DNA of 64,000 nucleotides from Marmoricola endophyticus (GTDB taxonomy: Bacteria; Actinomycetota; Actinomycetes; Propionibacteriales; Nocardioidaceae): NCBI RefSeq assembly GCF_014644415.1, contig NZ_BMKQ01000001.1, forward strand, positions 1,230,861 to 1,294,860, read 5' to 3'. Of the stretch, positions 1-64,000 are shown one piece after another (positions within the stretch are counted from its first letter, which is position 1; every line of letters starts with the position of its first letter). Under the pieces are notes generated by a model. It saw only the letters and a list, made by a program, of their open reading frames with translations, was not told where the DNA came from and did no database searches. The translations under genes and the position numbers were made by a program.

Positions 1-1650
1 GGCGCCGACGAGCGCTGGCGGGACAAGGCCGACCCGATGGCCAGCGCCACCCAGGTGCCACCGGAGACCGCCTCACGGGTCTTCGAGTCGACCTACGACT
101 GGGACGACGCGGCCTGGCTGGAGAAGCGCGACGCCCGCTCGGCCGTCCGCTCGCCGATGTCCGTCTACGAGGTGCACCTCGGCTCGTGGCGCAGGCGGCC
201 CGACGGCTCGACGTACTCCTACGCCGAGCTGGGCGGGATGCTCGCCGACTACTGCACGGCGATGGGCTTCACCCACGTCGAGCTGATGCCGGTGATGGAG
301 CACCCGTTCGGCGGGTCGTGGGGCTACCAGGTGACGTCGTACTACGCGCCGACCTCACGCTTCGGCGACCCCGACGGCTTCCGCGCCCTGGTCGACACGC
401 TGCACCAGCGAGACATCGGCGTGATCCTCGACTGGGTCCCGGGGCACTTCCCGAAGGACGAGTTCGCACTCGCGCGGTTCGACGGCGGACCGCTCTACGA
501 GCACCCCGACCCGCGGCGCGGCGACCAGCCGGACTGGGGCACCCACGTCTTCGACTTCGGCCGCAACGAGGTGCGCAACTTCCTCGTCGCCAACGCGCTG
601 TACTGGGTGGAGGAGTTCCACGCCGACGGCATCCGCGTCGACGCGGTGGCCTCGATGCTCTACCTCGACTACTCGCGCGAGGACGGCGAGTGGCTGCCCA
701 ACCAGTACGGCGGGCGCGAGCACCTCGAGGCGATGGCCCTGCTGCAGGAGACGAACGCCGTCGTCTACCGCCACCACCCCGGCATCGTGACCGTCGCCGA
801 GGAGTCGACGTCGTGGCCGGGGGTCACCCGGCCGACGTCGGAGGGCGGCCTGGGCTTCGGCTTCAAGTGGAACATGGGCTGGATGCACGACTCGCTGCAG
901 TACATCGAGCGCGAGTCGGTGCACCGCCCCTGGCACGCCGGCGAGATCACGTTCTCGATGGCGTACGCGTACTCGGAGAACTACGTCCTGCCGATCAGCC
1001 ACGACGAGGTCGTCCACGGCAAGGGCTCGCTGCTGCGCAAGATGCCCGGCGACCGCTGGAAGCAGCTGGCGAACCTGCGGGCGTACCTCGCCTTCATGTG
1101 GTCCCACCCCGGCAAGCAGCTGCTGTTCATGGGCTCGGAGTTCGCCCAGGAGTCGGAGTGGGCGGAGTCGCGCGAGCTGGACTGGTGGCTGCTCGAGCAC
1201 TCCGAGCACGCCTCGGTGCAGCGGCTCGTACGCGACCTGAACGTCGTCTACACCGAGCACCCCGCGCTGTGGTCGGCCGACCAGGACCACGACGGCTTCA
1301 CCTGGCTCGACGGTGACGCCGGCGACAACCTGCTGGCGTTCGTGCGACGGCCCGACCCCGACCACTCCGCGGCGGGCCCGCTGGTCTGCGTGGTCAACTT
1401 CGGCGACGCCCCGGTCCACGACTACCGCGTCGGGCTTCCCTCCGCCGGGGACTGGGCCGAGCTGATCAACACCGACCAGCACGCCTACGCCGGCTCCGGT
1501 GTCGTCAACGGGACTGTCACCGGCACCGGCGACGCCTGGCAGGGGCAGCCGGACTCGGCCGTCCTCACCGTCCCGCCGCTGGGCATGGTGTGGCTCGCTC
1601 CCGAGCCGGCGACGTCGTCGGGCGGTACGTCGGCCCGCCACCGCGCCTAG
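1..1650 (+). CDS. glgB: 1,4-alpha-glucan branching enzyme, 3' part
   Basis: This is the C-terminal 549 residues of a GH13 branching enzyme, which makes alpha-1,6 branches in glycogen. The reading frame is open from base 1, so the N-terminal CBM48 region lies outside the window. Visible GH13 motifs are [12 protein letters not shown], whose catalytic Asp codon is at 640-642, AEEST with the acid/base Glu (799-804), and SHDEVVHGK with the third carboxylate. The C-terminal all-beta domain follows and ends in [12 protein letters not shown] palindromic element begins 9 bases after the stop. Family assignment is certain; only the start is missing. Confidence 0.97.
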
Positions 1651-1658
1651 GCGCCGGA

Positions 1659-1810
1659 GGTCTCGACGTCCTCCCCTTCGACAGACTCAGGACGCCGCCT
1701 CGCTGGCACAGGTGGTCGAGCAGCGAGCGCCAGCGAGCGCGTCGAGACCCGGCGAGCAGGGAGCACCGGCGCGATGTCCTGAGCCTGTCGAAGGGGAGCG
1801 CGTCGAGACC
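1659..1810. repeat. MITE-like palindromic intergenic element, copy 1
   Basis: This 152-base element is bounded by imperfect 35-base inverted arms, 1659-1693 and 1776-1810, which differ at only three positions. The outer arm reads GGTCTCGACG and the inner part CCCCTTCGACAG. A second GTCGAGACC half-site sits in the middle at 1742-1750. It carries no gene. A related element lies at 37579-37724 and shares the CCTGAGCCTGTCGA core. It is read as a dispersed non-autonomous palindromic repeat; which transposase would move it is unknown. Confidence 0.7.
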
Positions 1811-1835
1811 CGGCGAGGTCCCGGCCGGCGGTGAC

Positions 1836-1841
1836 TAGGGT
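1836..1841 (+). promoter_or_regulatory. -10 hexamer of a leaderless promoter (NUDIX gene)
   Basis: TAGGGT lies exactly 7 bases before GTG 1849. The same TANNNT-N6/7-start arrangement precedes many genes in this window, so transcription probably begins at or next to the start codon. No Shine-Dalgarno sequence is present. Confidence 0.5.
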
Positions 1842-1848
1842 GGCTCCC

Positions 1849-2637
1849 GTGCCTGTCCCGGACGAGTCCCCCGCCCTGACGACGGTCGGCGAGGGCGTCG
1901 CGCGGGTCTCCTGGCCGGCGCCCGACGGCGACGACTGGTGGCCGAGCGTGGAGGCCGTCCGGGCCGTGGTCGACGAGGGTCTCCTCGACCACCACCGCGT
2001 GGAGGCGTACGTCGACCCCGACGACGCGGTCGGGCACCGCATCGCCACGACCAGCGGCCTGCGTCGCGAGGGGCTGCTGCGTGGCGTGGCGGCGGGAGCC
2101 GACCGGTACGTCTTCGCGCGCCTGGCCGGCGACGTCCCCCTCGACCAGCCCGGCGGCTTCCGGGCACTGCTCAACTCCTTCCTCCCCCGCAAGCGCGCGA
2201 TCGCCCAGGTGCTGCTGCGCGACCCGGACGACCGCGTGCTGCTGTGCCAGCTGACGTACAAGCGGGACTGGGACCTCCCCGGCGGGATCGTCGAGGTCGG
2301 CGAGTCTCCGCAGCAGGCTGCCTCTCGCGAGGTGAAGGAGGAGCTCGGTCTGGACGTCCCGCCCGGGGAGCTCGTGCTCACCGACTGGATGCCGCCGTGG
2401 GGTGGCTGGGACGACGCGGTCTGCCTGGTCTTCGACGGCGGCGTCATCGAACCGGGCCGCCTGGACACCGTGGTCAAGCAGGAGCGCGAGATCCGCGACG
2501 TCGCGCTGTGCGGTCCCGCGCAGGTGCGCGAGCGCGCCGCCGACTTCACGGCCCGACGGGTCGCCTCGGCACTGGCCAGCATCCACGCCGGCAGCGGCGC
2601 TGCCTACGTCGAGGGCGGCGGCGAGCAGGGGGTCTGA
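1849..2637 (+). CDS. NUDIX hydrolase with a GNAT-like N-terminal segment
   Basis: This is a 262-residue protein with a full NUDIX box: GGIVEVGE, then REVKEELGLDV, matching GX5EX7REUXEEXGU. It should hydrolyse a nucleoside-diphosphate-linked substrate that cannot be named from sequence. The first ~85 residues contain HRIATTSGLRREGLLRG, which resembles the C-terminal half of RimJ-type acetyltransferases without the acetyl-CoA loop, so it is probably a binding or structural remnant. GTG 1849 is preferred over GTG 1831 and 1840 because a TAGGGT hexamer lies 7 bases before it. It is convergent with the AbgT gene. Confidence 0.85.
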   Translation: MPVPDESPALTTVGEGVARVSWPAPDGDDWWPSVEAVRAVVDEGLLDHHRVEAYVDPDDAVGHRIATTSGLRREGLLRGVAAGADRYVFARLAGDVPLDQPGGFRALLNSFLPRKRAIAQVLLRDPDDRVLLCQLTYKRDWDLPGGIVEVGESPQQAASREVKEELGLDVPPGELVLTDWMPPWGGWDDAVCLVFDGGVIEPGRLDTVVKQEREIRDVALCGPAQVRERAADFTARRVASALASIHAGSGAAYVEGGGEQGV

Positions 2638-2665
2638 GCGGGGCGGCCCACGCCGGCGTCCCGGC

Positions 2666-4228
2666 TCAGCGCACCGAGACCCCCGGGCCGAGCGGGATCC
2701 CCAGCCCCCACCACACGAAGAACAGCACGGTCCAGGCCACCGTCATGGCGATCGCCAGCGGGAGCGTGTACGACGCGAGCGTCCCGATGCCGGCCGACTT
2801 GCGGTAGCGCTGGAGGAACCCGAGCGCCATCACGAAGTACGGGCTCATCGGCGTCACCGCGGTCGAGCCCGAGTCGGCGATCCGGAACAGCGCCTGGGTC
2901 GTCTCGGGAGGCACGGAGAGCAGCATCAGCAGCGGCACGATCACGGGCGCGGCGATGGCCCACATCGCCGACCCGCTGGTGACGAGGATGTTCACCACGC
3001 CGAGCAGCACCAGCACGAGCAGGAAGACGACGACCACGGGCACGTCGTTGTTCTGCAGCAGCTCGGCCGCGCGGACCGAGATCACGTCACCGACGTGGGT
3101 GTAGTCGAAGTACGCCAGGAACTGCGCGATCGCGAAGAACAGCACCAGCACCGGCGCCATCTGCTTGATCCCCTGGGCCATGAGGGCGGGGACGTCGCCG
3201 GCCTTCTCGATGGTGCCGGTCATCGAGCCGTACACGATGCCGGTCAGCCCGAACAGCACGGCCACGATCATGGCGACGCCGGTCAGCAGCGGCGACTCGT
3301 CGAGCGACCCGTCGGCGGCGCGCAGCGGTGAGGACCCGGGGACGACCACGGCGACCAGCACGACGAGGGCGACGACCAGCGTCAGCACGGCCCAGCGCAG
3401 CGCGCGACGCTCACGGTTCGAGAGGGTCAGCGAGCCCAGGTCGCTGTCGTCGGCGTCGGGGTCCGCGTCGAGGTCCGGCCGCTTGGCGAGCACGAACCGG
3501 GTGACCAGCGTGATCACCGCGGCGAGCAGCACCGACGAGGCGATGTTGAAGAACCAGTTGCTCACCGGGGACACGAGCGCGTCCTCGTCGACGATCCGAG
3601 CCGCCGCCTGGGTGATCCCGGCGAAGATGGCGTCGTTCGGCGTGGGGATCGGGCTGGCGTCGTAGCCCGAGGCGATCGCGGTGTACGCCACGACGATGCC
3701 GAGGATCGGCGAGCGCCCGACGGCCCGGAAGGCCAGGCCGCCCAGCGGCACCAGGATGATGTACGCCGCCGCCGACGCGACGTGCGACATCGTGCCGACG
3801 AACGCGACCGCGAACACCACCCACGCGGCGGGCACGCGGGAGACGCCCACCTTCATGGCCGCGGCGAGGAAGCCGGTGCGCTCGGCGACCGCGACCCCCA
3901 TAATGACCACGACGATGGTCGCCATCGGCGGGAACTCGGCGAAGTTGGTGATGGCGGTCGAGACCGCCATCGCCAGCCCGTCGCCGCTGAGCAGGTTCTG
4001 CACGTCGATCCGGTCGCCGCCGCCGGGCGGTACGACCGAGACGCCGGCGCCCGCCATCACGGCGCTGACGACCGCCAGGACCAGGGCGAGGATCCAGAAC
4101 AGCCAGAACGGGTGCGGGAGGGCGTTGCCGGCGCGCTCGACGACCGCCATCGCCCGGACGACGAACGGCAGCCGCTCCTGTGTCGTCGCGTCCTGCACAG
4201 GTGCGGGGTCGTGGTCGGTCCTGCTCAT
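2666..4228 (-). CDS. AbgT family transporter
   Basis: This 520-residue, multi-spanning membrane protein belongs to the AbgT family (p-aminobenzoyl-glutamate uptake or sulfonamide efflux). Family signatures include the N-terminal NALPHPFWLFW segment, the re-entrant-type stretches YTAIASGYDASPIPTPNDAI and VNILVTSGSAMWAI, and TAVTPMSPYF near the C-terminus. The ATG overlaps the stop of the upstream esterase (ATGA), so the two are translationally coupled. It is last in the GntR-controlled cassette. Members of the family move amide-linked or dipeptide-like substrates, but the substrate here is unknown. Confidence 0.9.
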   Translation of the reverse strand: MSRTDHDPAPVQDATTQERLPFVVRAMAVVERAGNALPHPFWLFWILALVLAVVSAVMAGAGVSVVPPGGGDRIDVQNLLSGDGLAMAVSTAITNFAEFPPMATIVVVIMGVAVAERTGFLAAAMKVGVSRVPAAWVVFAVAFVGTMSHVASAAAYIILVPLGGLAFRAVGRSPILGIVVAYTAIASGYDASPIPTPNDAIFAGITQAAARIVDEDALVSPVSNWFFNIASSVLLAAVITLVTRFVLAKRPDLDADPDADDSDLGSLTLSNRERRALRWAVLTLVVALVVLVAVVVPGSSPLRAADGSLDESPLLTGVAMIVAVLFGLTGIVYGSMTGTIEKAGDVPALMAQGIKQMAPVLVLFFAIAQFLAYFDYTHVGDVISVRAAELLQNNDVPVVVVFLLVLVLLGVVNILVTSGSAMWAIAAPVIVPLLMLLSVPPETTQALFRIADSGSTAVTPMSPYFVMALGFLQRYRKSAGIGTLASYTLPLAIAMTVAWTVLFFVWWGLGIPLGPGVSVR

Positions 4229-5217
4229 CGGTCTCGTCCTTCCGCGCGGGTGAGGTGGTGCCGGGTGAAGAAGGCCCACGCGGCGCGCGAGGCCTCGATG
4301 CTCTGGGTGGTGTGCCCGCCCCCGGAGTACGTGTCGGCGCCGGGCCAGACGTGGCCGCCGCCGTCGACGGCGAGGTGCGCGACCTCGGTGCCGGCGACGC
4401 AGCCGGCGTAGCGGGTGGAGGTCACGTCGCGCCGGATCCGGCTCGTGCGCGAGGAGGTGCAGCCGTCCCGCTCGGCCCAGCCACGGACCCAGTCGCGCAC
4501 GGCCGGCAGCTGCCGGTCGGGGTCTCCCGCGTACGGGATGGTGGTGTCGGCGACCCCGTGGATCTCGAGCACCGAGGTGGGCCGAGCCCCCTCGCACCCC
4601 TCCTGCGACTGCGGGTAGAGCGCCGGGGCGACCGGCGCGATCGCCGCGAAGCGACCCGGCAGCCGGCAGGCCAGCAGCGTCGTCAGGCCGGCGCCGTTGG
4701 ACTTGCCGGTGGCGTAGGTGCGCGTCGGGTCCACGCACAGCGTGTCGTCGAGGTGGTCGAGCAGGTCCGCGGTGAAGGCGACGTCGTCGACACCCGTCGG
4801 CTGGTACGGCGCGCCCTGCCACGCGCGGCGGTAGCCGTCCCCCGTCCCGACCTCGCCGTCGGGGTAGGCGACAACGGCGGGCAGGTCGGAGAGGCCGGAG
4901 AACCCTTCGACCTCCACCCCGGTGCTGCCGCGGCCGTGGAAGGCGACGATCAGCGGCCAGCTCGCGCGGCGCTCGTACCCGTCCGGGAGACGCAGCACGT
5001 AGCTGCGCGTGCGACCACCGCTGGTGATCTCGTACTTCTGGCTGCTCCCGGCCTCCTGGGGGCTCGGCAGGGCGCAGCGTGCGCGGGTGGGGCTGGCGGC
5101 CTGGTCGGCAGCGGCCTGCGGGGCGCGGCCCAGCAGGGTGCTGGACCCCACGAGGACACCCCCCACCAGCGTCGCGGCGAGCACCGGGACGAGCAGTCGG
5201 CGTGTTCCTGGGAGCAT
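4225..5217 (-). CDS. Secreted esterase, PHB-depolymerase/feruloyl-esterase (LpqC-like) family
   Basis: This 330-residue alpha/beta hydrolase has an N-terminal signal peptide (hydrophobic residues ~8-30, then an alanine-rich cleavage region). Catalytic residues are recognisable as Ser173 in GKSNGAG, Asp224 in HGVADTTIPY and His289 in GGGHVWPG. The family hydrolyses esters such as polyhydroxybutyrate oligomers or feruloylated sugars; the substrate here is not predictable. The start MLPGTRR follows an AAAGGA-like ribosome site. It lies 95 bases after the creatininase-like gene and overlaps the AbgT gene by 4 bases, which suggests it processes something that is then imported. Confidence 0.87.
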   Translation of the reverse strand: MLPGTRRLLVPVLAATLVGGVLVGSSTLLGRAPQAAADQAASPTRARCALPSPQEAGSSQKYEITSGGRTRSYVLRLPDGYERRASWPLIVAFHGRGSTGVEVEGFSGLSDLPAVVAYPDGEVGTGDGYRRAWQGAPYQPTGVDDVAFTADLLDHLDDTLCVDPTRTYATGKSNGAGLTTLLACRLPGRFAAIAPVAPALYPQSQEGCEGARPTSVLEIHGVADTTIPYAGDPDRQLPAVRDWVRGWAERDGCTSSRTSRIRRDVTSTRYAGCVAGTEVAHLAVDGGGHVWPGADTYSGGGHTTQSIEASRAAWAFFTRHHLTRAEGRDR

Positions 5218-5312
5218 CGGGCGAGTCCTTTGTCGAGAGCGGGACGAGGGTGTGCGGGGCCCACCGGCGACGCGGCGCGTCCCGGCTGGGGTGGTCTGGG
5301 GCAGGGCTCGAC

Positions 5313-6077
5313 CTAGGTGTCGAGCCACTCCTTGACGAACGAGGTCAGCCGCTCGACGACCTCGTCGACGATCTGGCGGCCGTCGGCGGCCGTGGCCCGG
5401 CGGGGGTCGCCGAGCACACCGCTGGCGGCGAGGCGGTCGTACGGCAGCGCGACGCTCGGCTGGCTGACCGAGCGCGCGAGACGGGCGAAGCCGTCCAGCT
5501 CGTCGAGACGGGTGGTGCCCGGACGGAGCAGGTCGGAGCGGACCAGGCCGGGGGCGACGTGCAGCATCTGGCTGGTCTCCGCCTCCCCGCTGTGGCCGCT
5601 GACCTCCGTGACCTCGAGCTCGGCGACGGCCGACCGGGCGACGGCCGTCACCGGGGCCCACGCGACCTCGAGGTCGGGGCGGTCGCGCATCAGCTCCTGG
5701 GTCAGGGTGCCGAGCGCGGCGTTGTTGCCGCCGTGACCGGTGACGACCAGGAACCGGCGCCAGCCGTGCGCCGCGAGCGACTCGACGTACTCGCGGACCA
5801 CGGCGACGAACAGCGCCGGGCGCAGGCTGATCGTGCCCGCGAAGGCACTGTGGTGCGGCGAGACGCCCACGGGTACGCCGGGGCCGATCACCGCCGCGCC
5901 GCCGAGCGCGTCGGCCAGCCGCTCCACGACCGCCTCCGCACGGATCTGGTCGGTGGCGAGGGGAAGGCCGGAGCCGTGCTGCTCGAACGCACCGACGGGG
6001 AGCAGCACGACCGTCCCGGCAGCAGCGGCGTCGGCCGCCTCGAGGGTGGTCATGTGGCCGAGGAGGTGGTCGCTCAT
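5313..6077 (-). CDS. Creatininase family amidohydrolase
   Basis: This 254-residue metal-dependent amidohydrolase has the family motifs GAFEQHGSGLPLATD, GVSPHHSAFAGTISL, TGHGGNNAAL and SGHSGEAETSQ, which supply the His/Asp/Glu metal ligands. Creatininase relatives open cyclic amides, deformylate riboflavin/F420 intermediates or act in mycofactocin maturation. No mycofactocin or F420 genes are nearby, so the substrate is open. The ATG overlaps the end of the upstream GntR regulator by 4 bases, making it the first structural gene of that operon. The cytoplasm is the likely location, as no signal peptide is seen. Confidence 0.88.
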   Translation of the reverse strand: MSDHLLGHMTTLEAADAAAAGTVVLLPVGAFEQHGSGLPLATDQIRAEAVVERLADALGGAAVIGPGVPVGVSPHHSAFAGTISLRPALFVAVVREYVESLAAHGWRRFLVVTGHGGNNAALGTLTQELMRDRPDLEVAWAPVTAVARSAVAELEVTEVSGHSGEAETSQMLHVAPGLVRSDLLRPGTTRLDELDGFARLARSVSQPSVALPYDRLAASGVLGDPRRATAADGRQIVDEVVERLTSFVKEWLDT

Positions 6078-6760
6078 GCGCTCTCCTCCGCGACGAGACC
6101 GGCGAAGGCATCGCGGATCGCGGTCAGGTGGTCGCGCGTGAGCGTGCTCGCCGCCTGCGGATCACGGTCCCGTACGGCGGTGAGGATCTCGACGTGCTCG
6201 GCGTGGTCGCGACCGCGGTCGTCGTAGTGGTGGCGGATCGCGACCTGGTCGCGGGAGCGCACCTGCAGCAGGGCCTCGATGCTCTCGCGCACGAGTCGGT
6301 TGCCGGCTGCGGCGGCCAGGGCGACGTGGAAGTGCAGGCCGGGCCGCTCCTCGCCGTGCTGCGGCTTCAGCGCGTTGTCGGCGGCCGTCTCCAGCAGGGC
6401 GACGGCGCCCTCGGAGCGGGACAGAGCCGCCGCCGCCGCCACCGGGGGCTCCAGCAGCAGCCGGGCCTCGACCAGCTCGAGGACGGAGTCGGTGGACGAG
6501 CCGGCCACGTGGGGGTTGACCAGCAGCCGGCGGCCGATCCCCTCGCCGATGTAAGTGCCGGAGCCGTGCCGGAGCCGGATCACGTCGGTGGCCTCGAGCC
6601 TGCGCAGCGCCTCGCGCACGGTCGGGGTGGTGACGTCGAAGCGCTTGGCCAGGGCCCGCGAGGACTCCAGCGGGTCGCCGGGGCCGAGCCCCGAGCTCTC
6701 GATCAGGGCGACGATGCCGTCGGCGATGCGCTCGGAGAGCGAGGGTGTGGGAGGGGTCAC
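6074..6760 (-). CDS. GntR family (FadR/FCD subfamily) transcriptional regulator
   Basis: This 228-residue regulator has an N-terminal winged helix (PLESSRALAKRFDVTTPTVREALRRLEATDVI) followed by an all-helical FCD effector domain with metal-site histidines (FHVALAAAAGN, HAEHVEIL). It starts the operon with the creatininase-like, esterase and AbgT genes. A perfect 10-base inverted repeat lies 4 bases upstream of the GTG start, so autoregulation of the whole cassette is likely. The effector is probably a small carboxylate, as is common for FCD proteins; this is inferred from the family. Confidence 0.92.
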   Translation of the reverse strand: MTPPTPSLSERIADGIVALIESSGLGPGDPLESSRALAKRFDVTTPTVREALRRLEATDVIRLRHGSGTYIGEGIGRRLLVNPHVAGSSTDSVLELVEARLLLEPPVAAAAALSRSEGAVALLETAADNALKPQHGEERPGLHFHVALAAAAGNRLVRESIEALLQVRSRDQVAIRHHYDDRGRDHAEHVEILTAVRDRDPQAASTLTRDHLTAIRDAFAGLVAEESA

Positions 6761-6763
6761 ATC

Positions 6764-6788
6764 AAGTGACTAAACCACTTAGTCACTT
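6764..6788. promoter_or_regulatory. Operator for the GntR regulator
   Basis: AAGTGACTAA and TTAGTCACTT form a perfect 10-base inverted repeat around the 5-base spacer ACCAC. It ends 4 bases before the GntR start codon, so a bound repressor would cover the transcription start. It is A/T-rich for this genome. Confidence 0.75.
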
Positions 6789-6860
6789 ACTCGGTCAAGG
6801 GTCGACCGCGATCGCGACGAGCCCCGGAGGAGGAGCAGACGGGTGCGCGTCGGGGCAGGG

Positions 6861-7397
6861 TCAGAACCCGAGGCGCTGCGAGGTCTCCCCCCGCACGGCC
6901 TTGCCCTTCTCCTGGGCGGAGTCCTTGAGGTCGGCCTGGAAGGCGCGCATCCGCTCCTGCAGCGCAGGGTCGGTGGCGGCGAGGATGCGTACGGCGAGGA
7001 GCCCGGCGTTGCGGGCGCCACCGACGGCGACGGTCGCCACCGGCACGCCGGCGGGCATCTGGACGATGGACAGCAGGGAGTCCAGCCCGTCGAGGTGGCG
7101 CAGGGGGACGGGGACGCCGATCACCGGCAGCGGGGTGACGGCGGCCAGCATCCCGGGCAGGTGCGCCGCTCCCCCGGCGCCGGCGACGATGACCGACAGG
7201 CCACGGTCGGCGGCCTCGCTGCCGTACGCCAGCATCTCGTGCGGCATCCGGTGCGCCGAGACGACGTCGGCCTCGTGGTCGACGCCGAACTCCTCCAGCG
7301 CCTCGGCCGCGGCCTTCATGGTCGGCCAGTCGGAGTCGGAGCCCATCACGATGCCGACGCGCGGTCCGGTCCCGGCGCCCTCCGGCTGCTCGCTCAC
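6861..7397 (-). CDS. purE: 5-(carboxyamino)imidazole ribonucleotide mutase
   Basis: PurE class I, 178 residues, converts N5-CAIR to CAIR in purine synthesis. The N-terminal [13 protein letters not shown] and the SAHRMPHEM and [12 protein letters not shown] active-site loops are intact. The GTG start overlaps the purK stop (GTGA), the usual purK-purE coupling. The family is normally about 160-175 residues, so this is full length. Confidence 0.97.
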
Positions 7398-8551
7398 TCG
7401 CTGTCCTCTCCGAGGTCGCCCCGGAACCACGCGGCGGCGTGCCGCGCGCGCTCGAGACAGTCCTCCAGGTCGTCGCCGTACGCGTTCACGTGGCCGACCT
7501 TGCGGCCCGGGCGCATCGACTTGCCGTACAGGTGGACGCGCAGCCGCGGGTCGCGGGCCAGCGCGTGCGGGTAGCCGTCGTACAGCCTGCCCGTCTCGGC
7601 GTCGCCGCCGAGGATGTTGACCATCACCGTCCACGGCGCACGGGCCTCGGGGGCGCCGAGCGGCAGGTCGAGGACGGCGCGCAGGTGGTTCTCGAACTGG
7701 CTGGTGACCGCGCCGTCCTGGGTCCAGTGACCCGAGTTGTGCGGTCGCATCGCCAGCTCGTTGACCAGCACCCGGCCGTCGGTCGTCTCGAACAGCTCGA
7801 CGGCGAGCATCCCGGTCACGCCGAGCTCCTCGGCCAGACGCATCGCGATCCGCTGCGCGGCCAGCGCGAGCTCGGGGTCGAGGTCGGGTGCCGGGGCGAC
7901 GACCTCGTGGCAGATCCCGTCGAGCTGGGTGGACTGCACGACCGGGTACGCCGCCACCTGCCCCGAGGGCGAGCGGGCCACCTGGGCCGACAGCTCGCGA
8001 CGGAATTCGACGGCCTCCTCGGCGAGGATGCGTACGCCCGCGCTCGCCGCCGCCGCGAACGCCTCGGCGCAGTCGTCGGGGCCGGAGACGAACCAGACGC
8101 CCTTGCCGTCGTACCCGCCCCGGGTGGTCTTGAGCACGCACGGGAACCCGAACGCCGCCACCTCGGCGGGGTCGGCGACCACCGCGTTGCGCGGGCAGGG
8201 CACGCCCATCGCGCCGAGCCGCTCGCGCATCACCGCCTTGTCCTGCGCGTTGACCAGCGCACCCGGCCCGGGGTGCACCGGCAGCGTCTCCTGCAGCGCC
8301 TCCAGGTGCGCGGTCGGGACGTGCTCGTGGTCGAAGGTGACCGCGGCACAGCCCTCGACGACCTCGCGCAGCGTGGCGAGGTCGGTGTAGTCGCCGACCA
8401 CGTGGTCGGGCACCACCTGCGCGGCCGAGACCCCCTCCGCCTCCGCCAGCAGCCTGAGCGGGACACCCATCGCGGCGGCCGGCTCGGCCAGCATCCGGGC
8501 CAGCTGGCCGCCGCCGATCACGGCGAGGATGGGGGCGAGCGGCGTCGACAC
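7394..8551 (-). CDS. purK: 5-(carboxyamino)imidazole ribonucleotide synthase
   Basis: PurK, 385 residues, is an ATP-grasp enzyme that carboxylates AIR with bicarbonate. It begins with the GGGQLARML motif after the N-terminal beta strand and has the ATP-grasp core [13 protein letters not shown] and the C-terminal [14 protein letters not shown]. The GTG start is preceded by TACCCT (8558-8563) with a 6-base gap, so the purK-purE pair probably has its own leaderless promoter although the protease gene ends only 20 bases upstream. Confidence 0.97.
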
Positions 8552-8571
8552 CCTTGGAGGGTATCGGGACC

Positions 8572-9435
8572 CTAGACGACCGGCTCGAACGGCTCGGTGC
8601 CGTTCGCCAGGGCCAGGCCGGAGATCCCGGAGTACGCCTTCGCGTAGGCGAGCTCCTTGGCCAGGTCGCCGATGTTGTTCGACGCCGGCAGCGGGGCGAG
8701 GCCGAGGGTGGACAGCACGCCGACGGCCTTGCCGCCCGCGCTGAGGAAGCCGCTGCCGGAGTCGCCCGGGATGCCCGGGGTGACGGTGTACAGCGGGTGC
8801 GACCAGCCGCCGTCGCCGGCCTGGTCGCCGAGGCTGATGCCGGTGTGCGGCGACAGCACGGAGACCCCGGCGCGCAGCGAGGAGTTGCCGTACGTCCACA
8901 CCCGGTCGCCGGCCTTCGTGCCGTCGGTGTCGATGCCGGTCGGCCCGCCCCACACGGGGACCGAGGGGTTGACCTTGCCCTTGTCGGCCGCCGAGACCTT
9001 CACCAGCGCGATGTCGTTGTACGCGCAGGTGTTCGGGTCCGTCTCGCCCCGCTTCTGCATGGTGTCCCAGGAGCTGTAGACCAGCGTGCCGCGCCCGACG
9101 ACCGTGCCCTCGTCGACCAGGCTGCCCCGCTCGTTGAACGTGACCGGGGTGCCGAGCGGCAGCGAGGCCGTGGTGCAGCCGTCGGTGTCGGTGGACTCAC
9201 CCGTACCGGCGCAGTGCGCGGCGTACCCGACGTACACGTTGCCGGCGCCGTCGGTGTAGACGAAGTTCGCGGTGCACTGGGCGCCGTCGGTGTACATCAT
9301 CGTGCCGGGGTGGATGGCCGCGGTCTTCGCCGGCGCCCACGACGGTGCGGCCTGTGCACCTCCCGCACCGGTGGCGACCCCCGCTCCGGCGAGGACGGCG
9401 GCGGCGGTGACGGCGGCAAGACGGCGCAGGGACAT
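8572..9435 (-). CDS. Secreted trypsin-like serine protease
   Basis: This is a 287-residue secreted protein with a signal peptide ([19 protein letters not shown], cleavage near AQA-A at ~29-31) and a chymotrypsin-fold catalytic triad visible as His74 in AAHC, Asp141 in NDIALV and Ser226 in GDSGSG. Cys54/75 and Cys87/137 could form disulfides. The length is typical of small extracellular actinobacterial proteases, but no pro-domain is obvious. It is divergent from the glutamine-synthetase-like gene and lies upstream of purK in the same direction, with no functional link expected. Confidence 0.88.
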
Positions 9436-9523
9436 CGGCTACTCCTGTGGGTGACGGCGGGCGCCCGAGCGGCGCCTGTCGTACGGCACAACGAGCGGCT
9501 GCGACCCGGGTCACGTGTGCCGC

Positions 9524-9529
9524 TACGGT
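9524..9529 (+). promoter_or_regulatory. -10 hexamer upstream of the glutamine-synthetase-like gene
   Basis: TACGGT lies 6 bases before ATG 9536, and no ribosome site is present. This fits the leaderless pattern seen elsewhere in the window and is the reason for choosing 9536 over the GTG at 9515. Confidence 0.45.
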
Positions 9530-9535
9530 CTGACC

Positions 9536-10939
9536 ATGGAGCCGCCCTCCCCCACGCCCCTGCCACCGCAGCTCGTCGACGGGATCCGTGCCCGCCTCGA
9601 CGCCCAGGACGTCGTCGGCGTCCAGATCGGCTGGGTGGACGACAACGGCATCGTGCGGTCGCGGGTGGTGCCCACCGACCAGCTCGCCGGTGCCGCGCAC
9701 CGCGGTGTCGGGATCACGGCGGTGTTCGCGGTCTTCGACTCCCACGACGGGATCACCTTCGCCCACGAAGGACTCTCCACCCCCTCGGGCGACGTCCGCC
9801 TGGTCCCCGTCATCGACAGCGTCGACTCGGTCGTGCCGCTGGCCGGCCAGCCGGGGCTGGCCTGGGTGAACGGCCGGCAGGTCGCCGTCGACGGCAGCCC
9901 GTGGCCGTACGACCAGCGCGCCGTGCTCGAGCGCCAGGTCTCCGCGGCGGCCGAGGCCGGATTCGAGGTCAAGGCCGGCTTCGAGGTGGAGGTCGTCCTC
10001 TCCCACGACCGCGAGGACGGGGAGGTGGCCGGGGCGCACCGCGGGCCGGCGTACTCCGCCAACGCCGTGCAGGACCTCTCCGGCTTCACCCGCACGCTGC
10101 TCACCGACCTGCGCGCCAACGGCGTCGGGATCGGTCAGCTGCACGCGGAGTACGGCGCCTCGCAGGTCGAGATCGCCCTCGACGCCCTCGACCCGCTGGC
10201 CGCGTGCGACGCGCAGGTCCTGGCCCGCCAGAGCATCCACGCGGCCGCTCGGGCGCACGGGCTGCGCGCCTCGCTGGCACCGATCACCACCACCGACGGC
10301 GCGGGGAACGGCTGGCACCTGCACACGTCGCTGTGGCGCGACGGGCACAACGCCCTCACCGCCAGCGAGGGTGACGGTGGTCCGCACGGGCTCTCGGCGG
10401 TGGGTGCGGCGTACCTCGCCGGGCTGCACCGCGAGCTGCACGGCATCGTCGCCGTCACCGCCCCCTCGACCGGCTCCCTGCTGCGGCGGCGGCCGCACTT
10501 CTGGGCCGGGGTGTACGACGTCTGGGGCGTGGAGAACCGCGAGGCCGCCCTGCGGCTGGTGCCCGGCGGCGGCCTGCTCGGCGCCGACCACACCAACGTC
10601 GAGCTGAAGCCGAGCGACGCCTCCGCCAACCCCTACCTCGCCCTCGCGACGGTGATCGGCGCCGGACTCGCCGGGGTCCGCGACGGCGCATCGCTGGACG
10701 AGCCCGTCCAGGAGGACGTCGGCGGCTGGGACGACGCACGGCGCAGCGCCGCCGGCATCCGGGCGCTGGCGACCACCCACGAGGAGCAGCGGGCGAACCT
10801 GCTGGCGAGCGACGTGGTGCGCGAGGTGCTCGGCGACGACCTGCTCGGGGCGTTCGTGGCCTGCCGCGACGCCGACGCCGCGTGGGCCGTCGAGCACACC
10901 GACGAGGAGATCGTGGCGTCGCTGCGGTGGGTCTACTGA
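9536..10939 (+). CDS. Glutamine synthetase family (gamma-glutamyl ligase-like) protein
   Basis: This 467-residue protein has the glutamine-synthetase fold: an N-terminal beta-grasp region (VGVQIGWVDDNGIVRSR), then the catalytic domain with GNGWHLHTSLW (the usual GxGxHxHxSLW), ENREAALRLVPGG and ELKPSDASANPYLALA (Mn/ATP site). The NSYKR-like segment of true GlnA is replaced by LLRRRPHFW, so the amino acceptor is probably not ammonia. A GlnA4 or PuuA-like gamma-glutamyl-amine ligase is more likely. The next gene overlaps its 3' end by 13 bases. Confidence 0.85.
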   Translation: MEPPSPTPLPPQLVDGIRARLDAQDVVGVQIGWVDDNGIVRSRVVPTDQLAGAAHRGVGITAVFAVFDSHDGITFAHEGLSTPSGDVRLVPVIDSVDSVVPLAGQPGLAWVNGRQVAVDGSPWPYDQRAVLERQVSAAAEAGFEVKAGFEVEVVLSHDREDGEVAGAHRGPAYSANAVQDLSGFTRTLLTDLRANGVGIGQLHAEYGASQVEIALDALDPLAACDAQVLARQSIHAAARAHGLRASLAPITTTDGAGNGWHLHTSLWRDGHNALTASEGDGGPHGLSAVGAAYLAGLHRELHGIVAVTAPSTGSLLRRRPHFWAGVYDVWGVENREAALRLVPGGGLLGADHTNVELKPSDASANPYLALATVIGAGLAGVRDGASLDEPVQEDVGGWDDARRSAAGIRALATTHEEQRANLLASDVVREVLGDDLLGAFVACRDADAAWAVEHTDEEIVASLRWVY

Positions 10940-11625
10940 GCGCGCCGGAGGTACGCCCGTTCCCCGGCGCCGACCGGGTCCTCGCCGCGCACGAGCCGCC
11001 GCAGCCGGACCTGATGTGCGGCCCGTTCGCGGTCCGGACGGCCCTCGCCGCGCTCGTCGACACCCGCGCGCTGCCGTCGCTGGCCGACCTCGCGCACGCG
11101 GCGGGCTCGCGCACCTGGCCCGAGGACCTGCCCGACGCACGGCCCGACGGCGCCCCGTCGGTGCCCGCGCCCTTCGCCGACGACCTCCCGGTCGCCGGGT
11201 CCGCGGACCGCAGCGGCACCGACGCCGCCGACCTCGTGGCGGCGGTGGTGACCGTCACCAACCGCGACGTCAGCGCCGTACCCGCGCAGGGAGGGACGCC
11301 CGAGGGCCTGCTCGGGCTGCTGGCCCGGCTCGGCGACCTCGGCCCGGTCGGGGTGGTGGCCAACCTCTGGACCGGCAGGGTCGGGCACTTCGTGGTGCTG
11401 TGGGGGCTCACCGACGAGGAGGTGCCCCGGGTCGCGGTGGCCGACTCCTACCCGGAGGTCGGCGACGAGGGCCTGCCGCCCGCGTGCCGGCTGGTCGGCC
11501 TCCACGAGCTCCACGACGCCCTGGCCGACCGCGGCCTGCTGGTCCTCGTGCGGACCAGCGACAGCCCGGTGGCCACCGAGCTGGTCGGCGCCGCCGGGTT
11601 GTCCAGCGAGATCTGGCACGGCTGA
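10927..11625 (+). CDS. Uncharacterised protein with a cysteine-peptidase-like fold
   Basis: This 232-residue protein has a pattern that recalls C39/papain-like cysteine peptidases: PDLMCGPFAVRTAL (Cys at a helix start), VGHFVVLWGL (candidate His) and PRVAVADSYP (candidate Asp). No signal peptide is seen. It matches what I know as the DUF6885-type proteins, though that assignment is from memory of the pattern. It overlaps the glutamine-synthetase-like ligase gene, so it may hydrolyse or transfer the gamma-glutamyl product. GTG 10927 is the best start; a start further upstream would lie deeper inside the ligase gene. Confidence 0.65.
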   Translation: MGLLSAPEVRPFPGADRVLAAHEPPQPDLMCGPFAVRTALAALVDTRALPSLADLAHAAGSRTWPEDLPDARPDGAPSVPAPFADDLPVAGSADRSGTDAADLVAAVVTVTNRDVSAVPAQGGTPEGLLGLLARLGDLGPVGVVANLWTGRVGHFVVLWGLTDEEVPRVAVADSYPEVGDEGLPPACRLVGLHELHDALADRGLLVLVRTSDSPVATELVGAAGLSSEIWHG

Positions 11626-11664
11626 GCTCGCGCGGCTCGCCACCCGCGCCGTGTGCGACAAAAA

Positions 11665-11701
11665 GATGACTATTGTCATCGCCTGCGACTTGTGCTGTAG
11701 T
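11665..11701 (+). promoter_or_regulatory. Promoter and operator of the CYP153 fusion gene
   Basis: TTGTCA (11673-11678, -35) and TGTAGT (11696-11701, -10) are separated by 17 bases. The inverted repeat GATGAC-TATT-GTCATC (11665-11680) overlaps the -35 element, an ideal place for a TetR repressor. The convergent TetR gene downstream of the P450 is the obvious candidate. Confidence 0.6.
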
Positions 11702-11738
11702 TCTGTCGTCAGCAGACACCCCTCACAAGGCGGCGGGC

Positions 11739-14168
11739 ATGGGCGTACTCGACTCAGTGGTCACCAAGGCGCAGGCGACGATCCCGATGAGGCGGCAGGT
11801 GCAGGGGATGCACCTGATCCAGAAGACCAAGCACCGGGTGCTCGGCCACCACCGGCCGAGGTTCGTCGAGGAACCGATCCCCGACGTCGACGAGGTGTCG
11901 CTCACCGAGATCGACGTGGCCAACCCGTTCATGTACCGCCAGGGCCAGTTCGGTCCGTACGCCAGGCGGCTGCGCGACGAGGCGCCGGTGCACTACCGGG
12001 CGCACAGCCCCTTCGGCCCGTACTGGTCACTCACGCGGTACGACGACATCGTCGCTGTCGACAAGGACTTCGAGCGGTTCTCCGCGGAGCCGCAGATCGT
12101 CATCGGCGACCCGCCCGACGGTCTGGACATCGAGATGTTCATCGCCATGGACCCTCCGCGCCACGACCAGCACCGCGCCGCGGTCCAGGACGTCGTCGCC
12201 CCGCAGAACCTCGAGGAGATGGAGGCGCTGATCCGCTCGCGCGTGGCGGAGGTGCTCGACGACCTTCCCCTCGGTGAGCCGTTCGACTGGGTGGACAGGG
12301 TCAGCATCGAGCTGACGGCGCGGATGCTCGCCACCTTGCTGGACTTCCCGTACGACGAGCGCCGCAAGCTCGTGCGCTGGACCGAGCTCGCCGCCGCCAG
12401 CGCGTCGGCCACCGGAGGCACCCCGGGATTCGACGAGACCTACGAGGGCGTGGCCGAGATGGCGCAGAGCTTCAGCGAGCTCTGGCACGACAAGGCCGCC
12501 CGGCGGGCGGCCGGCGAGAAGCCGGGTTACGACCTGATCACGCTGATGCAGATGTCCGAGGACACCAAGGACCTCATCCACCGGCCGATGGAGTTCCTCG
12601 GCAACCTCACGCTGCTGGTGGTGGGCGGCAACGACACCACGCGCAACTCGATGTCCGGCGGCGTCGTCGCGCTCAACCAGTTCCCCGAGCAGTTCGACCG
12701 GCTGCGCGCCGACCACTCGCTGGTCCCGAAGCTGGTCCACGAGATCATCCGCTGGCAGACGCCGCTGGCCTACATGCGCCGCGTCGCCACGCAGGACACC
12801 GTGCTCAACGGGCAGTTCATCCGCAAGGGCGACAAGGTCGTCATGTGGTACGCCTCGGCCAACCGCGACGAGCGCAAGTTCGAGGACCCGGACGAGTTCG
12901 TGATCGAGCGCCCCAACGCCCGCAACCACCTCTCCTTCGGCATCGGCACGCACCGCTGCATGGGCAGCCGGCTGGCCGAGCTCCAGCTGCGGATCCTGTG
13001 GGAGGAGCTGCTCGAGCGGTTCGCCGACATCGAGGTCGTCGAGGAGCCTGCGTACCTCCAGTCCAACTTCGTCCGCGGCTACACGAGCCTGATGGTCACC
13101 CTCACCCCGCTCGGTGCGGAGCCCCGTCCGCGCCGGGAGGGACACGACCGGGCGGCCGTCGCGGGCCGCCGCTCGGATCCGTCACCACGACCCGCGCCCT
13201 CCCGGGAGAGCGGCCGCGCCGCCACTGAGCGGGAGCTGGACCTGCAGGTCACGGCGAAGCGCGAGGTCGCCGAGGGTGTCGTCGAGCTGACGCTGTCCGA
13301 CGCCGCGGGCTCGCCGCTCCCGCCGTGGACCGCCGGGTCGCACGTCGACCTCGTCCTCGACGACTCCCTGACCCGGCAGTACTCCCTGTGCGGCAGCACG
13401 AGCGACGACACGGCGTGGAAGGTCGGGGTCCTGCGCGAGCCGGACGGCCGCGGCGGGTCGGCCTACGTCCACGACCGGCTCGAGCAGGGCGCGACCGTGC
13501 GCGTGCGCGGCCCGCGCAACCACTTCGCGCTTGCCCCCTCTGCGCGCTACCAGTTCATCGCCGGCGGGATCGGCATCACGCCGATCCGCGCCATGATCGA
13601 GCAGGCCGAGGCGGACGGCGTCGAGTGGAGCCTGCTGTACGGCGGCCGTACCCGCGCCTCGATGGCGTTCCTCGACGAGCTCGAGGGCGACGAGCGCGTG
13701 ACGATCTGGCCGCAGGACGACAAGGGGCTGCTCGACCTCGACGCGGTGCTCGGCACGCCGCGGCCCGACACCCTGGTCTACTGCTGCGGGCCCGCAGCGC
13801 TGCTCGACGCCGTCGAGGACGGCTGCGCCACCTGGCCCGAGGACAGCCTGCACCTCGAGCGGTTCATGCCGAAGAGGATCGAGGCGTCCGACGACGCACT
13901 GGACTCCTTCGAGGTGCAGTGCGCGCGGTCGGGGGTCACCGTCACGGTGCCCGAGGGGGTGTCGGTCTTCGACGCGGTCGAGCAGGCCGGCGTCGACGTG
14001 ATCTCCTCGTGCAAGGAGGGCACCTGCGGCACCTGCGAGGCCGACGTCCTCGAGGGCACGCCGGACCACCGGGACTCGATCCTGTCGGCGTCGGAGCGCG
14101 CGCGTGGCTGCACGATGATGACCTGCGTGTCCCGCTCGCTGTCGGACCGGCTCGTCCTCGACCTGTGA
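11739..14168 (+). CDS. CYP153-like cytochrome P450 fused to an FMN/2Fe-2S (phthalate dioxygenase reductase-type) reductase
   Basis: This single 809-residue reading frame joins a P450 (~1-465), a charged Pro/Arg/Ser-rich linker (~466-495) and a reductase. P450 motifs are the I-helix GGNDTTRN (Asp299), ExxR in HEIIRWQTPL and heme-ligand Cys407 in FGIGTHRCMG. The stretches FIAMDPPRHD, FSAEPQIVIGDPP and TPLAYMRR match CYP153A alkane/fatty-acid omega-hydroxylases. The reductase has RQYS (546-549, FMN), GGIGITPIRAM (NAD(P)H) and a plant-type 2Fe-2S site with Cys758, Cys763, Cys766 and probably Cys796. The expected reaction is terminal hydroxylation of an alkane or fatty acid without separate redox partners. 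The start has AAGG nearby and ATG 11739; earlier ATGs lie in the promoter region. Confidence 0.92.
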   Translation: MGVLDSVVTKAQATIPMRRQVQGMHLIQKTKHRVLGHHRPRFVEEPIPDVDEVSLTEIDVANPFMYRQGQFGPYARRLRDEAPVHYRAHSPFGPYWSLTRYDDIVAVDKDFERFSAEPQIVIGDPPDGLDIEMFIAMDPPRHDQHRAAVQDVVAPQNLEEMEALIRSRVAEVLDDLPLGEPFDWVDRVSIELTARMLATLLDFPYDERRKLVRWTELAAASASATGGTPGFDETYEGVAEMAQSFSELWHDKAARRAAGEKPGYDLITLMQMSEDTKDLIHRPMEFLGNLTLLVVGGNDTTRNSMSGGVVALNQFPEQFDRLRADHSLVPKLVHEIIRWQTPLAYMRRVATQDTVLNGQFIRKGDKVVMWYASANRDERKFEDPDEFVIERPNARNHLSFGIGTHRCMGSRLAELQLRILWEELLERFADIEVVEEPAYLQSNFVRGYTSLMVTLTPLGAEPRPRREGHDRAAVAGRRSDPSPRPAPSRESGRAATERELDLQVTAKREVAEGVVELTLSDAAGSPLPPWTAGSHVDLVLDDSLTRQYSLCGSTSDDTAWKVGVLREPDGRGGSAYVHDRLEQGATVRVRGPRNHFALAPSARYQFIAGGIGITPIRAMIEQAEADGVEWSLLYGGRTRASMAFLDELEGDERVTIWPQDDKGLLDLDAVLGTPRPDTLVYCCGPAALLDAVEDGCATWPEDSLHLERFMPKRIEASDDALDSFEVQCARSGVTVTVPEGVSVFDAVEQAGVDVISSCKEGTCGTCEADVLEGTPDHRDSILSASERARGCTMMTCVSRSLSDRLVLDL

Positions 14169-14174
14169 GCGTCC

Positions 14175-14747
14175 TCAGGGTGCGGCCACGAAGGACCGGA
14201 CCACGCGGGTGATCCGGTCCACGGCCTCGTCCACGCCGACGTCGGGCTGGAGCAGGTGGCTCATCGTCAGCCGGACCATGGTGTCCACCATCGCCTCGTG
14301 GACCCCCGTCTCGTCGCCCAGCGCCTCCAGCACCGCGCGCGACGCCTGCGCGAGCGCAGCCTCGGGCCGGACGGTGAGCAGCTCCAGCAGCTCGGGGTCG
14401 TGCCCCGGACGCAGGATCGCCTTGAGCACGGCGTTGGTCTTGCCGTACTCCAGCGCCGCTCGGGCGGCCGCCCCCAGACCGTCCACCACCGAGTCCGGGT
14501 GCGCCGCGATCCCGTCGCGCACCCGGTCCAGGAAGCGCTCCACCTCGCGCGCCACCACCGCCTCGCCGAGCGCGGACTTGACGCCGACCTCCTTGTAGAG
14601 GCTCTGGCGAGGCACCCCCGAGCGCTGGGCGACCTTGGTCATGCTGAGCCGGTCCCAGCCCTCCTCGGTGATGATCGCGACCGACGCGTCGAGCAGCCGC
14701 TCGAGACGGAGCGCTCGGAGCTCGTCGTAGAAGGCAGGCGCGCTCAC
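14175..14747 (-). CDS. TetR family transcriptional regulator
   Basis: This 190-residue regulator has an N-terminal helix-turn-helix, LSMTKVAQRSGVPRQSLYKEV, in place of the usual YxHF tail of the recognition helix, followed by a variable helical ligand domain. It is convergent with the CYP153 fusion gene with 6 bases between them, and an inverted repeat overlapping that gene's -35 box is a likely target. A hydrophobic chain such as an alkane or fatty acid is the natural guess for the ligand. GTG start. Confidence 0.85.
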   Translation of the reverse strand: MSAPAFYDELRALRLERLLDASVAIITEEGWDRLSMTKVAQRSGVPRQSLYKEVGVKSALGEAVVAREVERFLDRVRDGIAAHPDSVVDGLGAAARAALEYGKTNAVLKAILRPGHDPELLELLTVRPEAALAQASRAVLEALGDETGVHEAMVDTMVRLTMSHLLQPDVGVDEAVDRITRVVRSFVAAP

Positions 14748-14774
14748 GGGACCGACCCTAGGACGACCCCGCGC

Positions 14775-15986
14775 TCAGTACGTCGGCTGCGAGGGGTCGA
14801 TCTGGTCGACCCACGCCGAGACGCCACCGCCGACGTGCACCGAGTCGGCGTACCCGGCGCCCTTGAGGACCGCCAGCGCCTCGGCCGAGCGCACCCCGGT
14901 CTTGCAGTGCAGGACGATCTGCTCGTCGTTCTTGCGCACCTTGGCCAGCTCGTCGAAGACGTTGCCGTTGAGGAACTCGCCCTTGGGGATCAGCACCGCG
15001 CCCGGGATGTGGTTGATCTCGGCCTCGTTGGGCTCGCGCACGTCCACCAGGACGAAGTCGCGGCTGCCCTCCTCGCGCTCCTTGAGCATGTGCTCGAGCT
15101 CGGTGACGCCGATCGTCGACCCGGCGGCGGCGTCGGCGGCCGACTCCGAGACCGCCCCGCAGAACGCGTCGTAGTCGATCAGCTCGGTCACGGTCGGGTT
15201 CTCACCGCACAGGGCGCAGTTCGGGTCCTTGCGGATCTTCAGCTTGTTCCACTCCAGCGCGAGCGCGTCGTACACGACGAGCTCGCCGACGGCCGGGTCG
15301 CCGATGCCGGTGATCAGCTTGATCGCCTCGTTGACCTGGATCGAGCCGATCGACGCGCACAGGACGCCGAGCACGCCGCCCTCGGCGCACGAGGGCACCA
15401 TGCCGGGCGGCGGCGGCTCGGGGTAGAGGCAGCGGTAGCAGGGCGCACCCTCGACCTGCGTCGGCGCGAACACCGAGGCCTGGCCGTCGAAGCGGTAGAT
15501 CGAGCCCCAGACGTACGGGATGCCGAGGAAGTACGCCGCGTCGTTGACCATGTAGCGGGTCGCGAAGTTGTCGGTCCCGTCCACGATCAGGTCGTAGCCG
15601 CGGAAGACGTCGAAGACGTTGTCGTTGTCCAGCCGCTCCTCGTGCAGGACGACCTCGACGTACGGGTTGGTCTCCGCGATCTGCTCCTTGGCCGAGAGCG
15701 CCTTGTGCTTCCCGATGTCGGACTGGCCGTGGATGATCTGGCGCTGCAGGTTCGACTCGTCGACCTCGTCGAACTCCGCGATGCCGATGGTGCCGACCCC
15801 CGCGGCGGCGAGGTAGAGCAGGGCCGGGCTGCCGAGACCGCCGGCGCCGATGACCAGCACCTTGGCGTTCTTCATGCGCTTCTGGCCGGTCATCCCGACG
15901 TCGGGGATGATCAGGTGCCGGCTGTAGCGGCGCACCTCGTCGATGGTCAGCTCGTCGGCGGGCTCCACGAGTGCAGGCAGGGACAC
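14775..15986 (-). CDS. moeZ: Adenylyltransferase/sulfurtransferase MoeZ
   Basis: This 403-residue MoeB/ThiF-rhodanese fusion adenylates the C-terminus of sulfur-carrier proteins (MoaD, ThiS, CysO type) and supplies sulfur. The ThiF domain shows GAGGLGSP and the zinc CxxC pairs CYRCLYPE and CALCGENP; the rhodanese domain (~285-403) has the active-site loop HCKTGVRS with the catalytic Cys. It has a good ribosome site (GGAGGAATGTC before GTG). The neighbourhood with TetR, DUF3107, ferritin-like and DEAD-box genes matches the moeB1-rhlE region of mycobacteria. Confidence 0.95.
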   Translation of the reverse strand: MSLPALVEPADELTIDEVRRYSRHLIIPDVGMTGQKRMKNAKVLVIGAGGLGSPALLYLAAAGVGTIGIAEFDEVDESNLQRQIIHGQSDIGKHKALSAKEQIAETNPYVEVVLHEERLDNDNVFDVFRGYDLIVDGTDNFATRYMVNDAAYFLGIPYVWGSIYRFDGQASVFAPTQVEGAPCYRCLYPEPPPPGMVPSCAEGGVLGVLCASIGSIQVNEAIKLITGIGDPAVGELVVYDALALEWNKLKIRKDPNCALCGENPTVTELIDYDAFCGAVSESAADAAAGSTIGVTELEHMLKEREEGSRDFVLVDVREPNEAEINHIPGAVLIPKGEFLNGNVFDELAKVRKNDEQIVLHCKTGVRSAEALAVLKGAGYADSVHVGGGVSAWVDQIDPSQPTY

Positions 15987-16001
15987 GACATTCCTCCGGG
16001 T

Positions 16002-16060
16002 CGATCGGTGGCGTACGACGGCCGCAACAGGCCGCCGCCGTCAGGTGTTCCCACCGATCG
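16002..16060. promoter_or_regulatory. Widely spaced inverted repeat upstream of moeZ
   Basis: CGATCGGTGG (16002-16011) and CCACCGATCG (16051-16060) are a perfect 10-base inverted repeat separated by 39 bases, located between the divergent moeZ and TetR genes. It could be a pair of operator half-sites or the stem of a leader structure in the moeZ mRNA. Confidence 0.45.
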
Positions 16061-16124
16061 TGCCACCGCGACGGGTCGCGGACGGGACGCAGCCGCATCG
16101 TGGCCGGCTAGTAGTGTTCCCCGG

Positions 16125-16793
16125 GTGACTTCGACCGACCGGCTGCCGTCCCAGGCCGAGCCCGCGACCGGGCCTGCCCGCGGCGTACGACTGCCGCGCA
16201 AGGCGCGTCGGGCCCAGCTGCTGGACTCGGCCCTCGAGGTCTTCGCCGGCCAGGGTTTCCACGCCGCCGCGATGGACGAGATCGCCGATCGTGCGGGTGT
16301 GTCGAAGCCGGTGCTCTACCAGCACTTCCCCGGCAAGCTCGACCTCTACCTGGCGCTGCTCGACCAGTCCTGCGACACCATCATCGAGGCCACCCGGCGC
16401 GCGCTGGGCGCCACCGAGGACAACAAGGCCCGGGTCGCGGCCACGATGAGCGCGTTCTACGACTACGTCGCCTCCGAGGAGGGCGCGTTCCGGCTGGTCT
16501 TCGAGTCCGACCTCACCAACGAGCCGGCCGTCCGCCAGCGCGTGGACCGGGTCACCGAGGAGTGCTCGTCGCTGATCACCGAGGTGATCTCGGAGGACAC
16601 CTCGCTGCCCACCGAGCAGGCGCGGCTGCTGGCCGTGTCCCTGGTCGGGATGGCCCAGGTCAGCGCGCGCTACTGGCTCTCCACCCAGGACGACGGCTCG
16701 TCGAGCACCAGCCGGGCCGACGCGGCCGCGCTGGTCTCCGGCCTCGCCTGGCGCGGTATCCGCGGCTACCCGCGCACCGACGAGCCTTCCTGA
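16125..16793 (+). CDS. TetR family transcriptional regulator
   Basis: This 222-residue regulator has a 30-residue basic N-terminal extension, then the HTH (AAMDEIADRAGVSKPVLYQHF) and a helical ligand domain. It corresponds by position to the TetR gene beside TB9.4 in mycobacteria. GTG 16125 is chosen because TAGTGT (16112-16117) lies 7 bases upstream, a leaderless arrangement. The downstream DUF3107 gene is co-directional after 45 bases. Confidence 0.9.
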   Translation: MTSTDRLPSQAEPATGPARGVRLPRKARRAQLLDSALEVFAGQGFHAAAMDEIADRAGVSKPVLYQHFPGKLDLYLALLDQSCDTIIEATRRALGATEDNKARVAATMSAFYDYVASEEGAFRLVFESDLTNEPAVRQRVDRVTEECSSLITEVISEDTSLPTEQARLLAVSLVGMAQVSARYWLSTQDDGSSSTSRADAAALVSGLAWRGIRGYPRTDEPS

Positions 16794-16838
16794 TCCCCAC
16801 CTGACACCCCACCCCAAGACACGAGGAGGTCCTCCGCG

Positions 16839-17063
16839 ATGGAGGTCAAGATCGGCGTGCAGAACGCCCCCCGCGAGCTCGTCATCGACACCGACCTGGA
16901 CGCCGACGGCGTCGAGAAGGCCGTCTCCGACGCCCTGTCCGGCGCGGCCGGCGTGCTGAGCCTGTCCGACGCCAAGGGCCGCCGCGTGGTCGTCCCCGCC
17001 GAGCGGCTGGCGTACGTCGAGGTCGCCACCAGCGTCACCGGGACCGTCGGCTTCCGGTCCTGA
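16839..17063 (+). CDS. DUF3107 (TB9.4-like) small protein
   Basis: This is a 74-residue conserved actinobacterial protein of unknown function; the family includes mycobacterial TB9.4. It has no signal or membrane segment and is mostly beta/alpha with a conserved GRRVVVPAERLAYVEV. It has a very strong ribosome site, GAGGAGGT (16823-16830), followed by CCTCC, which could pair with it and hide it. It sits between the TetR gene and the ferritin-like gene in a conserved order. Confidence 0.92.
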   Translation: MEVKIGVQNAPRELVIDTDLDADGVEKAVSDALSGAAGVLSLSDAKGRRVVVPAERLAYVEVATSVTGTVGFRS

Positions 17064-17073
17064 CGGCCACTGA

Positions 17074-17105
17074 CCCGGCGCGTGTGGACGTCCACACGCG
17101 CCGGG
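17074..17105. terminator. Bidirectional terminator, perfect 32-base palindrome
   Basis: The stretch CCCGGCGCGTGTGGAC is followed directly by its exact reverse complement, 32 bases without a mismatch. It lies between the convergent DUF3107 and ferritin-like genes. There is no T-tract, as is common in actinobacteria. CTGAC and GTCAG flank it and could extend the stem. Confidence 0.75.
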
Positions 17106-17109
17106 CCGG

Positions 17110-17823
17110 TCAGGGCTCCAGGCCGAGCTCGCCCATCCGGGCGGAGTGGTTCTCGGTCAGCCGGGTGAACATCCGGCCCAGCGCCGCGAGGTCCATGCTG
17201 GACACGCCGGGCGACTCGAAGGTCCCCGCGAGCAGCGTGGTCATCGAGTCCCGCTCGGCGGCGACCCGCTGGGCTTGGGTGAGAGCCTCCCCCATCAGCC
17301 GGCGGCCCCACAGCGCCAGCCGGCCCCCGACCCGGGGGTCCGCGGCGATGGCCTCGCGCACCCGGCTGACCACGAAGTCCGACTGCCCGGACTCCTCCAG
17401 CGACTCGGTGATCAGGTCGCGGGTGCCGGCGTCCAGGAACTGCGCGATCTCGCGGTAGAAGTCGGCGGCGAGGCCGTCGCCGACGTACGCCTTGACCAGG
17501 CCCTCGAGCCAGTCCCGCGGGGCGGTGTGGGCGTGGAAGGCGTCGAACGGCGCCGCGAACTCCTCCACGACCGCGACCGGGTCGTGACCCAGGGCGGCGA
17601 TCCGGTCCAGCAGCGGCTGGACGTGGCCGAACTCCTTGGCGGCCATCGCGCCGAGGTCGAGCTTGTCGGTCAGGGTCGGGGCCAGCTTGGCGTCGTCCAC
17701 GAGCCGCTCGAAGGCGGTGATCTCGCCGTAGGCGATCACGCCGAGGATGTCGACAACGGCGGCGACGTACTCGGGGTCCTCGAACGGAGTGGACGCGTGG
17801 GCCGAGGCGGGGGAATCGGTCAC
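17110..17823 (-). CDS. Ferritin-like (MiaE-like) protein
   Basis: This is a 237-residue helical protein of the ferritin-like/MiaE_2 type. Candidate di-iron ligands include AYGEITAFE, AAKEFGH, DFYREI and LTENHSARMGEL. The real MiaE hydroxylates a tRNA base, but function in actinobacteria is unproven. It is divergent from the DEAD-box helicase gene, an arrangement conserved in mycobacteria. The GTG start follows TACCCT (17830-17835) after 6 bases, which suggests leaderless expression. Confidence 0.85.
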   Translation of the reverse strand: MTDSPASAHASTPFEDPEYVAAVVDILGVIAYGEITAFERLVDDAKLAPTLTDKLDLGAMAAKEFGHVQPLLDRIAALGHDPVAVVEEFAAPFDAFHAHTAPRDWLEGLVKAYVGDGLAADFYREIAQFLDAGTRDLITESLEESGQSDFVVSRVREAIAADPRVGGRLALWGRRLMGEALTQAQRVAAERDSMTTLLAGTFESPGVSSMDLAALGRMFTRLTENHSARMGELGLEP

Positions 17824-17830
17824 CGCTGCA

Positions 17831-17844
17831 GGGTAGCGATACCC
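17831..17844. promoter_or_regulatory. Small inverted repeat in a divergent promoter
   Basis: GGGTA-GCGA-TACCC covers the -10 hexamer of the ferritin-like gene. A regulator binding here could control both that gene and the helicase, but no candidate is visible. Confidence 0.35.
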
Positions 17845-17948
17845 TGGGACCACTGCCCGGCGACCCGAGGTGAACTTCGGCCGCCCACGAGGGCCGCATC
17901 GAGACACCGGCGACGGTGTGAGGACGCCACCGATGCCGGGCGGATCCG

Positions 17949-19418
17949 ATGCTCCATCCTTTCGCACAGACAGGCAGCACCCTGACTACCTTCGCTGAGC
18001 TCGGGGTCATCCCCGAGATCGCCGGCGCCCTCGAGCGCGTCGGCATCGTGACCCCGTTCCCCATCCAGGAGATGACCCTCTCGGTCGCTCTCTCCGGCAC
18101 CGACCTCATCGGTCAGGCACGGACCGGCACCGGCAAGACGCTGGCGTTCGGCATCCCGATCCTGCAGCGCGCGGTGGCTCCGGACGACGCGGCGTACGCC
18201 GACCTCCCGGCCCCGGGCAAGCCGCAGGCCCTCGTCGTCGCCCCGACGCGCGAGCTCGCGCTCCAGGTCTCCGGCGACCTCGCACTGGCCGGCGCCGACC
18301 GCGGCATCCGCGTGCTCACCGTCTACGGCGGCGTCCCGTACGAGCCGCAGCTGGACGGCCTGGCCGCCGGCGTCGACGTCGTCGTCGGCACCCCCGGGCG
18401 ACTGATCGACCTGATGAACCGCAAGGCCCTCGACATCGGCCACGTCTCGGCGCTGGTCCTCGACGAGGCCGACGAGATGCTCGACCTCGGCTTCCTGCCG
18501 GACGTGGAGCGGCTGCTGGCCGGCACCCCGTCGAGCCGCCAGACGATGCTGTTCTCGGCCACCATGCCCTCGGCGATCGTGTCGCTGGCCCGGATCCACA
18601 TGCGCCAGGCGATGAACATCCGCGCCGAGTCCGCCTCGGACGAGACGACCGTCCCGCTGACCACCCAGCACGTCTACCAGGCCCACGACCTGGACAAGCC
18701 CGAGATGCTGGGCCGGATGCTGCAGTCGCCGGGCGCCGGACTGACGATCGTCTTCACGCGCACGAAGCGGCAGGCGCAGCGCGTCGCCGACGACCTCACC
18801 GAGCGTGGCTTCGACGCCAGCCCGCTGCACGGCGACATGGCGCAGACCGCCCGCGAGAAGGCGCTCAAGCGGTTCCGCGAGAACAAGCTGCGCGTGCTCG
18901 TCGCGACCGACGTCGCCGCTCGCGGCATCGACGTCACCGGCGTCTCGCACGTCGTCAACTACTCCTGCCCCGAGGACGAGAAGACCTACGTCCACCGGAT
19001 CGGCCGCACCGGCCGCGCCGGGGCTGCGGGCATCGCGGTCACCTTCGTCGACTGGCAGGACCTGCACCGCTGGAAGATGATCAACAAGGCGCTGGACCTG
19101 CCCTTCACCGACCCGCCGGAGACCTACTCCTCCTCGGAGAACTTCGCCGAGGACATGGGCTTCGAGCCGGGCACCAAGGGTCGCCTGATCCCCGAGGGCC
19201 AGGTCGTCGTCGAGCGCAAGCCGCGCACCGGCGGCCGGGACGGCGGCAAGGGCGGACGTGGCGGCCAGCGCGGCGGTCGGGACGGCGGCCGCGACCGGCA
19301 GGGCGACAAGCCTGCCGAGGGCAGCGGGGACGGCCAGCCGCGCAAGCGCAACCGCCGGCGTCGTCGTACGCGTGGGGGCAGCTCCGAGGCCGCCCAGGCC
19401 ACCAAGCAACCCGACTGA
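17949..19418 (+). CDS. DEAD-box ATP-dependent RNA helicase (RhlE-like)
   Basis: This 489-residue helicase contains the Q motif (PFPIQEM), motif I ARTGTGKT, Ia PTRELALQ, Ib GTPGR, II DEAD, III SAT, V ATDVAARGID and VI HRIGRTGRAG. The C-terminal ~70 residues are Gly/Arg-rich (GGRDGGKGGRGGQRGGRDGG) and end in RKRNRRRRRTR, a typical RNA-binding tail. It unwinds structured RNA, probably in ribosome assembly or mRNA decay. The position beside the ferritin-like gene matches rhlE in mycobacteria. It is convergent with the L,D-transpeptidase gene, with only 10 bases between. Confidence 0.95.
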   Translation: MLHPFAQTGSTLTTFAELGVIPEIAGALERVGIVTPFPIQEMTLSVALSGTDLIGQARTGTGKTLAFGIPILQRAVAPDDAAYADLPAPGKPQALVVAPTRELALQVSGDLALAGADRGIRVLTVYGGVPYEPQLDGLAAGVDVVVGTPGRLIDLMNRKALDIGHVSALVLDEADEMLDLGFLPDVERLLAGTPSSRQTMLFSATMPSAIVSLARIHMRQAMNIRAESASDETTVPLTTQHVYQAHDLDKPEMLGRMLQSPGAGLTIVFTRTKRQAQRVADDLTERGFDASPLHGDMAQTAREKALKRFRENKLRVLVATDVAARGIDVTGVSHVVNYSCPEDEKTYVHRIGRTGRAGAAGIAVTFVDWQDLHRWKMINKALDLPFTDPPETYSSSENFAEDMGFEPGTKGRLIPEGQVVVERKPRTGGRDGGKGGRGGQRGGRDGGRDRQGDKPAEGSGDGQPRKRNRRRRRTRGGSSEAAQATKQPD

Positions 19419-19428
19419 CGAGTCAGGG

Positions 19429-20067
19429 TCAGGCGACGACGTCGACCTTCGTACCGAGGTCGGCGAAGCCCCACATCACCTTCGCGTCGGCCGGCCGCTG
19501 CCGGATGCAGCCGTGGCTGGTCGGCGTCCCCAGCTGGGCGACGGTCTGGACCTTGTGGCCGCGGTTGACGGGGATGTCGTGGAACCCGATCGCGGCGTTC
19601 TGGCCGCGGGTGAAGCGGACGAAGTAGTTCATCGTGCCGGAGTCGTCGACGCCCACCGCGTTGCGGGAGCGCGAGTAGACCTCGTAGTGGCCGGGCCGGA
19701 GGTTGTCGGTGACGCTGCCCGAGACGAGGTACGTCCGCAGCACCCGGTCGCCCGGGCCCACCAGCCAGACCCGCTGGGCGGACTGGTCGAAGACCACCCG
19801 ACGCCCCGTCCCCGACCGCGCGGGCAGCGCGCTCGCGTCGGACGCGGCGACGGCTGCCTGGGACGGTCGGGGGGTGTCGACCGCGGTCGCCGCCCGGGCG
19901 CGGGAGACGTCGCTCGGACCGTCCGCGGCGGGCGCGGAGAGCTGCCCGAGCCCGGTGACCATCGCGAAACCGGTGACGGCCACGGACACTCCGAGCGCCG
20001 CCGCCTTGTCGTAGCGGATCCTGGAGCCGGCTCGGCCCGTGCGGGGACCGCGGTGCGCGCCGGCCAT
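19429..20067 (-). CDS. L,D-transpeptidase (YkuD domain)
   Basis: This 212-residue cell-wall enzyme has one N-terminal membrane or signal segment (ALGVSVAVTGFAMVTGLG), an Ala-rich spacer and a C-terminal YkuD domain with the catalytic motif SHGCIR (His185, Cys187) and the upstream conserved IGFHD. It would form 3-3 crosslinks in peptidoglycan or attach proteins to it. It is short and has no Ig-like domain as in LdtMt2. The ATG overlaps the ParA-like stop by one base (TGATG), so it is the second gene of a two-gene operon. Confidence 0.92.
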   Translation of the reverse strand: MAGAHRGPRTGRAGSRIRYDKAAALGVSVAVTGFAMVTGLGQLSAPAADGPSDVSRARAATAVDTPRPSQAAVAASDASALPARSGTGRRVVFDQSAQRVWLVGPGDRVLRTYLVSGSVTDNLRPGHYEVYSRSRNAVGVDDSGTMNYFVRFTRGQNAAIGFHDIPVNRGHKVQTVAQLGTPTSHGCIRQRPADAKVMWGFADLGTKVDVVA

Positions 20068-20843
20068 CAGGCCCCCCTCGTGCGCCCGGCCAACGAGGCC
20101 GCGACCTCCCGGTAGGCCTGCGCGCCCTTGTTGCCGCGCGAGGTACGCAGGATCGAGTGCCCGGCGGCAGGCGCCTCGGCGAAGCGGATCGACTTCGGGA
20201 TCGGCGGGTCGAGGACGTCGAGGTCGTAGGTCTCGGAGATCGTCTCGAGCACGGTGCGCGCGTGGCGGGTGCGCCCGTCGTACAGCGTGGGCAGGACGCC
20301 CCACACCTCCAGCGAGCGGTTGGTGAAGCGGCGCACGTCGTGGACGGTGTCCAGCAGCTGCCCGACGCCGCGGTGCGAGAGCGTCTCGCACTGCAGCGGG
20401 ATCACCACGCCGCCGGCCGCGGTGAGCGCAGCCACGGTGAGCACGCCCAGCGAGGGCGGGCAGTCCAGCAGGATCCAGTCGTAGCCCCGCGGCTCGAGGT
20501 CCTCCACGGCGGAGCGGACGACGTACTCACGGCCGGTCCGGGTCAGCAGGTCGGCCTCGGCGCGCGCCAGCTCGATCGTCGCCGGCAGCAGGTCGACACC
20601 GTCCTCGGTCTCGATGACCACCTCGGCGGGGTCCAGACCCTTGGTCAGCACGTGGTGGACCGAGAGCTCGAGGTCCTCGGGGTCGATGCCCAGGCTGAAG
20701 GTGAGGCACGCCTGCGGGTCGAGGTCGACCAGCAGCACCCTGCTCCCCTGCTCGGCCAGCGCGGCGCCGAGGGAGGCCACGCTGGTGGTCTTGGCCACGC
20801 CACCCTTCTGGTTGGCGACGGCGAGCACCTGGGACGAGGACAT
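20067..20843 (-). CDS. ParA family ATPase
   Basis: This 258-residue Soj/MinD-type ATPase has a deviant Walker A, NQKGGVAKTT, a Walker B DCPPSLG and the VDLDPQA loop. No ParB or parS is adjacent, so it is the stand-alone paralogue that sits near rhlE in many actinobacteria rather than the chromosomal partitioning ParA. ATG 20843 is preferred because GGGGAG lies just upstream; an in-frame ATG at 20864 would add seven residues. Confidence 0.92.
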   Translation of the reverse strand: MSSSQVLAVANQKGGVAKTTSVASLGAALAEQGSRVLLVDLDPQACLTFSLGIDPEDLELSVHHVLTKGLDPAEVVIETEDGVDLLPATIELARAEADLLTRTGREYVVRSAVEDLEPRGYDWILLDCPPSLGVLTVAALTAAGGVVIPLQCETLSHRGVGQLLDTVHDVRRFTNRSLEVWGVLPTLYDGRTRHARTVLETISETYDLDVLDPPIPKSIRFAEAPAAGHSILRTSRGNKGAQAYREVAASLAGRTRGA

Positions 20844-20905
20844 GATCTCCCCATCATGCCGCATGGGGTCACCGGATCGGTGGACCGCCTGAGACGCTGT
20901 GGGAC

Positions 20906-21676
20906 ATGAGTGATCAACCCGGCACCGCTCTCGTCACCGGCGCCACCGCCGGCCTGGGACGAGCCTTCACCGAGCAGCTCGCCGAGCGCGGCCACGACCT
21001 GGTCCTGGTCGCTCGGAACGCGGAGCGGCTCGACGACGTGGCCCGCGAGGTCCGGGCCGCGCACCGCGTCGCGGTCGAGGTGATCACGGCCGACCTGGCC
21101 GACCGCGCACAGCTGCGCGCGGTCGAGGACCGGGTCCGCGACACCGGTCGGCCGCTGACCGTGCTGGTCAACAACGCCGGCTTCGGGCTGAAGGAGCGCT
21201 TCCTCGACAACGACGTCGAGGCGGAGACCGAGATGCTCGACGTGCTGGTCACCGCGGTCATGCGGCTGACCCACGCCGGTCTGGGTGCGATGCGGGAGAC
21301 CGGCGGCGGCCGGATCCTCAACGTGTCCTCGGTGGCCGGCTTCCTCCCGCGCGGGACGTACGGCGCGGCCAAGACGTACGTGACCCAGCTGAGCCGCTGG
21401 GCCAACGCCGAGTACGCGCCCTCCGGCGTCACCGTGACCGCGGTGTGCCCGGGTTTCGTGCGCACCGAGTTCCACCAGCGGATGGACGTCGACCAGGGCT
21501 CGGCGCCTGGGGGGATGTGGCTCGACGCCTCCACGGTCGTCCGGGAGGCGCTGGCCGACCTCGACGCCGGCAAGGCGCTCTCGGTCCCCAGCGTGCGCTA
21601 CCGCGCGATCAGTGCAGCCGCGCGGATCGTGCCGATGCCGCTGCTGCAGCGGCTGCAGTCACTGGGCCGGGGGTAG
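20906..21676 (+). CDS. Short-chain dehydrogenase/reductase
   Basis: This 256-residue SDR has the NAD(P) site TGATAGLG, the structural NNAGFG and the catalytic Ser (NVSSVAG) and YxxxK (YGAAKTY). ARNAERL after the second strand suggests NADP(H). The substrate is unknown. Its last 18 bases overlap the convergent PHP gene. Confidence 0.92.
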   Translation: MSDQPGTALVTGATAGLGRAFTEQLAERGHDLVLVARNAERLDDVAREVRAAHRVAVEVITADLADRAQLRAVEDRVRDTGRPLTVLVNNAGFGLKERFLDNDVEAETEMLDVLVTAVMRLTHAGLGAMRETGGGRILNVSSVAGFLPRGTYGAAKTYVTQLSRWANAEYAPSGVTVTAVCPGFVRTEFHQRMDVDQGSAPGGMWLDASTVVREALADLDAGKALSVPSVRYRAISAAARIVPMPLLQRLQSLGRG

Positions 21677-22543
21677 GTACGCCGGTACCTCTCGCCCTGC
21701 GGCCGTGGCGCTGCGCGCGGCCCGGTCCAGCAGCCGCTCCAGCTCCGCCTGGTCGGTGAGGTTGCAGCCGAGCTCGTGGTCCTTCTTGCCGGCGCCGTGG
21801 AAGTCGCTGGAGCCGGTGACGACGAGGTCGAGGTCGGCGGCGAGTGCACGCAGCCGGTCCCGTGCGGCCCGGTCGTGGTCCTGGTGGTCGGCCTCGAGGC
21901 CGCCCAGCCCCGCGTCGGCGAGCGAGGCGACGACCTCGTCCGAGAGCACCTGGCCGCCACCGCGGCCACCGGGGTGGGCGAGGACGGAGACGCCACCGGC
22001 CCCTGCGACGAGCCGTACTGCGTCGAGGGTCGCCGGGGCGTAGCGCCCGACGTACCCGGGGCGGCCCGTGTCGAGCAGCTCGGCGAACGCCTGGTCGCGG
22101 TCGGCGACCATCCCGCGGGCCACGAGGGCGTCCGCGACGTGCGGTCGCCCGGGCACCGCACCCGGTGCGGTCACCGCCGCGACGTCGTCGGCGGTGACCG
22201 GGTAGCCCGCCCCGGCCAGCTGCTCCAGCATCTGGGGCAGCCGTCCGTCGCGACCCCCGCGGATCCTCTGCAGCTCAGCGGCGAGCGCGGGCTCCTCCGC
22301 GTCGGGGAGGTACGCGAGCAGGTGCACGCTGCTGCCGCGGACCTGGGTGCTGATCTCCATCCCCCGCACCAGCCCGATGCCGTGCCGGCCGGCCGCGTCG
22401 AGCGCCTCGTCCCACCCGGAGGCGGTGTCGTGGTCGGTCACGGCGACGACGTCGAGCCCGGTCGCTGCCGCCGCGGCGACCAGCTCGGCCACCGGCACCG
22501 TCCCGTCGGACCGGGTCGAGTGCGTGTGCAGGTCGATGCGCAT
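21659..22543 (-). CDS. PHP domain phosphoesterase (YciV/RNase AM-like)
   Basis: This 294-residue metal-dependent phosphoesterase has the four PHP motifs DLHTHSTRSDG, VTDHDTASG, GMEIS and a late SSDFHGAGK. Relatives remove 5' nucleotides from RNA or hydrolyse 3',5'-bisphosphates. It is followed by no co-directional gene; the DUF6758 gene and the histidine phosphatase gene lie upstream on the same strand, possibly as one transcript. Confidence 0.9.
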   Translation of the reverse strand: MRIDLHTHSTRSDGTVPVAELVAAAAATGLDVVAVTDHDTASGWDEALDAAGRHGIGLVRGMEISTQVRGSSVHLLAYLPDAEEPALAAELQRIRGGRDGRLPQMLEQLAGAGYPVTADDVAAVTAPGAVPGRPHVADALVARGMVADRDQAFAELLDTGRPGYVGRYAPATLDAVRLVAGAGGVSVLAHPGGRGGGQVLSDEVVASLADAGLGGLEADHQDHDRAARDRLRALAADLDLVVTGSSDFHGAGKKDHELGCNLTDQAELERLLDRAARSATAAGREVPAYLPPAQ

Positions 22544-22555
22544 GCCGGCAGCCTC

Positions 22556-23191
22556 TCACCAGTCGGCGGGCGCTCCCCCGAAGGACATCTCGACGGCCTC
22601 GGGACCGAACCCCGAGGCGTCGGCGAGGAGCCAGTCGTCACGCAGCAGCAGCGCCGCCGACGCCGGGGTCACCACCAGCCAGAGCCAGCGGCCGGCGTAC
22701 TCCCCGACGAAGACCGAGCGGGCCAGCACGTCGTCGGCGTCGCTGCTCGCGGCCGGCCACAGCGCGACGGACCGACGCTCGACCTGGACGCGGACCGCGG
22801 GCGGGCCGGCGCCCACCCACTCGCCCGGGTCGAGCTCACCGGTGCCCGAGCAGCGGCCCCCCAGGCCGACGCGGGGCTCCTCGACGACCAGGCTCAGGCC
22901 GACCTCGCCGTCCAGCGAGCTCGTCCCGCTGACCGCCGCGACGGTGGCGAGAGCGTGCTCGTCCTCGGTGGCGACGACCCCGAAGTCGGCGACGGTCCAG
23001 CCTGCGCTCATCGGCCACGGGACCAGCACCGGCAGGTCGTCGGAGCGGCGCAGCACCGCGGCGAAGTCGTCGTACGACGCCTCCGAGCCCGCCGCGCGCC
23101 GCCACAGCGCCGGGACCGGGCCGTGGGTCGGGCAGGTGCCGTCGGACCCGACCGGTCGGGCGCACCGGCAGCACGACGCGGTCAGGCTCAC
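22556..23191 (-). CDS. DUF6758 family protein
   Basis: This is a 211-residue conserved actinobacterial protein of unknown role. It begins with a small zinc-ribbon-like motif, CCRCARPVGSDGTCPTHG, followed by a beta-rich domain. No signal peptide is seen. GTG 23191 overlaps the histidine phosphatase stop (GTGA), which decides the start over the GTG at 23200. Confidence 0.85.
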   Translation of the reverse strand: MSLTASCCRCARPVGSDGTCPTHGPVPALWRRAAGSEASYDDFAAVLRRSDDLPVLVPWPMSAGWTVADFGVVATEDEHALATVAAVSGTSSLDGEVGLSLVVEEPRVGLGGRCSGTGELDPGEWVGAGPPAVRVQVERRSVALWPAASSDADDVLARSVFVGEYAGRWLWLVVTPASAALLLRDDWLLADASGFGPEAVEMSFGGAPADW

Positions 23192-23769
23192 GAGTTCCAC
23201 CGCATGACGACCGGCGCCTCGCGCTCCCAGCCCAGCGCCGAGACGGTGGCGGTGTCGAGGCGGAAGTGCCGACCCTCCCGCGCCGGCAGGTCGAGCCACC
23301 GTGCGGCGAGCACCCGTGCGGAGTGGCCGTGCCCGAAGACCAGCACTCGGCCGCCGTGGTCGCGGACCTGCGCGACCACACGGTCCATCCGCGCCCCGAC
23401 CTGCGCAGGCGTCTCCCCGCCCGGGCAGCCGTCGTCCCAGACGGTCCAGCCCGGGTCCGACTCGCGGATCTGCGAGGTGGTGATCCCCTCGTAGTCGCCG
23501 TACGCCCACTCCGCGAGGTCCTCGTCGGTGACGACCTCGGGGAACCCGGCCAGCTCCGCCGTACGCCGTGCGCGCCCCCGCGGGCTGCTCAGCACCAGGT
23601 CGAACGAGGTGTCCGCGAGCCGAGGGGCCAGCGCGGCGGCGACCCGCTCGCCGGCAGCGGTCAGGTCCAGGTCGGTGACCGAGGTGTGCCGTCCGTCGCG
23701 ACTCCACTCGGTCTCGCCGTGGCGGACGATCCAGAGCTCGGTCGTCCCACTGTCCCGGCTGCGGCTCAT
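23188..23769 (-). CDS. Histidine phosphatase family protein
   Basis: This 193-residue phosphoglycerate-mutase-like phosphatase has the catalytic VRHGETEWS, a second Arg in SSPRGRARRTAEL, an acidic EWAYGDYEG and the late His in FGHGHSARV. Members hydrolyse small phosphate esters; the Gpm2-like mycobacterial homologue sits in the same neighbourhood. CATAAT lies 6 bases before the ATG. Confidence 0.93.
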   Translation of the reverse strand: MSRSRDSGTTELWIVRHGETEWSRDGRHTSVTDLDLTAAGERVAAALAPRLADTSFDLVLSSPRGRARRTAELAGFPEVVTDEDLAEWAYGDYEGITTSQIRESDPGWTVWDDGCPGGETPAQVGARMDRVVAQVRDHGGRVLVFGHGHSARVLAARWLDLPAREGRHFRLDTATVSALGWEREAPVVMRWNS

Positions 23770-23811
23770 GCCCGCATTATGGCCACCGCCGGTCCGTGGT
23801 GGAGTGGGGAC

Positions 23812-25071
23812 ATGTCGTTCCCGGAGGTGCTCTCCCTCGTCCTGCTCGGCGTGGTGCTCGTCTTCGCGATCGCCCAGCGGATCAACATCGGCATCCTGGC
23901 GCTCGCCGCCGCGCTGCCGATCCTCGCGCTCACCGGGACGAGCGCCGACACCCTGTACGAGTCGTTCCCCGGCGACCTGTTCGTGCTCATCGCCGGAGTC
24001 TCGCTGCTGTTCGCCCACCTCGAGCGGAGCGGGGCCCTCGGCCGGTTGGTGGAGGTCGTGTACGCCGCCATCGGCGAGCGACGGTGGCTGCTGCCGTGGG
24101 CCGGGTTCGCCATCGCCGCGGGGATGTCGACCGCCGGCGCGTTCTCCACCGCGCCCATCGCCTTCCTCGTGCCGACGATCGCCGCGGTGTCCGTGCGCTA
24201 CAAGAGCTCCTTCCTCCTCTCCGAGCTGGCGGTGATCATCGGGGCCAACTCCTCGGGCCTCTCACCGCTGAACCCGACCGGGGCGACGGTGCGCACCGCG
24301 GCCGACAAGTTCGGCGTGCACTACTCCACCTGGGGACTGTGGGCGGTCTCGTTCGCGACCGCCGTGGTCGTCGTCCTCGTGCTCCAGCTGATCGACCGCG
24401 CCCGTCGACCGTCCGGTCGCGCGTACACCGTCACGCCCGCACCCGCCGAGCAGCCCGAGGCCGAGGGCGACCGGCCGCCGACACCGACCTACCTGTGGAG
24501 CACGGTGGTGGCGCTGGTGGCCTTCCTCGTGCTCGTGGTCGCCTTCAAGACCGACGTCGGGGTCACCTCGATGGCACTCGGAGTGCTGCTGCAGATCGCC
24601 TTCCGGCCCGACGGCAGAGCGTTGCTGGCCCGGGTGCCCTGGCCGAGCATCCTGCTGCTGTGCGGCCTTCTGACCTACCTCGGGCTGCTGCAGGAGATCG
24701 GCACCATCGACGCGATCCAGGACGGCCTGGACCACGTCGGCACCGGCGCCCTGCTGGTGATCCTGCTGTCGTACCTCACCGTGCTGCTGTGCTGCATCGA
24801 GAGCTCGACCCTCGGCGTCCTGGGCCTGACCGTGCCGCTGGCGGCGACCGCCTTCGGCAACGGACCCGAGACCTTCTGGGTACTCGCGGCCGTCGCCGTC
24901 CCGGCGGCGCTGATGGTGATGAACCCGATCCACGTCGCCGGCACCCTGGTGATCGCCAACAGCGCGCTGGACGAGCAGGACCGGCTGTTCCGCAAGCTGC
25001 TGGGACTGGCGGTGACCTTGGCCGTCATCGCACCGGCCGTCCTGGTCGTGCCGGCGCTGATCACGTCGTGA
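23812..25071 (+). CDS. SLC13/DASS-type (MatC-like) permease
   Basis: This is a 419-residue, roughly 11-12-helix membrane protein. Family hallmarks are AFSTAPIAFLVPTIAAVSVRY and the motif NSSGLSPLNPTGA after the first half, with a pseudo-symmetric partner MVMNPIHVAGT near the end. It should move a dicarboxylate or similar anion. A cytoplasmic loop rich in Pro/Glu (residues ~200-225) divides the two halves. It is convergent with the MaoC-like gene; no linked metabolic gene identifies the substrate. Confidence 0.85.
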   Translation: MSFPEVLSLVLLGVVLVFAIAQRINIGILALAAALPILALTGTSADTLYESFPGDLFVLIAGVSLLFAHLERSGALGRLVEVVYAAIGERRWLLPWAGFAIAAGMSTAGAFSTAPIAFLVPTIAAVSVRYKSSFLLSELAVIIGANSSGLSPLNPTGATVRTAADKFGVHYSTWGLWAVSFATAVVVVLVLQLIDRARRPSGRAYTVTPAPAEQPEAEGDRPPTPTYLWSTVVALVAFLVLVVAFKTDVGVTSMALGVLLQIAFRPDGRALLARVPWPSILLLCGLLTYLGLLQEIGTIDAIQDGLDHVGTGALLVILLSYLTVLLCCIESSTLGVLGLTVPLAATAFGNGPETFWVLAAVAVPAALMVMNPIHVAGTLVIANSALDEQDRLFRKLLGLAVTLAVIAPAVLVVPALITS

Positions 25072-25084
25072 GGCTCCGAGGGGC

Positions 25085-25618
25085 TCAGCCCTGCTGGGGA
25101 CCCGGCCAGAACTTGCTCGGCTGCGGGACGGGCCTGCCGGGCTGCTCCCCGCCGCGCTCGTCGAGGTAGGACTGCTTGGGCACCATCACCTTGCGGCGGA
25201 AGAGGCACACGACCTTGCCGTCCTGGTTGTAGCCGATGGTCTCGACGTGCACGACGCCGCGGTCGTCCTTGCTCTTGGACTCCCACTTGTCGAGCACGGT
25301 GGTCTCGCCGTAGAGCGTGTCGCCGTGGAAGGTCGGCGCCACGTGCCGCAGCGACTCGATCTCGAGGTTCGCGATGGCCTTGCCCGAGATGTCCGGGACG
25401 CTCATCCCGAGCAGGACGGAGTAGACGTAGTTGCCCACCACGACGTTCTTGCCGAACTGGGTCGTCTCCTCGGCGTAGTGGATGTCGAGGTGCAGCGGGT
25501 GGTGGTTCATGGTGATCAGGCAGAAGAGGTGGTCGTCGGCCTCGGTCACCGTCTTGCCCGGCCAGTGCTTGTAGGTCGCACCGACCTCGAACTCCTCGTA
25601 GCTGCGTCCGAACTGCAT
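25085..25618 (-). CDS. MaoC-like dehydratase (hot-dog fold)
   Basis: This 177-residue hydratase-2-type protein has the hot-dog signature HPLHLDIHYAEETTQFG and VVVGNYVYSVLLGM, and ITMNHHPLH holds the Asp/His pair region. It probably hydrates an enoyl-CoA, close to the mesaconyl-CoA hydratase group. A strong ribosome site (GAGGAGGAG) precedes the ATG. No partner enzyme is adjacent. Confidence 0.87.
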   Translation of the reverse strand: MQFGRSYEEFEVGATYKHWPGKTVTEADDHLFCLITMNHHPLHLDIHYAEETTQFGKNVVVGNYVYSVLLGMSVPDISGKAIANLEIESLRHVAPTFHGDTLYGETTVLDKWESKSKDDRGVVHVETIGYNQDGKVVCLFRRKVMVPKQSYLDERGGEQPGRPVPQPSKFWPGPQQG

Positions 25619-25744
25619 CGGGTGTCTCCTCCTCGTACGTCGGGGGTCGTCCACGGGTGGTCTCCGGGCGTGTCCCGCCCTGGCCGCACATCGTGCCCGA
25701 ACACCGCTCCGGTCGGCGCGGTGGCCTGTGCCAGACTTCCCGCC

Positions 25745-26383
25745 ATGGCCGTCTCACCGCTCCCCGGGAAGCTGGTCGCCTCCGCGCTGACCGGGCTGCT
25801 GCTCGCCACCACCGTCTCGGCCTGCGGCGGCGACGACTCCAAGGACGACAAGGACTCGAAGGCCGACGCCAGCGCACCGAGCTACCCCGAGGTCAAGGGG
25901 ACGCCGGCCACCGGCGACGCCGTCAAGGCCAACGGCTACACCTACCGGCTGCCCAAGGGGTGGACCGTCATCACCAGTCAGCTCAAGGCGGCCAACCCCG
26001 GCATCGACTCCGGCGGTCGCGCGACCGAGCCCGTGAGCCGGTTCATGTCCAGCATCAACACCATCACCTCGCCCAACGAGGTCCAGGCGGGCGCCCCGAC
26101 CACGGCACAGCTGAAGGCGGTCGCGACCCAGATCCGCTCCGAGCTGGTTCCCATCTCCCCGCAGGTCAAGCAGCTCAGCCCGGTCTCCGTGGACGGCGTC
26201 CCCACCGTGCGCCAGGAGGGCAGGGCGAGCAACGAGACCGGACCCTTCTACGTCATGCAGTACTGGCTGGTCTCCCAGGGCAGCAGCTTCGGCTTCACCT
26301 TCGCCTTCCCCGAGGACTCCTCGAAGGCCGATCGCGACAAGGTCGTGACCTCGGTGCTGTCCTCGGTCTCCGTCGCCTCCTGA
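25745..26383 (+). CDS. Lipoprotein of unknown function
   Basis: This 212-residue protein has a lipoprotein signal: basic start, hydrophobic LVASALTGLLLATT and lipobox VSAC with lipidated Cys27, followed by an acidic/lysine linker (GGDDSKDDKDSKAD). The remaining ~155 residues resemble the LpqN/PsbP-like group (KANGYTYRLPKGWTVI), but that is only a guess. It lies directly upstream of the LicD/methyltransferase gene, separated by about 10 bases, and may serve the same surface pathway. Confidence 0.75.
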   Translation: MAVSPLPGKLVASALTGLLLATTVSACGGDDSKDDKDSKADASAPSYPEVKGTPATGDAVKANGYTYRLPKGWTVITSQLKAANPGIDSGGRATEPVSRFMSSINTITSPNEVQAGAPTTAQLKAVATQIRSELVPISPQVKQLSPVSVDGVPTVRQEGRASNETGPFYVMQYWLVSQGSSFGFTFAFPEDSSKADRDKVVTSVLSSVSVAS

Positions 26384-26393
26384 GGTGGTGCGC

Positions 26394-27977
26394 GTGACCG
26401 GGTCTCGCGTCGACGACCGGGGGATCCACCTCGCCGGCCACCTCGACGGACCGGTGGACGTCCTCTTCGGCGACCAGCGCGTGTGGTCCTTCACGACGCT
26501 CGACCAGGGGCGACGCGAGGGTGACGGCCTCCTCGTCCGGTGGCCGGACGCGCTGGCCGTACGCCTGCGAGGTACGACGCCCGTACGGGTCCGAGGGCAC
26601 CTCTCCGGCGAGACGGCGTTCGAGGGCGAGGTCTGCTTCGGCGGCTCGTCCGAGCCGCTGCACCTCGTCGACGACGCCGGTCACCCGCTGGCACTCGACA
26701 AGGGCAACCACCTGCAGCGCACCTTCGACCGGATGGACGCCGCCGCGCGCCTGGAGCTGGTCCGGGCCGCACGGACCGTGCTCGACGACCTCGTCGAGCA
26801 TGCCGGTCTCGAGGCGTACCTCGTCTACGGCTGCCTGCTCGGCGCCGCCCGCGACGGGCACATGATCGGTCACGACTCCGACGCCGACCTGGCCTGGCTG
26901 AGCCGCTCGACGCACCCGTTCGACATCATCCGCGAGACCCGCCGTGCCGAGTCCGCTCTGCGCGCTCGCGGGTGGACGGTGGTCCGGATGTCGGCCACCA
27001 ACTTCAAGGTCTGGGTGCCGCTGCCGACCGGCAAGCGCGCCGGTGTCGACGTCTTCGGCTCCTTCCACCTGGGGCCTCCGGGCGAGGAGCGCTTCCACAT
27101 CATGGGGAACCTGTCCGGCGACCTCCCCCGTGAGGCGATCGTCCCGTTCGGGACCATCGAGCTGGAGGGTGTGGAGTTCCCCGCGCCGCGCGACCTGCCG
27201 CGCTTCCTCGCCTACACCTACGGTCCCGGCTGGGCCGTCCCCGACCCGGCGTTCCGGTTCCACCACTCCCCCGCGGTGGTGGAGACCATGTCGTCGTTGT
27301 TCCGCACCAGCCGGTCGCGCCTGCACCACTGGACGGCGTTCTACGACAACCACGCCGCCGACGTGCCCTCCGAGCCGTCGCTCTTCGCTCGGTGGGCCGC
27401 CGACCGGATCCCCGCCGGCGCTCGGGTGCTCGAGGTCGGGGCCGGCCTGGGACGGGACGCCTTCTGGCTGACCGACCAGGGCTTCGACGTCCTCGGCTCG
27501 GAGTACGCCGGTGCCGCCCGCAGCCGGGCGCTGGCGCACTCGCGGGCGCGACGTGCCCGCGGGGAGTCGTTCGTGCGCTTCCCGATCCTCAACCTGGAGT
27601 CGGTCCGCAGCGTGCTGACCTCCGGGGCGGCGCTGGCGCGTCTGGACGGCCCGACGCACCTGTACGGCCGGCTGCTGCTGGACGCCCTCGAGCCGACGAC
27701 GCGGCCGCACCTGTGGCGACTGGCCGCGATGCTCGGCCGCCGTGGCGGGCACACGTTCCTGGAGTTCCGGACCGCGGCCAGCGAGCACGAGCCGACCCAC
27801 TTCCCGGCGCACCGGCGCACCTGGGCGGACCCGGACGAGGTGGTCGCCGAGGTCGAGGCCCGCGGCGGGCGGGTCCTGGTGCGTGAGGAAGGGCGCGGGC
27901 TGGCGCCGCTCGGGCGTGAGGACCCCGTAGTGTGCCGGCTGGACATCACCTGGGACGTACGAGCGGAGGACGCGTGA
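26394..27977 (+). CDS. Three-domain protein: N-terminal beta domain, LicD-like nucleotidyl/phosphotransferase, SAM methyltransferase (paralogue 1)
   Basis: This 527-residue protein has residues ~1-100 as a beta-rich domain shared with the paralogue at 30889-32424. Residues ~120-290 are LicD-like: YGCLLGAARDGHMIGHDSDA with acidic triad HDSDAD (160-165) and VDVFGSF. Residues ~320-527 are a class I methyltransferase with motif I VLEVGAGLGRDAF (~345). LicD proteins transfer phosphocholine-type groups to surface glycans. A combined transfer and methylation of a surface polymer is an inference. GTG 26394 has GAGGTGG upstream; GTG 26385 is the alternative. The end overlaps the coiled-coil gene. Confidence 0.82.
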   Translation: MTGSRVDDRGIHLAGHLDGPVDVLFGDQRVWSFTTLDQGRREGDGLLVRWPDALAVRLRGTTPVRVRGHLSGETAFEGEVCFGGSSEPLHLVDDAGHPLALDKGNHLQRTFDRMDAAARLELVRAARTVLDDLVEHAGLEAYLVYGCLLGAARDGHMIGHDSDADLAWLSRSTHPFDIIRETRRAESALRARGWTVVRMSATNFKVWVPLPTGKRAGVDVFGSFHLGPPGEERFHIMGNLSGDLPREAIVPFGTIELEGVEFPAPRDLPRFLAYTYGPGWAVPDPAFRFHHSPAVVETMSSLFRTSRSRLHHWTAFYDNHAADVPSEPSLFARWAADRIPAGARVLEVGAGLGRDAFWLTDQGFDVLGSEYAGAARSRALAHSRARRARGESFVRFPILNLESVRSVLTSGAALARLDGPTHLYGRLLLDALEPTTRPHLWRLAAMLGRRGGHTFLEFRTAASEHEPTHFPAHRRTWADPDEVVAEVEARGGRVLVREEGRGLAPLGREDPVVCRLDITWDVRAEDA

Positions 27978-28201
27978 TCGGCAGCAAGGAGCGCGAGGCC
28001 CGCCTGGACCGGCTCGAGCAGGAGGTCGCCTCGCTGCGCGTGGCGGTGGCCGAGTCGCAACGGCTCAACGAGCGGCTCTCCGACGTCCTCGACGTCGTCA
28101 TGGAGCTGCTGGTCCCCGCGGTCGACCGCGACGAGGAGCGCCTGCGCGCCGCCCTCGCCTCGGTGGACCGGGTGGTCAACGCTTCGCCGCGTACTCCTTG
28201 A
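27974..28201 (+). CDS. Short coiled-coil protein (paralogue 1)
   Basis: This 75-residue protein is almost entirely helical with heptad spacing (RLDRLEQEVASLRVAVAE), ending in a conserved segment DVLDVVMELLVP. The 77-residue protein at 30659-30892 shares the ELLVP block and layout. GTG overlaps the stop of the LicD/methyltransferase gene (GTGA), so both are made together. The 3' end overlaps the convergent acyl-CoA dehydrogenase gene by 26 bases. It resembles the DUF6752-type proteins. An oligomerisation partner role is inferred. Confidence 0.7.
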   Translation: MIGSKEREARLDRLEQEVASLRVAVAESQRLNERLSDVLDVVMELLVPAVDRDEERLRAALASVDRVVNASPRTP

Positions 28202-29372
28202 GCAGGCTGCGCCCGATGATCATCTTCTGCACGTCGCTGGTGCCCTCGCCGATCAGCATGAAGGCCGCCTCGCGGTAGAGCCGCTCGATCTCGTACTCCT
28301 TGGAGTAGCCGTAGCCGCCGTGGATGCGGAAGGAGTCCTGGACGACCTCGTTGCAGTACTCCGCGGCCACCATCTTGGCCATCCCGGCCTCGACGTCGTT
28401 GCGCTCGCCGCGGTCCTTCAACCGAGCGGCCTTGACCATCAGTGCGTGCGCGGTCTCCACCTTGGTGGCCATCTCCGCCAGGCGGAACAGGATCGCCTGG
28501 TGCTGCGCGATCGGCTTGCCGAAGGTCTCGCGCTGCTGGCTGTAGGCGATGCCGAGCTCGAAGGCGCGGTTGGAGATGCCGCAGGCACGGGCCGCGACGT
28601 TGACGCGACCGACCTCGACACCGTCCATCATCTGGTAGAAGCCCTTGCCCGGCTCACCACCGAGGATCTGCTCGGCGGAGATCCGGTGGCCCTCGAAGAT
28701 CGCCTCGGTGGTGTCGACGCCCTTGTAGCCCATCTTCTCGATCTTGCCGGGGATGGTGATCCCCTGGCCGACCTCGCCGAAGCCCGGCTCCTTCTCGACC
28801 AGGAAGGTGGTCATGTTCTTGTAGACCGAGTCCGCGCCCTCCTCGGAGTCGACCAGCAGCGCGATCAGCGTCGAGGAGCCACCGTTGGTCAGCCACATCT
28901 TCTGGCCGGTGATCTCGTAGCCCTCGTCGGTCCTCTTCGCCTTGGTCTTGATCGCGGAGACGTCGGACCCCAGACCCGGCTCGGACATCGAGAAGGCACC
29001 GCGCACCTCGCCCGTCGCCATCTTCGGCAGGTACTTCTGCTTCTGCTCGTCGGTGCCGTGGTTCATCAGCATGTACGCGACGATGAAGTGGGTGTTGATG
29101 ACCCCGGAGACGCTCATCCAGCCCCGGGCGATCTCCTCGACCACCAGCGCGTACGTCAGCAGCGACTCGCCGAGGCCGCCGTACTCCTCGGGGATGGTGA
29201 TGCCGAAGATGCCCAGCTCCTTCAGCCCGTCGACGATCTCCTGCGGGTACTCGTCGGCGTGCTCCAGCTCGGTCGCCACGGGCATGATCTTGGCCTCGAC
29301 GAACTGGCGGACGACTCTCAGGATCTCCTCCTGGATGTCGGTGAGTCCCTCGGTGGAGCACAGGCGCGCCAT
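28176..29372 (-). CDS. Acyl-CoA dehydrogenase
   Basis: This 398-residue FAD-dependent dehydrogenase has FSMSEPGLGSD and QKMWLTNGG (FAD and substrate loops), the RxxxFGKPIAQHQ segment and the C-terminal IHGGYGYSKEYEIERLYREA with EGTSD. The catalytic Glu position typical of short/branched-chain enzymes (VEVGRVNVAA region) differs among subgroups, so chain length is not called. It has a ribosome site AAAGGG before ATG. It stands alone, with its end overlapped by the coiled-coil gene. Confidence 0.93.
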   Translation of the reverse strand: MARLCSTEGLTDIQEEILRVVRQFVEAKIMPVATELEHADEYPQEIVDGLKELGIFGITIPEEYGGLGESLLTYALVVEEIARGWMSVSGVINTHFIVAYMLMNHGTDEQKQKYLPKMATGEVRGAFSMSEPGLGSDVSAIKTKAKRTDEGYEITGQKMWLTNGGSSTLIALLVDSEEGADSVYKNMTTFLVEKEPGFGEVGQGITIPGKIEKMGYKGVDTTEAIFEGHRISAEQILGGEPGKGFYQMMDGVEVGRVNVAARACGISNRAFELGIAYSQQRETFGKPIAQHQAILFRLAEMATKVETAHALMVKAARLKDRGERNDVEAGMAKMVAAEYCNEVVQDSFRIHGGYGYSKEYEIERLYREAAFMLIGEGTSDVQKMIIGRSLLKEYAAKR

Positions 29373-29462
29373 GGGTGAGTCCCTTTCGTCAGGCGGGTGA
29401 GCAACGAGGGCAGGCTACCGACGGCTCGCTCGCGGCGTCGCCGTCCCGACGGATGGGATTCC

Positions 29463-30647
29463 TCACGTCGGCGGGCGTCCGCCCCGCAGCAGCTGCTTGG
29501 CCCGGGAGCCCGCGACCCGCCACAAGGGGGCGCGGACCCGGCCCTCGAGGTCGTCGACCCGCGCCTGGAGGACGGACACCGTCTCGGCCGCCTCGCGTGA
29601 CTCGACGCGCAGCCGACGCCGCTCGTGGCGCAGCGCGCGCACATCGCCGAGCATCGTGGCCACGAGCTCGGTCGCCACGGCAGCCACCTCGCCGTCGGTG
29701 ACCGACTCGGGGTGCCGGCGCTCGGGCAGCTCGTCGGGCACGAGCAGGTCGGCGAGCTCGCCGACGACGTCGTACCCCCGCTCGCGGACCAGCGCGACCG
29801 CGGCACGTGCCCGCCGCCGAGCGTCCTCGACCTGGTCGTCGGCCGGCCAGAACCGGTCGCCCGCCCGCGGCACCAGCCGCTCGTCGGCCAGGAAGCTGCG
29901 GATGTAGGTGCCCTTGTCGATCGCGCTCACGAAGGCGTCGAGGTGGGCGTTGACCCGGCGCAGCGTCTCCGCCTCGGCCACGCCCATGGCCTCGTTGGGG
30001 AAGCTGCCCGAGAGGTCGTACGCGTCCGCGTCCAGGCCGAGCAGCCCGGCGAACCGTCGCCAGATCTCCTCGCGCGGGTGGTCCCGCCCGGGCAGCGGGA
30101 GCACGTGGACGTGCTCGGGGCGCACCGGCCCCCCGGCGGGTGCCCACCGGTCGAGGACCAGGCCGAGGTCCAGCGTGCGCCAGTTCCACACCTGGGTCGG
30201 GTCCTCGGAGACGGTGCGGGAGTACTCCCCCATCGGCGCCGTCTCGCGGTTCTTCAGGCTCTCCTGCCAGCTGGAGGTGAACAGCCCCAGCGGCTCACGC
30301 GCCGTGGCCACGAGGTGCACCTCGGCGGGCGCGAGGGCCTCGATCGCGTCCCGGGCCTGCTCGGCGGAGGCCGCGGCGAAGAACTCGTGACTGATCAGCA
30401 CCGTGCCGGGCCACTCGGCGGCCCGGGCACGCAGGCGCTCCCACGCACCTCGCTGCCAGTCGGTGATCCCGACGCCCGCCATGTCGTCACGGACGTTGCG
30501 CGAGGCCCACAGGTGCTCGCGCCGCTGCTCACCGGGCAGCAGCACGCCGTCGGCGCGCAGCCGGTCGCGCGAGCCCCACAGGATGGTCTGGAGGTACGTC
30601 GTCGCCGTCTTCGGCAGCCCCAGGTGCAGGTAGACGCGATCTGCCAT
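29463..30647 (-). CDS. Sulfotransferase-like protein with C-terminal coiled coil (paralogue 1)
   Basis: This 394-residue protein begins with a PAPS-type P-loop, LHLGLPKTATTYLQ (~6-19). A second element, VATAREPLGLFTSSWQESLKN, matches the 3'-phosphate-binding Arg/Ser pattern of sulfotransferases. The C-terminal ~55 residues are basic and heptad-like (VLQARVDDLEGRVRAPLW), much like the separate coiled-coil proteins. The likely role is sulfation of a surface glycan or glycolipid; the acceptor is unknown. It is last in the operon after the LicC-like, LicD/methyltransferase and coiled-coil genes. A related protein is at 61879-63033. Confidence 0.8.
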   Translation of the reverse strand: MADRVYLHLGLPKTATTYLQTILWGSRDRLRADGVLLPGEQRREHLWASRNVRDDMAGVGITDWQRGAWERLRARAAEWPGTVLISHEFFAAASAEQARDAIEALAPAEVHLVATAREPLGLFTSSWQESLKNRETAPMGEYSRTVSEDPTQVWNWRTLDLGLVLDRWAPAGGPVRPEHVHVLPLPGRDHPREEIWRRFAGLLGLDADAYDLSGSFPNEAMGVAEAETLRRVNAHLDAFVSAIDKGTYIRSFLADERLVPRAGDRFWPADDQVEDARRRARAAVALVRERGYDVVGELADLLVPDELPERRHPESVTDGEVAAVATELVATMLGDVRALRHERRRLRVESREAAETVSVLQARVDDLEGRVRAPLWRVAGSRAKQLLRGGRPPT

Positions 30648-30658
30648 CGTGCGGGCCG

Positions 30659-30892
30659 CTAGATGCTGCGCGGGTAGCGCTCGAGCGCCGCCTCGATCTT
30701 CGCGCGGTCCTGGGAGGCGACCGGCACCAGCAGCTCCTCCACGACGTCGGTCAGCTCGGCCAGCCTCAGGTTGGTCCGGCGCAGCTCCTGCACCTCGCGC
30801 TCCAGCTCGGCCACCCGGGCGGCCAGGTCGCTCTCCCGCCTCAGAACCCGCCTGGCCGCACGTCGTGCGAACGACTGCTCCATCCCGCTCAC
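30659..30892 (-). CDS. Short coiled-coil protein (paralogue 2)
   Basis: This 77-residue protein has a basic N-terminus (RRAARRVLRRESDL), then a heptad-repeat helix (RVAELEREVQELRRTNLRL) and the block TDVVEELLVPVASQD also found in the protein at 27974-28201. It has no signal or membrane segment. GTG 30892 overlaps the stop of the upstream LicD/methyltransferase gene, exactly as for its paralogue; an internal ATG at 30883 is possible. The sulfotransferase-like gene follows after 11 bases. The pairing with LicD/methyltransferase genes twice over argues for a joint complex. Confidence 0.72.
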   Translation of the reverse strand: MSGMEQSFARRAARRVLRRESDLAARVAELEREVQELRRTNLRLAELTDVVEELLVPVASQDRAKIEAALERYPRSI

Positions 30893-32424
30893 GCCTTCCT
30901 CGCCTTCCACTCGGCCACCAGCCGAACGTATCGCCTGCCGTCACCGTCGGGCCGCAGCTCCTCGCGCTCGACCACCTCGCCACCGGCGGCGGCGACCTCC
31001 GCCACCACCCGGTCCACCGGCACCATCCGCGCGGGGTACGCCGGCTCCGGCCCCCCGCACCAGGTCTCGAGGTAGAGCCGCCCTCCCTCGCGCAGCGCCA
31101 TCGAGGCCAGCCGCCACAGCGAGCGGCGTCCCGGTGCGGTCGTCGACTCGATCAGGTGCCTGGCCATCAGCGCCCGCCGGCGTGGGTGCTGGGCCAGGTC
31201 GGCACCCGTACCGAGGACCGAGCGGAGCTCGAGGAGGTTGAGCCGCTCCACGTGCAGCGGCAGCCCCTCGGACTCCGCCACGGTCGCGGCGCCCTTGCTG
31301 GCGCTCGGCGCGTAGTCGTAGCTACGGGCGGGCGACCCCTCGCGTGCCCACCAGACCGCATCGGCGCCGCTGCCTCCCCCGACGTCGACCAGCTCCACGT
31401 CGGGTCCCTCGCGGTCGCGGACGAGACGCGCCAGGTCGCTCGCGGTACGACCCGGTGGACGACCACGCAGCCGGGAGTAGACCCGGTCCCACGCCGGCCG
31501 GTTGACCCGGGTGCCGCGGAACCAGCCGTCCAGGCGGCGGGTGGTCGAGCGGGGGGTCTCGAACTGGAAGGCCGGGTCGGGGGTCCGCCAGCCGTCGCCG
31601 TACATCGCGGCGAGCATCCGGCCCGGGTCGGCCGGTGCCGGCAGGGTCCGTCCCTCGAGCGTGCAGGTGCCCAGCGGGAAGAGCCAGGAGGTCTCGTACT
31701 CCTGCCCCACCTCGCCCATCAGGTAGAGCCGCCCGTCGGTCATGAAACCGCCGAAGACGTCGAGACCACGGGTGGAGCCATCGGCCTCGCGGACCTCGAC
31801 CTTGAACGCGACGCCGGAGTAGCGCGTGATCGGGTAGCCCAGCTCGGCGAGCGCGCGCTGCACCCGGAACGACTCGCGCACGACGTCGACCGGGTGCTCG
31901 TGACGACTCACGTAGCCCAGGTCGGCATCGGAGTCGTGCCCGATCAGCCGGCCCTCCCGGACCGCACCGAGCAGCGTGCCGTACGCCGGGAACGCCTCGA
32001 TGCCGGCCTCACGCAGGGCACCGAGCACCTCCTCGATGCTGTCCAGCAGCGGTGCGACCTGCTCGGCGCTGCGGGTGTCGAACGTCTGCGCCATCCGTCC
32101 GGACTTGTCGATGCCCAGCGGCTTGCCGTCCGCGTTGACCACGGCGATCTGCTTCTCGGCGGTGCCGAACTGCACCGGCCGGTCGAGGAGCACCCGGCCC
32201 GAGAGGTGCTCGGCGACCTGGAGCGTCGTCCGGCCGTCGAGGAACCGGCGCATCGACTGCGGCCAGGCGACGAACCGGCCCCCCGTCGACGGCTCGGAGT
32301 CGCGCAGCAGCCAGAACGACCAGATCCGTCGACCGTCGAAGCTGACGTCGAGGACGACTTCCGCGTCGCCGGACAGGACCATGCCCGCGTCGTCGAGCTG
32401 CAGGACCCTGCTCTCCTCAGCCAC
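30889..32424 (-). CDS. Three-domain protein: N-terminal beta domain, LicD-like nucleotidyl/phosphotransferase, SAM methyltransferase (paralogue 2)
   Basis: This 511-residue protein has the same layout as the protein at 26394-27977: a beta-rich domain (~1-105, RRIWSFWLL, HLSGRVLL), a LicD-like domain with YGTLLGAVREGRLIGHDSDA (acidic triad 163-168) and LDVFGGFM, then a methyltransferase with VELVDVGGGSGADAV (motif I ~345-353). The glycine-rich motif and downstream acidic residue (SYDYAP) support SAM binding. It lies 24 bases after the LicC-like gene and overlaps the coiled-coil gene, placing activation, transfer and methylation steps in one operon. The product is inferred to be a modified surface polymer. 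Confidence 0.82.
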   Translation of the reverse strand: MAEESRVLQLDDAGMVLSGDAEVVLDVSFDGRRIWSFWLLRDSEPSTGGRFVAWPQSMRRFLDGRTTLQVAEHLSGRVLLDRPVQFGTAEKQIAVVNADGKPLGIDKSGRMAQTFDTRSAEQVAPLLDSIEEVLGALREAGIEAFPAYGTLLGAVREGRLIGHDSDADLGYVSRHEHPVDVVRESFRVQRALAELGYPITRYSGVAFKVEVREADGSTRGLDVFGGFMTDGRLYLMGEVGQEYETSWLFPLGTCTLEGRTLPAPADPGRMLAAMYGDGWRTPDPAFQFETPRSTTRRLDGWFRGTRVNRPAWDRVYSRLRGRPPGRTASDLARLVRDREGPDVELVDVGGGSGADAVWWAREGSPARSYDYAPSASKGAATVAESEGLPLHVERLNLLELRSVLGTGADLAQHPRRRALMARHLIESTTAPGRRSLWRLASMALREGGRLYLETWCGGPEPAYPARMVPVDRVVAEVAAAGGEVVEREELRPDGDGRRYVRLVAEWKARKA

Positions 32425-32448
32425 GAACGTCGTCCGCTGCGGTCCGCG

Positions 32449-33144
32449 TCACCGCCCGACGAAGGCGTTGGCCTTCGTCAGGTCGTCGTCGAAGTCGACC
32501 TCGACCACGGAGAACTCGGAGACGTCGACCGGGGCGAGACGCAGGCCGTCGTGCTCGATGGCCAGCTCCAGGCCGCGCTCGAAGTAGTCGGTGTCCTCGC
32601 ACTCGGCCAGGCGGGTGATCAGCGCCTGCTTGTCGGCCGCGGAGACGTAGTTGATGCCGACGGCCTCCCCGAGCCCGCCGACCACGGTCTTGGACAGCTC
32701 GGCGATCATGCCGTCGTCGTCGAGGGTGTACTTGACCTCCTCCTCGGCGACCGAGGAGCGGTCGACGCACACGAAGCTGCGCTCGCCGCCGACCCGGTCG
32801 GCGATCGCCTCGAGCACCCGGGGGTCGAACACGACGTCGCCGTTCATCCACAGCACGCCACCGTCGTGGGACTGACGCAGCGCCTTGAGCAGGCTGCGGT
32901 TGGTGTTGGTGGAGTCGTAGACCTCGTTGTAGACGAAGGAGAGGTCCGGCATGGCCTCGATCACCAGGTCGAGCTTGAAGCCGACGACGGCGGTGATGTG
33001 GGCCTCGGCCCACCGCTCGCGCAGCAGCCGGACTGCGCGGCGCATGATCGACTCGCCCGTGGTGAGGGGAGTCAGGGGCTTGGGGTGGGGCCGGCCGAGT
33101 CGGGTGCCCATCCCGGCGGCGAGGATCACGACCTGGGTCTGCAC
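32449..33144 (-). CDS. Sugar/choline-phosphate nucleotidyltransferase (LicC-like)
   Basis: This 231-residue protein has the NTP-transferase signature VVILAAGMGTRLGRPHPKPL followed by a Rossmann-like core with NGDVVFDP (metal site) and GLGEAVGINYVS. LicC-type enzymes make CDP-choline or a related activated headgroup, which the LicD-like domain downstream could use. Sequence alone cannot separate this from sugar-1-phosphate transferases. The GTG start has TAGCCT (33152-33157) 7 bases upstream, so this is probably the first gene of the operon that runs through the sulfotransferase-like gene. Confidence 0.82.
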   Translation of the reverse strand: MQTQVVILAAGMGTRLGRPHPKPLTPLTTGESIMRRAVRLLRERWAEAHITAVVGFKLDLVIEAMPDLSFVYNEVYDSTNTNRSLLKALRQSHDGGVLWMNGDVVFDPRVLEAIADRVGGERSFVCVDRSSVAEEEVKYTLDDDGMIAELSKTVVGGLGEAVGINYVSAADKQALITRLAECEDTDYFERGLELAIEHDGLRLAPVDVSEFSVVEVDFDDDLTKANAFVGR

Positions 33145-33154
33145 CGGTCGCAGG

Positions 33155-34048
33155 CTACATGCCGGCCGGCTCCGGGACGGCCCGCCTCGCGGTGAGGACG
33201 ACCAGCGCCAGCCCGGCGAGCACCAGGCCCAGACCGGCGAAGACCCCGGCGGCGGGGACCTGGCCCAGCAGCGCCGCCGCGATCACCGCGGCGCCCGGGA
33301 TCTCCAGGAGGAGCGCCAGCGAGACCACCATCGGCGAGATCGTGTCCAGCAGCCGGTTGAACACGGAGTGCCCGAGCAGCTGTGCCGTCAGCGTCACGAC
33401 GAGCAGGAGACCCCACTCGCGCGGGGCGTACCCGACCAGGCGTACGCCGAGGAGGAGGCCGGTCACCAGGAGCGCGAGGGCCGCGGTGCCGTAGCAGCAG
33501 ACGGTGTACGTCGTCGTCGAGACGCCGCGCCGGACGTGCGAGCCCAGCACGGTGTAGGCCGCGACCGCGACCGACCCGACCACCGCGAGCAGGTCCCCGA
33601 CCACCGCGCGGGTCGAGGTGGCGACGTCGACGCCGGTGATCACGAGGACGCCGCCCAGCGCGAGGACGAGGCCGGCCCAGGCGAGCGCGGCGAGGCGTAC
33701 TCCGGTGAGCCGGTCCCAGGCGACCACCCAGACCACCTGCAGCGAGACCAGGGCGGTGCTGGCGGCGACCGAGGTCATCCGCAGCGAGGTGACCCAGGTG
33801 CCGAAGTGCAGCGCCAGGCACAGCCCGGCGGTCACGACCATCGTCACGGTGCGCCGGTCCAGGGCCCGGAGCTCGGCACGTCGGCGGGTCAGCGCCACCG
33901 GTGCGAGGAGCCCGGTGGCCATCGCGTTGCGCCACATCGAGACGGCGAGCGCGGGGACCGCCAGCCCCGCCATCAGCGGCCCGGAGAACGACACCGCGAC
34001 CACACCGACGACCATCAGGGCGACGGTCGCCGGGCCGACCGCCCTCAT
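33155..34048 (-). CDS. EamA/DMT family permease
   Basis: This is a 297-residue, ten-helix protein with two EamA repeats (first MWRNAMATGLLAPVAL, second GTAALALLVTGLLLGV and ALLLEIPGAAVIAAALLGQ). The superfamily includes LicB choline permeases, sugar-nucleotide and amino-acid exporters. Its position just upstream of the LicC-like and LicD-like genes fits import of the headgroup, but a long-range coupling is not proven because the LicC-like gene seems to have its own promoter. The upstream adenylate cyclase gene ends 11 bases before. Confidence 0.82.
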   Translation of the reverse strand: MRAVGPATVALMVVGVVAVSFSGPLMAGLAVPALAVSMWRNAMATGLLAPVALTRRRAELRALDRRTVTMVVTAGLCLALHFGTWVTSLRMTSVAASTALVSLQVVWVVAWDRLTGVRLAALAWAGLVLALGGVLVITGVDVATSTRAVVGDLLAVVGSVAVAAYTVLGSHVRRGVSTTTYTVCCYGTAALALLVTGLLLGVRLVGYAPREWGLLLVVTLTAQLLGHSVFNRLLDTISPMVVSLALLLEIPGAAVIAAALLGQVPAAGVFAGLGLVLAGLALVVLTARRAVPEPAGM

Positions 34049-34058
34049 GACCGCCGGC

Positions 34059-35057
34059 TCACAGGCGCTTGACCGCGATCGGCTCCACGTCGCCGAACCC
34101 CCGCAGCGGACGCAGCGGAAGGGTGCGCAGCTGGAACTGCTCGGGCGGCAGCAGGCCGGCCGTCCGCTGGTCGGCGATGATCCGGTTGCGGCGCGCGACC
34201 GAGGTCATCCGTGCCGCGAGGTTGACGGCCGGACCGAAGACGTCACCCAGCCGCATCACGACCGGCCCGGTGGCCAGGCCGACCCGGACGTCGGGCAGCG
34301 ACTTGTCGCGGCCGAAGCTCCGCACGATGGCGGCGGCGACGTCGTACGCCGCCTCGGGCTCGTCGCAGACGTAGAGCACCGAGTCGCCGAGCGTCTTGAT
34401 CACCCGGCCGCCGTGGGTCGCGACCGCGTCGGTCGCACGCGACTCGAAGACCTCGACCATCTCGCCCAGCCGGGCCTGCGTGTGCTGGTTGGAGTACGCC
34501 GAGAACTGGACGATGTCGGCGAACCCGACCGTCAGCTCGGCCGTGTGCAGGTCGGCGTCCTGGGCCCCCATCGCGGAGACCCGGGCGACCGCCGCGGCCA
34601 GGTGCCGCCGCCAGGCGTGGACCAGCACCTTCTCGAAGCCCGGCGAGAGGTCCTCGACCAGTCGCGTGGCGCTGCCCAGGCGACTGCCGGTGGCCTGCTC
34701 GCCGCGCTCGAGCTCCTCCACCCGGCCGGCCAGCGTGGCGACCTCCCAGTCGGCCAGGCGGGCCATGGTCTGGCCCAGGGCCCGGGTCAGGGCCATCACG
34801 TGGTCCCGGTCGATCGCGCCGCTGTCGGTCAGCGCGATCGTGTCCTGCACCGCCTGCACGTCGAGCTCGGTGAAGGCCGCCTGCCCGGCGGCGTCGGCGA
34901 AGCCCAGGGCCCGCCACAGCCGCTTGCTCGTCTCGGACTCCACGCCCGAGAGCTCGGCGACCTCGTCCGAGGTCAGCGCGGGCGGGGCTCCGAGGATCGC
35001 GACCTCGAGCTGCTCGCGGGTGTAGGAGTCCGGCACGGCGACGATTGTCTCACTCAC
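34059..35057 (-). CDS. Class III adenylate cyclase with N-terminal regulatory domain
   Basis: This 332-residue protein has an N-terminal ~150-residue all-helical region of the kind that acts as a pH-sensing/autoinhibitory domain in mycobacterial Rv1264-type cyclases. The cyclase homology domain follows: TVGFADIVQFSAYSN and IKTLGDSVLYV supply the metal Asp residues, and VFGPAVNLAARM supplies the transition-state Asn/Arg. It makes cAMP as a homodimer. The GTG start overlaps the birA stop (GTGA). A cyclase next to birA is a conserved actinobacterial arrangement. Confidence 0.93.
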   Translation of the reverse strand: MSETIVAVPDSYTREQLEVAILGAPPALTSDEVAELSGVESETSKRLWRALGFADAAGQAAFTELDVQAVQDTIALTDSGAIDRDHVMALTRALGQTMARLADWEVATLAGRVEELERGEQATGSRLGSATRLVEDLSPGFEKVLVHAWRRHLAAAVARVSAMGAQDADLHTAELTVGFADIVQFSAYSNQHTQARLGEMVEVFESRATDAVATHGGRVIKTLGDSVLYVCDEPEAAYDVAAAIVRSFGRDKSLPDVRVGLATGPVVMRLGDVFGPAVNLAARMTSVARRNRIIADQRTAGLLPPEQFQLRTLPLRPLRGFGDVEPIAVKRL

Positions 35058-35803
35058 GAGGTGACACGCAGGTGAACGACGTCGCCGGCACCGACCACGT
35101 GCGGCTCCCCCGCGTCGTCGGTGAGCACCAGTCGGCCGTGCTCGTCGAGCCGGTCCGCGCGGCCCTCTAGCACGCCCCCGCCGGGCAGCTCGGCGCGGAC
35201 CCGCCGGCCGAGCGTCACCGACCGCCGGACGTACGACGCGCGCAGCGCGCCGGGGCCGCCCTCGGCTCGCCACGCGCCGAGCCCCGCCCCGATCCGGGCG
35301 AGGAGCGCGCCGAGCAGCTCCTCGACCGTGGTCTGCACGCCGGCCAGGGCGAGCGAGGTCGCCGTCGGGACGGGGAGCTCCCTCTGGTGGACGTTGACGC
35401 CGATCCCGAGCACCGCGAGCGGGTGCCCACCCGGCGCGAGGACGCGCTCGACCAGGATGCCGGCCAGCTTGCGCTCCTCGAGCAGCACGTCGTTGGGCCA
35501 CTTCACGCCGGGCGCGAGCCCCGTCAGCTCCTCGACCGCCTCGCAGCAGGCCACACCGACCGCGAGCGGCAGCCAGGGCCACTGCGCGTCCGGGACCCCC
35601 GGGTCGACGACGGCCGAGCACGTCAGCGCCACCCCCGCCGGCGTCTCCCAGCGGCGGTCCAGCCGCCCGCGCCCGGCGGTCTGGTGGTCGGTGACCACGA
35701 CCAGACCCGGCGGCTCGCCACGACGTACGGCCTCGGCGGCCACCTCGTTGGTCGACGGGCTCTCGGGCAGGCGCTGCACCCGCCAGGGGCTCTGATCCGG
35801 CAC
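35054..35803 (-). CDS. birA: Biotin--[acetyl-CoA-carboxylase] ligase
   Basis: This 249-residue monofunctional biotin protein ligase has SPSTNEVA, GRGRLDRRWETPAG (biotinyl-AMP site, GRGRxxRxW), VKWPNDVLL with the catalytic Lys, and a C-terminal SH3-like domain (GAGDVVHLRV). There is no N-terminal DNA-binding domain, so it is not a repressor. It is divergent from accD and would biotinylate the AccA BCCP domain encoded at 58869-60659. GTG 35803 is used; GTG 35809 is equally possible. Confidence 0.94.
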   Translation of the reverse strand: MPDQSPWRVQRLPESPSTNEVAAEAVRRGEPPGLVVVTDHQTAGRGRLDRRWETPAGVALTCSAVVDPGVPDAQWPWLPLAVGVACCEAVEELTGLAPGVKWPNDVLLEERKLAGILVERVLAPGGHPLAVLGIGVNVHQRELPVPTATSLALAGVQTTVEELLGALLARIGAGLGAWRAEGGPGALRASYVRRSVTLGRRVRAELPGGGVLEGRADRLDEHGRLVLTDDAGEPHVVGAGDVVHLRVTS

Positions 35804-35845
35804 GGGCACTAGATTGGCCGCCGTTCCCGACGAAAGGCCAGCCAG

Positions 35846-37477
35846 GTGAGCGACGCAGCCACGTCCGCGGAGGAGCCCCAGGAGGCTCTCGGCGGCATCG
35901 AGGTCCCCGACGACATCGACATCCACACCACCGCCGGCAAGCTCGAGGACCTCTCCCGGCGCGACGCCGACGTGGTCGAGGCCAACGAGGCCGCCGCGGA
36001 GAAGCAGCACACGAAGGAGCGCAAGAGCGCGCGCGAGCGGATCGACGAGCTCTTCGACGAGGGCTCCTTCGTCGAGCTCGACAAGCTGGTGCGACACCGC
36101 AGCACCAACTTCAACCTGCAGGAGAAGCGTCCGTTCGGGGACGGCGTGATCACCGGCTACGGCACCATCGACGGCCGCCAGGTCTGCGTGTTCAGCCAGG
36201 ACTTCACCGTCTTCGGCGGCTCCCTCGGCGAGGTGTACGGCGAGAAGATCACCAAGGTGATGGACCTCGCCATCAAGTCCGGCTGCCCCATCATCGGCAT
36301 CAACGAGGGCGCGGGCGCGCGGATCCAGGAGGGCGTCGTCAGCCTCGGGCTGTACGGCGAGATCTTCCGCCGCAACGTCCACGCCTCCGGCGTCATCCCG
36401 CAGATCTCGATGATCATGGGCTCCTGCGCCGGCGGGCACGTCTACTCCCCCGCGGTCACCGACTTCACCGTCATGGTCGACGGCACCTCCAACATGTTCA
36501 TCACCGGCCCGGGCGTCATCAAGACGGTCACCGGCGAGGACGTGACGATGGAGGAGCTCGGCGGCGCGCGCGCCCACAACACCCGCTCGGGCAACGCCCA
36601 CTACATGGCCTCCGACGAGGACGACGCGATCGAGTACGTCAAGGCGCTGCTGTCGTACCTGCCGCAGAACAACCTCGACGAGGCTCCGTCGTACGACGAC
36701 GAGGCCTCGTTGGAGCCCAGCGACCTCGACACCGCGCTGGACACGGTGATCCCCGACTCGCCGAACCAGCCGTACGACATCAAGGACGTCATCACCACGG
36801 TCCTCGACGACGAGGAGTTCCTCGAGGTGATGCCGCTGTTCGCGCCGAACCTCGTGATCGGCTACGGCCGCGTCGAGGGTCGCTCGGTCGGCGTCGTCGC
36901 CAACCAGCCGATGCAGCTGGCCGGCACGCTCGACATCGACGCCTCCGAGAAGGCCGCCCGCTTCGTGCGCACCTGCGACGCCTTCAACATCCCGGTGCTC
37001 ACGTTCGTCGACGTCCCCGGCTTCCTGCCCGGCACCGACCAGGAGTGGAACGGCATCATCCGCCGCGGCGCGAAGCTGATCTACGCCTACTCCGAGGCCA
37101 CCGTCCCGCTGGTCACCGTGATCACCCGCAAGGCGTACGGCGGGGCGTACGACGTCATGGGCTCCAAGCACCTCGGCGCCGACGTCAACCTCGCCTGGCC
37201 CACCGCCCAGATCGCCGTCGTCGGCGCGTCGGGCGCGGTCGGCATCCTCTACAAGCGCGAGCTCGAGCAGGCCGAGGACCCCGACGCCCGCCGTGCCGAG
37301 CTGATGCAGGAGTACGACGACACCCTCGCCAACCCGTACCTCGCCGCCGAGCGCGGGTACGTCGACGCCGTCATCGCTCCCCGCGAGACCCGCGCCGAGG
37401 TGGTCAAGGCACTGCGCCTGCTGCGCAACAAGCGCGAGACCCTGCCGCCGAAGAAGCACGGCAACATCCCGTTGTGA
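35846..37477 (+). CDS. accD: Acyl-CoA carboxylase beta (carboxyltransferase) subunit
   Basis: This 543-residue carboxyltransferase is of the AccD5/PccB type and transfers CO2 from biotin to acetyl- or propionyl-CoA. Crotonase-like oxyanion loops [12 protein letters not shown] and [15 protein letters not shown] and the mid-domain [20 protein letters not shown] are intact. It works with the alpha subunit (58869-60659) and epsilon subunit (45646-45885), which lie elsewhere in this window. GTG start follows AAAGG. A TAGATT -10-like hexamer lies in the short divergent gap with birA. Confidence 0.95.
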
Positions 37478-37497
37478 GCTGACCAGCTCGTGCAGAT

Positions 37498-37545
37498 GGC
37501 GACGTTTCGGCCCTCATGAGGCCGTGGAGGGGCCGCAACGTCGCC
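37498..37545 (+). terminator. Stem-loop terminator after accD
   Basis: GGCGACGTTTCGGCCC and GGGCCGCAACGTCGCC pair almost perfectly (one mismatch) around an ~16-base loop, starting 21 bases after the accD stop. It is G/C-rich without a T-tract. The following DNA holds the MITE-like element and no gene. Confidence 0.65.
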
Positions 37546-37578
37546 GTACGCGAGCGTCGGCGGCCGGCAGTCGGGTGC

Positions 37579-37724
37579 GGGGTGGTCTCGACGTCCTCGC
37601 TCGCAGAGCTCGCTTCGGGCTCGACCACCGAGTGGTCGCCGTGACCACCGGTGGTTGAGCCCGACCGAGCGCCAGCGCGTTGTCCTGAGCCTGTCGAGGG
37701 GAGGGAGGACGTCGAAACCACCCC
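37579..37724. repeat. MITE-like palindromic intergenic element, copy 2
   Basis: This 146-base element has 20-base terminal inverted repeats, GGGGTGGTCTCGACGTCCTC at 37579-37598 and its near-exact complement at 37705-37724 (one mismatch). A nested inverted repeat GGGCTCGACCACC / GGTGGTTGAGCCC lies inside. It shares the core CCTGAGCCTGTCGA with the element at 1659-1810. It carries no gene and sits between accD and the alpha/beta-hydrolase gene, next to the region where accessory genes separate accD from accE. Confidence 0.7.
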
Positions 37725-37749
37725 GTCAAGCGCCGTGGAGCGCCGCCTG

Positions 37750-38577
37750 TCAGCAAGTGGCGAGCCAGTCGCGCAGCTCGGACATGAGCGCGACGGGGGC
37801 GTCGTACTGCACGAGGTGCCCGGCACCCTCGATCACCCGCCAGCCGGCACCGCCGGGTGCGGCGGCGTCGAGGAGACCGTGCAGGCGCCGACCGAGCGGC
37901 AACGGCATCCAGGCGTCCTCGGCGCCCCAGAGGACCCGGGTGGGGACACCGAGGGCGCCGAGCCTGCGCTCGTTCTCGGCGAGGAGACCCTCGTCGTAGC
38001 CCGCGATCTGACGGTAGAACGCCGCCTGCCCCGACTCGCCGGTCCACGGCGCGACGAGCGCGTCGCGCTGCTCGGCGGTCAGCGGGTGGTGGACGGCGCC
38101 CGCGACGTACGCCTCGACGACCGCGCGGTGCATCGGCGCCGGCAGCCTGCCGAGCACGTCGGGGTGGTCAGCCACGAGCCGGAAGAACGCCGACCCGCTC
38201 GGCGGCACCACCACCGCGTCCACCAGCAGCAGCGAGGCGTACGGCACCTCCTCGACCAGGTGGGTGCGCAGCGCGACGCCGCCACCGAAGTCGTGCGCCA
38301 CGACGTGCGGCCGCTCGACGCCCCAGTGCTCGAGCAGCGCGGCGAGGGCGCGGGCGTGGACCGTGAAGTCCACCGCGTGCGCGGGGTCCTTCGAGGACTC
38401 GCCGTAGCCGGGGAGGTCCCAGGCGAAGACGGTGTGGGTCCGGCTCAGCTCAGCGGCGTACGGCGACCACACCCGCGCGGAGAACGGCGTGCCGTGCACG
38501 AAGACCACCGGCGGGCCCTTCCCCGCGCGACTCCAGGCGATCCGGCGGCCGTTCCACTCGAGTGTCGAGGTGTGCAT
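37750..38577 (-). CDS. Alpha/beta hydrolase with Asp nucleophile (haloalkane dehalogenase/epoxide hydrolase type)
   Basis: In this 275-residue alpha/beta hydrolase the nucleophile elbow reads VAHDFGGG with Asp96, not Ser, as in haloalkane dehalogenases and epoxide hydrolases. The oxyanion HGTPF, acid Asp221 (WGAED) and His254 (GAGHLVQ) complete the set. The substrate is unknown. It is divergent from a MerR gene with a palindromic operator between them, so expression is probably inducible. ATG 38577 gives a normal N-terminus; an ATG six codons upstream is less likely because it would cover the operator side. Confidence 0.85.
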   Translation of the reverse strand: MHTSTLEWNGRRIAWSRAGKGPPVVFVHGTPFSARVWSPYAAELSRTHTVFAWDLPGYGESSKDPAHAVDFTVHARALAALLEHWGVERPHVVAHDFGGGVALRTHLVEEVPYASLLLVDAVVVPPSGSAFFRLVADHPDVLGRLPAPMHRAVVEAYVAGAVHHPLTAEQRDALVAPWTGESGQAAFYRQIAGYDEGLLAENERRLGALGVPTRVLWGAEDAWMPLPLGRRLHGLLDAAAPGGAGWRVIEGAGHLVQYDAPVALMSELRDWLATC

Positions 38578-38594
38578 GCGCCTCACGCTAAACA

Positions 38595-38610
38595 TTCAGG
38601 TGGACCTGAA
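38595..38610. promoter_or_regulatory. MerR-type operator between the hydrolase and merR genes
   Basis: TTCAGGT-GG-ACCTGAA is a perfect 7-2-7 inverted repeat in the 54-base divergent gap. On the minus strand TTGCCT stands just upstream and a weak TAGCGT follows after about 19 bases, the long spacer typical of MerR-activated promoters. Confidence 0.65.
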
Positions 38611-38631
38611 GGCAAGCGTAGGATGGACCAC

Positions 38632-38991
38632 GTGCGGATCGGTGAGGCGGCGGAGGAGATCGGCGTCGAGACCCACGTGCTGCGGCACTGGGAGGACGAG
38701 GGCGTCGTGGTGCCGGCCCGGCTGGACAACGGCTACCGCGACTACGACGACGAGGCGCTCACCCGGCTGCGGATCGTGCTCGCCTGCAGGCGCGCCGGGA
38801 TGTCGCTGGAGCAGACCCGGCTCACGCTCCACCGCGACGCCACCGGGCGCGAGGCGGTGATCCGCGCCGAGCTCGTACGAGTCGAGCGACAGCGCGCCGA
38901 GCTGCTGCGGACCAGCCGGTTCCTCGAGCACGTCCTGCACTGTCGGCACTCGCTGATGAGCCGGTGCCCCGGCTGCTCCGCGCTGGCCTAG
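38632..38991 (+). CDS. MerR family transcriptional regulator
   Basis: This 119-residue regulator has an N-terminal winged helix (RIGEAAEEIGVETHVLRHWE, then YRDYDDEALTRL), a dimerisation helix and a Cys/His-rich tail (HVLHCRHSLMSRCPGCSAL) that could bind a metal or sense redox or thiol chemistry. GTG 38632 is chosen because TAGGAT (38619-38624) lies 7 bases upstream and RIGEAAEEIG is the usual MerR start; an ATG three codons earlier is the alternative. It probably controls the divergent hydrolase. Confidence 0.88.
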   Translation: MRIGEAAEEIGVETHVLRHWEDEGVVVPARLDNGYRDYDDEALTRLRIVLACRRAGMSLEQTRLTLHRDATGREAVIRAELVRVERQRAELLRTSRFLEHVLHCRHSLMSRCPGCSALA

Positions 38992-39050
38992 GGTGCGTTG
39001 CTCAACCGCTGGCCGTTCGCAGCAGGCCATGGGGTGAGCAACGTGCCCTA
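38989..39050. other. Long imperfect hairpin between merR and lysR
   Basis: The 19-base arms 38989-39007 and 39032-39050 pair at 18 positions including two G-T pairs (core GTTGCTCA / TGAGCAAC), with an inner TGGCC/GGCCA stem. The left arm starts at the merR stop codon and the right arm runs into the lysR -10 hexamer TAGGGT (39049-39054). It could be a terminator or a regulatory structure. Confidence 0.55.
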
Positions 39051-39061
39051 GGGTCGCAGCC

Positions 39062-39946
39062 GTGGAGATCCGGCAGCTGCAGTACTTCCTCGCCGTGGCC
39101 CGGGAGCTGAACTTCACGAGGGCCGCACGGACGCTGCACATCACCGTGCCTCCGCTGACCCGGCAGATCCAGTCGCTGGAGCACGAGCTCGAGGTCTCGC
39201 TGTTCGACCGCTCGACCCACCACGTCGCGCTGACCGAGGCCGGCGAGAAGCTGTTCGTGCTCGCCGGCAGCGTCGTCGCCGAGGTCGAGGCGATCCCGAC
39301 TCGCCTGCGGCCCGAGAACACGGCCGACGGGGTGCGGGTGAGCGTGCCGTTCTCGCTGAGCTCACGAGTCCGCAACGCGGTGTCACGGTTCATCTCCGAG
39401 CACTCGGGGGAGTACGTCTTCGCGATCAGCCAGGTGCCCTCGAAGGACGTGTCGAAGGCGATCCGTGACCACCGCGTGGATCTTGCGCTGACCCACGTGC
39501 GGCCGGCTGCGGAATCCGTCGAGTTCTGCGAGGTCGATCACGAGACGATGGGCGTCCTCGTCGACGTCTCACAATTCGAGGGCGGTCGGTCCGAGGTGTC
39601 GGCCGCGGAGCTGAGCGACTTCTCCTACATCCACGGTCCCCGGTCCTGGGAGATCGCGGAGATGCTGCAGGCGCAGCGCGACCTGTTCGCCGCCGGCGTG
39701 GTCAACCACGCCGACGAGCGGTACGACGACCTCGCCGCGACGCTGATCGCCCTGGACGGCTCGCCCAAGCTGACGATCCGGTCCCAGGATGCCGAGGAGA
39801 TCCAGGGTCTGCGGGAGTCGACGTTCCGCGTCCTGCCGGTCAGCGACGTCCCGATGGCCTTCACGACCTACCTCGCCTGGCGGCGGGGCGCCGACCACCT
39901 CACCGCGCTGCGCGAGGGGCTCGCGAAGGCGTTGCCGCAGCGGTAA
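39062..39946 (+). CDS. LysR family transcriptional regulator
   Basis: This 294-residue regulator has the N-terminal HTH MEIRQLQYFLAVARELNF / TRAARTLHITVPPLTRQIQ and a periplasmic-binding-like effector domain (VRVSVPFSLSSRV, DLALTHVRP). The GTG start has TAGGGT 7 bases upstream, and this hexamer lies at the foot of a long hairpin. It reads in the same direction as the acyl-CoA operon that starts about 110 bases downstream, and a palindrome with T-N11-A geometry lies in that gap, so it most likely activates that operon. Confidence 0.92.
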   Translation: MEIRQLQYFLAVARELNFTRAARTLHITVPPLTRQIQSLEHELEVSLFDRSTHHVALTEAGEKLFVLAGSVVAEVEAIPTRLRPENTADGVRVSVPFSLSSRVRNAVSRFISEHSGEYVFAISQVPSKDVSKAIRDHRVDLALTHVRPAAESVEFCEVDHETMGVLVDVSQFEGGRSEVSAAELSDFSYIHGPRSWEIAEMLQAQRDLFAAGVVNHADERYDDLAATLIALDGSPKLTIRSQDAEEIQGLRESTFRVLPVSDVPMAFTTYLAWRRGADHLTALREGLAKALPQR

Positions 39947-39950
39947 CAAC

Positions 39951-39969
39951 AATTGCCGAAAAGGCAATT
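39951..39969. promoter_or_regulatory. LysR-type binding site upstream of the acyl-CoA operon
   Basis: AATTGCC-GAAAA-GGCAATT is a perfect 7-base inverted repeat containing T-N11-A, the LysR box geometry. It begins 4 bases after the lysR stop. Confidence 0.65.
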
Positions 39970-40003
39970 CTCATCGCCTTCCCGTCGCGGTAGGAATGTT
40001 GGT

Positions 40004-40023
40004 GCGAGCCCGGGAGGGCTCGC
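40004..40023 (+). other. Leader hairpin of the acyl-CoA operon
   Basis: GCGAGCCC-GGGA-GGGCTCGC is a perfect 8-base stem with a four-base loop, about 30 bases upstream of the first start codon. It could stabilise or regulate the leader mRNA or act as an attenuator. Confidence 0.5.
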
Positions 40024-40056
40024 GCAGAGACATTCGAGAATACCGAGGTGACAAGA

Positions 40057-41208
40057 TTGTCCGTCGACACGACAGAATCCTCGTTCGGCCCGCTGGCCGG
40101 CGTGAAGGTGGTCGAGCTGGCATCGGTGGTGATGGCGCCGTACGCAGCCGAGCTGCTCGGCGACCTGGGCGCCGAGGTCGTCAAGGTCGAGCCGCCGACC
40201 GGTGAGCTCGCCCGCCAGTACCCCGGCGGCCGGACCCCCGGCATGGGCCCGCTGTTCATGAACTCGAACATGAACAAGCGCAGCGTCGTGTGCGACCTCA
40301 AGTCCGACGGGGGACGCCAGGACTTCTTCGACCTGCTCGCCGAGGCCGACATCTTCGTCACCAACCAGCGCCCGCAGGCACTGACCAAGCTCGGCATCTC
40401 CTACGACCAGATCGGCGAGCGGTTCCCCGCGCTCGTCTACTGCAGCGCCCAGGGCTTCCGGCGCGGCTCCGCGCAGTACGAGCAGGCGGCGTACGACGAG
40501 ATCGTGCAGTCCGCCGCCGGGCTGACCAGCGCGATGGACTACCTCACCGGCAACCCCTCCTGCGTGCCGTCGATCATCGCCGACAAGCTCTCCAGCCTCG
40601 CGATCCTGGGCTCGGCGCTGGCGGCGCTGCACTCGCGCACCGTGACGGGCAGGGGCCAGGAGGTCAACGTCCCGATGGTGGACACGATCTTCGCGTTCAC
40701 CATGGTCGAGCACCTCGCCGGCAACACCTTCGCCCCGCCGACCGGCGACGGCGGCTACTCCATCGCCTTCAACGTCGAGCACGGCGACGTCCGCGCCAGC
40801 GACGGCACCATCGCGATCCACCCGTACTCGCTGCAGAACATGCGCGACCTCCTCGCCGCGGCCGGCCAGGAGGAGCGGATGGACACCGACCCGTACTTCG
40901 CCGACTGGGCGAACACCGCCACCGACGGCCGCAAGCACGTGTACGAGGTGGTCCGCGAGGTCGCCCCGAGCCTGAGCGTCGAGGAGTGGGCCACGGTCTG
41001 CCAGAAGCACAGCATCCCGATGGCGCTGCCGGTCGACATCATGGACCCGCTGTCCAACGACTACGTCCGCGAGGGCGACCTGCTCCCCGAGGTCAGCCAC
41101 TCCACCGAGGGCGACATCCGCGTGCGCCGCTACCCCGTCCAGTTCAGCGGCACGCCGCTGACGACCTACCACGAGGCGCCGCGCCTCGGCGGGGCCGTCC
41201 GGCACTGA
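40057..41208 (+). CDS. CaiB/BaiF (class III) CoA-transferase
   Basis: This 383-residue class III CoA-transferase has LAGVKVVELASVVMAPYAAELLGDLGAEVVKVE at the N-terminus, the NMNKRSV loop and the catalytic Asp region AAYDEIVQSAAG. It should activate a carboxylic acid by moving CoA from another thioester. It is the first gene of a five-gene operon with acyl-CoA dehydrogenase, hydroxyacyl-CoA dehydrogenase, enoyl-CoA hydratase and a beta-propeller. TTG 40057 is preferred because GAGGTG lies 6 bases before it; GTG 40048 would overlap that ribosome site. Confidence 0.9.
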   Translation: MSVDTTESSFGPLAGVKVVELASVVMAPYAAELLGDLGAEVVKVEPPTGELARQYPGGRTPGMGPLFMNSNMNKRSVVCDLKSDGGRQDFFDLLAEADIFVTNQRPQALTKLGISYDQIGERFPALVYCSAQGFRRGSAQYEQAAYDEIVQSAAGLTSAMDYLTGNPSCVPSIIADKLSSLAILGSALAALHSRTVTGRGQEVNVPMVDTIFAFTMVEHLAGNTFAPPTGDGGYSIAFNVEHGDVRASDGTIAIHPYSLQNMRDLLAAAGQEERMDTDPYFADWANTATDGRKHVYEVVREVAPSLSVEEWATVCQKHSIPMALPVDIMDPLSNDYVREGDLLPEVSHSTEGDIRVRRYPVQFSGTPLTTYHEAPRLGGAVRH

Positions 41209-41250
41209 CGCTCGCGCCCCCACCCATCCACTTCGCACCAGGAGATCGAC

Positions 41251-42438
41251 ATGGCCAAGCCTGCCAACACCACGTGGGACTACTTCTCCTACCTCGACAA
41301 GCTCCCGGAGGAGCAGCGCGAGATCCTGCGCCGCAGCGAGGACTACATCGAGCGCGAGATCGCGCCGTACGCCGCGGACGCCTGGTCCGCCGCCGAGTTC
41401 CCGTTCGAGGTGATCGAGAAGTTCAAGGAGCTCGACACCATCGGCTACCACTACCCCACCGCCAGCGGGCGTCCGGCGTACGGCTCGCTGTTCACCGGCT
41501 TCCTGCAGCTGCAGCTCGCACGCACCGACGCCTCGCTGGCCGTCTTCAACGGCGTGCACACGGGGCTAGGCATGGGCAGCATCTACTACGGCGGCAGCGA
41601 GGAGCAGGTCGCGCGGCTGATGCCCGACCTGCTGTCGTACGACAAGATCGCCTGCTTCGCGCTGACCGAGCCCGAGGGCGGCTCCGACGTCGCCGGCGGG
41701 ATGCGGACGACGGCGAAGCGCACGGGTGACTCGTGGACGCTGAACGGCGCGAAGCGCTGGATCGGCAACGGGACGTTCGCCGACTACATCGTCGTCTACG
41801 CCCGCGACGTCGACGACGACAACATCAAGGCGTTCGTCGTCGAGAAGGGCACGCCCGGGCTGACGACCACCAAGATCGAGCACAAGATCGCGCTCCGCTC
41901 GGTGCAGAACGCCGATGTGGAGCTGGTCGACGTGGTCGTGCCCGAGAGCATGCGGCTGCAGAGGATCGAGTCGTGGCGCGACGTCGCCCACCAGGTCCTG
42001 TCCCGCACCCGGCAGGGCGTCGGCTGGCTGGCCGTCGGCGTGGCGTCGCGGGCGTACGAGCTGGCCCGCGACTACGCGACTCAGCGCGAGCAGTTCGGCA
42101 AGCCGATCGGCTCCTACCAGCTGATCCAGGACAAGCTCTTCACGATGCTCGGCAACGTGACCGTCATGCTCGGCAACGTCGTTCGCCTCGCCGAGCTGAC
42201 CGACGCGGGCCAGGCCACCGACGCCCAGGCGGCGCTGGTCAAGGGCGTGAACACCGCGCGGCTGCGCGAGACGGTCGCGCTCGGCCGGGACCTGTTCGGC
42301 GGCAACGGCATCGTCTCCAGCTACGGCATCGGCCGGGCCTTCGACGACGCCGAGGCCCTGTACTCCTTCGAGGGGACCCGCGAGATGAACGCGCTCATCG
42401 TCGGCAAGGACGTGACCGGGCTCAGCGCCTTCCTCTGA
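41251..42438 (+). CDS. Acyl-CoA dehydrogenase (glutaryl-CoA dehydrogenase-like)
   Basis: This 395-residue flavoprotein has FALTEPEGGSDVAGGMRT, NGAKRWIGNGTFAD, the RxQFGKPIGSYQLIQDKL block and ending GTREMNALIVGKDVTG. The FALTEPEGGSD and KRWIGN signatures place it near glutaryl-CoA dehydrogenases and crotonobetainyl-CoA reductase relatives. It would oxidise the CoA ester made by the preceding CoA-transferase. The ribosome site is AGGAGAT. Confidence 0.93.
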   Translation: MAKPANTTWDYFSYLDKLPEEQREILRRSEDYIEREIAPYAADAWSAAEFPFEVIEKFKELDTIGYHYPTASGRPAYGSLFTGFLQLQLARTDASLAVFNGVHTGLGMGSIYYGGSEEQVARLMPDLLSYDKIACFALTEPEGGSDVAGGMRTTAKRTGDSWTLNGAKRWIGNGTFADYIVVYARDVDDDNIKAFVVEKGTPGLTTTKIEHKIALRSVQNADVELVDVVVPESMRLQRIESWRDVAHQVLSRTRQGVGWLAVGVASRAYELARDYATQREQFGKPIGSYQLIQDKLFTMLGNVTVMLGNVVRLAELTDAGQATDAQAALVKGVNTARLRETVALGRDLFGGNGIVSSYGIGRAFDDAEALYSFEGTREMNALIVGKDVTGLSAFL

Positions 42439-42487
42439 CCCGCCGTCCCCTCGGCACCAGCATCGACATCCATCGCTAGGAGACATC

Positions 42488-43390
42488 ATGAGCAGCACAC
42501 CGTCGCGCTCTGTCGCGATCATCGGGGCCGGAGTCATCGGCCTCTCGTGGGCGCACCTCGCCCGCGACCACGGCTGGTCGGTCACGATCACCGACCCGGC
42601 ACCGCAGCTCGAGGAGTGGGTGACGTCCGAGTTCGGCTCCGACGACGCGCTCGTCAGCTGGACCGCCGATCTCGCCGAGGCCGTCACCGGGGTCGACCTG
42701 GTCCAGGAGAACGGTCCCGAGCGGCTCGAGATCAAGCAGACGATCTTCGCCGAGGTGCTCGCCCACGCGCCCGCCGACGCGGTGCTGGCGACGTCGAGCT
42801 CCTCGATCGCGTCCTCACTGATCGCCGAGGGCCTCGAGGACGGCACCCGGCTCCTGGTCGGGCACCCGTTCAACCCGCCGGCCCTGATGCCGCTGGTCGA
42901 GGTCGTGCCCGGCACGGACACCGCGCCTGCGACCGTCGAGCGCGCGATCGCGCTCTACCGCGAGCTGGACCGCGTCCCGGTGGTCGTCCGCAAGGAGATG
43001 CCCGGCCACGTGGCGAACCGGCTCCAGACCGCCCTGTCCCGCGAGGCGCAGTACCTCGTCGAGGACGGTGTCGTCGGGGTCGCCGACCTCGACGCGATCC
43101 TGCAGAACTCCCTGGGCCTGCGCTGGTCGACGATCGGCCTGTTCGAGGGCAACGTCCTGGGCGGCGGCGTCGGTGGCGCCCGCCACCTGTTCGAGGGCGT
43201 GGGCGCCGAGACCGGCCGGATCGCGCTCGGGGCACCGTCGACCGACCCCGACGTGCGCGAGAGGCTGGTCACCGACATCGAGGCCGAGTACGGCGTCGGC
43301 GAGGAGGCCTACGACCGGCTCGTCGAGAAGCGCCGGGTGCGTACCGAGGCCGTGCTGGAGGCGCTCGCGGACGTGGAGGCGGACTCATGA
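42488..43390 (+). CDS. 3-hydroxyacyl-CoA dehydrogenase family (carnitine dehydrogenase/lambda-crystallin-like)
   Basis: This 300-residue protein has an NAD-binding GAGVIGLSWA near the N-terminus, the conserved VQENGPERLEIKQ, SSSSIASSLI and GHPFNPPALMPLVEVVPG, and a C-terminal helical domain. The QE(N/S)xPERL block is typical of L-carnitine dehydrogenase and L-gulonate dehydrogenase relatives rather than of FadB-like enzymes, so the substrate may be a free hydroxy acid. ATG follows AGGAG. The ECH gene overlaps its stop (ATGA). Confidence 0.9.
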   Translation: MSSTPSRSVAIIGAGVIGLSWAHLARDHGWSVTITDPAPQLEEWVTSEFGSDDALVSWTADLAEAVTGVDLVQENGPERLEIKQTIFAEVLAHAPADAVLATSSSSIASSLIAEGLEDGTRLLVGHPFNPPALMPLVEVVPGTDTAPATVERAIALYRELDRVPVVVRKEMPGHVANRLQTALSREAQYLVEDGVVGVADLDAILQNSLGLRWSTIGLFEGNVLGGGVGGARHLFEGVGAETGRIALGAPSTDPDVRERLVTDIEAEYGVGEEAYDRLVEKRRVRTEAVLEALADVEADS

Positions 43391-44154
43391 GCACCGACGT
43401 CGTGACCACCGTGGTCACCGGCAGCACGCTGGTGATCACCATCGACCGCCCCGCAGCCCGCAACGCGGTCAACGGCGACGTCGCGACCGGCATCGCCGCG
43501 GCCGTGGACCGGCTGGCGAGCGACGACGACCTGCGGGTCGGGGTCCTGACCGGCGCCGGGGGCTACTTCAGCGCCGGTATGGACCTCAAGGCGGCCGCCA
43601 CCGGCGACCACGCGCTCGTCGGGAGCAAGGGGTTCGGCGGCCTCACCGAGGCACGCGTCGACAAGCCGCTGGTCGCCGCGGTCGAGGGGTTCGCCCTCGG
43701 TGGCGGCTTCGAGCTCGCCCTGTCCTGCGACCTGGTCGTCGCCGGGCGATCCGCGTCGTTCGGGCTGCCGGAGGTCACCCGCGGGCTGATCCCCGGCGGT
43801 GGGGGCGTCGTACGCCTGACCGAGCGGCTGCCGCACCACGTGGCGCTGGAGATGCTGCTGACCGGGAAGCCGCAGCCGGCGCCTAGCCTGGCGGCGTACG
43901 GCCTGGTCAACGAGGTCGTCGACGACGGCGAGGCGCTGACCGCGGCCCTCGCCCTCGCGGCGACGGTCGGGGCGAACGCCCCGCTGGCGCTCGGCGCGGT
44001 CAAGCGCCTGGTCCGGTGGGCACCCGACGTCACCGAGGCCCAGGCGATGGACCTGATGCGCGCGGAGTCCTCACGGCTCTCCGCCTCCGACGACTTCGCC
44101 GAAGGGGTGCGCGCCTTCACCGAGAAGCGCGCACCGGAATGGAGTGGACGATGA
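43387..44154 (+). CDS. Enoyl-CoA hydratase/isomerase family protein
   Basis: This is a 255-residue crotonase. The oxyanion-hole residues lie in GYFSAGMDLKA and EGFALGGGFELALSCDLVVA, and the second Glu region reads GLPEVTRGLIPGGGG. It should hydrate the enoyl-CoA formed by the dehydrogenase in the same operon. Both ends overlap neighbours by 4 bases, showing tight translational coupling. Confidence 0.94.
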   Translation: MSTDVVTTVVTGSTLVITIDRPAARNAVNGDVATGIAAAVDRLASDDDLRVGVLTGAGGYFSAGMDLKAAATGDHALVGSKGFGGLTEARVDKPLVAAVEGFALGGGFELALSCDLVVAGRSASFGLPEVTRGLIPGGGGVVRLTERLPHHVALEMLLTGKPQPAPSLAAYGLVNEVVDDGEALTAALALAATVGANAPLALGAVKRLVRWAPDVTEAQAMDLMRAESSRLSASDDFAEGVRAFTEKRAPEWSGR

Positions 44155-45032
44155 AGGAGCTGCTGGTCCTCAACCTGGTCGCCCAGGAGATGCAGGCCGT
44201 CTCCGCGAGCCCCGACGGGGCGACGGTGCGCACGCTGGTCAGCGGGCTGGACGAGACGCCCGACGGCGTCGTCGTCGACGCCGAGCGAGGGCACGTCTAC
44301 TGGACCAACATGGGGCCGGCCGACGAGGGCTCGGACCCGCGCGCGCGGACGTTCTTCACGCGCAACGGCTCGATCGAGCGGATCGACCTCGACGGCGGCA
44401 ACCGGGTCACGGTCCTCCCCCGGGGGTCCTTCACCACGGGCAAGCAGCTGACCGCCGATCTCGACGAGGGCAAGCTCTACTGGTGCGACCGGGAGGGGAT
44501 GCAGGTGCTGCGGTGCAACCTCGACGGCAGCGACCTCGAGCCGCTGGTCGTCGTGGCGACCGGCGAGGAGGCGGCGCGCCAGCCGCGCAACCACCCGGTC
44601 GGGATCGCCGTCGACCCCGCGAGCCGCACGCTGTACTGGACGCAGAAGGGCGCCCCGAAGGCCGGCGAGGGAAGGATCTTCCGTACGTCCATCGACAGGC
44701 CCGACGAGGTCGAGCTGCTCTTCGAGGGGCTGCCCGAGCCGATCGACCTGCACCTCGACGCCCACGGCACCCTGCTGTGGACCGACCGCGGCCGGCCGCC
44801 GGAGGGCAACACCCTCAACCGGGCCCGGGTGACGCCGGGCATCGGCACCCCGGAGATCTGCGCGGGCGACTTCAAGGAGGCGATCGGCATGGCCACCGCC
44901 GACGAGCAGACGTACTACGTCGGCGACCTCGAGGAGGGACGGATCCGCGCGATCGACGTCGTCGCCGGCACCGACCGGGACGTGATCGTGCTCGGCCCCG
45001 GCCTCACCGGGCTCGCGGTCGCCGACCTCTGA
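44151..45032 (+). CDS. YWTD-type beta-propeller protein
   Basis: This 293-residue protein has repeated LDL-receptor class B-like blades: VYWTNMG, LYWCDREG, LYWTQKG and LLWTDRG, about six blades in total. No signal peptide is seen, so it is probably cytoplasmic. Bacterial YWTD proteins have no settled function. Here it is the last gene of the acyl-CoA operon, with an ATGA overlap to the hydratase gene, so a lactonase-like (SMP-30-type) or product-binding role in the same pathway is conceivable. ATG 44139 would add four residues. Confidence 0.85.
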   Translation: MKELLVLNLVAQEMQAVSASPDGATVRTLVSGLDETPDGVVVDAERGHVYWTNMGPADEGSDPRARTFFTRNGSIERIDLDGGNRVTVLPRGSFTTGKQLTADLDEGKLYWCDREGMQVLRCNLDGSDLEPLVVVATGEEAARQPRNHPVGIAVDPASRTLYWTQKGAPKAGEGRIFRTSIDRPDEVELLFEGLPEPIDLHLDAHGTLLWTDRGRPPEGNTLNRARVTPGIGTPEICAGDFKEAIGMATADEQTYYVGDLEEGRIRAIDVVAGTDRDVIVLGPGLTGLAVADL

Positions 45033-45079
45033 GAGCAGCGCCCTAGCCTGGTGTCGTCGTCGACGTCGGGAGGCAGCGC

Positions 45080-45649
45080 ATGGACGCACGCGAGGTCGCC
45101 GCCGGCGTACGCCTCGCGCCGCTCGAGCCGCACCACGCGGAGGCGTTCGCGGCGCACATGGACCGGGCCCGGGAGCACATCCGCCCGTGGGTCGGCCCGG
45201 CGTTCGTGAGCACGGACCTCGTCGGCGCGCGGGCGACGCTGCAGCGGTACGCCGACACGGCTGCCCATGACGGTGCCCGGCTGCACGGGTTGTGGGAGGA
45301 CGAGACCCTGCTCGGCGGCGTCATGTACGTGAGCCTCGACGCCGCGTGGGGCACCTGCGAGCTGGGCTGCTGGCTGGAGCCGGCCGGCGAGGGCCGCGGC
45401 CTGGTGACGGCGGGCACGAGAGTGCTGCTCGACCACGCCTTCGACGAGCGCGGCATCCACCGCGCCGAGTGGCGCTGCCGCTCCGACAACGACCGCAGCG
45501 TCCGGGTCGCGCAGCGGCTGGGGATGCACTTGGACGGGACGCTGCGCGGTGCGTGGCTGTTCGAGGGGCGCCACTACGACAAGCAGGTGTGGTCCCTGGT
45601 CGGGCCCGAGTGGGCCGAACGGCGCGCTGGACTACCCTCGGGCTCGTGA
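45080..45649 (+). CDS. GNAT family N-acetyltransferase (RimJ/RimL type)
   Basis: This 189-residue GNAT protein has VRLAPLEPHHAEAFAAH at the start, the acetyl-CoA pyrophosphate loop region GEGRGLVTAGTRVLL and the RimJ-type ending RVAQRLGMHLDGTLRGAWLFEGRHYD. It probably acetylates a protein N-terminus or a small amine. GTGA overlap with the following accE suggests co-translation, although the two functions are not obviously linked. Confidence 0.9.
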   Translation: MDAREVAAGVRLAPLEPHHAEAFAAHMDRAREHIRPWVGPAFVSTDLVGARATLQRYADTAAHDGARLHGLWEDETLLGGVMYVSLDAAWGTCELGCWLEPAGEGRGLVTAGTRVLLDHAFDERGIHRAEWRCRSDNDRSVRVAQRLGMHLDGTLRGAWLFEGRHYDKQVWSLVGPEWAERRAGLPSGS

Positions 45650-45885
45650 GCGACGAGGCAGCAGAGGCACCCGAGACCCCCGCCCGTCCCGTGCTGCGCG
45701 TGATCACGCCCTCGGCGACGCCGGAGGAGGTCGCGGCGATCACGGCGGTGTTCGCCGCGCTGGCCGCAGGCTCGGGCGAGGCGCCGGCGAAGCCCAAGCG
45801 TGAGTGGGCCGCTCCGGCCCGGATGCACCGGCCACAGCTGCAGGCCGGCCGTGGCGCCTGGCGAGCGAGCGCGCTGCCGCGCTGA
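45646..45885 (+). CDS. accE: Acyl-CoA carboxylase epsilon subunit
   Basis: This 79-residue small subunit of actinobacterial acyl-CoA carboxylases has the core LRVITPSATPEEVAAITAVFAAL and the C-terminal WAAPARMHRPQL, which match the AccE/PccE pattern (LRVxxGxxTPEExAAL...W). It stimulates and stabilises the alpha/beta complex. It normally lies directly after accD; here accD ends 8.2 kb upstream. The GTG overlaps the acetyltransferase stop. Confidence 0.85.
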   Translation: MSDEAAEAPETPARPVLRVITPSATPEEVAAITAVFAALAAGSGEAPAKPKREWAAPARMHRPQLQAGRGAWRASALPR

Positions 45886-45917
45886 CCCTCCGCCGGGCCA
45901 CTGACCGGTTGCGGTTT

Positions 45918-45933
45918 TCGAATGCATGTTCGA
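45918..45933. promoter_or_regulatory. LexA box (SOS operator) of the mutasome operon
   Basis: TCGAATGCATGTTCGA matches the actinobacterial consensus TCGAAC-N4-GTTCGA at 11 of 12 specified positions and lies 10 bases before the imuA' start. DNA damage should therefore induce imuA'-imuB-dnaE2. Confidence 0.88.
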
Positions 45934-45943
45934 AGATCGGCGG

Positions 45944-46564
45944 GTGAGCACACCCCTCGTCCTCGAGCAGCTGCGCGAGCGCGTCGCGGTGATGGAGGGC
46001 GGTCCGGCCCGGCTGCCGGTGCCGGTGGTCGCGTCCCTGGCGGGTGCGGTGTCGCTGCGCACGGGCGGCAGCTACGCGGTCGACGCCGACTCGCTCGCGC
46101 TGTCGCTGGTCGCCGGCGCGTCGAGCGCCGGGGAGTGGGTGGGGTTCGTCGGCTGGCCCGACTTCGGCGCCGAGGCCGCGGCCGCCGCCGGGGTCGACCT
46201 GGCCCGTACGGTCCTGGTGCGCGAGGCCGGTGAGCAGTGGCTGGAGGTCGTCGCCGCGCTGGTCGACGTGCTGCGCGTGGTCGTGCTGCGCCCGCCGGCG
46301 CGGGTGGACGCCAAGTCGGCCGGCGTCCTCGACGCCCGGCTGCGCAAGCGTTCCTCCGTGCTGGTCGTCGCCGGCGCGTGGCCGCGCTGCGAGGCCCGGC
46401 TGAGCCTGGAGGACGTCTGCTGGACCGGACCGGACCGTGGCCGCGGGCGCCTGCGGGAGCGACGCGCGAGCGTCGTCGTACGCCGCGGGACGACGCCTGC
46501 CGTGCGCATCGACCTGGGCGGTCGCGCGGTGACCGAGCGTGAGCCGCTGCGGGCCCTGGGATGA
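45944..46564 (+). CDS. imuA': ImuA' mutasome protein (RecA-like accessory)
   Basis: This 206-residue protein is the first gene of the damage-inducible mutagenic polymerase cassette. The RecA-fold core is recognisable (WVGFVGWPDFGAEAAAAAGV, RTVLVREAGEQWLEVVAALVD, RLRKRSSVLVVAG), but Walker A is degenerate, as in actinobacterial ImuA'. An ATG at 45926 lies inside the LexA box, so GTG 45944 must be the start. ATGA overlap with imuB. Confidence 0.88.
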   Translation: MSTPLVLEQLRERVAVMEGGPARLPVPVVASLAGAVSLRTGGSYAVDADSLALSLVAGASSAGEWVGFVGWPDFGAEAAAAAGVDLARTVLVREAGEQWLEVVAALVDVLRVVVLRPPARVDAKSAGVLDARLRKRSSVLVVAGAWPRCEARLSLEDVCWTGPDRGRGRLRERRASVVVRRGTTPAVRIDLGGRAVTEREPLRALG

Positions 46565-48090
46565 GGGTGCTCGTGGTCTGGTGCCCGGACTGGTCGGTGG
46601 TCGCCGCACTGGAGGAGGCCGCACTGCCCGCGCTGACGCCCGCCGCCGTCCTCCGTGCAGGCGTCGTCCAGGTCTGCAACGCGGCAGCCCGCGAGGAGGG
46701 CGTACGCCGCGGGCAGCGGCGCCGCGACGCCCAGTTCCGCTGCCCCGACCTCGCTCTGCTTCCCGACAACCCCGAGCGCGACGCACGGTCCTTCGAGCCG
46801 GTGCTCGAGGCCGTCGAGGAGCTCAGCCCGGGGGTCGCCGCGCTGCGGCCGGGACTGGTCGCCGTACGCGCCCCGGACCGCTACTACGGCAGCGAGACCA
46901 ACGCCGCCGCCGTCGTCGCCGAGACCCTCGTCCGGGCCGGGGTGTGGGACTGCCGGCTCGGGGTCGCCGACGACCTGTTCACCGCCGAGCAGGCCGCACG
47001 GACCGCGGCGGTCCAGGACTGCGCGGTCGTCGATCCGGGTGGTGCCCCCGGCTTCCTGGCGGGTCTGCCGGTCGAGGTGCTGGAGGCCGACGGGCCGCAG
47101 GGCCGCGGATGCGTCGACCTGCTGCGCCGACTGGGCCTGCGCACCCTCGGTGACCTGGCCGCACTGCCGGCCGACGCGGTGCAGCACCGGTTCGGCCGCT
47201 ACGGCACCGATGTGCGCCGCCGCGCCCGCGGCGAGACACCGGCGTACGTCACCCCTCGGACGCCGCCGCCCGACCTCGACGCCGAGGTCGCCTTCGAACC
47301 CCCGCTGGACTCGGTGGAGACCATCTGCCTCAGCGCCCGGCGCACCGCCGAGCAGCTGGTCGCCGCCCTCGCCGAGCGGCAGCTGGTGGTGACCGGGGTG
47401 CGGATCGAGGCCGAGAGCGACGGGACCCTCTGCTCGGCGCGCACCTGGCTGCACCCCCGCTTCTTCTCCGCCCGCGACGTCCTCGACCGGGTGCGCTGGC
47501 AGCTGCCGGGCGCGGTGCACGCACCGGTGGAGCGGGTGCGGTTCGTGCCCGAGGTGGTCGAGCCGGCCGCTGACCACGCCGAGGGGCTGTGGGGCGGGAC
47601 CGGCGAGGAGATGGTCGCGCGCGGGGTGGCGCGGGTGCAGGCGATGATCGGGTTCGACGCGGTGACCCGGCCGGTGCTGCAGGGCGGCCGTGGACCCGCC
47701 GACCGGCAGCAGGCCGTGCCCTGGGGGGAGCGGCCCACCGGCCTGCGCCCGGTCGACCGGCCCTGGCCCGGGCAGGTGCCGGGCCCTGCGCCGGCCTGCG
47801 TCTTCGCCGACCCCCCGGCCAGCGAGGTCTGCGATGCCGAGGGCCGCGTGGTCGCGGTGACCGAGCGCGGCGCGGTCACCGGCGAACCCAGCCGGTTCCG
47901 CCTCGACGGCACCTGGCAGCCGGTCGCGGCCTGGGCCGGACCGTGGCCGGTCGACGAGTCCTGGTGGACCGGCGGGACCGGTCGGGGCCAGGGCCGGTGC
48001 TCGCGGTTCCAGCTGGTCGGGGTGGACGGGCGCGCCTGGCTGCTGCGGTGCGGGCCGTCGGGGTGGTCGCTGGAAGCCGGGTACGACTGA
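46561..48090 (+). CDS. imuB: ImuB, catalytically inactive Y-family polymerase-like protein
   Basis: This 509-residue protein has MRVLVVWCPDWSVVAAL where an active Y-family enzyme has its first catalytic Asp, so it lacks polymerase residues. Helix-hairpin-helix (GLRTLGDLAALPADAV) and little-finger regions follow, then a long C-terminal tail that in mycobacteria binds the beta clamp, ImuA' and DnaE2. It acts as the hub of the mutasome. It overlaps both neighbours by 1-4 bases. Confidence 0.93.
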   Translation: MRVLVVWCPDWSVVAALEEAALPALTPAAVLRAGVVQVCNAAAREEGVRRGQRRRDAQFRCPDLALLPDNPERDARSFEPVLEAVEELSPGVAALRPGLVAVRAPDRYYGSETNAAAVVAETLVRAGVWDCRLGVADDLFTAEQAARTAAVQDCAVVDPGGAPGFLAGLPVEVLEADGPQGRGCVDLLRRLGLRTLGDLAALPADAVQHRFGRYGTDVRRRARGETPAYVTPRTPPPDLDAEVAFEPPLDSVETICLSARRTAEQLVAALAERQLVVTGVRIEAESDGTLCSARTWLHPRFFSARDVLDRVRWQLPGAVHAPVERVRFVPEVVEPAADHAEGLWGGTGEEMVARGVARVQAMIGFDAVTRPVLQGGRGPADRQQAVPWGERPTGLRPVDRPWPGQVPGPAPACVFADPPASEVCDAEGRVVAVTERGAVTGEPSRFRLDGTWQPVAAWAGPWPVDESWWTGGTGRGQGRCSRFQLVGVDGRAWLLRCGPSGWSLEAGYD

Positions 48091-51000
48091 TGGGCTGGCA
48101 CAACCCCGCCGTCCCCTGGTCCGAGCTCGAGCGGCGGCTCTCCGGGGTCCCCGCCCTGCCCGGGGCCGAGGACGCGCCGGTCTCCCGGCGCAAGCGCGCC
48201 CGCCCGGAGGTCCGGAGCCGGGCACCCGAGCAGCCCGGGGTGCCGTACGCCGAGCTGCACTGCCACAGCCACTTCAGCTTCCTCGACGGCGCCTCCTCCC
48301 CCGCCGACCTGGTCGACGAGGCGGTGCGGCTGGGCCTCTCCGGGCTGGCGCTCACCGACCACGACGGGTTCTACGGCGCCCCGATGCTGGCCGAGGCCGC
48401 GGCGGCGCACGGCACCGGGCTGCGCACCGTCTACGGCGCCGAGCTGTCCCTCGGGCTCTCCGGCCCGCAGAACGGTGTCCCCGACCCCGAGGGCTCGCAC
48501 CTGCTGGTCCTGGCCCGCGGGGTGGAGGGCTACCACCGGCTCGCCGCGGCGATGACCGCCGCCCACCTGCGCGGGGACGAGAAGGGCCGGCCGGTCTACG
48601 ACCTCGACGAGCTGGCCGAGCGTGGCCGCGGGCACTGGCTGGTGCTCACCGGATGCCGCAAGGGGGCCGTCCGCGCCGCCCTGGGCAGCGGCGGCGCCCC
48701 CGAGGAGCTGGACCGGCTGACCGAGCGCTTCGGGCTCGACGGGGTCGCCGTCGAGCTCTCGCCGCACCCCTCGCCGGCCACCGACGAGACCAACCGGGCC
48801 CTGGCCGATCTCGCCGGGACCCACGGGCTGCCGCTGGTCGCGGCCGGCAACGTGCACCACGCCACGCCGTCCGCGGCGCACCTCGCCGCCGCCCTGGGCG
48901 CCGTACGCGCCAGGCGGAGCCTCGCCGACGCCGACGGCTGGCTGGACCTCTCCGGCGCCGCCCACCTGCGCAGCGGCGAGGAGATGCTCCGCGCCCTCCC
49001 CCGCTGGCCCGACGCGGTGACCCGTACCGCGATCCTGGCCGACGAGCTGGCCTTCGACCTGCGCAAGGCCTCGCCGCGGCTGCCCAAGCACCGGATCCCC
49101 GCCGAGCACACCCCGGACTCCTGGCTGCGCGAGCTGGCCCGCCGCGGCTTCGAGGAGAGGTACGCCCACCTCCCGCACGCTCACGAGGCTCGCACCCGGA
49201 TCGAGCACGAGCTGCGGGTCATCGCCGAGAAGGACTTCGCCGGCTACTTCGTCATCGTCCACGACATCGTCGACTTCGCCCGCTCGCAAGCGATTCTCTG
49301 CCAGGGCCGGGGCTCCGCGGCCAGCTCCGCGGTCTGCTTCGCGCTGGGGATCACCGCGGTCGACGCGGTCTTCTACCGCCTGCCCTTCGAGCGGTTCATC
49401 TCCGCGCACCGCGACGAGGAGCCCGACATCGACGTCGACTTCGACTCCGACCGGCGCGAGGAGGTGATCCAGTGGGTCTACGACACCTACGGCCGGCACA
49501 ACGCCGCCCAGGTGGCCAACGTGATCGGCTACCGACCCCGGATGGCCGTCCGCGACGCCGCGAAGGCGCTCGGCCACTCCCCGGGGCAGCAGGACGCCTG
49601 GTCCAAGCAGATCGACGGCTGGGGGTCGGTGGTCGCAGGCAGCACGGACGCTCCCGCGCCGGTCACCGCGCTGGCCGAGCAGATGCTCGGGACGCCTCGC
49701 CACCTGGGCATCCACTCCGGCGGGATGGTGCTCACCGAGCGCCCGATCGGCGAGGTCTGCCCGATCGAGCGGGCCCGGATGGACAAGCGCACCGTCCTGC
49801 AGTGGGACAAGGACGCCGTCGAGTCGATGGGGCTGGTGAAGTTCGACCTGCTCGGCCTGGGCATGCTCGGCGCGCTGGACCACATGATGCGCATCGCCGC
49901 CGACCACACCGGCGAGCGCTGGACGCTGGCCACGATGCCCAAGGAGGAGCCGGCGGTCTACGACATGCTCTGCCGCGCCGACTCCGTCGGGGTCTTCCAG
50001 GTCGAGAGCCGCGCCCAGATCGGCACCCTGCCCCGGCTGCGGCCGCGCGAGTTCTACGACCTCGCCATCGAGATCGCGCTGATCCGCCCCGGCCCGATCC
50101 AGGGCGGCGCGGTGCACCCGTACGTCCGTCGGGCCACCGGCCAGGAGCCGGTCACCTACGAGCACCCCGACCTGGTCCCCGTCCTCGAGCGCACCCGCGG
50201 GGTGCCGCTGTTCCAGGAGCAGCTGATGGCGATGGCGGTCGCGCTGGGCGACTGCAGCCGTGACGACGCCGACCTGCTGCGCCGGGCGATGGGCTCCAAG
50301 CGCGGTGTCGAGCGGATCGAGTCGATCAAGGCCACGCTGTACGCCGGCATGGCGCGCCGCGGCCTCGTCGGTCCGGTCGCCGACGGGATCTACCTGCAGA
50401 TCCTGTCCTTCGCGAACTTCGGGTTCGCCGAGTCCCACGCGCTGAGCTTCGCGCTGCTGGTCTACGCCAGCTCGTGGTTCAAGCTGCACTACCCCGCGGC
50501 GTTCCTGGCCGGGCTGCTGCGCAACCAGCCGATGGGGTTCTACTCCCCCCAGTCGCTGGTCGGCGACGCGCGCCGCCACGGGGTCGTCGTACGCCGTCCC
50601 GACCTGCAGCGCTCACGCGCCCAGGCCGACCTCGAGCCGCTCGAGGAGGCGGACGGGGCGACCGGGCCGACCGGTCTCGAGGCGTGCCGGACCCCGCACT
50701 TCACCCGCACCGAGTGGCGGCCCGGCACCCCCGACCCGGTGCCGGCGCACCGCCGCGACGGCCGGCACGCCGTACGCCTCGGCCTGGACTCGGTGCGCGG
50801 GATCGGCGCCGAGGTCGCGCACCGGATCGTCGAGGCACGGGCGCAGGCACCGTTCACCGACGTCACCGACGTCTCCCGCCGAGCCGGGCTGACCACCACC
50901 CAGCTGGAGGCGCTGGCCACCGCCGGAGCGTTCGACGGCCTCGGGCTGGGCCGCCGCGAGGCCCTGTGGGTGGCCGGGTCGGCCGAGAGCGCCGACCACC

Positions 51001-51485
51001 TGCCCGGCTCCACCCCTGCTCCCCCGCCGCCGACCCTGCCGGGGATGAGCGAGGCCGAGCTGACCCTGGCCGACCTGCAGGCCACCCGGATCTCGCCCGA
51101 GCGGCACCCGGTCGAGCACCTGCGGGCCGACCTGACCCGGGCGGGCATCCGCTCGGTGGCGGACCTCGCGAGCACCGAGAACCACCGCCGCGTGCACGTC
51201 GCCGGCCTGATCACCCACCGGCAGCGGCCGGGCACCGCCCAGGGCGTCACCTTCCTCAACCTCGAGGACGAGACGGGGATGCTCAACGTCGTCTGCTCGG
51301 TCGGGGTGATGAAGGTCCACCGCCGGGCCGCTCGCGACCGGGTCGCCGTGGTCGTCCGCGGCATCCTCGAGCGCGAGGAGGGGGCGACCAACCTGGTCGC
51401 CGACCGGGTCGAGGGCATCGACGTGGTCGTCCCCGGCGCCGGCCGGGCCCTGCAGGCCCGGGCGGCGTCGCGGGACTTCCGGTGA
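48090..51485 (+). CDS. dnaE2: Error-prone DNA polymerase III alpha subunit DnaE2
   Basis: This 1131-residue C-family polymerase has the PHP domain start (YAELHCHSHFSFLDGASS, LTDHDGFYG), the catalytic region with CQGRGSAASSAV and EEPDIDVDFDSDRREEVIQW (acidic metal ligands), and a C-terminal OB fold (VHVAGLITHRQRPGTAQG). Length fits DnaE2 rather than the longer replicative DnaE1. It carries out damage-induced mutagenic bypass together with ImuA' and ImuB, which precede it and control it via the same LexA box. Confidence 0.96.
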   Translation: MGWHNPAVPWSELERRLSGVPALPGAEDAPVSRRKRARPEVRSRAPEQPGVPYAELHCHSHFSFLDGASSPADLVDEAVRLGLSGLALTDHDGFYGAPMLAEAAAAHGTGLRTVYGAELSLGLSGPQNGVPDPEGSHLLVLARGVEGYHRLAAAMTAAHLRGDEKGRPVYDLDELAERGRGHWLVLTGCRKGAVRAALGSGGAPEELDRLTERFGLDGVAVELSPHPSPATDETNRALADLAGTHGLPLVAAGNVHHATPSAAHLAAALGAVRARRSLADADGWLDLSGAAHLRSGEEMLRALPRWPDAVTRTAILADELAFDLRKASPRLPKHRIPAEHTPDSWLRELARRGFEERYAHLPHAHEARTRIEHELRVIAEKDFAGYFVIVHDIVDFARSQAILCQGRGSAASSAVCFALGITAVDAVFYRLPFERFISAHRDEEPDIDVDFDSDRREEVIQWVYDTYGRHNAAQVANVIGYRPRMAVRDAAKALGHSPGQQDAWSKQIDGWGSVVAGSTDAPAPVTALAEQMLGTPRHLGIHSGGMVLTERPIGEVCPIERARMDKRTVLQWDKDAVESMGLVKFDLLGLGMLGALDHMMRIAADHTGERWTLATMPKEEPAVYDMLCRADSVGVFQVESRAQIGTLPRLRPREFYDLAIEIALIRPGPIQGGAVHPYVRRATGQEPVTYEHPDLVPVLERTRGVPLFQEQLMAMAVALGDCSRDDADLLRRAMGSKRGVERIESIKATLYAGMARRGLVGPVADGIYLQILSFANFGFAESHALSFALLVYASSWFKLHYPAAFLAGLLRNQPMGFYSPQSLVGDARRHGVVVRRPDLQRSRAQADLEPLEEADGATGPTGLEACRTPHFTRTEWRPGTPDPVPAHRRDGRHAVRLGLDSVRGIGAEVAHRIVEARAQAPFTDVTDVSRRAGLTTTQLEALATAGAFDGLGLGRREALWVAGSAESADHLPGSTPAPPPPTLPGMSEAELTLADLQATRISPERHPVEHLRADLTRAGIRSVADLASTENHRRVHVAGLITHRQRPGTAQGVTFLNLEDETGMLNVVCSVGVMKVHRRAARDRVAVVVRGILEREEGATNLVADRVEGIDVVVPGAGRALQARAASRDFR

Positions 51486-51488
51486 GAC

Positions 51489-53342
51489 CTACATCTGCAG
51501 GTCGACGTCGTACTCCCGCATCCAGTCGTCGATGTTGAGCATCCGGTCGACGAGCATCTGGGTGCCGTGGTCCGGCTTGTCCAGCACCGCGAGCAGCTGG
51601 CGACGGTCGGAGATCGCCGAGAGCGGCGACGAGTCGTCCTCGACCCGGCTGAGCAGGTCCTCGGAGATCGACTTCAGGTAGCCCGGGTCCTGGGTGGCCG
51701 GGTACGGCGACTTCACCCGCTGCACGACCGACTCGGGGAGCAGGTCGGCGGTCGCGGCACGCAGCAGCGACTTCTCACGTCCGTCGAAGGTCTTCAGCGA
51801 CCACGGGGTGTTGAAGACGTACTGCACCAGCCGGTGGTCGCAGAACGGCACGCGCACCTCGAGACCGACCGCCATGCTCATCCGGTCCTTGCGGTCGAGC
51901 AGGTTGGGCAGGAAGCGGGTGAGGTAGGAGTAGCAGACCTCGCGCATCCGGGCCTCGTGGCCCGTCTCGCCCTCCAGGCGGGGCACCTCGGCCATCGTGG
52001 CGTCGTACTGCGCGGCGACGTAGCCGTCGAGGTCGAGCCGCTCGGCCACCCGGTCGGACAGGATGGTCGAGCCGAGCCGGCCCTTCGCCATCCCGCGCAT
52101 CCACGGGAAGGTGCCCGCGTTCACGGCCTCGGGGTCGTGGAAGTCCTTGTAGCCGCCGAACACCTCGTCGGCGGACTCGCCCGAGAGCGCCACCGTCGAC
52201 TGCTCGCGCACCGCCTTGAACAGCAGGTACAGCGAGGTGTCCATCTCCCCCATGCCCGGCAGGTCCCGCGAGCGCAGCACCGCGGCCCGGAAGCCCGGGT
52301 CCAGCAGCGAGTCGTTGTTGAGCAGGATCCGCTGGTGGTCGCTCGCGATGTGCTCGGCCACGGCGGTGACGTACGGCCCGTCCGGCGTGGCGCGCATGTC
52401 GTCGGCCTCGAAGTTCTCGTCGTAGCCCTCGAAGTCGACCGAGAACGTCCGCAGCGGCCCCTCACCGCGCTCCGCGAGACCGCGGGCGGCCATCGCCGAG
52501 AGCGCCGAGGAGTCCAGGCCGCCGGAGAGCAGCGAGCACAGCGGCACGTCGCTGATCAGCTGCCGGGACGCGGTGTCGAGCAGCAGCTCGCGCACCGTGT
52601 CGACGGTCTCCTCCTGTCTGTCGGTGTGCGTGGTCGACTCCAGCTCCCAGTACGTCGTGTCGCGGATGCCGCTGCGGTCGACGGTGACCACGTGCCCGGG
52701 GCGTACCTCGTGCATGCCGGCGTACGGCGCCTCACCGGGCACGGCGACGAAGCCGAGGACCTGGCGCAGGCCGTCCTCGTCGATGACCGCCTTCGCCCGG
52801 CTGTTGGCCAGGATCGCCTTGGGCTCGGAGCCGAAGAGCACCCCGTCCGGCGTCGGGTAGTAGTACAGCGGCTTGATGCCGAGCCGGTCGCGCACCAGGT
52901 GCAGGCGCTGGTTGCGCTCGTCCCAGAGGGCGTAGGCGAACATCCCGTTCAGGTCCTCGACCGCGCCGACACCCTGGCGCAGGTGCTTGTGGAGCACGGC
53001 CTCGGTGTCGCTGCGGGTGGCCAGGTCGGCCCCGGCGGCCTGCAGCTCCTCGCGCAGCTCACGGAAGTTGTAGGTCTCGCCCGAGTAGACGATGGCGAGG
53101 TCGCCCTCGCCGGCGCGGGCGTCCGTACGATGGCCCGTGGCCTGGTCCAGCGCCATCGGCTGGTCGCCGTTCTCGACGTCGATCACGGCCAGTCGTCGGT
53201 GCCCCAGCGCGACGTGCTCGCGCACGTAGAGACCCTCGTCGTCCGGGCCGCGACAGGCCATCGTGCTCGTCATCGTGAGCACCTCGTCGCGCCGCCGCCG
53301 CAGGTCGTCCTCGAAGGACACCCAGCCGCACAGACCACACAT
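51489..53342 (-). CDS. asnB: Asparagine synthase (glutamine-hydrolysing)
   Basis: This 617-residue amidotransferase begins MCGLCGWVSF with the catalytic Cys2 of the class II glutaminase domain. RGPDDEG and GEIYNF-like GETYNFRELR follow, and the synthetase domain has the pyrophosphate loop LLSGGLDSSALSAM. It makes asparagine, or amidates another carboxylate such as cell-wall diaminopimelate, as some actinobacterial AsnB-like proteins do. It is convergent with dnaE2 with 3 bases between. Two inverted repeats lie in its promoter region. Confidence 0.94.
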   Translation of the reverse strand: MCGLCGWVSFEDDLRRRRDEVLTMTSTMACRGPDDEGLYVREHVALGHRRLAVIDVENGDQPMALDQATGHRTDARAGEGDLAIVYSGETYNFRELREELQAAGADLATRSDTEAVLHKHLRQGVGAVEDLNGMFAYALWDERNQRLHLVRDRLGIKPLYYYPTPDGVLFGSEPKAILANSRAKAVIDEDGLRQVLGFVAVPGEAPYAGMHEVRPGHVVTVDRSGIRDTTYWELESTTHTDRQEETVDTVRELLLDTASRQLISDVPLCSLLSGGLDSSALSAMAARGLAERGEGPLRTFSVDFEGYDENFEADDMRATPDGPYVTAVAEHIASDHQRILLNNDSLLDPGFRAAVLRSRDLPGMGEMDTSLYLLFKAVREQSTVALSGESADEVFGGYKDFHDPEAVNAGTFPWMRGMAKGRLGSTILSDRVAERLDLDGYVAAQYDATMAEVPRLEGETGHEARMREVCYSYLTRFLPNLLDRKDRMSMAVGLEVRVPFCDHRLVQYVFNTPWSLKTFDGREKSLLRAATADLLPESVVQRVKSPYPATQDPGYLKSISEDLLSRVEDDSSPLSAISDRRQLLAVLDKPDHGTQMLVDRMLNIDDWMREYDVDLQM

Positions 53343-53360
53343 GCCAACCTCCCGAGTCAG

Positions 53361-53413
53361 GTAACGAACGTGTTACGGCCCGGTCTACTCCTCGGTAGGT
53401 TGACCATGTCAAC
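53361..53413 (-). promoter_or_regulatory. asnB promoter region with two inverted repeats
   Basis: GTAAC-GAACGT-GTTAC (53361-53376) and GTTGAC-CAT-GTCAAC (53399-53413) lie upstream of asnB. On the minus strand the second repeat contains TTGACA, a perfect -35 hexamer. The first repeat would sit near the transcription start, a good place for a repressor. Confidence 0.5.
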
Positions 53414-53431
53414 TTGTGTGAGATTCCCGAC

Positions 53432-54028
53432 TCAGACCCACAGGTCGGTCCAGGCGAAACCCAGCTCGTCGACCATCGTGCGCAGCAGCGGCAGGCTGAT
53501 CCCGACCACGTTGTGCGGGTCGCCGGTGATGCCGGCGACGAACCCCCCGCCGCGGCCGTCGAGGGTGAAGGCGCCGGCCACCTCCAGCGGCTCCCCGGAG
53601 GCGACGTACGCCGCGATCTCGTCGTCGGTGACGTCGGCGAACCGCACCTGCGTGGCCGCCGAGCGGGCGAGCCAGACCTCGCGGTGGGTGTCGATCAGGC
53701 AGTGCCCGGTGTGCAGGACGCCGGCCCGGCCACGCATGGCCTGCCAGCGTCGCGTCGCCTCCTCGGGCGTGTGCGGCTTGCCCAGGATCTCCCTGTCGAG
53801 CTCGAGCACCGAGTCGCAGCCGATGACCAGGGACCGGGGCTCGCGAGCGGCCACCGCGACGGCCTTGAGCTGGGCGAGGCGGAGGACGTACGCGGCCGGC
53901 TCGTCCTTCTCCACCTGCTCCTCGTCGACCCCGGAGACGACGACCTCGGGCTCGAGGCCGGCCGCGCGCAGGGTCGCGAGGCGGGCCGGAGAGGCGGAGG
54001 CGAGGACGAGACGAGGGGCCGTGGTCAC
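53432..54028 (-). CDS. maf: Maf-type nucleoside triphosphate pyrophosphatase
   Basis: This 198-residue Maf/YhdE protein has LVLASASPARLATLRAAG at the N-terminus, SGVDEE, the substrate/metal Asp in VIGCDSVLELD, and TGHCLID. It hydrolyses non-canonical nucleotides (dTTP/UTP or modified forms). Genes for it follow accD-accE in many actinobacteria; here asnB and the mutasome separate them. GTG start. Confidence 0.95.
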   Translation of the reverse strand: MTTAPRLVLASASPARLATLRAAGLEPEVVVSGVDEEQVEKDEPAAYVLRLAQLKAVAVAAREPRSLVIGCDSVLELDREILGKPHTPEEATRRWQAMRGRAGVLHTGHCLIDTHREVWLARSAATQVRFADVTDDEIAAYVASGEPLEVAGAFTLDGRGGGFVAGITGDPHNVVGISLPLLRTMVDELGFAWTDLWV

Positions 54029-54047
54029 CGGCCGAGCCTAGTGATCG

Positions 54048-55247
54048 CTACTCGACGGGGAGGCCCAACCCTCGGGCGATCAGCATCCGCTGCACCTCGG
54101 AGGTCCCCTCGCCGATCTCGAGGATCTTGGCGTCGCGGTAGAGCCGGGCGACCGGGTACTCCTCCATGAAGCCGTAGCCGCCGAAGACCTGGGTCGCGAT
54201 CCGCGTCGCGGAGACCGCGGACTCGGAGGTGTAGAGCTTGGCCACCGACGCCGCCTGCTTGAAGTCCTTGGTGGAGATGCGGCGTCCTGCATCCATGGCG
54301 TCCTTCATCGCCGCCGCGCGGTAGGTGAGCAGCCGCGCCGCGTGCAGCATCGTCTCGAGGTCCGCGATCTGGAACGCGACGCCCTGCTTGCGCCCGATCG
54401 GGCCGCCGAAGGTGGTCCGCTCGCCGGCGTACGCCACGCAGTGGTCGACGCAGGCCTGGATGCAGCCCACCGCCAGCGCCGCGATCGCGACCCGGCCGTC
54501 GTCGAGGGTGGAGAGGAACTGCGCGTAGCCGCGGCCGCGCCCACCGAGCAGGTTGGCCTCGGGGACCCGGGCGCCGTCGAAGCTGAGCGGGTGGGTGTCG
54601 GAGGCGTTCCAGCCGAGCTTGTCGTACGCCTTCTCGGCGGTGAAGCCGGGCGTGCCCGCCGGGACCATGATCGCGCTGATCTCGGGCCGCCCGTCGGCGC
54701 GCTCACCGGTCCGTGCCGTGACCGTCACCAGGGAGGTGATCTCCGAGCCCGAGTTGGTGATGAACTGCTTGGCCCCGTCGACGACCCACTCGCCGTCGTC
54801 GAGGACCGCCTTCGTGCGCGTCGCTCCGGCGTCGGAGCCGGCACCGGGCTCGGTCAGCCCGAAGCCGGCCAGCCGCTGCCCGGCGACCAGGTCGGGGAGC
54901 CAGGTCTGCCTCTGCTCGTCGTCGCCGAAGGTGAGGATCGGGTTGATGCCGAGCCCGACGGCGGCCTCGAGGGTGATCCCGATCGACTGGTCGACCCGGC
55001 CGAGCTCCTCGATGGCCAGGCACAGGCTGGTGAAGCCGCCGTCCTCGCCGGCGAGGCCGGCGCCGCCGTACTCCTCCGGCGCGGTCAGGCCGAACAGTCC
55101 GAGATCGCCCATCTTGTGCACCACGTCGACCGGGAAGTGGTGCTCGCGGTCCCACTGCGCTGCGTGCGGCGCGACCTCCTTCTCGGCGAAGTCGCGGACG
55201 GTACGACGGAACGACTCGTGCTCGGCGGACAGCTCGAAGGGCGACAT
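54048..55247 (-). CDS. Acyl-CoA dehydrogenase
   Basis: This 399-residue dehydrogenase has FGLTEPGAGSDAGATRT, KQFITNSGSE, the RTTFGGPIGRKQGVAFQ block and the C-terminal QVFGGYGFMEEYPVARLYRDAKI with EGTSEVQ. The sequence is of the short/branched-chain (FadE/isovaleryl-like) type. TACGCT lies 7 bases before the ATG, and an inverted repeat covers the -35 region, indicating regulation by a TetR-like factor not encoded next to it. Confidence 0.94.
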   Translation of the reverse strand: MSPFELSAEHESFRRTVRDFAEKEVAPHAAQWDREHHFPVDVVHKMGDLGLFGLTAPEEYGGAGLAGEDGGFTSLCLAIEELGRVDQSIGITLEAAVGLGINPILTFGDDEQRQTWLPDLVAGQRLAGFGLTEPGAGSDAGATRTKAVLDDGEWVVDGAKQFITNSGSEITSLVTVTARTGERADGRPEISAIMVPAGTPGFTAEKAYDKLGWNASDTHPLSFDGARVPEANLLGGRGRGYAQFLSTLDDGRVAIAALAVGCIQACVDHCVAYAGERTTFGGPIGRKQGVAFQIADLETMLHAARLLTYRAAAMKDAMDAGRRISTKDFKQAASVAKLYTSESAVSATRIATQVFGGYGFMEEYPVARLYRDAKILEIGEGTSEVQRMLIARGLGLPVE

Positions 55248-55268
55248 GCGCCACAGCGTACGGCCTTA

Positions 55269-55288
55269 AGGTTAACGAGCGCTAACCT
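55269..55288. promoter_or_regulatory. Putative operator of the acyl-CoA dehydrogenase gene
   Basis: AGGTTA-ACGAGCGC-TAACCT is a perfect 6-base inverted repeat over the -35 area of the gene ending at 54048. It also contains the TAA stop of the ohrR gene. The shape resembles TetR-type operators of branched-chain or fatty-acid degradation genes. Confidence 0.5.
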
Positions 55289-55730
55289 CGACGGAGTCCG
55301 CCAGCCGCCGCAGCGACCGCTGCAGGTCCACCAGCCCCGCAGCGTCCGTGCCCAGCGCCTCGGTGACCCGGCACTGGATCTCGGCGAAGTGACCGTGCAC
55401 GTCTCGCCCCTCCTCGGTGATCGCGACCTCGACGACCCGCTCGTCGGACCGGGAGCGGACCCGGGTGACCCGACCGGCCGCTTCCAGGCGCCGCAGCAGC
55501 GGGGTGAGGGTGCCGTGGTCGAGCCGGAGCTCGCGGCCCACCTCGCCGACCGGGACCGGCGCCTCGCGGGCGGCGAGCAGCACGAGGACGAGGTACTGCG
55601 GGTAGGTGAGGTCGAGCTCGGCGAGCAGCGGCCGGTAGTAGGCGGTCATCGCCCGGGAGGCGGCGTAGAGGTCGAAGCAGACCAGGTCCTCCAGGGCGGC
55701 GTCGCGGGCGACAGGGGTACGAGCGGGCAC
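55272..55730 (-). CDS. ohrR: OhrR-type MarR family peroxide-sensing repressor
   Basis: This 152-residue repressor has an N-terminal EDLVCFDLYAASRAMTAYYR carrying the redox-sensing Cys18 in the OhrR context, followed by LTYPQYLVLVLL and a winged helix (LRLDHGTLTPLLRRLEAAG). Oxidation of this Cys by organic hydroperoxides releases DNA. It is divergent from an OsmC-family peroxidase gene with a palindromic operator between. GTG has a strong AGGAGG ribosome site. Confidence 0.92.
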   Translation of the reverse strand: MPARTPVARDAALEDLVCFDLYAASRAMTAYYRPLLAELDLTYPQYLVLVLLAAREAPVPVGEVGRELRLDHGTLTPLLRRLEAAGRVTRVRSRSDERVVEVAITEEGRDVHGHFAEIQCRVTEALGTDAAGLVDLQRSLRRLADSVEVSAR

Positions 55731-55783
55731 GGCGCCTCCTCTGCGTGGTTGTGGGGCCAGAGTACGTCGCGTACGTTTATCTT

Positions 55784-55804
55784 GTGCGCAAGGAAATTGC
55801 GCAC
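55784..55804. promoter_or_regulatory. OhrR operator
   Basis: GTGCGCAA-GGAAA-TTGCGCAC is a perfect 8-base inverted repeat in the gap between ohrR and the divergent osmC-like gene, 25 bases upstream of the latter's ATG. It probably controls both genes. Confidence 0.75.
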
Positions 55805-55828
55805 TCCCTACGCTTCAGGAGGACTCAC

Positions 55829-56272
55829 ATGCCGACTCGTACTTCTCGCACCGCGTGGAACGGCGGCCTCGAGGACGGCTCCGGACAGGTCGAGCTGACC
55901 AGCTCCGGTGTCGGGACCTACACCGTGTCGTTCCCGACCCGGTCGGCCGACGACGCCAACGGCTCGACCAGCCCCGAGGAGCTGATCGCCGCCGCGCACT
56001 CCTCCTGCTACGCGATGCAGCTCTCGGCCTTCGTCGCCGAGGCCGGCGGGACTCCGCAGTCGCTCGAGGTCACGGCCGAGGTCTCGCTCGGCCCGGACTC
56101 CGCCGACGGCGGGTTCAAGCTCACCGGCATCGCGCTGAAGGTCGTCGGTGAGGTCGACGGTCTCGACGAGGCCGCCTTCACGCAGGCCGCCGAGAAGGCC
56201 AAGGCCGGCTGCCCGGTCAGCAAGGCCCTCACCGGCGTCGAGATCACCCTCGACGCCTCGCTCGAGGGCTGA
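55829..56272 (+). CDS. osmC: OsmC family peroxiredoxin
   Basis: This 147-residue thiol peroxidase has the two catalytic cysteines in HSSCYAMQ (Cys60) and AGCPVSKAL (Cys128), and the N-terminal TAWNGGLEDGSGQV typical of the OsmC branch (rather than Ohr). It reduces organic hydroperoxides and is presumably de-repressed by OhrR oxidation. The ribosome site is AGGAGG (55817-55822). Confidence 0.93.
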   Translation: MPTRTSRTAWNGGLEDGSGQVELTSSGVGTYTVSFPTRSADDANGSTSPEELIAAAHSSCYAMQLSAFVAEAGGTPQSLEVTAEVSLGPDSADGGFKLTGIALKVVGEVDGLDEAAFTQAAEKAKAGCPVSKALTGVEITLDASLEG

Positions 56273-56290
56273 GCACCCGCACGACCCGGC

Positions 56291-56327
56291 CAGCACGCCG
56301 CCCGCACCGTGCGCGGGCGGCGTGCTG
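56291..56327. terminator. Bidirectional terminator between osmC and the isochorismatase-like gene
   Basis: CAGCACGCCGCCCGC (56291-56305) pairs perfectly with GCGGGCGGCGTGCTG (56313-56327) around the loop ACCGTGC. This strong 15-base stem lies between convergent genes. Confidence 0.8.
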
Positions 56328-56330
56328 TCG

Positions 56331-56909
56331 TCAGCCGAGCCGGGCGTCGAGCTCCTCCGTGGTGAGGACGTCCGCCTGGCCCGGGAAGATCCGCGAGAGC
56401 AGGAAGTCGTGGACCTCCGGGTCCGGGTCGGCGGTGGCGTCCGAGAGCACGAGCACCCGGTAGTCGCGATCGCTGGCGTCGCGCACCGTCGACAGGGTGA
56501 CGCCGCTGGTGGAGACGCCCGCCAGCACGATCGTGCCCACGTCCCGCGCGCGCAGCTGCTCATCCAGGTCGGTCGTCGAGAAGGCCCCGACCCGGCTCTT
56601 GCGCACGACGGCGTCACCCTCGCGCGGGGCCAGCGCCTCGACCACCTGCGTGCCCGGTGCGTCCGGCCGCATCGCCTCGTTCTCGGCCAGCGCCGCGAAA
56701 CGGCTGTGGGCCGGCGCGCTCGCGGCCTCCTCGGCGGAGAGCCCGACGCGGACGTAGCCCACGTGGCCGCCGTGCCGGCGGACGACCTCGATCGCCGCCG
56801 CGGCCCGCGCGACCTGGGCGTCGGGGTCGGGCAGCCGGCCCACGATCGCCGGCTGGTAGTCCATCACCAGCAGGGCGGTCCGGGCGGGGTCGAGGTCGAG
56901 GTCGTCCAT
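56331..56909 (-). CDS. Isochorismatase-like hydrolase lacking the usual nucleophilic Cys
   Basis: In this 192-residue cysteine-hydrolase-fold protein, Asp17 (LLVMDYQP) and Lys104 (VVRKSRVG) of the D-K-C triad are present, but the nucleophile position in LAGVSTSGVTLST is Val137, with no Cys. It may therefore be an isochorismatase-type (Cys-less) enzyme or inactive. It ends the minus-strand run MarR - MFS - this gene, so it may act on a compound exported by the MFS pump. ATG follows GGAGGA. Confidence 0.8.
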   Translation of the reverse strand: MDDLDLDPARTALLVMDYQPAIVGRLPDPDAQVARAAAAIEVVRRHGGHVGYVRVGLSAEEAASAPAHSRFAALAENEAMRPDAPGTQVVEALAPREGDAVVRKSRVGAFSTTDLDEQLRARDVGTIVLAGVSTSGVTLSTVRDASDRDYRVLVLSDATADPDPEVHDFLLSRIFPGQADVLTTEELDARLG

Positions 56910-56920
56910 GGTGGTCCTCC

Positions 56921-58300
56921 TCAGGACTCGTCGTGTCGTACGCCGACCGCGCGGAGGCTGCGGTCGGCCAGGGTGAGCAGCGTCATCAGCCCGGAGACCA
57001 CCACCAGGAACCAGGCCAGCTGGTGCAGCCCGGGAGTGTCCGCGCTCGGGCCGAAGAACGCGCCGGCGGCCGCGGAGGAGGCGATCGCACCGAGGTACAT
57101 CCCGGTGCGCAGCAGCCCCGCGGACGAGGCGATCCGAGACGCCTCGGCCTGGTGGTACACGGCGTTCTGGTTGCCGAGGTTGAGCAGGCCCTGCGGCACG
57201 CCGAAGACCACGATGAGCACGACCAGGAACCACACCGGCGTCGCGCCGTCGAGGAGCAGCAGGAGCATCGAGCCGAGCAGCTGGGCGCACGCACCCACGA
57301 CCAGCTTGGCGCGGATCTCGGCCCGCCGGCCGGTCAGTGCGGAGACGACCAGCGCGGTCCCGCTCAGCGGCAGCAGCAGCGCCCCGGCCTGGGACGGCGA
57401 CAGGCCGCGGCCGTCCTGGAGCCACTGGGTGACGCCGTACAGCACCGAGTAGGCGGTGATCCCGGTCAGCAGCTGACGCAGGTAGGTCGCGAGGAGGGCC
57501 GGGCTGTGGCCGAGCACCCGCACGTCCAGGAACGGGTCGCTCGCCCGCAGCTCGCGCACGGCGAACAGCACCGCCAGCACGACGGTGAGCAGGAGCAGCC
57601 AGGTGTCGTCGAGCGAGGGCTCCATGAGGAACAGCAGCAGGGCGATGAGGGTCCCGGAGAACAGCGCGACGCCCGGCAGGTCGTACGACGGCCGCGCGGC
57701 GGTGGGCGGCGTGATCGTGCCGCGCGGCATCCGCAGCCAGGCCAGGACGAAGGTCACCACGGCCAGCGGCAGGTTGACGGCGAAGGTCGCGCGCCAGCCG
57801 CCGACGCCGATCAGCAGACCACCCAGCGTCGGCCCGACGACCGCGATCGTCTGGCTGGACACGGCGAGGACCGTCAGGACGGACTGCGGGCTCTCCTCAC
57901 CGGTCCGTCGCGCCTCGCTGCGGATCAGGTACATCGCCGCGGGATACCCGGCACACGTGCCCAGGCCGAGCACCACCCGGGCCACGACGAGGACGGGCAG
58001 GTTCGGGGCGAGGGTGCCGATCAGCCCGCCGAGCCCGATCAGCACGGCACCGGCGAGCGAGAGCCGGCGCGGGCCGAGCACGTCGACGAGCCGCCCGACG
58101 ACCGGCTGCCCGATCGAGGTCGCCAGGTAGAGGCCCGAGACCAGCCAGGCGGTCTGCGAGGCCGGTGCGTCCAGCGCGCGGCCGATCGGGACCAGCGCGA
58201 CGGCCACGATCGAGGAGTTGATCGGGTTGAGGACCGCGCCGAGGACCATCACCGGCAGCAGCCGGCGGTCGAAGCGCGAGCGCGCGTCCGTACCACTCAC
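56921..58300 (-). CDS. MFS drug-efflux transporter (DHA2-like)
   Basis: This 459-residue, 12-14-helix major facilitator has an early acidic/Asn motif VLGAVLNPINSSIVAVALVPI, motif A GRLVDVLGPRRL and motif C region VVGPTLGGLLIG, typical of drug/H+ antiporters. It has a GTGA overlap with the MarR gene upstream, so it is very likely controlled by that repressor. The isochorismatase-like gene follows 11 bases after its stop. Exported compounds are unknown. Confidence 0.9.
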   Translation of the reverse strand: MSGTDARSRFDRRLLPVMVLGAVLNPINSSIVAVALVPIGRALDAPASQTAWLVSGLYLATSIGQPVVGRLVDVLGPRRLSLAGAVLIGLGGLIGTLAPNLPVLVVARVVLGLGTCAGYPAAMYLIRSEARRTGEESPQSVLTVLAVSSQTIAVVGPTLGGLLIGVGGWRATFAVNLPLAVVTFVLAWLRMPRGTITPPTAARPSYDLPGVALFSGTLIALLLFLMEPSLDDTWLLLLTVVLAVLFAVRELRASDPFLDVRVLGHSPALLATYLRQLLTGITAYSVLYGVTQWLQDGRGLSPSQAGALLLPLSGTALVVSALTGRRAEIRAKLVVGACAQLLGSMLLLLLDGATPVWFLVVLIVVFGVPQGLLNLGNQNAVYHQAEASRIASSAGLLRTGMYLGAIASSAAAGAFFGPSADTPGLHQLAWFLVVVSGLMTLLTLADRSLRAVGVRHDES

Positions 58301-58752
58301 CGCGCCGGACCCGCGTCGGCGTCCAGGACCCGCTCCACCAGCGCGGCGGCCTCCCGGACCGTGCGCTGCTCGTCGGCGTCGAGCCGCTGCGCCAGCGCCG
58401 CCACCAGCCACTCCTCGCGGACCGCGCGGGTCTCGGCCAGCCAGGTGCGGCCCTCGTCGGAGACCGAGATCACCTGGCGACGTCCGTCGCCGGGGTCCGA
58501 GGCGCGCTGCACCATGCCCCGCTCCTCCAGCGCCGCGACGGTCGCCGCCATCGACTGCGGCCGGACCCGCTCGGCGGCGGCCAGCTCGCTGGTCCCCGCC
58601 GGGCCGGACTTCTCCAGCCGGCTGAGCACGGAGGTCTGGCTCGGGGTGAGACCGCCGGACTCCCCCAGCGACTTGAGTCGTCGTCGGAGCCGGCTGTACG
58701 CCGTCACCAGGTCGCGGGCCGTACGGACGACCGACTCCTCGCTGGCACCCAC
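58297..58752 (-). CDS. MarR family transcriptional regulator
   Basis: This 151-residue repressor has a winged helix with LAAAERVRPQSMAATVAALEERG and a DGRRQVISVSDEG wing. No Cys is present, so it is ligand-sensing and not redox-sensing. It starts the operon with the MFS exporter and isochorismatase-like genes. A palindrome 18 bases upstream of its GTG is a likely autoregulatory site. Confidence 0.91.
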   Translation of the reverse strand: MGASEESVVRTARDLVTAYSRLRRRLKSLGESGGLTPSQTSVLSRLEKSGPAGTSELAAAERVRPQSMAATVAALEERGMVQRASDPGDGRRQVISVSDEGRTWLAETRAVREEWLVAALAQRLDADEQRTVREAAALVERVLDADAGPAR

Positions 58753-58770
58753 CCGCCGATCCTGAAACTA

Positions 58771-58786
58771 GACAGTCTGAACTGTC
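58771..58786. promoter_or_regulatory. MarR operator
   Basis: GACAGT-CTGA-ACTGTC is a perfect 6-4-6 inverted repeat upstream of the marR gene. On the minus strand TTGACA (a full -35 hexamer) overlaps it. It lies in the divergent gap with accA, so accA expression might also be affected. Confidence 0.6.
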
Positions 58787-58868
58787 AAGTTCAGCCTGCA
58801 CACCTGGTCACCCGACGGGGGCGATACCGTGCCCTCGGCGTACGACGAGACCAGGAGCGTGACGACCG

Positions 58869-60659
58869 ATGTCCGACGAGACCCCCACCAAGAGCGACGG
58901 CCTCCAGAAGGTGCTGATCGCGAACCGCGGCGAGATCGCGGTGCGCGTCATCCGGGCCTGCCGCGACGCCGGCATCGCCTCGGTCGCGGTGTACGCGGAG
59001 CCCGACCGCGACGCGCAGTTCGTGAAGCTCGCGGACGAGGCGTACTCGCTCGAGGGCTCCACGCCCGCGGACTCCTACCTCGACATCGAGAAGATCGTGG
59101 CCGTCGCGACGAAGTCCGGCGCGGACTCGGTCCACCCCGGCTACGGCTTCCTCGCCGAGAACTCCGACTTCGCCCAGGCCGTCCTCGACGCCGGGCTGAT
59201 CTGGATCGGGCCGTCGCCGAAGGCGATCGAGAACCTCGGCGACAAGGCGCGCGCCAAGCACATCGCGGTCAAGGTCGACGCCCCGCTCGCACCGGGCACC
59301 AAGGACCCCGTGGAGGGCCCCGAGGAGATCACGAGCTTCGCCGAGGAGAACGGCCTCCCGATCGCGATCAAGGCCGTCTACGGCGGCGGTGGGCGCGGCC
59401 TGAAGGTCGTCCGCACGATGGAGGAGATCCCCGACGCGTTCGAGGCCGCGACCCGTGAGGCGGTCTCCGCCTTCGGTCGCGGCGAGTGCCTGGTGGAGAA
59501 GTTCCTCGACCACCCGCGGCACGTCGAGACCCAGTGCCTGGCCGACCAGCACGGCAACGTCGTGGTGGTCTCCACCCGCGACTGCTCGCTGCAGCGGCGC
59601 AACCAGAAGCTGGTCGAGGAGGCGCCCGCGCCGTTCCTCACCGACGAGCAGGTGACCACGCTGTACGAGTCGTCCAAGGCGCTGCTGCGCGAGGCCGAGT
59701 ACGTCGGCGCCGGCACCTGCGAGTTCCTGGTCGCCCAGGACGGCACCATCTCCTTCCTCGAGGTGAACACCCGCCTGCAGGTCGAGCACTGCGTCTCCGA
59801 GGAGGTCACCGGCCTGGACCTGGTCCGCGAGATGTTCCGGATCGCGGCCGGCGAGGAGCTCGGCTACGACGACCCCGAGATCCGCGGGCACTCCATCGAG
59901 TTCCGGATCAACGCCGAGGACGGCGGTGCGAACTTCATGCCCGCGCCCGGCACCCTGACCGTCTTCGACCCCCCGAGCGGCCCCGGCGTGCGCCTGGACG
60001 GCGGGTACGTCGCCGGCGAGACCATCCCCGGCTCCTTCGACTCCCTGATCGCCAAGCTGATCGTCTCCGGTCGTGACCGCACCCAGGCGCTGGAGCGCTC
60101 GCGGCGCGCGCTGGCGGAGTTCGTGGTCGACGGGATGCCGACCGTCATCCCCTTCCACCAGGCGGTCGTCGCGGACCCGGCGTTCATCGGTGACGGTGAG
60201 GGCTTCGACGTCTACACCCAGTGGATCGAGACCGACTTCGACAACCAGATCGAGCCGTACTCCGGCGACCGCGGCGAGGCCGAGGAGGCCGGCGAGCGGC
60301 AGCGCGTGGTCGTCGAGGTCGGCGGCAAGCGCCTGGACGTGGTCCTGCCCGGCGATCTCGGCGGCCTGTCGGTGGGGGGCGGGTCCGCAGCGGCCAAGAA
60401 GCCGAAGAAGCGCAAGGCCGGCGCTGCCGGCGCAGCGGTCAGCGGCGACGCCGTCACCAGCCCGATGCAGGGCACCATCGTCAAGGTGGTCGTCGAGGAC
60501 GGCGCGAGCGTCGCCGAGGGCGACTCCATCGTCGTCATCGAGGCGATGAAGATGGAGCAGCCGCTCAAGGCGCACAAGGCCGGCACGGTCTCCGGGCTCA
60601 CGGTCGGCGTCGGTGACGGCGTCGGCAACGGCGACGTCGTCTGCGAGATCACCGACTGA
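58869..60659 (+). CDS. accA: Acyl-CoA carboxylase alpha subunit (biotin carboxylase + BCCP)
   Basis: This 596-residue AccA3-type subunit has an N-terminal biotin carboxylase ([47 protein letters not shown]), an Ala/Lys-rich linker ([16 protein letters not shown]) and a C-terminal biotin carrier domain with EAMKMEQ, biotinylated Lys561. It supplies carboxybiotin to the AccD subunit at 35846-37477 and is modified by BirA. A TACCGT hexamer lies upstream, and AGGAG is about 11 bases before the ATG. Confidence 0.97.
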
Positions 60660-60721
60660 CGTTCACGCGGGGGTCGCGCGCGGTTCGTCCGTACGTGAGG
60701 TGAGCGCGGCACGGTGTCGGC

Positions 60722-61879
60722 GTGACGGCACCGGTCAGCTTCCTCCTCCTCGACAGCACGGGGCACGGCGGACTGGCGCGCACGGTCCTGAACCTCGCGA
60801 ACCAGCTGGTCGCGCACCGGCCGGTCCGGGTGATCAGCGTGCTGCGCCGCGGGCAGGAGCCGCGCTACACCCTCGACCCCCGCATCGAGCACGAGGTGCT
60901 CGTCGACCTCGTCAAGGGCCCCGGCCCCCTCGACCGGGCGCGGCACCGGCGGCCGAGCCGGCTGGTCCCGCAGCCGCCTGACGACGGACCCGGCGACGGC
61001 GCGCTGACCGGCCTGGTCGACCACGCGCTGCGCCGCCGGCTGTCCCGGCTGGAGCCGGGGACGCTGGTCACGACGCGCCCGACGCTGCACCTGGCCGCGA
61101 CGCGGTGGCGCGCGAAGGGCGTGCGGGTCGTCGGCTGGGACCACCTGAACTACCCGTGCCGCTACCGCCAGCCGTGGCTCGCCTCCGTCCTCGACGCCGC
61201 GATCCCCTCCCTCGACGCGTGGGTGGTGCTGACCGACGCGGACGCCTGCGACTACCGCGAGCGGTTCGCGCTCGGCCCGGAGCGCGTGCGCGTCATCCGC
61301 AACGCCCTGTCCTGGGCACCGGCCGCCGAACCCGCGCCGCTGGAGGCCAAGCGCCTGGTGGCGGCCGGCCGTCTGGTGCCGGTCAAGGGCTTCTCGCGCC
61401 TGATCGACGCCTTCGCCGGGGTCGCCCGGATGCATCCGGACTGGTCCCTGGACATCCACGGGGAGGGACCGCGCCGCGAGGCGCTGCAGGCGCGGATCGA
61501 CGCGCACGGGATCGATGACCGCGTCCGCCTGGCCGGGTACGTCGACGACATGGCCGCCACCCTGCGCGGCGCGTCCGGGCTGGCGATGACCTCCTCTGCG
61601 GAGGGCTTCCCGATGGTGCTCCTCGAGGCGATGGCGGAGGGCGTGCCGATGGTGGCGATGGACTGCCCGCGCGGGCCCGCCGAGATGGTGCGCGACGGCG
61701 AGAACGGCTTCTTGGTGGCCGAGGGCGACGTGGCCGGCTTCACCCGGGCGCTGCACACGCTGATCGGGGACGCCGAGCTGCGCCGGAGCCTGGGCAAGCA
61801 GGCCTGGCTGGACGCGGAGTCGTACACCACCGAGCGGATCGTCCAGGACTGGCTGGAGCTGCTGGACGGGGTCGCCTGA
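60722..61879 (+). CDS. Glycosyltransferase family 4
   Basis: This 385-residue GT-B glycosyltransferase has an N-terminal acceptor domain starting FLLLDSTGHGGLARTVLNLA and a C-terminal nucleotide-sugar domain with VAAGRLVPVKGFSRLIDAF, HGEGPRREAL and SSAEGFPMVLLEAMAEGVP (E-x7-E). The sugar is unknown. It shares a one-base stop/start overlap with the sulfotransferase-like gene, so glycosylation and sulfation of the same surface compound is likely. Confidence 0.93.
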   Translation: MTAPVSFLLLDSTGHGGLARTVLNLANQLVAHRPVRVISVLRRGQEPRYTLDPRIEHEVLVDLVKGPGPLDRARHRRPSRLVPQPPDDGPGDGALTGLVDHALRRRLSRLEPGTLVTTRPTLHLAATRWRAKGVRVVGWDHLNYPCRYRQPWLASVLDAAIPSLDAWVVLTDADACDYRERFALGPERVRVIRNALSWAPAAEPAPLEAKRLVAAGRLVPVKGFSRLIDAFAGVARMHPDWSLDIHGEGPRREALQARIDAHGIDDRVRLAGYVDDMAATLRGASGLAMTSSAEGFPMVLLEAMAEGVPMVAMDCPRGPAEMVRDGENGFLVAEGDVAGFTRALHTLIGDAELRRSLGKQAWLDAESYTTERIVQDWLELLDGVA

Positions 61880-63033
61880 TGGCGGCGAAGGGCCGGCCGA
61901 CGCCCCGGGTCCACCTCCACGTCGGGCTGCCCAAGTCGGGGACCACGTTCCTGCAGTCCTCCCTGGCGCGGCACGAGTCGCACCTGGCCGACCTCGGCGT
62001 CGACCTCCCCGTCGGCGACGCGGTGATGGTCGACGCCGCGCTCGACGTACGCCGCGAGTACGACGGCTTCGGCCGCGACCCCGAGCGGGTACGGGGCGCG
62101 TTCGCCCGCGTCGCCGAGCGGGTGCACCAGTCGGCCGGCCGCGGGCGCCACTCCGTGCTGTCCCACGAGCTGCTGGGGGCGGCGACCGCCGAGCAGGCGC
62201 AGGCGGCCCTCGATCTCCTGGCGCCCCTCGAGGTGCACCTCGTCGTCACCGCCCGTGACCCCGCCAGGCAGGCCCTGGCGGAGTGGCAGGAGGGGATCAA
62301 GCACGCCCGCCGCCTGCGGTTCGAGAAGTTCACCCGCACCGTCCTGAACGGCGAGACCGACTCCGAGCACGCGCGACGCTTCCGCGGCGCGCAGGACCTG
62401 ACCGCGGTGCTGGACCGGTGGGGGCGCTCGCTGCCGCCCGAGCGGGTCCACCTGGTCACCGCACCCCCGCGCGGCACCGACCCGAGGGTGCTCTGGGGCA
62501 GGTTCGCCGAGGCACTCGGCATCGACGCCACGGACCTCGAGCCCGCGGGCCGCGAGCACGGCAACGCCTCGCTGGGGACGGCCGAGATCAGCGTGCTGCG
62601 CCAGGTGAACCGCGCGCTGAGCCGCGACCACAAGGGCGTGCTGGACCGCCCGCGGTACGGACGGACGGTCAAGCGGGTCTACGCCCAGCAGGTCCTCGCC
62701 GGGCTCGGGTCACCCCGCCCGGTGCTGCCGGTCTCGCTGGTCGGGCCGATGCGCGACCGGGCCGAGCTGTGGGCCAAGGCCGTCGACGCGGCCGGCTGGC
62801 AGGTGCACGGCGACCTCGACGACCTGCTGCCCGCCGAGCCCGAGCCGGGCTCCCCGCACCCCGACGACGTCGAGGCCGACGCGCTGCTCTCCGCCGCGAT
62901 CGACGGCACGGCCGGACTGCTCGTCAGGCTGGCCGAGGAGCAGGACCGGGTCATGGAGCTGCAGGCCGAGGTCGAGCGGCTGCGACGCAAGCGCCGCAAG
63001 CTCAAGGAGCGGCTGGCGCGGAAGTCGGGCTGA
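61879..63033 (+). CDS. Sulfotransferase-like protein with C-terminal coiled coil (paralogue 2)
   Basis: This 384-residue protein has a PAPS-type P-loop LHVGLPKSGTTFLQSS near the N-terminus and the second element VVTARDPARQALAEWQEGIK. The last ~45 residues form a strongly charged coiled coil (VMELQAEVERLRRKRRKLKE). It has the same architecture as the protein at 29463-30647, in which the P-loop reads LPKTATTYLQ. It is coupled with the preceding glycosyltransferase. The acceptor is unknown; a surface glycolipid or polysaccharide is inferred. Confidence 0.8.
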   Translation: MAAKGRPTPRVHLHVGLPKSGTTFLQSSLARHESHLADLGVDLPVGDAVMVDAALDVRREYDGFGRDPERVRGAFARVAERVHQSAGRGRHSVLSHELLGAATAEQAQAALDLLAPLEVHLVVTARDPARQALAEWQEGIKHARRLRFEKFTRTVLNGETDSEHARRFRGAQDLTAVLDRWGRSLPPERVHLVTAPPRGTDPRVLWGRFAEALGIDATDLEPAGREHGNASLGTAEISVLRQVNRALSRDHKGVLDRPRYGRTVKRVYAQQVLAGLGSPRPVLPVSLVGPMRDRAELWAKAVDAAGWQVHGDLDDLLPAEPEPGSPHPDDVEADALLSAAIDGTAGLLVRLAEEQDRVMELQAEVERLRRKRRKLKERLARKSG

Positions 63034-63042
63034 GTCGTCGGC

Positions 63043-63058
63043 CGGCGCTCAGGCGCCG
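63043..63058. terminator. Small hairpin at a convergent gene junction
   Basis: CGGCGC-TCAG-GCGCCG forms a 6-base stem with a four-base loop and includes the stop codon of the SpoIID-like gene. It is a weak bidirectional terminator candidate. Confidence 0.4.
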
Positions 63059-64000
63059 AACCAGAACCAGGTCGAGCGGAGCCCCAGCACGGCGCGCATC
63101 GTGTCACCACTGATCGAGACCGACGTCTTGGTGCCCACGAGCTTCAGCGTCGAGACCCGGCCGCCCCACTGCGGCCCGCCCGACGTCGGCCCCTGCCGCC
63201 CGGTGACCACGATCGAGCGCAGCCGGCCGATCGCCGGGTAGCGCTGCTGCAGGGTGCTCGTCGAGACCGGCGTCGACCAGGTGTGCACCGTGTTGCGGCT
63301 GGTGGCGTCGTACGGGTCGCTGCGCGCCACGAGGTACGGCACGCTCCCTGCGGCGCTCCAGCCGCCACTGCTGGCCGAGAACTGCGTGAACGCCGGCTTG
63401 CCGGCGTACGTCAGCACCTTCCCGGACGTCGCCGCGATCGCCTTGTCCGCCAGCGGGTGCTCGCCGGCGACGCCCGCGTACACCTGGCACGAGGTCGTGT
63501 CGCAGATGTCGGAGTACGAGCGGCCGCCGTCCCCGTGGGCACGGGACCACACGGCGTACGTCCTCGCCGCGACGGCCTGCGCGCGCACCGCCTCGGTGCT
63601 CCACGAGGCCGGCATCTCCCGGGCGACGACGCCACGCAGGTAGCTCTCCAGCGGCAGCGTGTTCACGACCTCCCGCGACGCCGAGCCGGCGCGCGTGGTG
63701 ATCGCGGCGACGCGGTCGCGCAGGACGGTCCGCGCCGAACCCTGGACCGTCGTGACCGTGCCGGCGACCGGGTTGCGGAAGACGCCGTCGCGGGACAGGA
63801 CGTGCCAGCGCTTCCAGGTGCCGCTCTGCAGGAAGTCCACGGCACTGCGCGTCCCGGACGTGGTCAGGCGCCACCGGGTGATCCCGGCGGCCGTGGGCAG
63901 CGTGTTCCAGGTGCGCACGCCACTGTCGAGCAGCTGCAGGCCGGCGTGCGGCTGCACCAGCAGCGGTGCGGCGATCCGGGTCATCCGCACCCGCATGTCA
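63049..64000 (-). CDS. SpoIID/LytB domain protein, 5' end cut by the window edge
   Basis: At least 315 residues are visible, with the frame still open at the right edge, so the N-terminus (probably with a signal peptide) is missing; the ATG at 63996 need not be the start. The SpoIID signature LESYLRGVVAREMPASWSTE, AVAARTYAVW and SASSGGWSAAG is clear. The family includes SpoIID, a lytic transglycosylase acting on denuded glycan strands, and other cell-wall proteins; the actinobacterial role is unknown. It is convergent with the sulfotransferase-like gene. Confidence 0.88.
   Translation of the reverse strand, partial: DMRVRMTRIAAPLLVQPHAGLQLLDSGVRTWNTLPTAAGITRWRLTTSGTRSAVDFLQSGTWKRWHVLSRDGVFRNPVAGTVTTVQGSARTVLRDRVAAITTRAGSASREVVNTLPLESYLRGVVAREMPASWSTEAVRAQAVAARTYAVWSRAHGDGGRSYSDICDTTSCQVYAGVAGEHPLADKAIAATSGKVLTYAGKPAFTQFSASSGGWSAAGSVPYLVARSDPYDATSRNTVHTWSTPVSTSTLQQRYPAIGRLRSIVVTGRQGPTSGGPQWGGRVSTLKLVGTKTSVSISGDTMRAVLGLRSTWFWFGA

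Follow-up and report, generated by a model that had tools for sequence, protein, structure and literature searches.

The conserved unit in this stretch of DNA is not a lic-like gene set but the pair formed by a LicD-methyltransferase fusion protein (LMT) and a small coiled coil of the Pfam family DUF6752 (PF20537). The best explanation, to which we give a probability of about 0.55, is that LMT acts as a CDP-alcohol-dependent phosphotransferase/methyltransferase which, tied to a sulfotransferase, adds decorations or a cap to a surface glycan, much as WbdD does. The first-pass annotation of the window (the whole 64,000-nt stretch analysed) had described two paralogous three-domain LicD/methyltransferase proteins and their neighbours, an observation that is confirmed here. 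Of its interpretation, the fusion, the nucleotidyltransferase class and the sulfotransferase fold stand, whereas the lic-like set as the conserved unit does not. The window carries the following genes:

25745..26383, plus strand: lipoprotein-like gene (ORF call, 212 aa), 10 bases upstream of LMT-B; membership of the system uncertain
26394..27977, plus strand: LMT-B (527 aa), N-terminal beta domain, LicD domain and class I methyltransferase
27974..28201, plus strand: DUF6752 coiled coil, partner of LMT-B (75 aa; PF20537 49.5 bits, over 27)
29463..30647, minus strand: sulfotransferase (394 aa) with a long helix at its C-terminus
30659..30892, minus strand: DUF6752 coiled coil, partner of LMT-A (77 aa; PF20537 84.7 bits, over 27), with a 4-base overlap with the end of LMT-A
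30889..32424, minus strand: LMT-A, beta domain (residues ~1-118), LicD/FKRP-type domain (~119-300) and class I SAM methyltransferase (~304-509)
32449..33144, minus strand: LicC/PntC-class nucleotidyltransferase (231 aa; PF12804 58.7 bits), 24 bases upstream of LMT-A
33155..34048, minus strand: EamA-family permease (297 aa; PF00892 66.5 bits), co-directional, 10 bases upstream; weak tie to the system

LMT-A and LMT-B share 37% identity. Both exceed the curated cut-off of the Pfam LicD family PF04991 (30.1 and 24.4 bits, respectively, against 22.6), with a match that spans just 33 residues, and a six-frame search of their own genome with PF04991 reported no match. The family was found at E<=1e-3 in 61 of 61 homologues. 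The LicD motif proved to be conserved, its catalytic aspartates being invariant or nearly so (D164 in 174/175, D166, D168 and D222 in 175/175) among the 175 non-redundant LMTs, obtained by clustering at 97% the 208 of 212 labelled LMTs that were kept (four below 440 aa were dropped). In a profile search of the PDB, residues 126-278 of LMT-A match FKRP (E 6.4e-7) along an alignment running through the DxDxD region; FKRP is the sole match covering the LicD part among the best 60 of 156. The predicted model of LMT-A (pLDDT 92.2) also matches FKRP in Foldseek (7.7e-9). Judged from these comparisons, the LicD domain of LMT is homologous to human FKRP and keeps its catalytic layout. FKRP and FKTN, which are LicD-domain ribitol-5-phosphate transferases, differ from LMT in their N-terminal domain and have neither its fused methyltransferase nor its coiled-coil partner.

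The SAM motif is retained in most of the 175 LMTs. Pfam methyltransferase families stay under their cut-offs for LMT-B, and a VIA structure comparison of LMT-A gives methyltransferases Z scores up to 20.0. These structural neighbours are generic; fold and motif I together place the domain among class I SAM methyltransferases. Methyltransferases filled the structure-search matches of LMT, which gave no fold assignment for the beta domain, and when the proteins called in the fetched loci were searched with the profile of this latter domain, LMTs alone matched (E<=1e-3). The LicD-methyltransferase fusion is real, with no earlier description found, and the accessible part of the open-licence literature yielded no description of a LicD-methyltransferase-DUF6752 system. 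Through LMT, the LicD family would gain a methylating branch.

The coiled coil, first taken for an accessory, turns out to be the most tightly coupled partner of LMT, both by co-occurrence and by fusions. Its consensus of 81 positions includes a conserved motif, and the genome holds two copies, both inside the window. In a class survey of 394 genomes, the same 23 genomes hold between them at least 30 strong LMT matches (E 1.7e-38 or better) and at least 30 DUF6752 matches, per-genome numbers being lower bounds since at most 3 LMT and 16 DUF6752 candidates were scored in each. Each of the 30 DUF6752 matches lies within 1.35 kb of an LMT. Nine weaker LMT matches (E 1.1e-19 to 2.1e-12; two in G093, and G199, G251, G056, G037, G229, G088 and G011) were set aside, and five genomes hold weak matches only. 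A chance probability computed for the overlap takes no account of relatedness and is given no weight. In the same way, DUF6752 occurs in 84 of the 149 genomes of a family survey, all of them belonging to the 85 that have a strong LMT; 14 genomes with a weak match (E above 1e-50) were kept apart. Of the 212 matches of our own coiled-coil model, built from the fetched loci, all but 5 lie at most two genes away from an LMT; these 5 are either more distant or in loci where no LMT was called. The Pfam model, used as an independent check, falls under its cut-off of 27 for some distant partners (26.4 bits in L091, 20.1 in L268, 23.5 for the fused partner in L092).

In homologous loci, 7 LMTs and 11 sulfotransferases end in a fused DUF6752 at the C-terminus, one fusion of each kind being verified above the Pfam cut-off. 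Being fused to both enzymes, DUF6752 therefore probably joins them; co-occurrence and fusions are observed, and a physical contact is what they suggest. The sulfotransferase-like protein of the window, for its part, has a genuine sulfotransferase fold, as had been proposed, and is a candidate PAPS sulfotransferase. A sulfotransferase gene lies within six genes of 127/175 LMT homologues, and 21 of the 48 LMT genes lacking one there have an incomplete neighbourhood (for 44/175 LMT genes, one flank carries fewer than six called genes). These are neighbour and not genome frequencies, the 199 loci having been chosen for carrying a match; ten of them (L097, L114, L122, L215, L217-L220, L224 and L225) have no labelled LMT, L217-L220 being four weaker matches without the N-terminal part.

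Such adjacency could also reflect inherited position rather than joint function. An acyl-CoA dehydrogenase gene within six genes of 100/175 LMT genes and an MgtE_N-domain gene near 91/175 are ordinary genes marking a fixed chromosomal site, as this explanation would have it. It is nevertheless very unlikely for the cassette, because DUF6752 accompanies LMT at other chromosomal sites and beyond its own family within the class, and also occurs in fusions with LMT and with sulfotransferase. Inherited position may still account for EamA, for the acyl-CoA dehydrogenase and for a mesaconyl-CoA-hydratase-like gene.

Of the neighbours that homologues were expected to keep, the sulfotransferase is mostly retained, but the window-type nucleotidyltransferase (near 19/175 LMT genes) and EamA (16/175) are seldom kept. 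The proposal that EamA stands for LicB finds no support in these counts: EamA is found eight times with an HpcH/HpaI lyase and without the nucleotidyltransferase, seven times with the nucleotidyltransferase and once with neither. EamA is not tied to the nucleotidyltransferase. The window resembles lic-1 (LicA/B/C/D) in that LMT belongs to the LicD family and a LicC/PntC-class nucleotidyltransferase stands in the operon. It differs by the fused methyltransferase, by the uncoupled EamA, by the other activating genes used by LMT relatives and by the lack of a LicA-type choline kinase in a Pfam scan of 20 genes in and around the island, out of 63 called in the window.

The LicC-like nucleotidyltransferase of the first-pass annotation does belong to the LicC/PntC class and lies directly upstream of LMT-A. 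Its profile matches 6pd1, a PntC fusion (E 1.6e-6), and an enzyme class acting on amino-alkyl substrates; from sequence, it is a probable CTP:alcohol-phosphate (or phosphonate) cytidylyltransferase. Four types of CDP-alcohol synthase lie within six genes of 44/175 LMT genes: 18 have the window type, 10 an IspD type, 8 a LicC-like enzyme with a glycerol-1-phosphate-dehydrogenase-like gene, 7 a TagD-like gene and 1 both the TagD-like and window types. The other 131 have none of the four within this distance. Nine of the ten IspD-type genes have the length of an IspD fused to an SDR, and the one scanned, from L092, exceeds the cut-off for D-ribitol-5-phosphate cytidylyltransferase (175 against 166). 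Some LMT relatives thus adjoin a ribitol-5-phosphate cytidylyltransferase of the IspD type that carries a fused reductase, a likeness to FKRP/FKTN with ISPD; the ISPD-LicD link is described in PMC4873967. The nucleotidyltransferase group paired with the glycerol-1-phosphate-dehydrogenase-like gene matches LicC (1jyk, 1.2e-14). CDP-glycerol is a putative donor, because the TagD-like and glycerol-1-phosphate-dehydrogenase-like genes both score under their NCBIfam equivalog cut-offs (62 against 165 and 261.5 against 413). Since some relatives adjoin ribitol-5-phosphate, glycerol-3-phosphate-like or glycerol-1-phosphate-like activating genes, the usual cargo of the LMT family is probably an alditol phosphate (CDP-ribitol or CDP-glycerol type) and not choline. 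A CDP-ribitol synthase was looked for in the own genome, which gave just one IspD-like match at 29%, along with scattered SDRs.

A rival explanation is a lic-1-like variant, in which phosphoethanolamine is attached and methylated towards phosphocholine (the initial idea), or an aminoalkylphosphonate is attached. In the window itself, the match of the nucleotidyltransferase to the PntC fusion agrees with it. However, relatives with the same methyltransferase domain adjoin genes that activate alcohols of the ribitol or glycerol type, in which there is no amine; this sets back choline/ethanolamine chemistry as a general function and disfavours ethanolamine-to-choline methylation for the family. 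The lack of a choline kinase among the 20 scanned window genes and the uncoupled EamA also argue against this variant. As for a phosphonate donor, the own genome gives no evidence of a phosphonate pathway beyond one generic PEP_mutase-family match (PF13714, 211.9 bits, over the cut-off, in L272). PF13714 also matches 11 of 14 control genomes, and the matching protein lacks the expected PEP mutase signature. Altogether, the lic-1-like variant appears unlikely.

Surface-polymer decoration, as first suggested, is supported by the setting of some relatives. The eight loci with the glycerol-1-phosphate pair include genes labelled Glf (6), GlfT2-like (6), ABC exporter (5) and LCP (4), the family labels being verified on L082 and L078. 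In contrast, four own-genome stretches carrying other sulfotransferase copies contained nothing that the markers used identified as a polymer-synthesis cluster. TagF-type teichoic acid synthesis was rejected for the own genome, which has no match to PF04464, a family that matches 3 of the 14 control genomes.

WbdD of E. coli O9a combines phosphate addition, a SAM methyltransferase and a C-terminal coiled coil, and its C-terminal region recruits the mannosyltransferase, according to PMC3482155. The LMT system has the same three elements in a likely glycan assembly, a likeness of working logic only. WbdD has a kinase where LMT has a LicD domain, the domain order differs and the coiled coil of LMT is mostly a separate small protein. 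A Pfam scan of LMT at E<=1 matches no protein-kinase family, which bars membership of the WbdD family but not similar working.

These shared elements would also suit a chain terminator, in which LMT and its coiled coil would put a methylated alditol phosphate at the end of a galactan or a teichoic-type chain, and would measure or gate the length of that chain. The coiled coil at the C-terminus of 7 LMTs and the GlfT2-like, ABC exporter and LCP genes at some loci point the same way. However, a coiled coil so short, with a conserved motif, seems better suited to docking than to measuring length; just 5/175 LMTs have an exporter gene within six genes; exporter ATPases of 248-262 aa in four loci would leave no room for a cap-binding domain; and the profile match to WbdD is weak (0.0024) and common to many methyltransferases. 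We regard this chain-terminator reading as rather unlikely.

Under the preferred reading of a decorating or capping transferase, LMT would be bifunctional and presumably cytoplasmic. Its LicD domain would transfer a phospho-alcohol from a CDP-activated donor to a lipid-linked or growing surface glycan, as family and residues suggest, and its methyltransferase domain would then methylate either the newly transferred unit or the end of the chain. DUF6752 would serve as a dedicated partner whose conserved-helix coiled coil assembles LMT and, where a heparan-sulfate-type sulfotransferase is encoded nearby, as it is for most LMT genes, recruits this enzyme onto the same glycan. Across the family, the donor would most likely be an alditol, of the CDP-ribitol or CDP-glycerol type. 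The co-directional nucleotidyltransferase of the window probably supplies a CDP donor of unspecified alcohol. With a putative donor, acceptor and methylation site in the window, the unit would serve to decorate or cap a surface polymer.

A bolder proposal, which we put forward tentatively and think rather improbable in full, is that LMT, DUF6752 and the sulfotransferase form an undescribed glycan-finishing complex of Actinomycetes. The FKRP-like domain would add one alditol phosphate, methylation would block further units and DUF6752 would hold transferase, sulfotransferase and chain end together. Such a complex would have evolved independently as a counterpart of WbdD, using CDP-alditols instead of ATP and coupling chain ending to sulfation.

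DUF6752, a domain of unknown function on which the accessible open-licence literature yielded no paper, hereby gains a candidate role. Sulfated, methylated, phosphodiester-bearing surface polymers are predicted in Nocardioides and its relatives; for Nocardioides and teichoic acids, no paper on the biosynthesis of such polymers was found in the accessible literature. The neighbouring activating genes (glycerol-3-phosphate-like, glycerol-1-phosphate-like, ribitol-5-phosphate and the window's own) form a natural series in which donor specificity can be compared within one family. In humans, the LicD proteins FKRP and FKTN have a link to dystroglycanopathies, according to PMC4873967.

The host is a soil-type actinobacterium, and three proteins checked for phage families gave no match at E<=1e-3. 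The lipoprotein-like gene upstream of LMT-B has no Pfam family at E<=1 and matches NCBIfam lipo_SCO4651 weakly (18.6 bits, cut-off 65); in locus L095, a gene 43% identical to it adjoins LMT-B.

Genes of the island in the window were called by codon usage, and a mesaconyl-CoA-hydratase-like MaoC gene (25085-25618) lies at its edge. LMT stands here for the LicD-methyltransferase fusion (N-terminal beta domain, LicD domain and class I methyltransferase), present as LMT-A and LMT-B, and DUF6752 for a small coiled-coil protein (PF20537).

Codon-usage gene calls of the island
25745-26383, +, lipoprotein-like gene
26394-27977, +, LMT-B
27974-28201, +, first DUF6752 gene
28176-29372, -, acyl-CoA dehydrogenase, which breaks up the island
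29463-30647, -, sulfotransferase-like gene
30659-30892, -, second DUF6752 gene
30889-32424, -, LMT-A
32449-33144, -, nucleotidyltransferase
33155-34048, -, EamA gene
34059-35036, -, adenylate/guanylate-cyclase-domain gene
35054-35779, -, biotin ligase

On the minus strand, the gaps from EamA through the nucleotidyltransferase, LMT-A and DUF6752 to the sulfotransferase are 10, 24, -4 and 11 bases, so that these genes resemble a single operon. It may also take in the cyclase-domain gene, located 10 bases upstream of EamA, and the biotin ligase, at a distance of 17 bases.

Of 149 genomes in the window's family, 99 have LMT matches (E<=1e-3; 85 strong), as do 28 of 394 in the class (E<=1e-10; 23 strong). 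The best 80 named loci of 365 relatives are mainly from Nocardioides and Marmoricola, both Nocardioidaceae. Strong matches beyond the window's family occur in genomes G251, G421 and G237. At E<=1e-30, 9 of 120 genomes match in the family of G421 and 12 of 120 in that of G237, each genome itself counted; in four of the nine, the match lacks the N-terminal part. In one locus (L079, genome G046), LMT-A shows up as two partial matches that overlap at C1:262744-262877, seemingly because a frame change splits the gene. In L087, L090, L103 (from the same genome as L128) and L241, the methyltransferase domain also occurs by itself close to DUF6752 and LMT genes, possibly as a split or accessory form.

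DUF6752 is the constant partner of LMT. A separate search of the 394 class genomes with the Pfam model retrieved 23 genomes, identical to the 23 with a strong LMT; every one of the 30 DUF6752 matches has an LMT within 1.35 kb, and every one of the 30 LMT matches has a DUF6752 within 3 kb. Among the 149 family genomes, DUF6752 occurs in 84, all within the 85 with a strong LMT; the exception, G106, has a 65-aa gene after its LMT that matches our own coiled-coil model (5.2e-8) and reaches 20.1 bits with Pfam, below the cut-off of 27. The genome of the window has two copies, one adjoining each LMT. Among 175 non-redundant LMTs from fetched loci (97% clustering), 155 have a separate DUF6752-like gene at most two genes away, eight have DUF6752 fused to the neighbouring sulfotransferase and seven carry it themselves; for five, no DUF6752-like gene was detected in the fetched locus. 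The fused domain is C-terminal in the 7 LMTs and in 11 sulfotransferases. Pfam scores of three fused proteins were 77.1 bits (LMT, L255) and 69.0 (sulfotransferase, L262), both over the cut-off, and 23.5 (LMT, L092), below it. The fused LMTs occupy two separate places in the LMT tree, so this fusion probably arose more than once. Fusion of one domain to two different partners is a classical sign of a link between those partners; we infer that DUF6752 physically contacts both LMT and sulfotransferase.

A sulfotransferase lies within six genes of 127 of the 175 LMTs; of the 48 others, 21 have fewer than six called genes on a side. The order LMT, DUF6752, sulfotransferase on one strand recurs at 89 LMTs, and DUF6752, sulfotransferase, LMT at seven. 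An acyl-CoA dehydrogenase (near 100) and an MgtE_N gene (near 91) mark a fixed chromosomal site, not a function. The MaoC gene of the window shows a match to mesaconyl-CoA hydratase, and some related loci additionally hold an HpcH/HpaI gene; both would serve ordinary acyl-CoA metabolism. The hydratase-like gene and the acyl-CoA dehydrogenase, common neighbours in relatives, probably belong to unrelated acyl-CoA metabolism. PLD-like genes (near 78) and endonuclease/exonuclease/phosphatase-like genes (near 69; family confirmed on one example each) encode proteins that could cut phosphodiesters of the polymer; the N-termini read (L067, L070, L082 and others) resemble signal peptides by eye. Some Nocardioides islands contain an acyltransferase with an SGNH domain, which suggests O-acylation of the same polymer. 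The one copy with a checked family (L136:12956-15022) scores 240.8 bits against SucT, short of the 1275 cut-off, and similar genes were seen in L130 and L146.

CDP-alcohol synthase types occur at most six genes away from 44 of the 175 LMTs: the window's nucleotidyltransferase type (18), an IspD-type synthase (10; the L227 copy is just 238 aa, without reductase), a LicC-like gene adjoining a glycerol-1-phosphate-dehydrogenase-like gene (8) and a TagD-like gene (7). One locus has both the TagD-like and the window's type; its TagD-like match, 27% to a 384-aa protein, is probably spurious. In five of the window-type cases, the LMT lies six genes off on the opposite strand. Directly upstream on the same strand stand 12 window-type, seven TagD-like and five IspD-SDR genes. 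In a midpoint-rooted FastTree tree, the LMTs of the TagD-like group make up a single 7-member clade (support 0.87), and those of the IspD group sit inside one of 15 members (support 1.0). The IspD-SDR that was scanned (L092) scores 175 against a D-ribitol-5-phosphate cytidylyltransferase cut-off of 166, and neither the TagD-like nor the glycerol-1-phosphate-dehydrogenase-like gene scanned reaches its own cut-off. In their fetched stretches, the eight glycerol-1-phosphate-type loci hold Glf-like (6), GlfT2-like (6), ABC-exporter (5) and LCP (4) genes, families checked on L082 and L078. From the synthase types beside LMTs, an alditol phosphate is the probable usual cargo of the family. By profile match, the nucleotidyltransferase of the window belongs to the LicC/PntC class.

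The analysis shows how the domains are arranged, which residues are conserved, what folds are present, and how the genes co-occur, fuse and neighbour one another; from this we infer all of the chemistry and where in the cell it takes place. The adjacent cytidylyltransferase would make a CDP-alcohol, from which the LicD domain would put the phospho-alcohol on a glycan; LicD proteins are described as also transferring the phosphate (PMC4873967). The fused methyltransferase would next methylate the product, and DUF6752 would assemble LMT and recruit the sulfotransferase to this glycan as well. The closest parallel in mode of working to LMT-DUF6752 is WbdD of E. coli O9a, described as phosphorylating and methylating the chain end, with a C-terminal coiled-coil region for trimer formation and recruitment (PMC3482155). 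LMT itself does not count as a WbdD, since its Pfam matches include no kinase family.

Taken singly, the LicD, methyltransferase and sulfotransferase enzymes are of known kinds. Our search of open-licence papers found no description of the LicD-methyltransferase fusion, its constant DUF6752 partner or the double DUF6752 fusion.

Besides the island's own sulfotransferase, the window encodes a second member of that family (61879-63033, +; 337.9 bits to the sulfotransferase profile, no Pfam match found at E<=1e-4), directly 3' of a gene assigned by eye as glycosyltransferase-like (60722-61879, +). Two more tandem paralogues follow carboxylase-like genes elsewhere in this genome (G000:C1:2268250-2270524, in L289).
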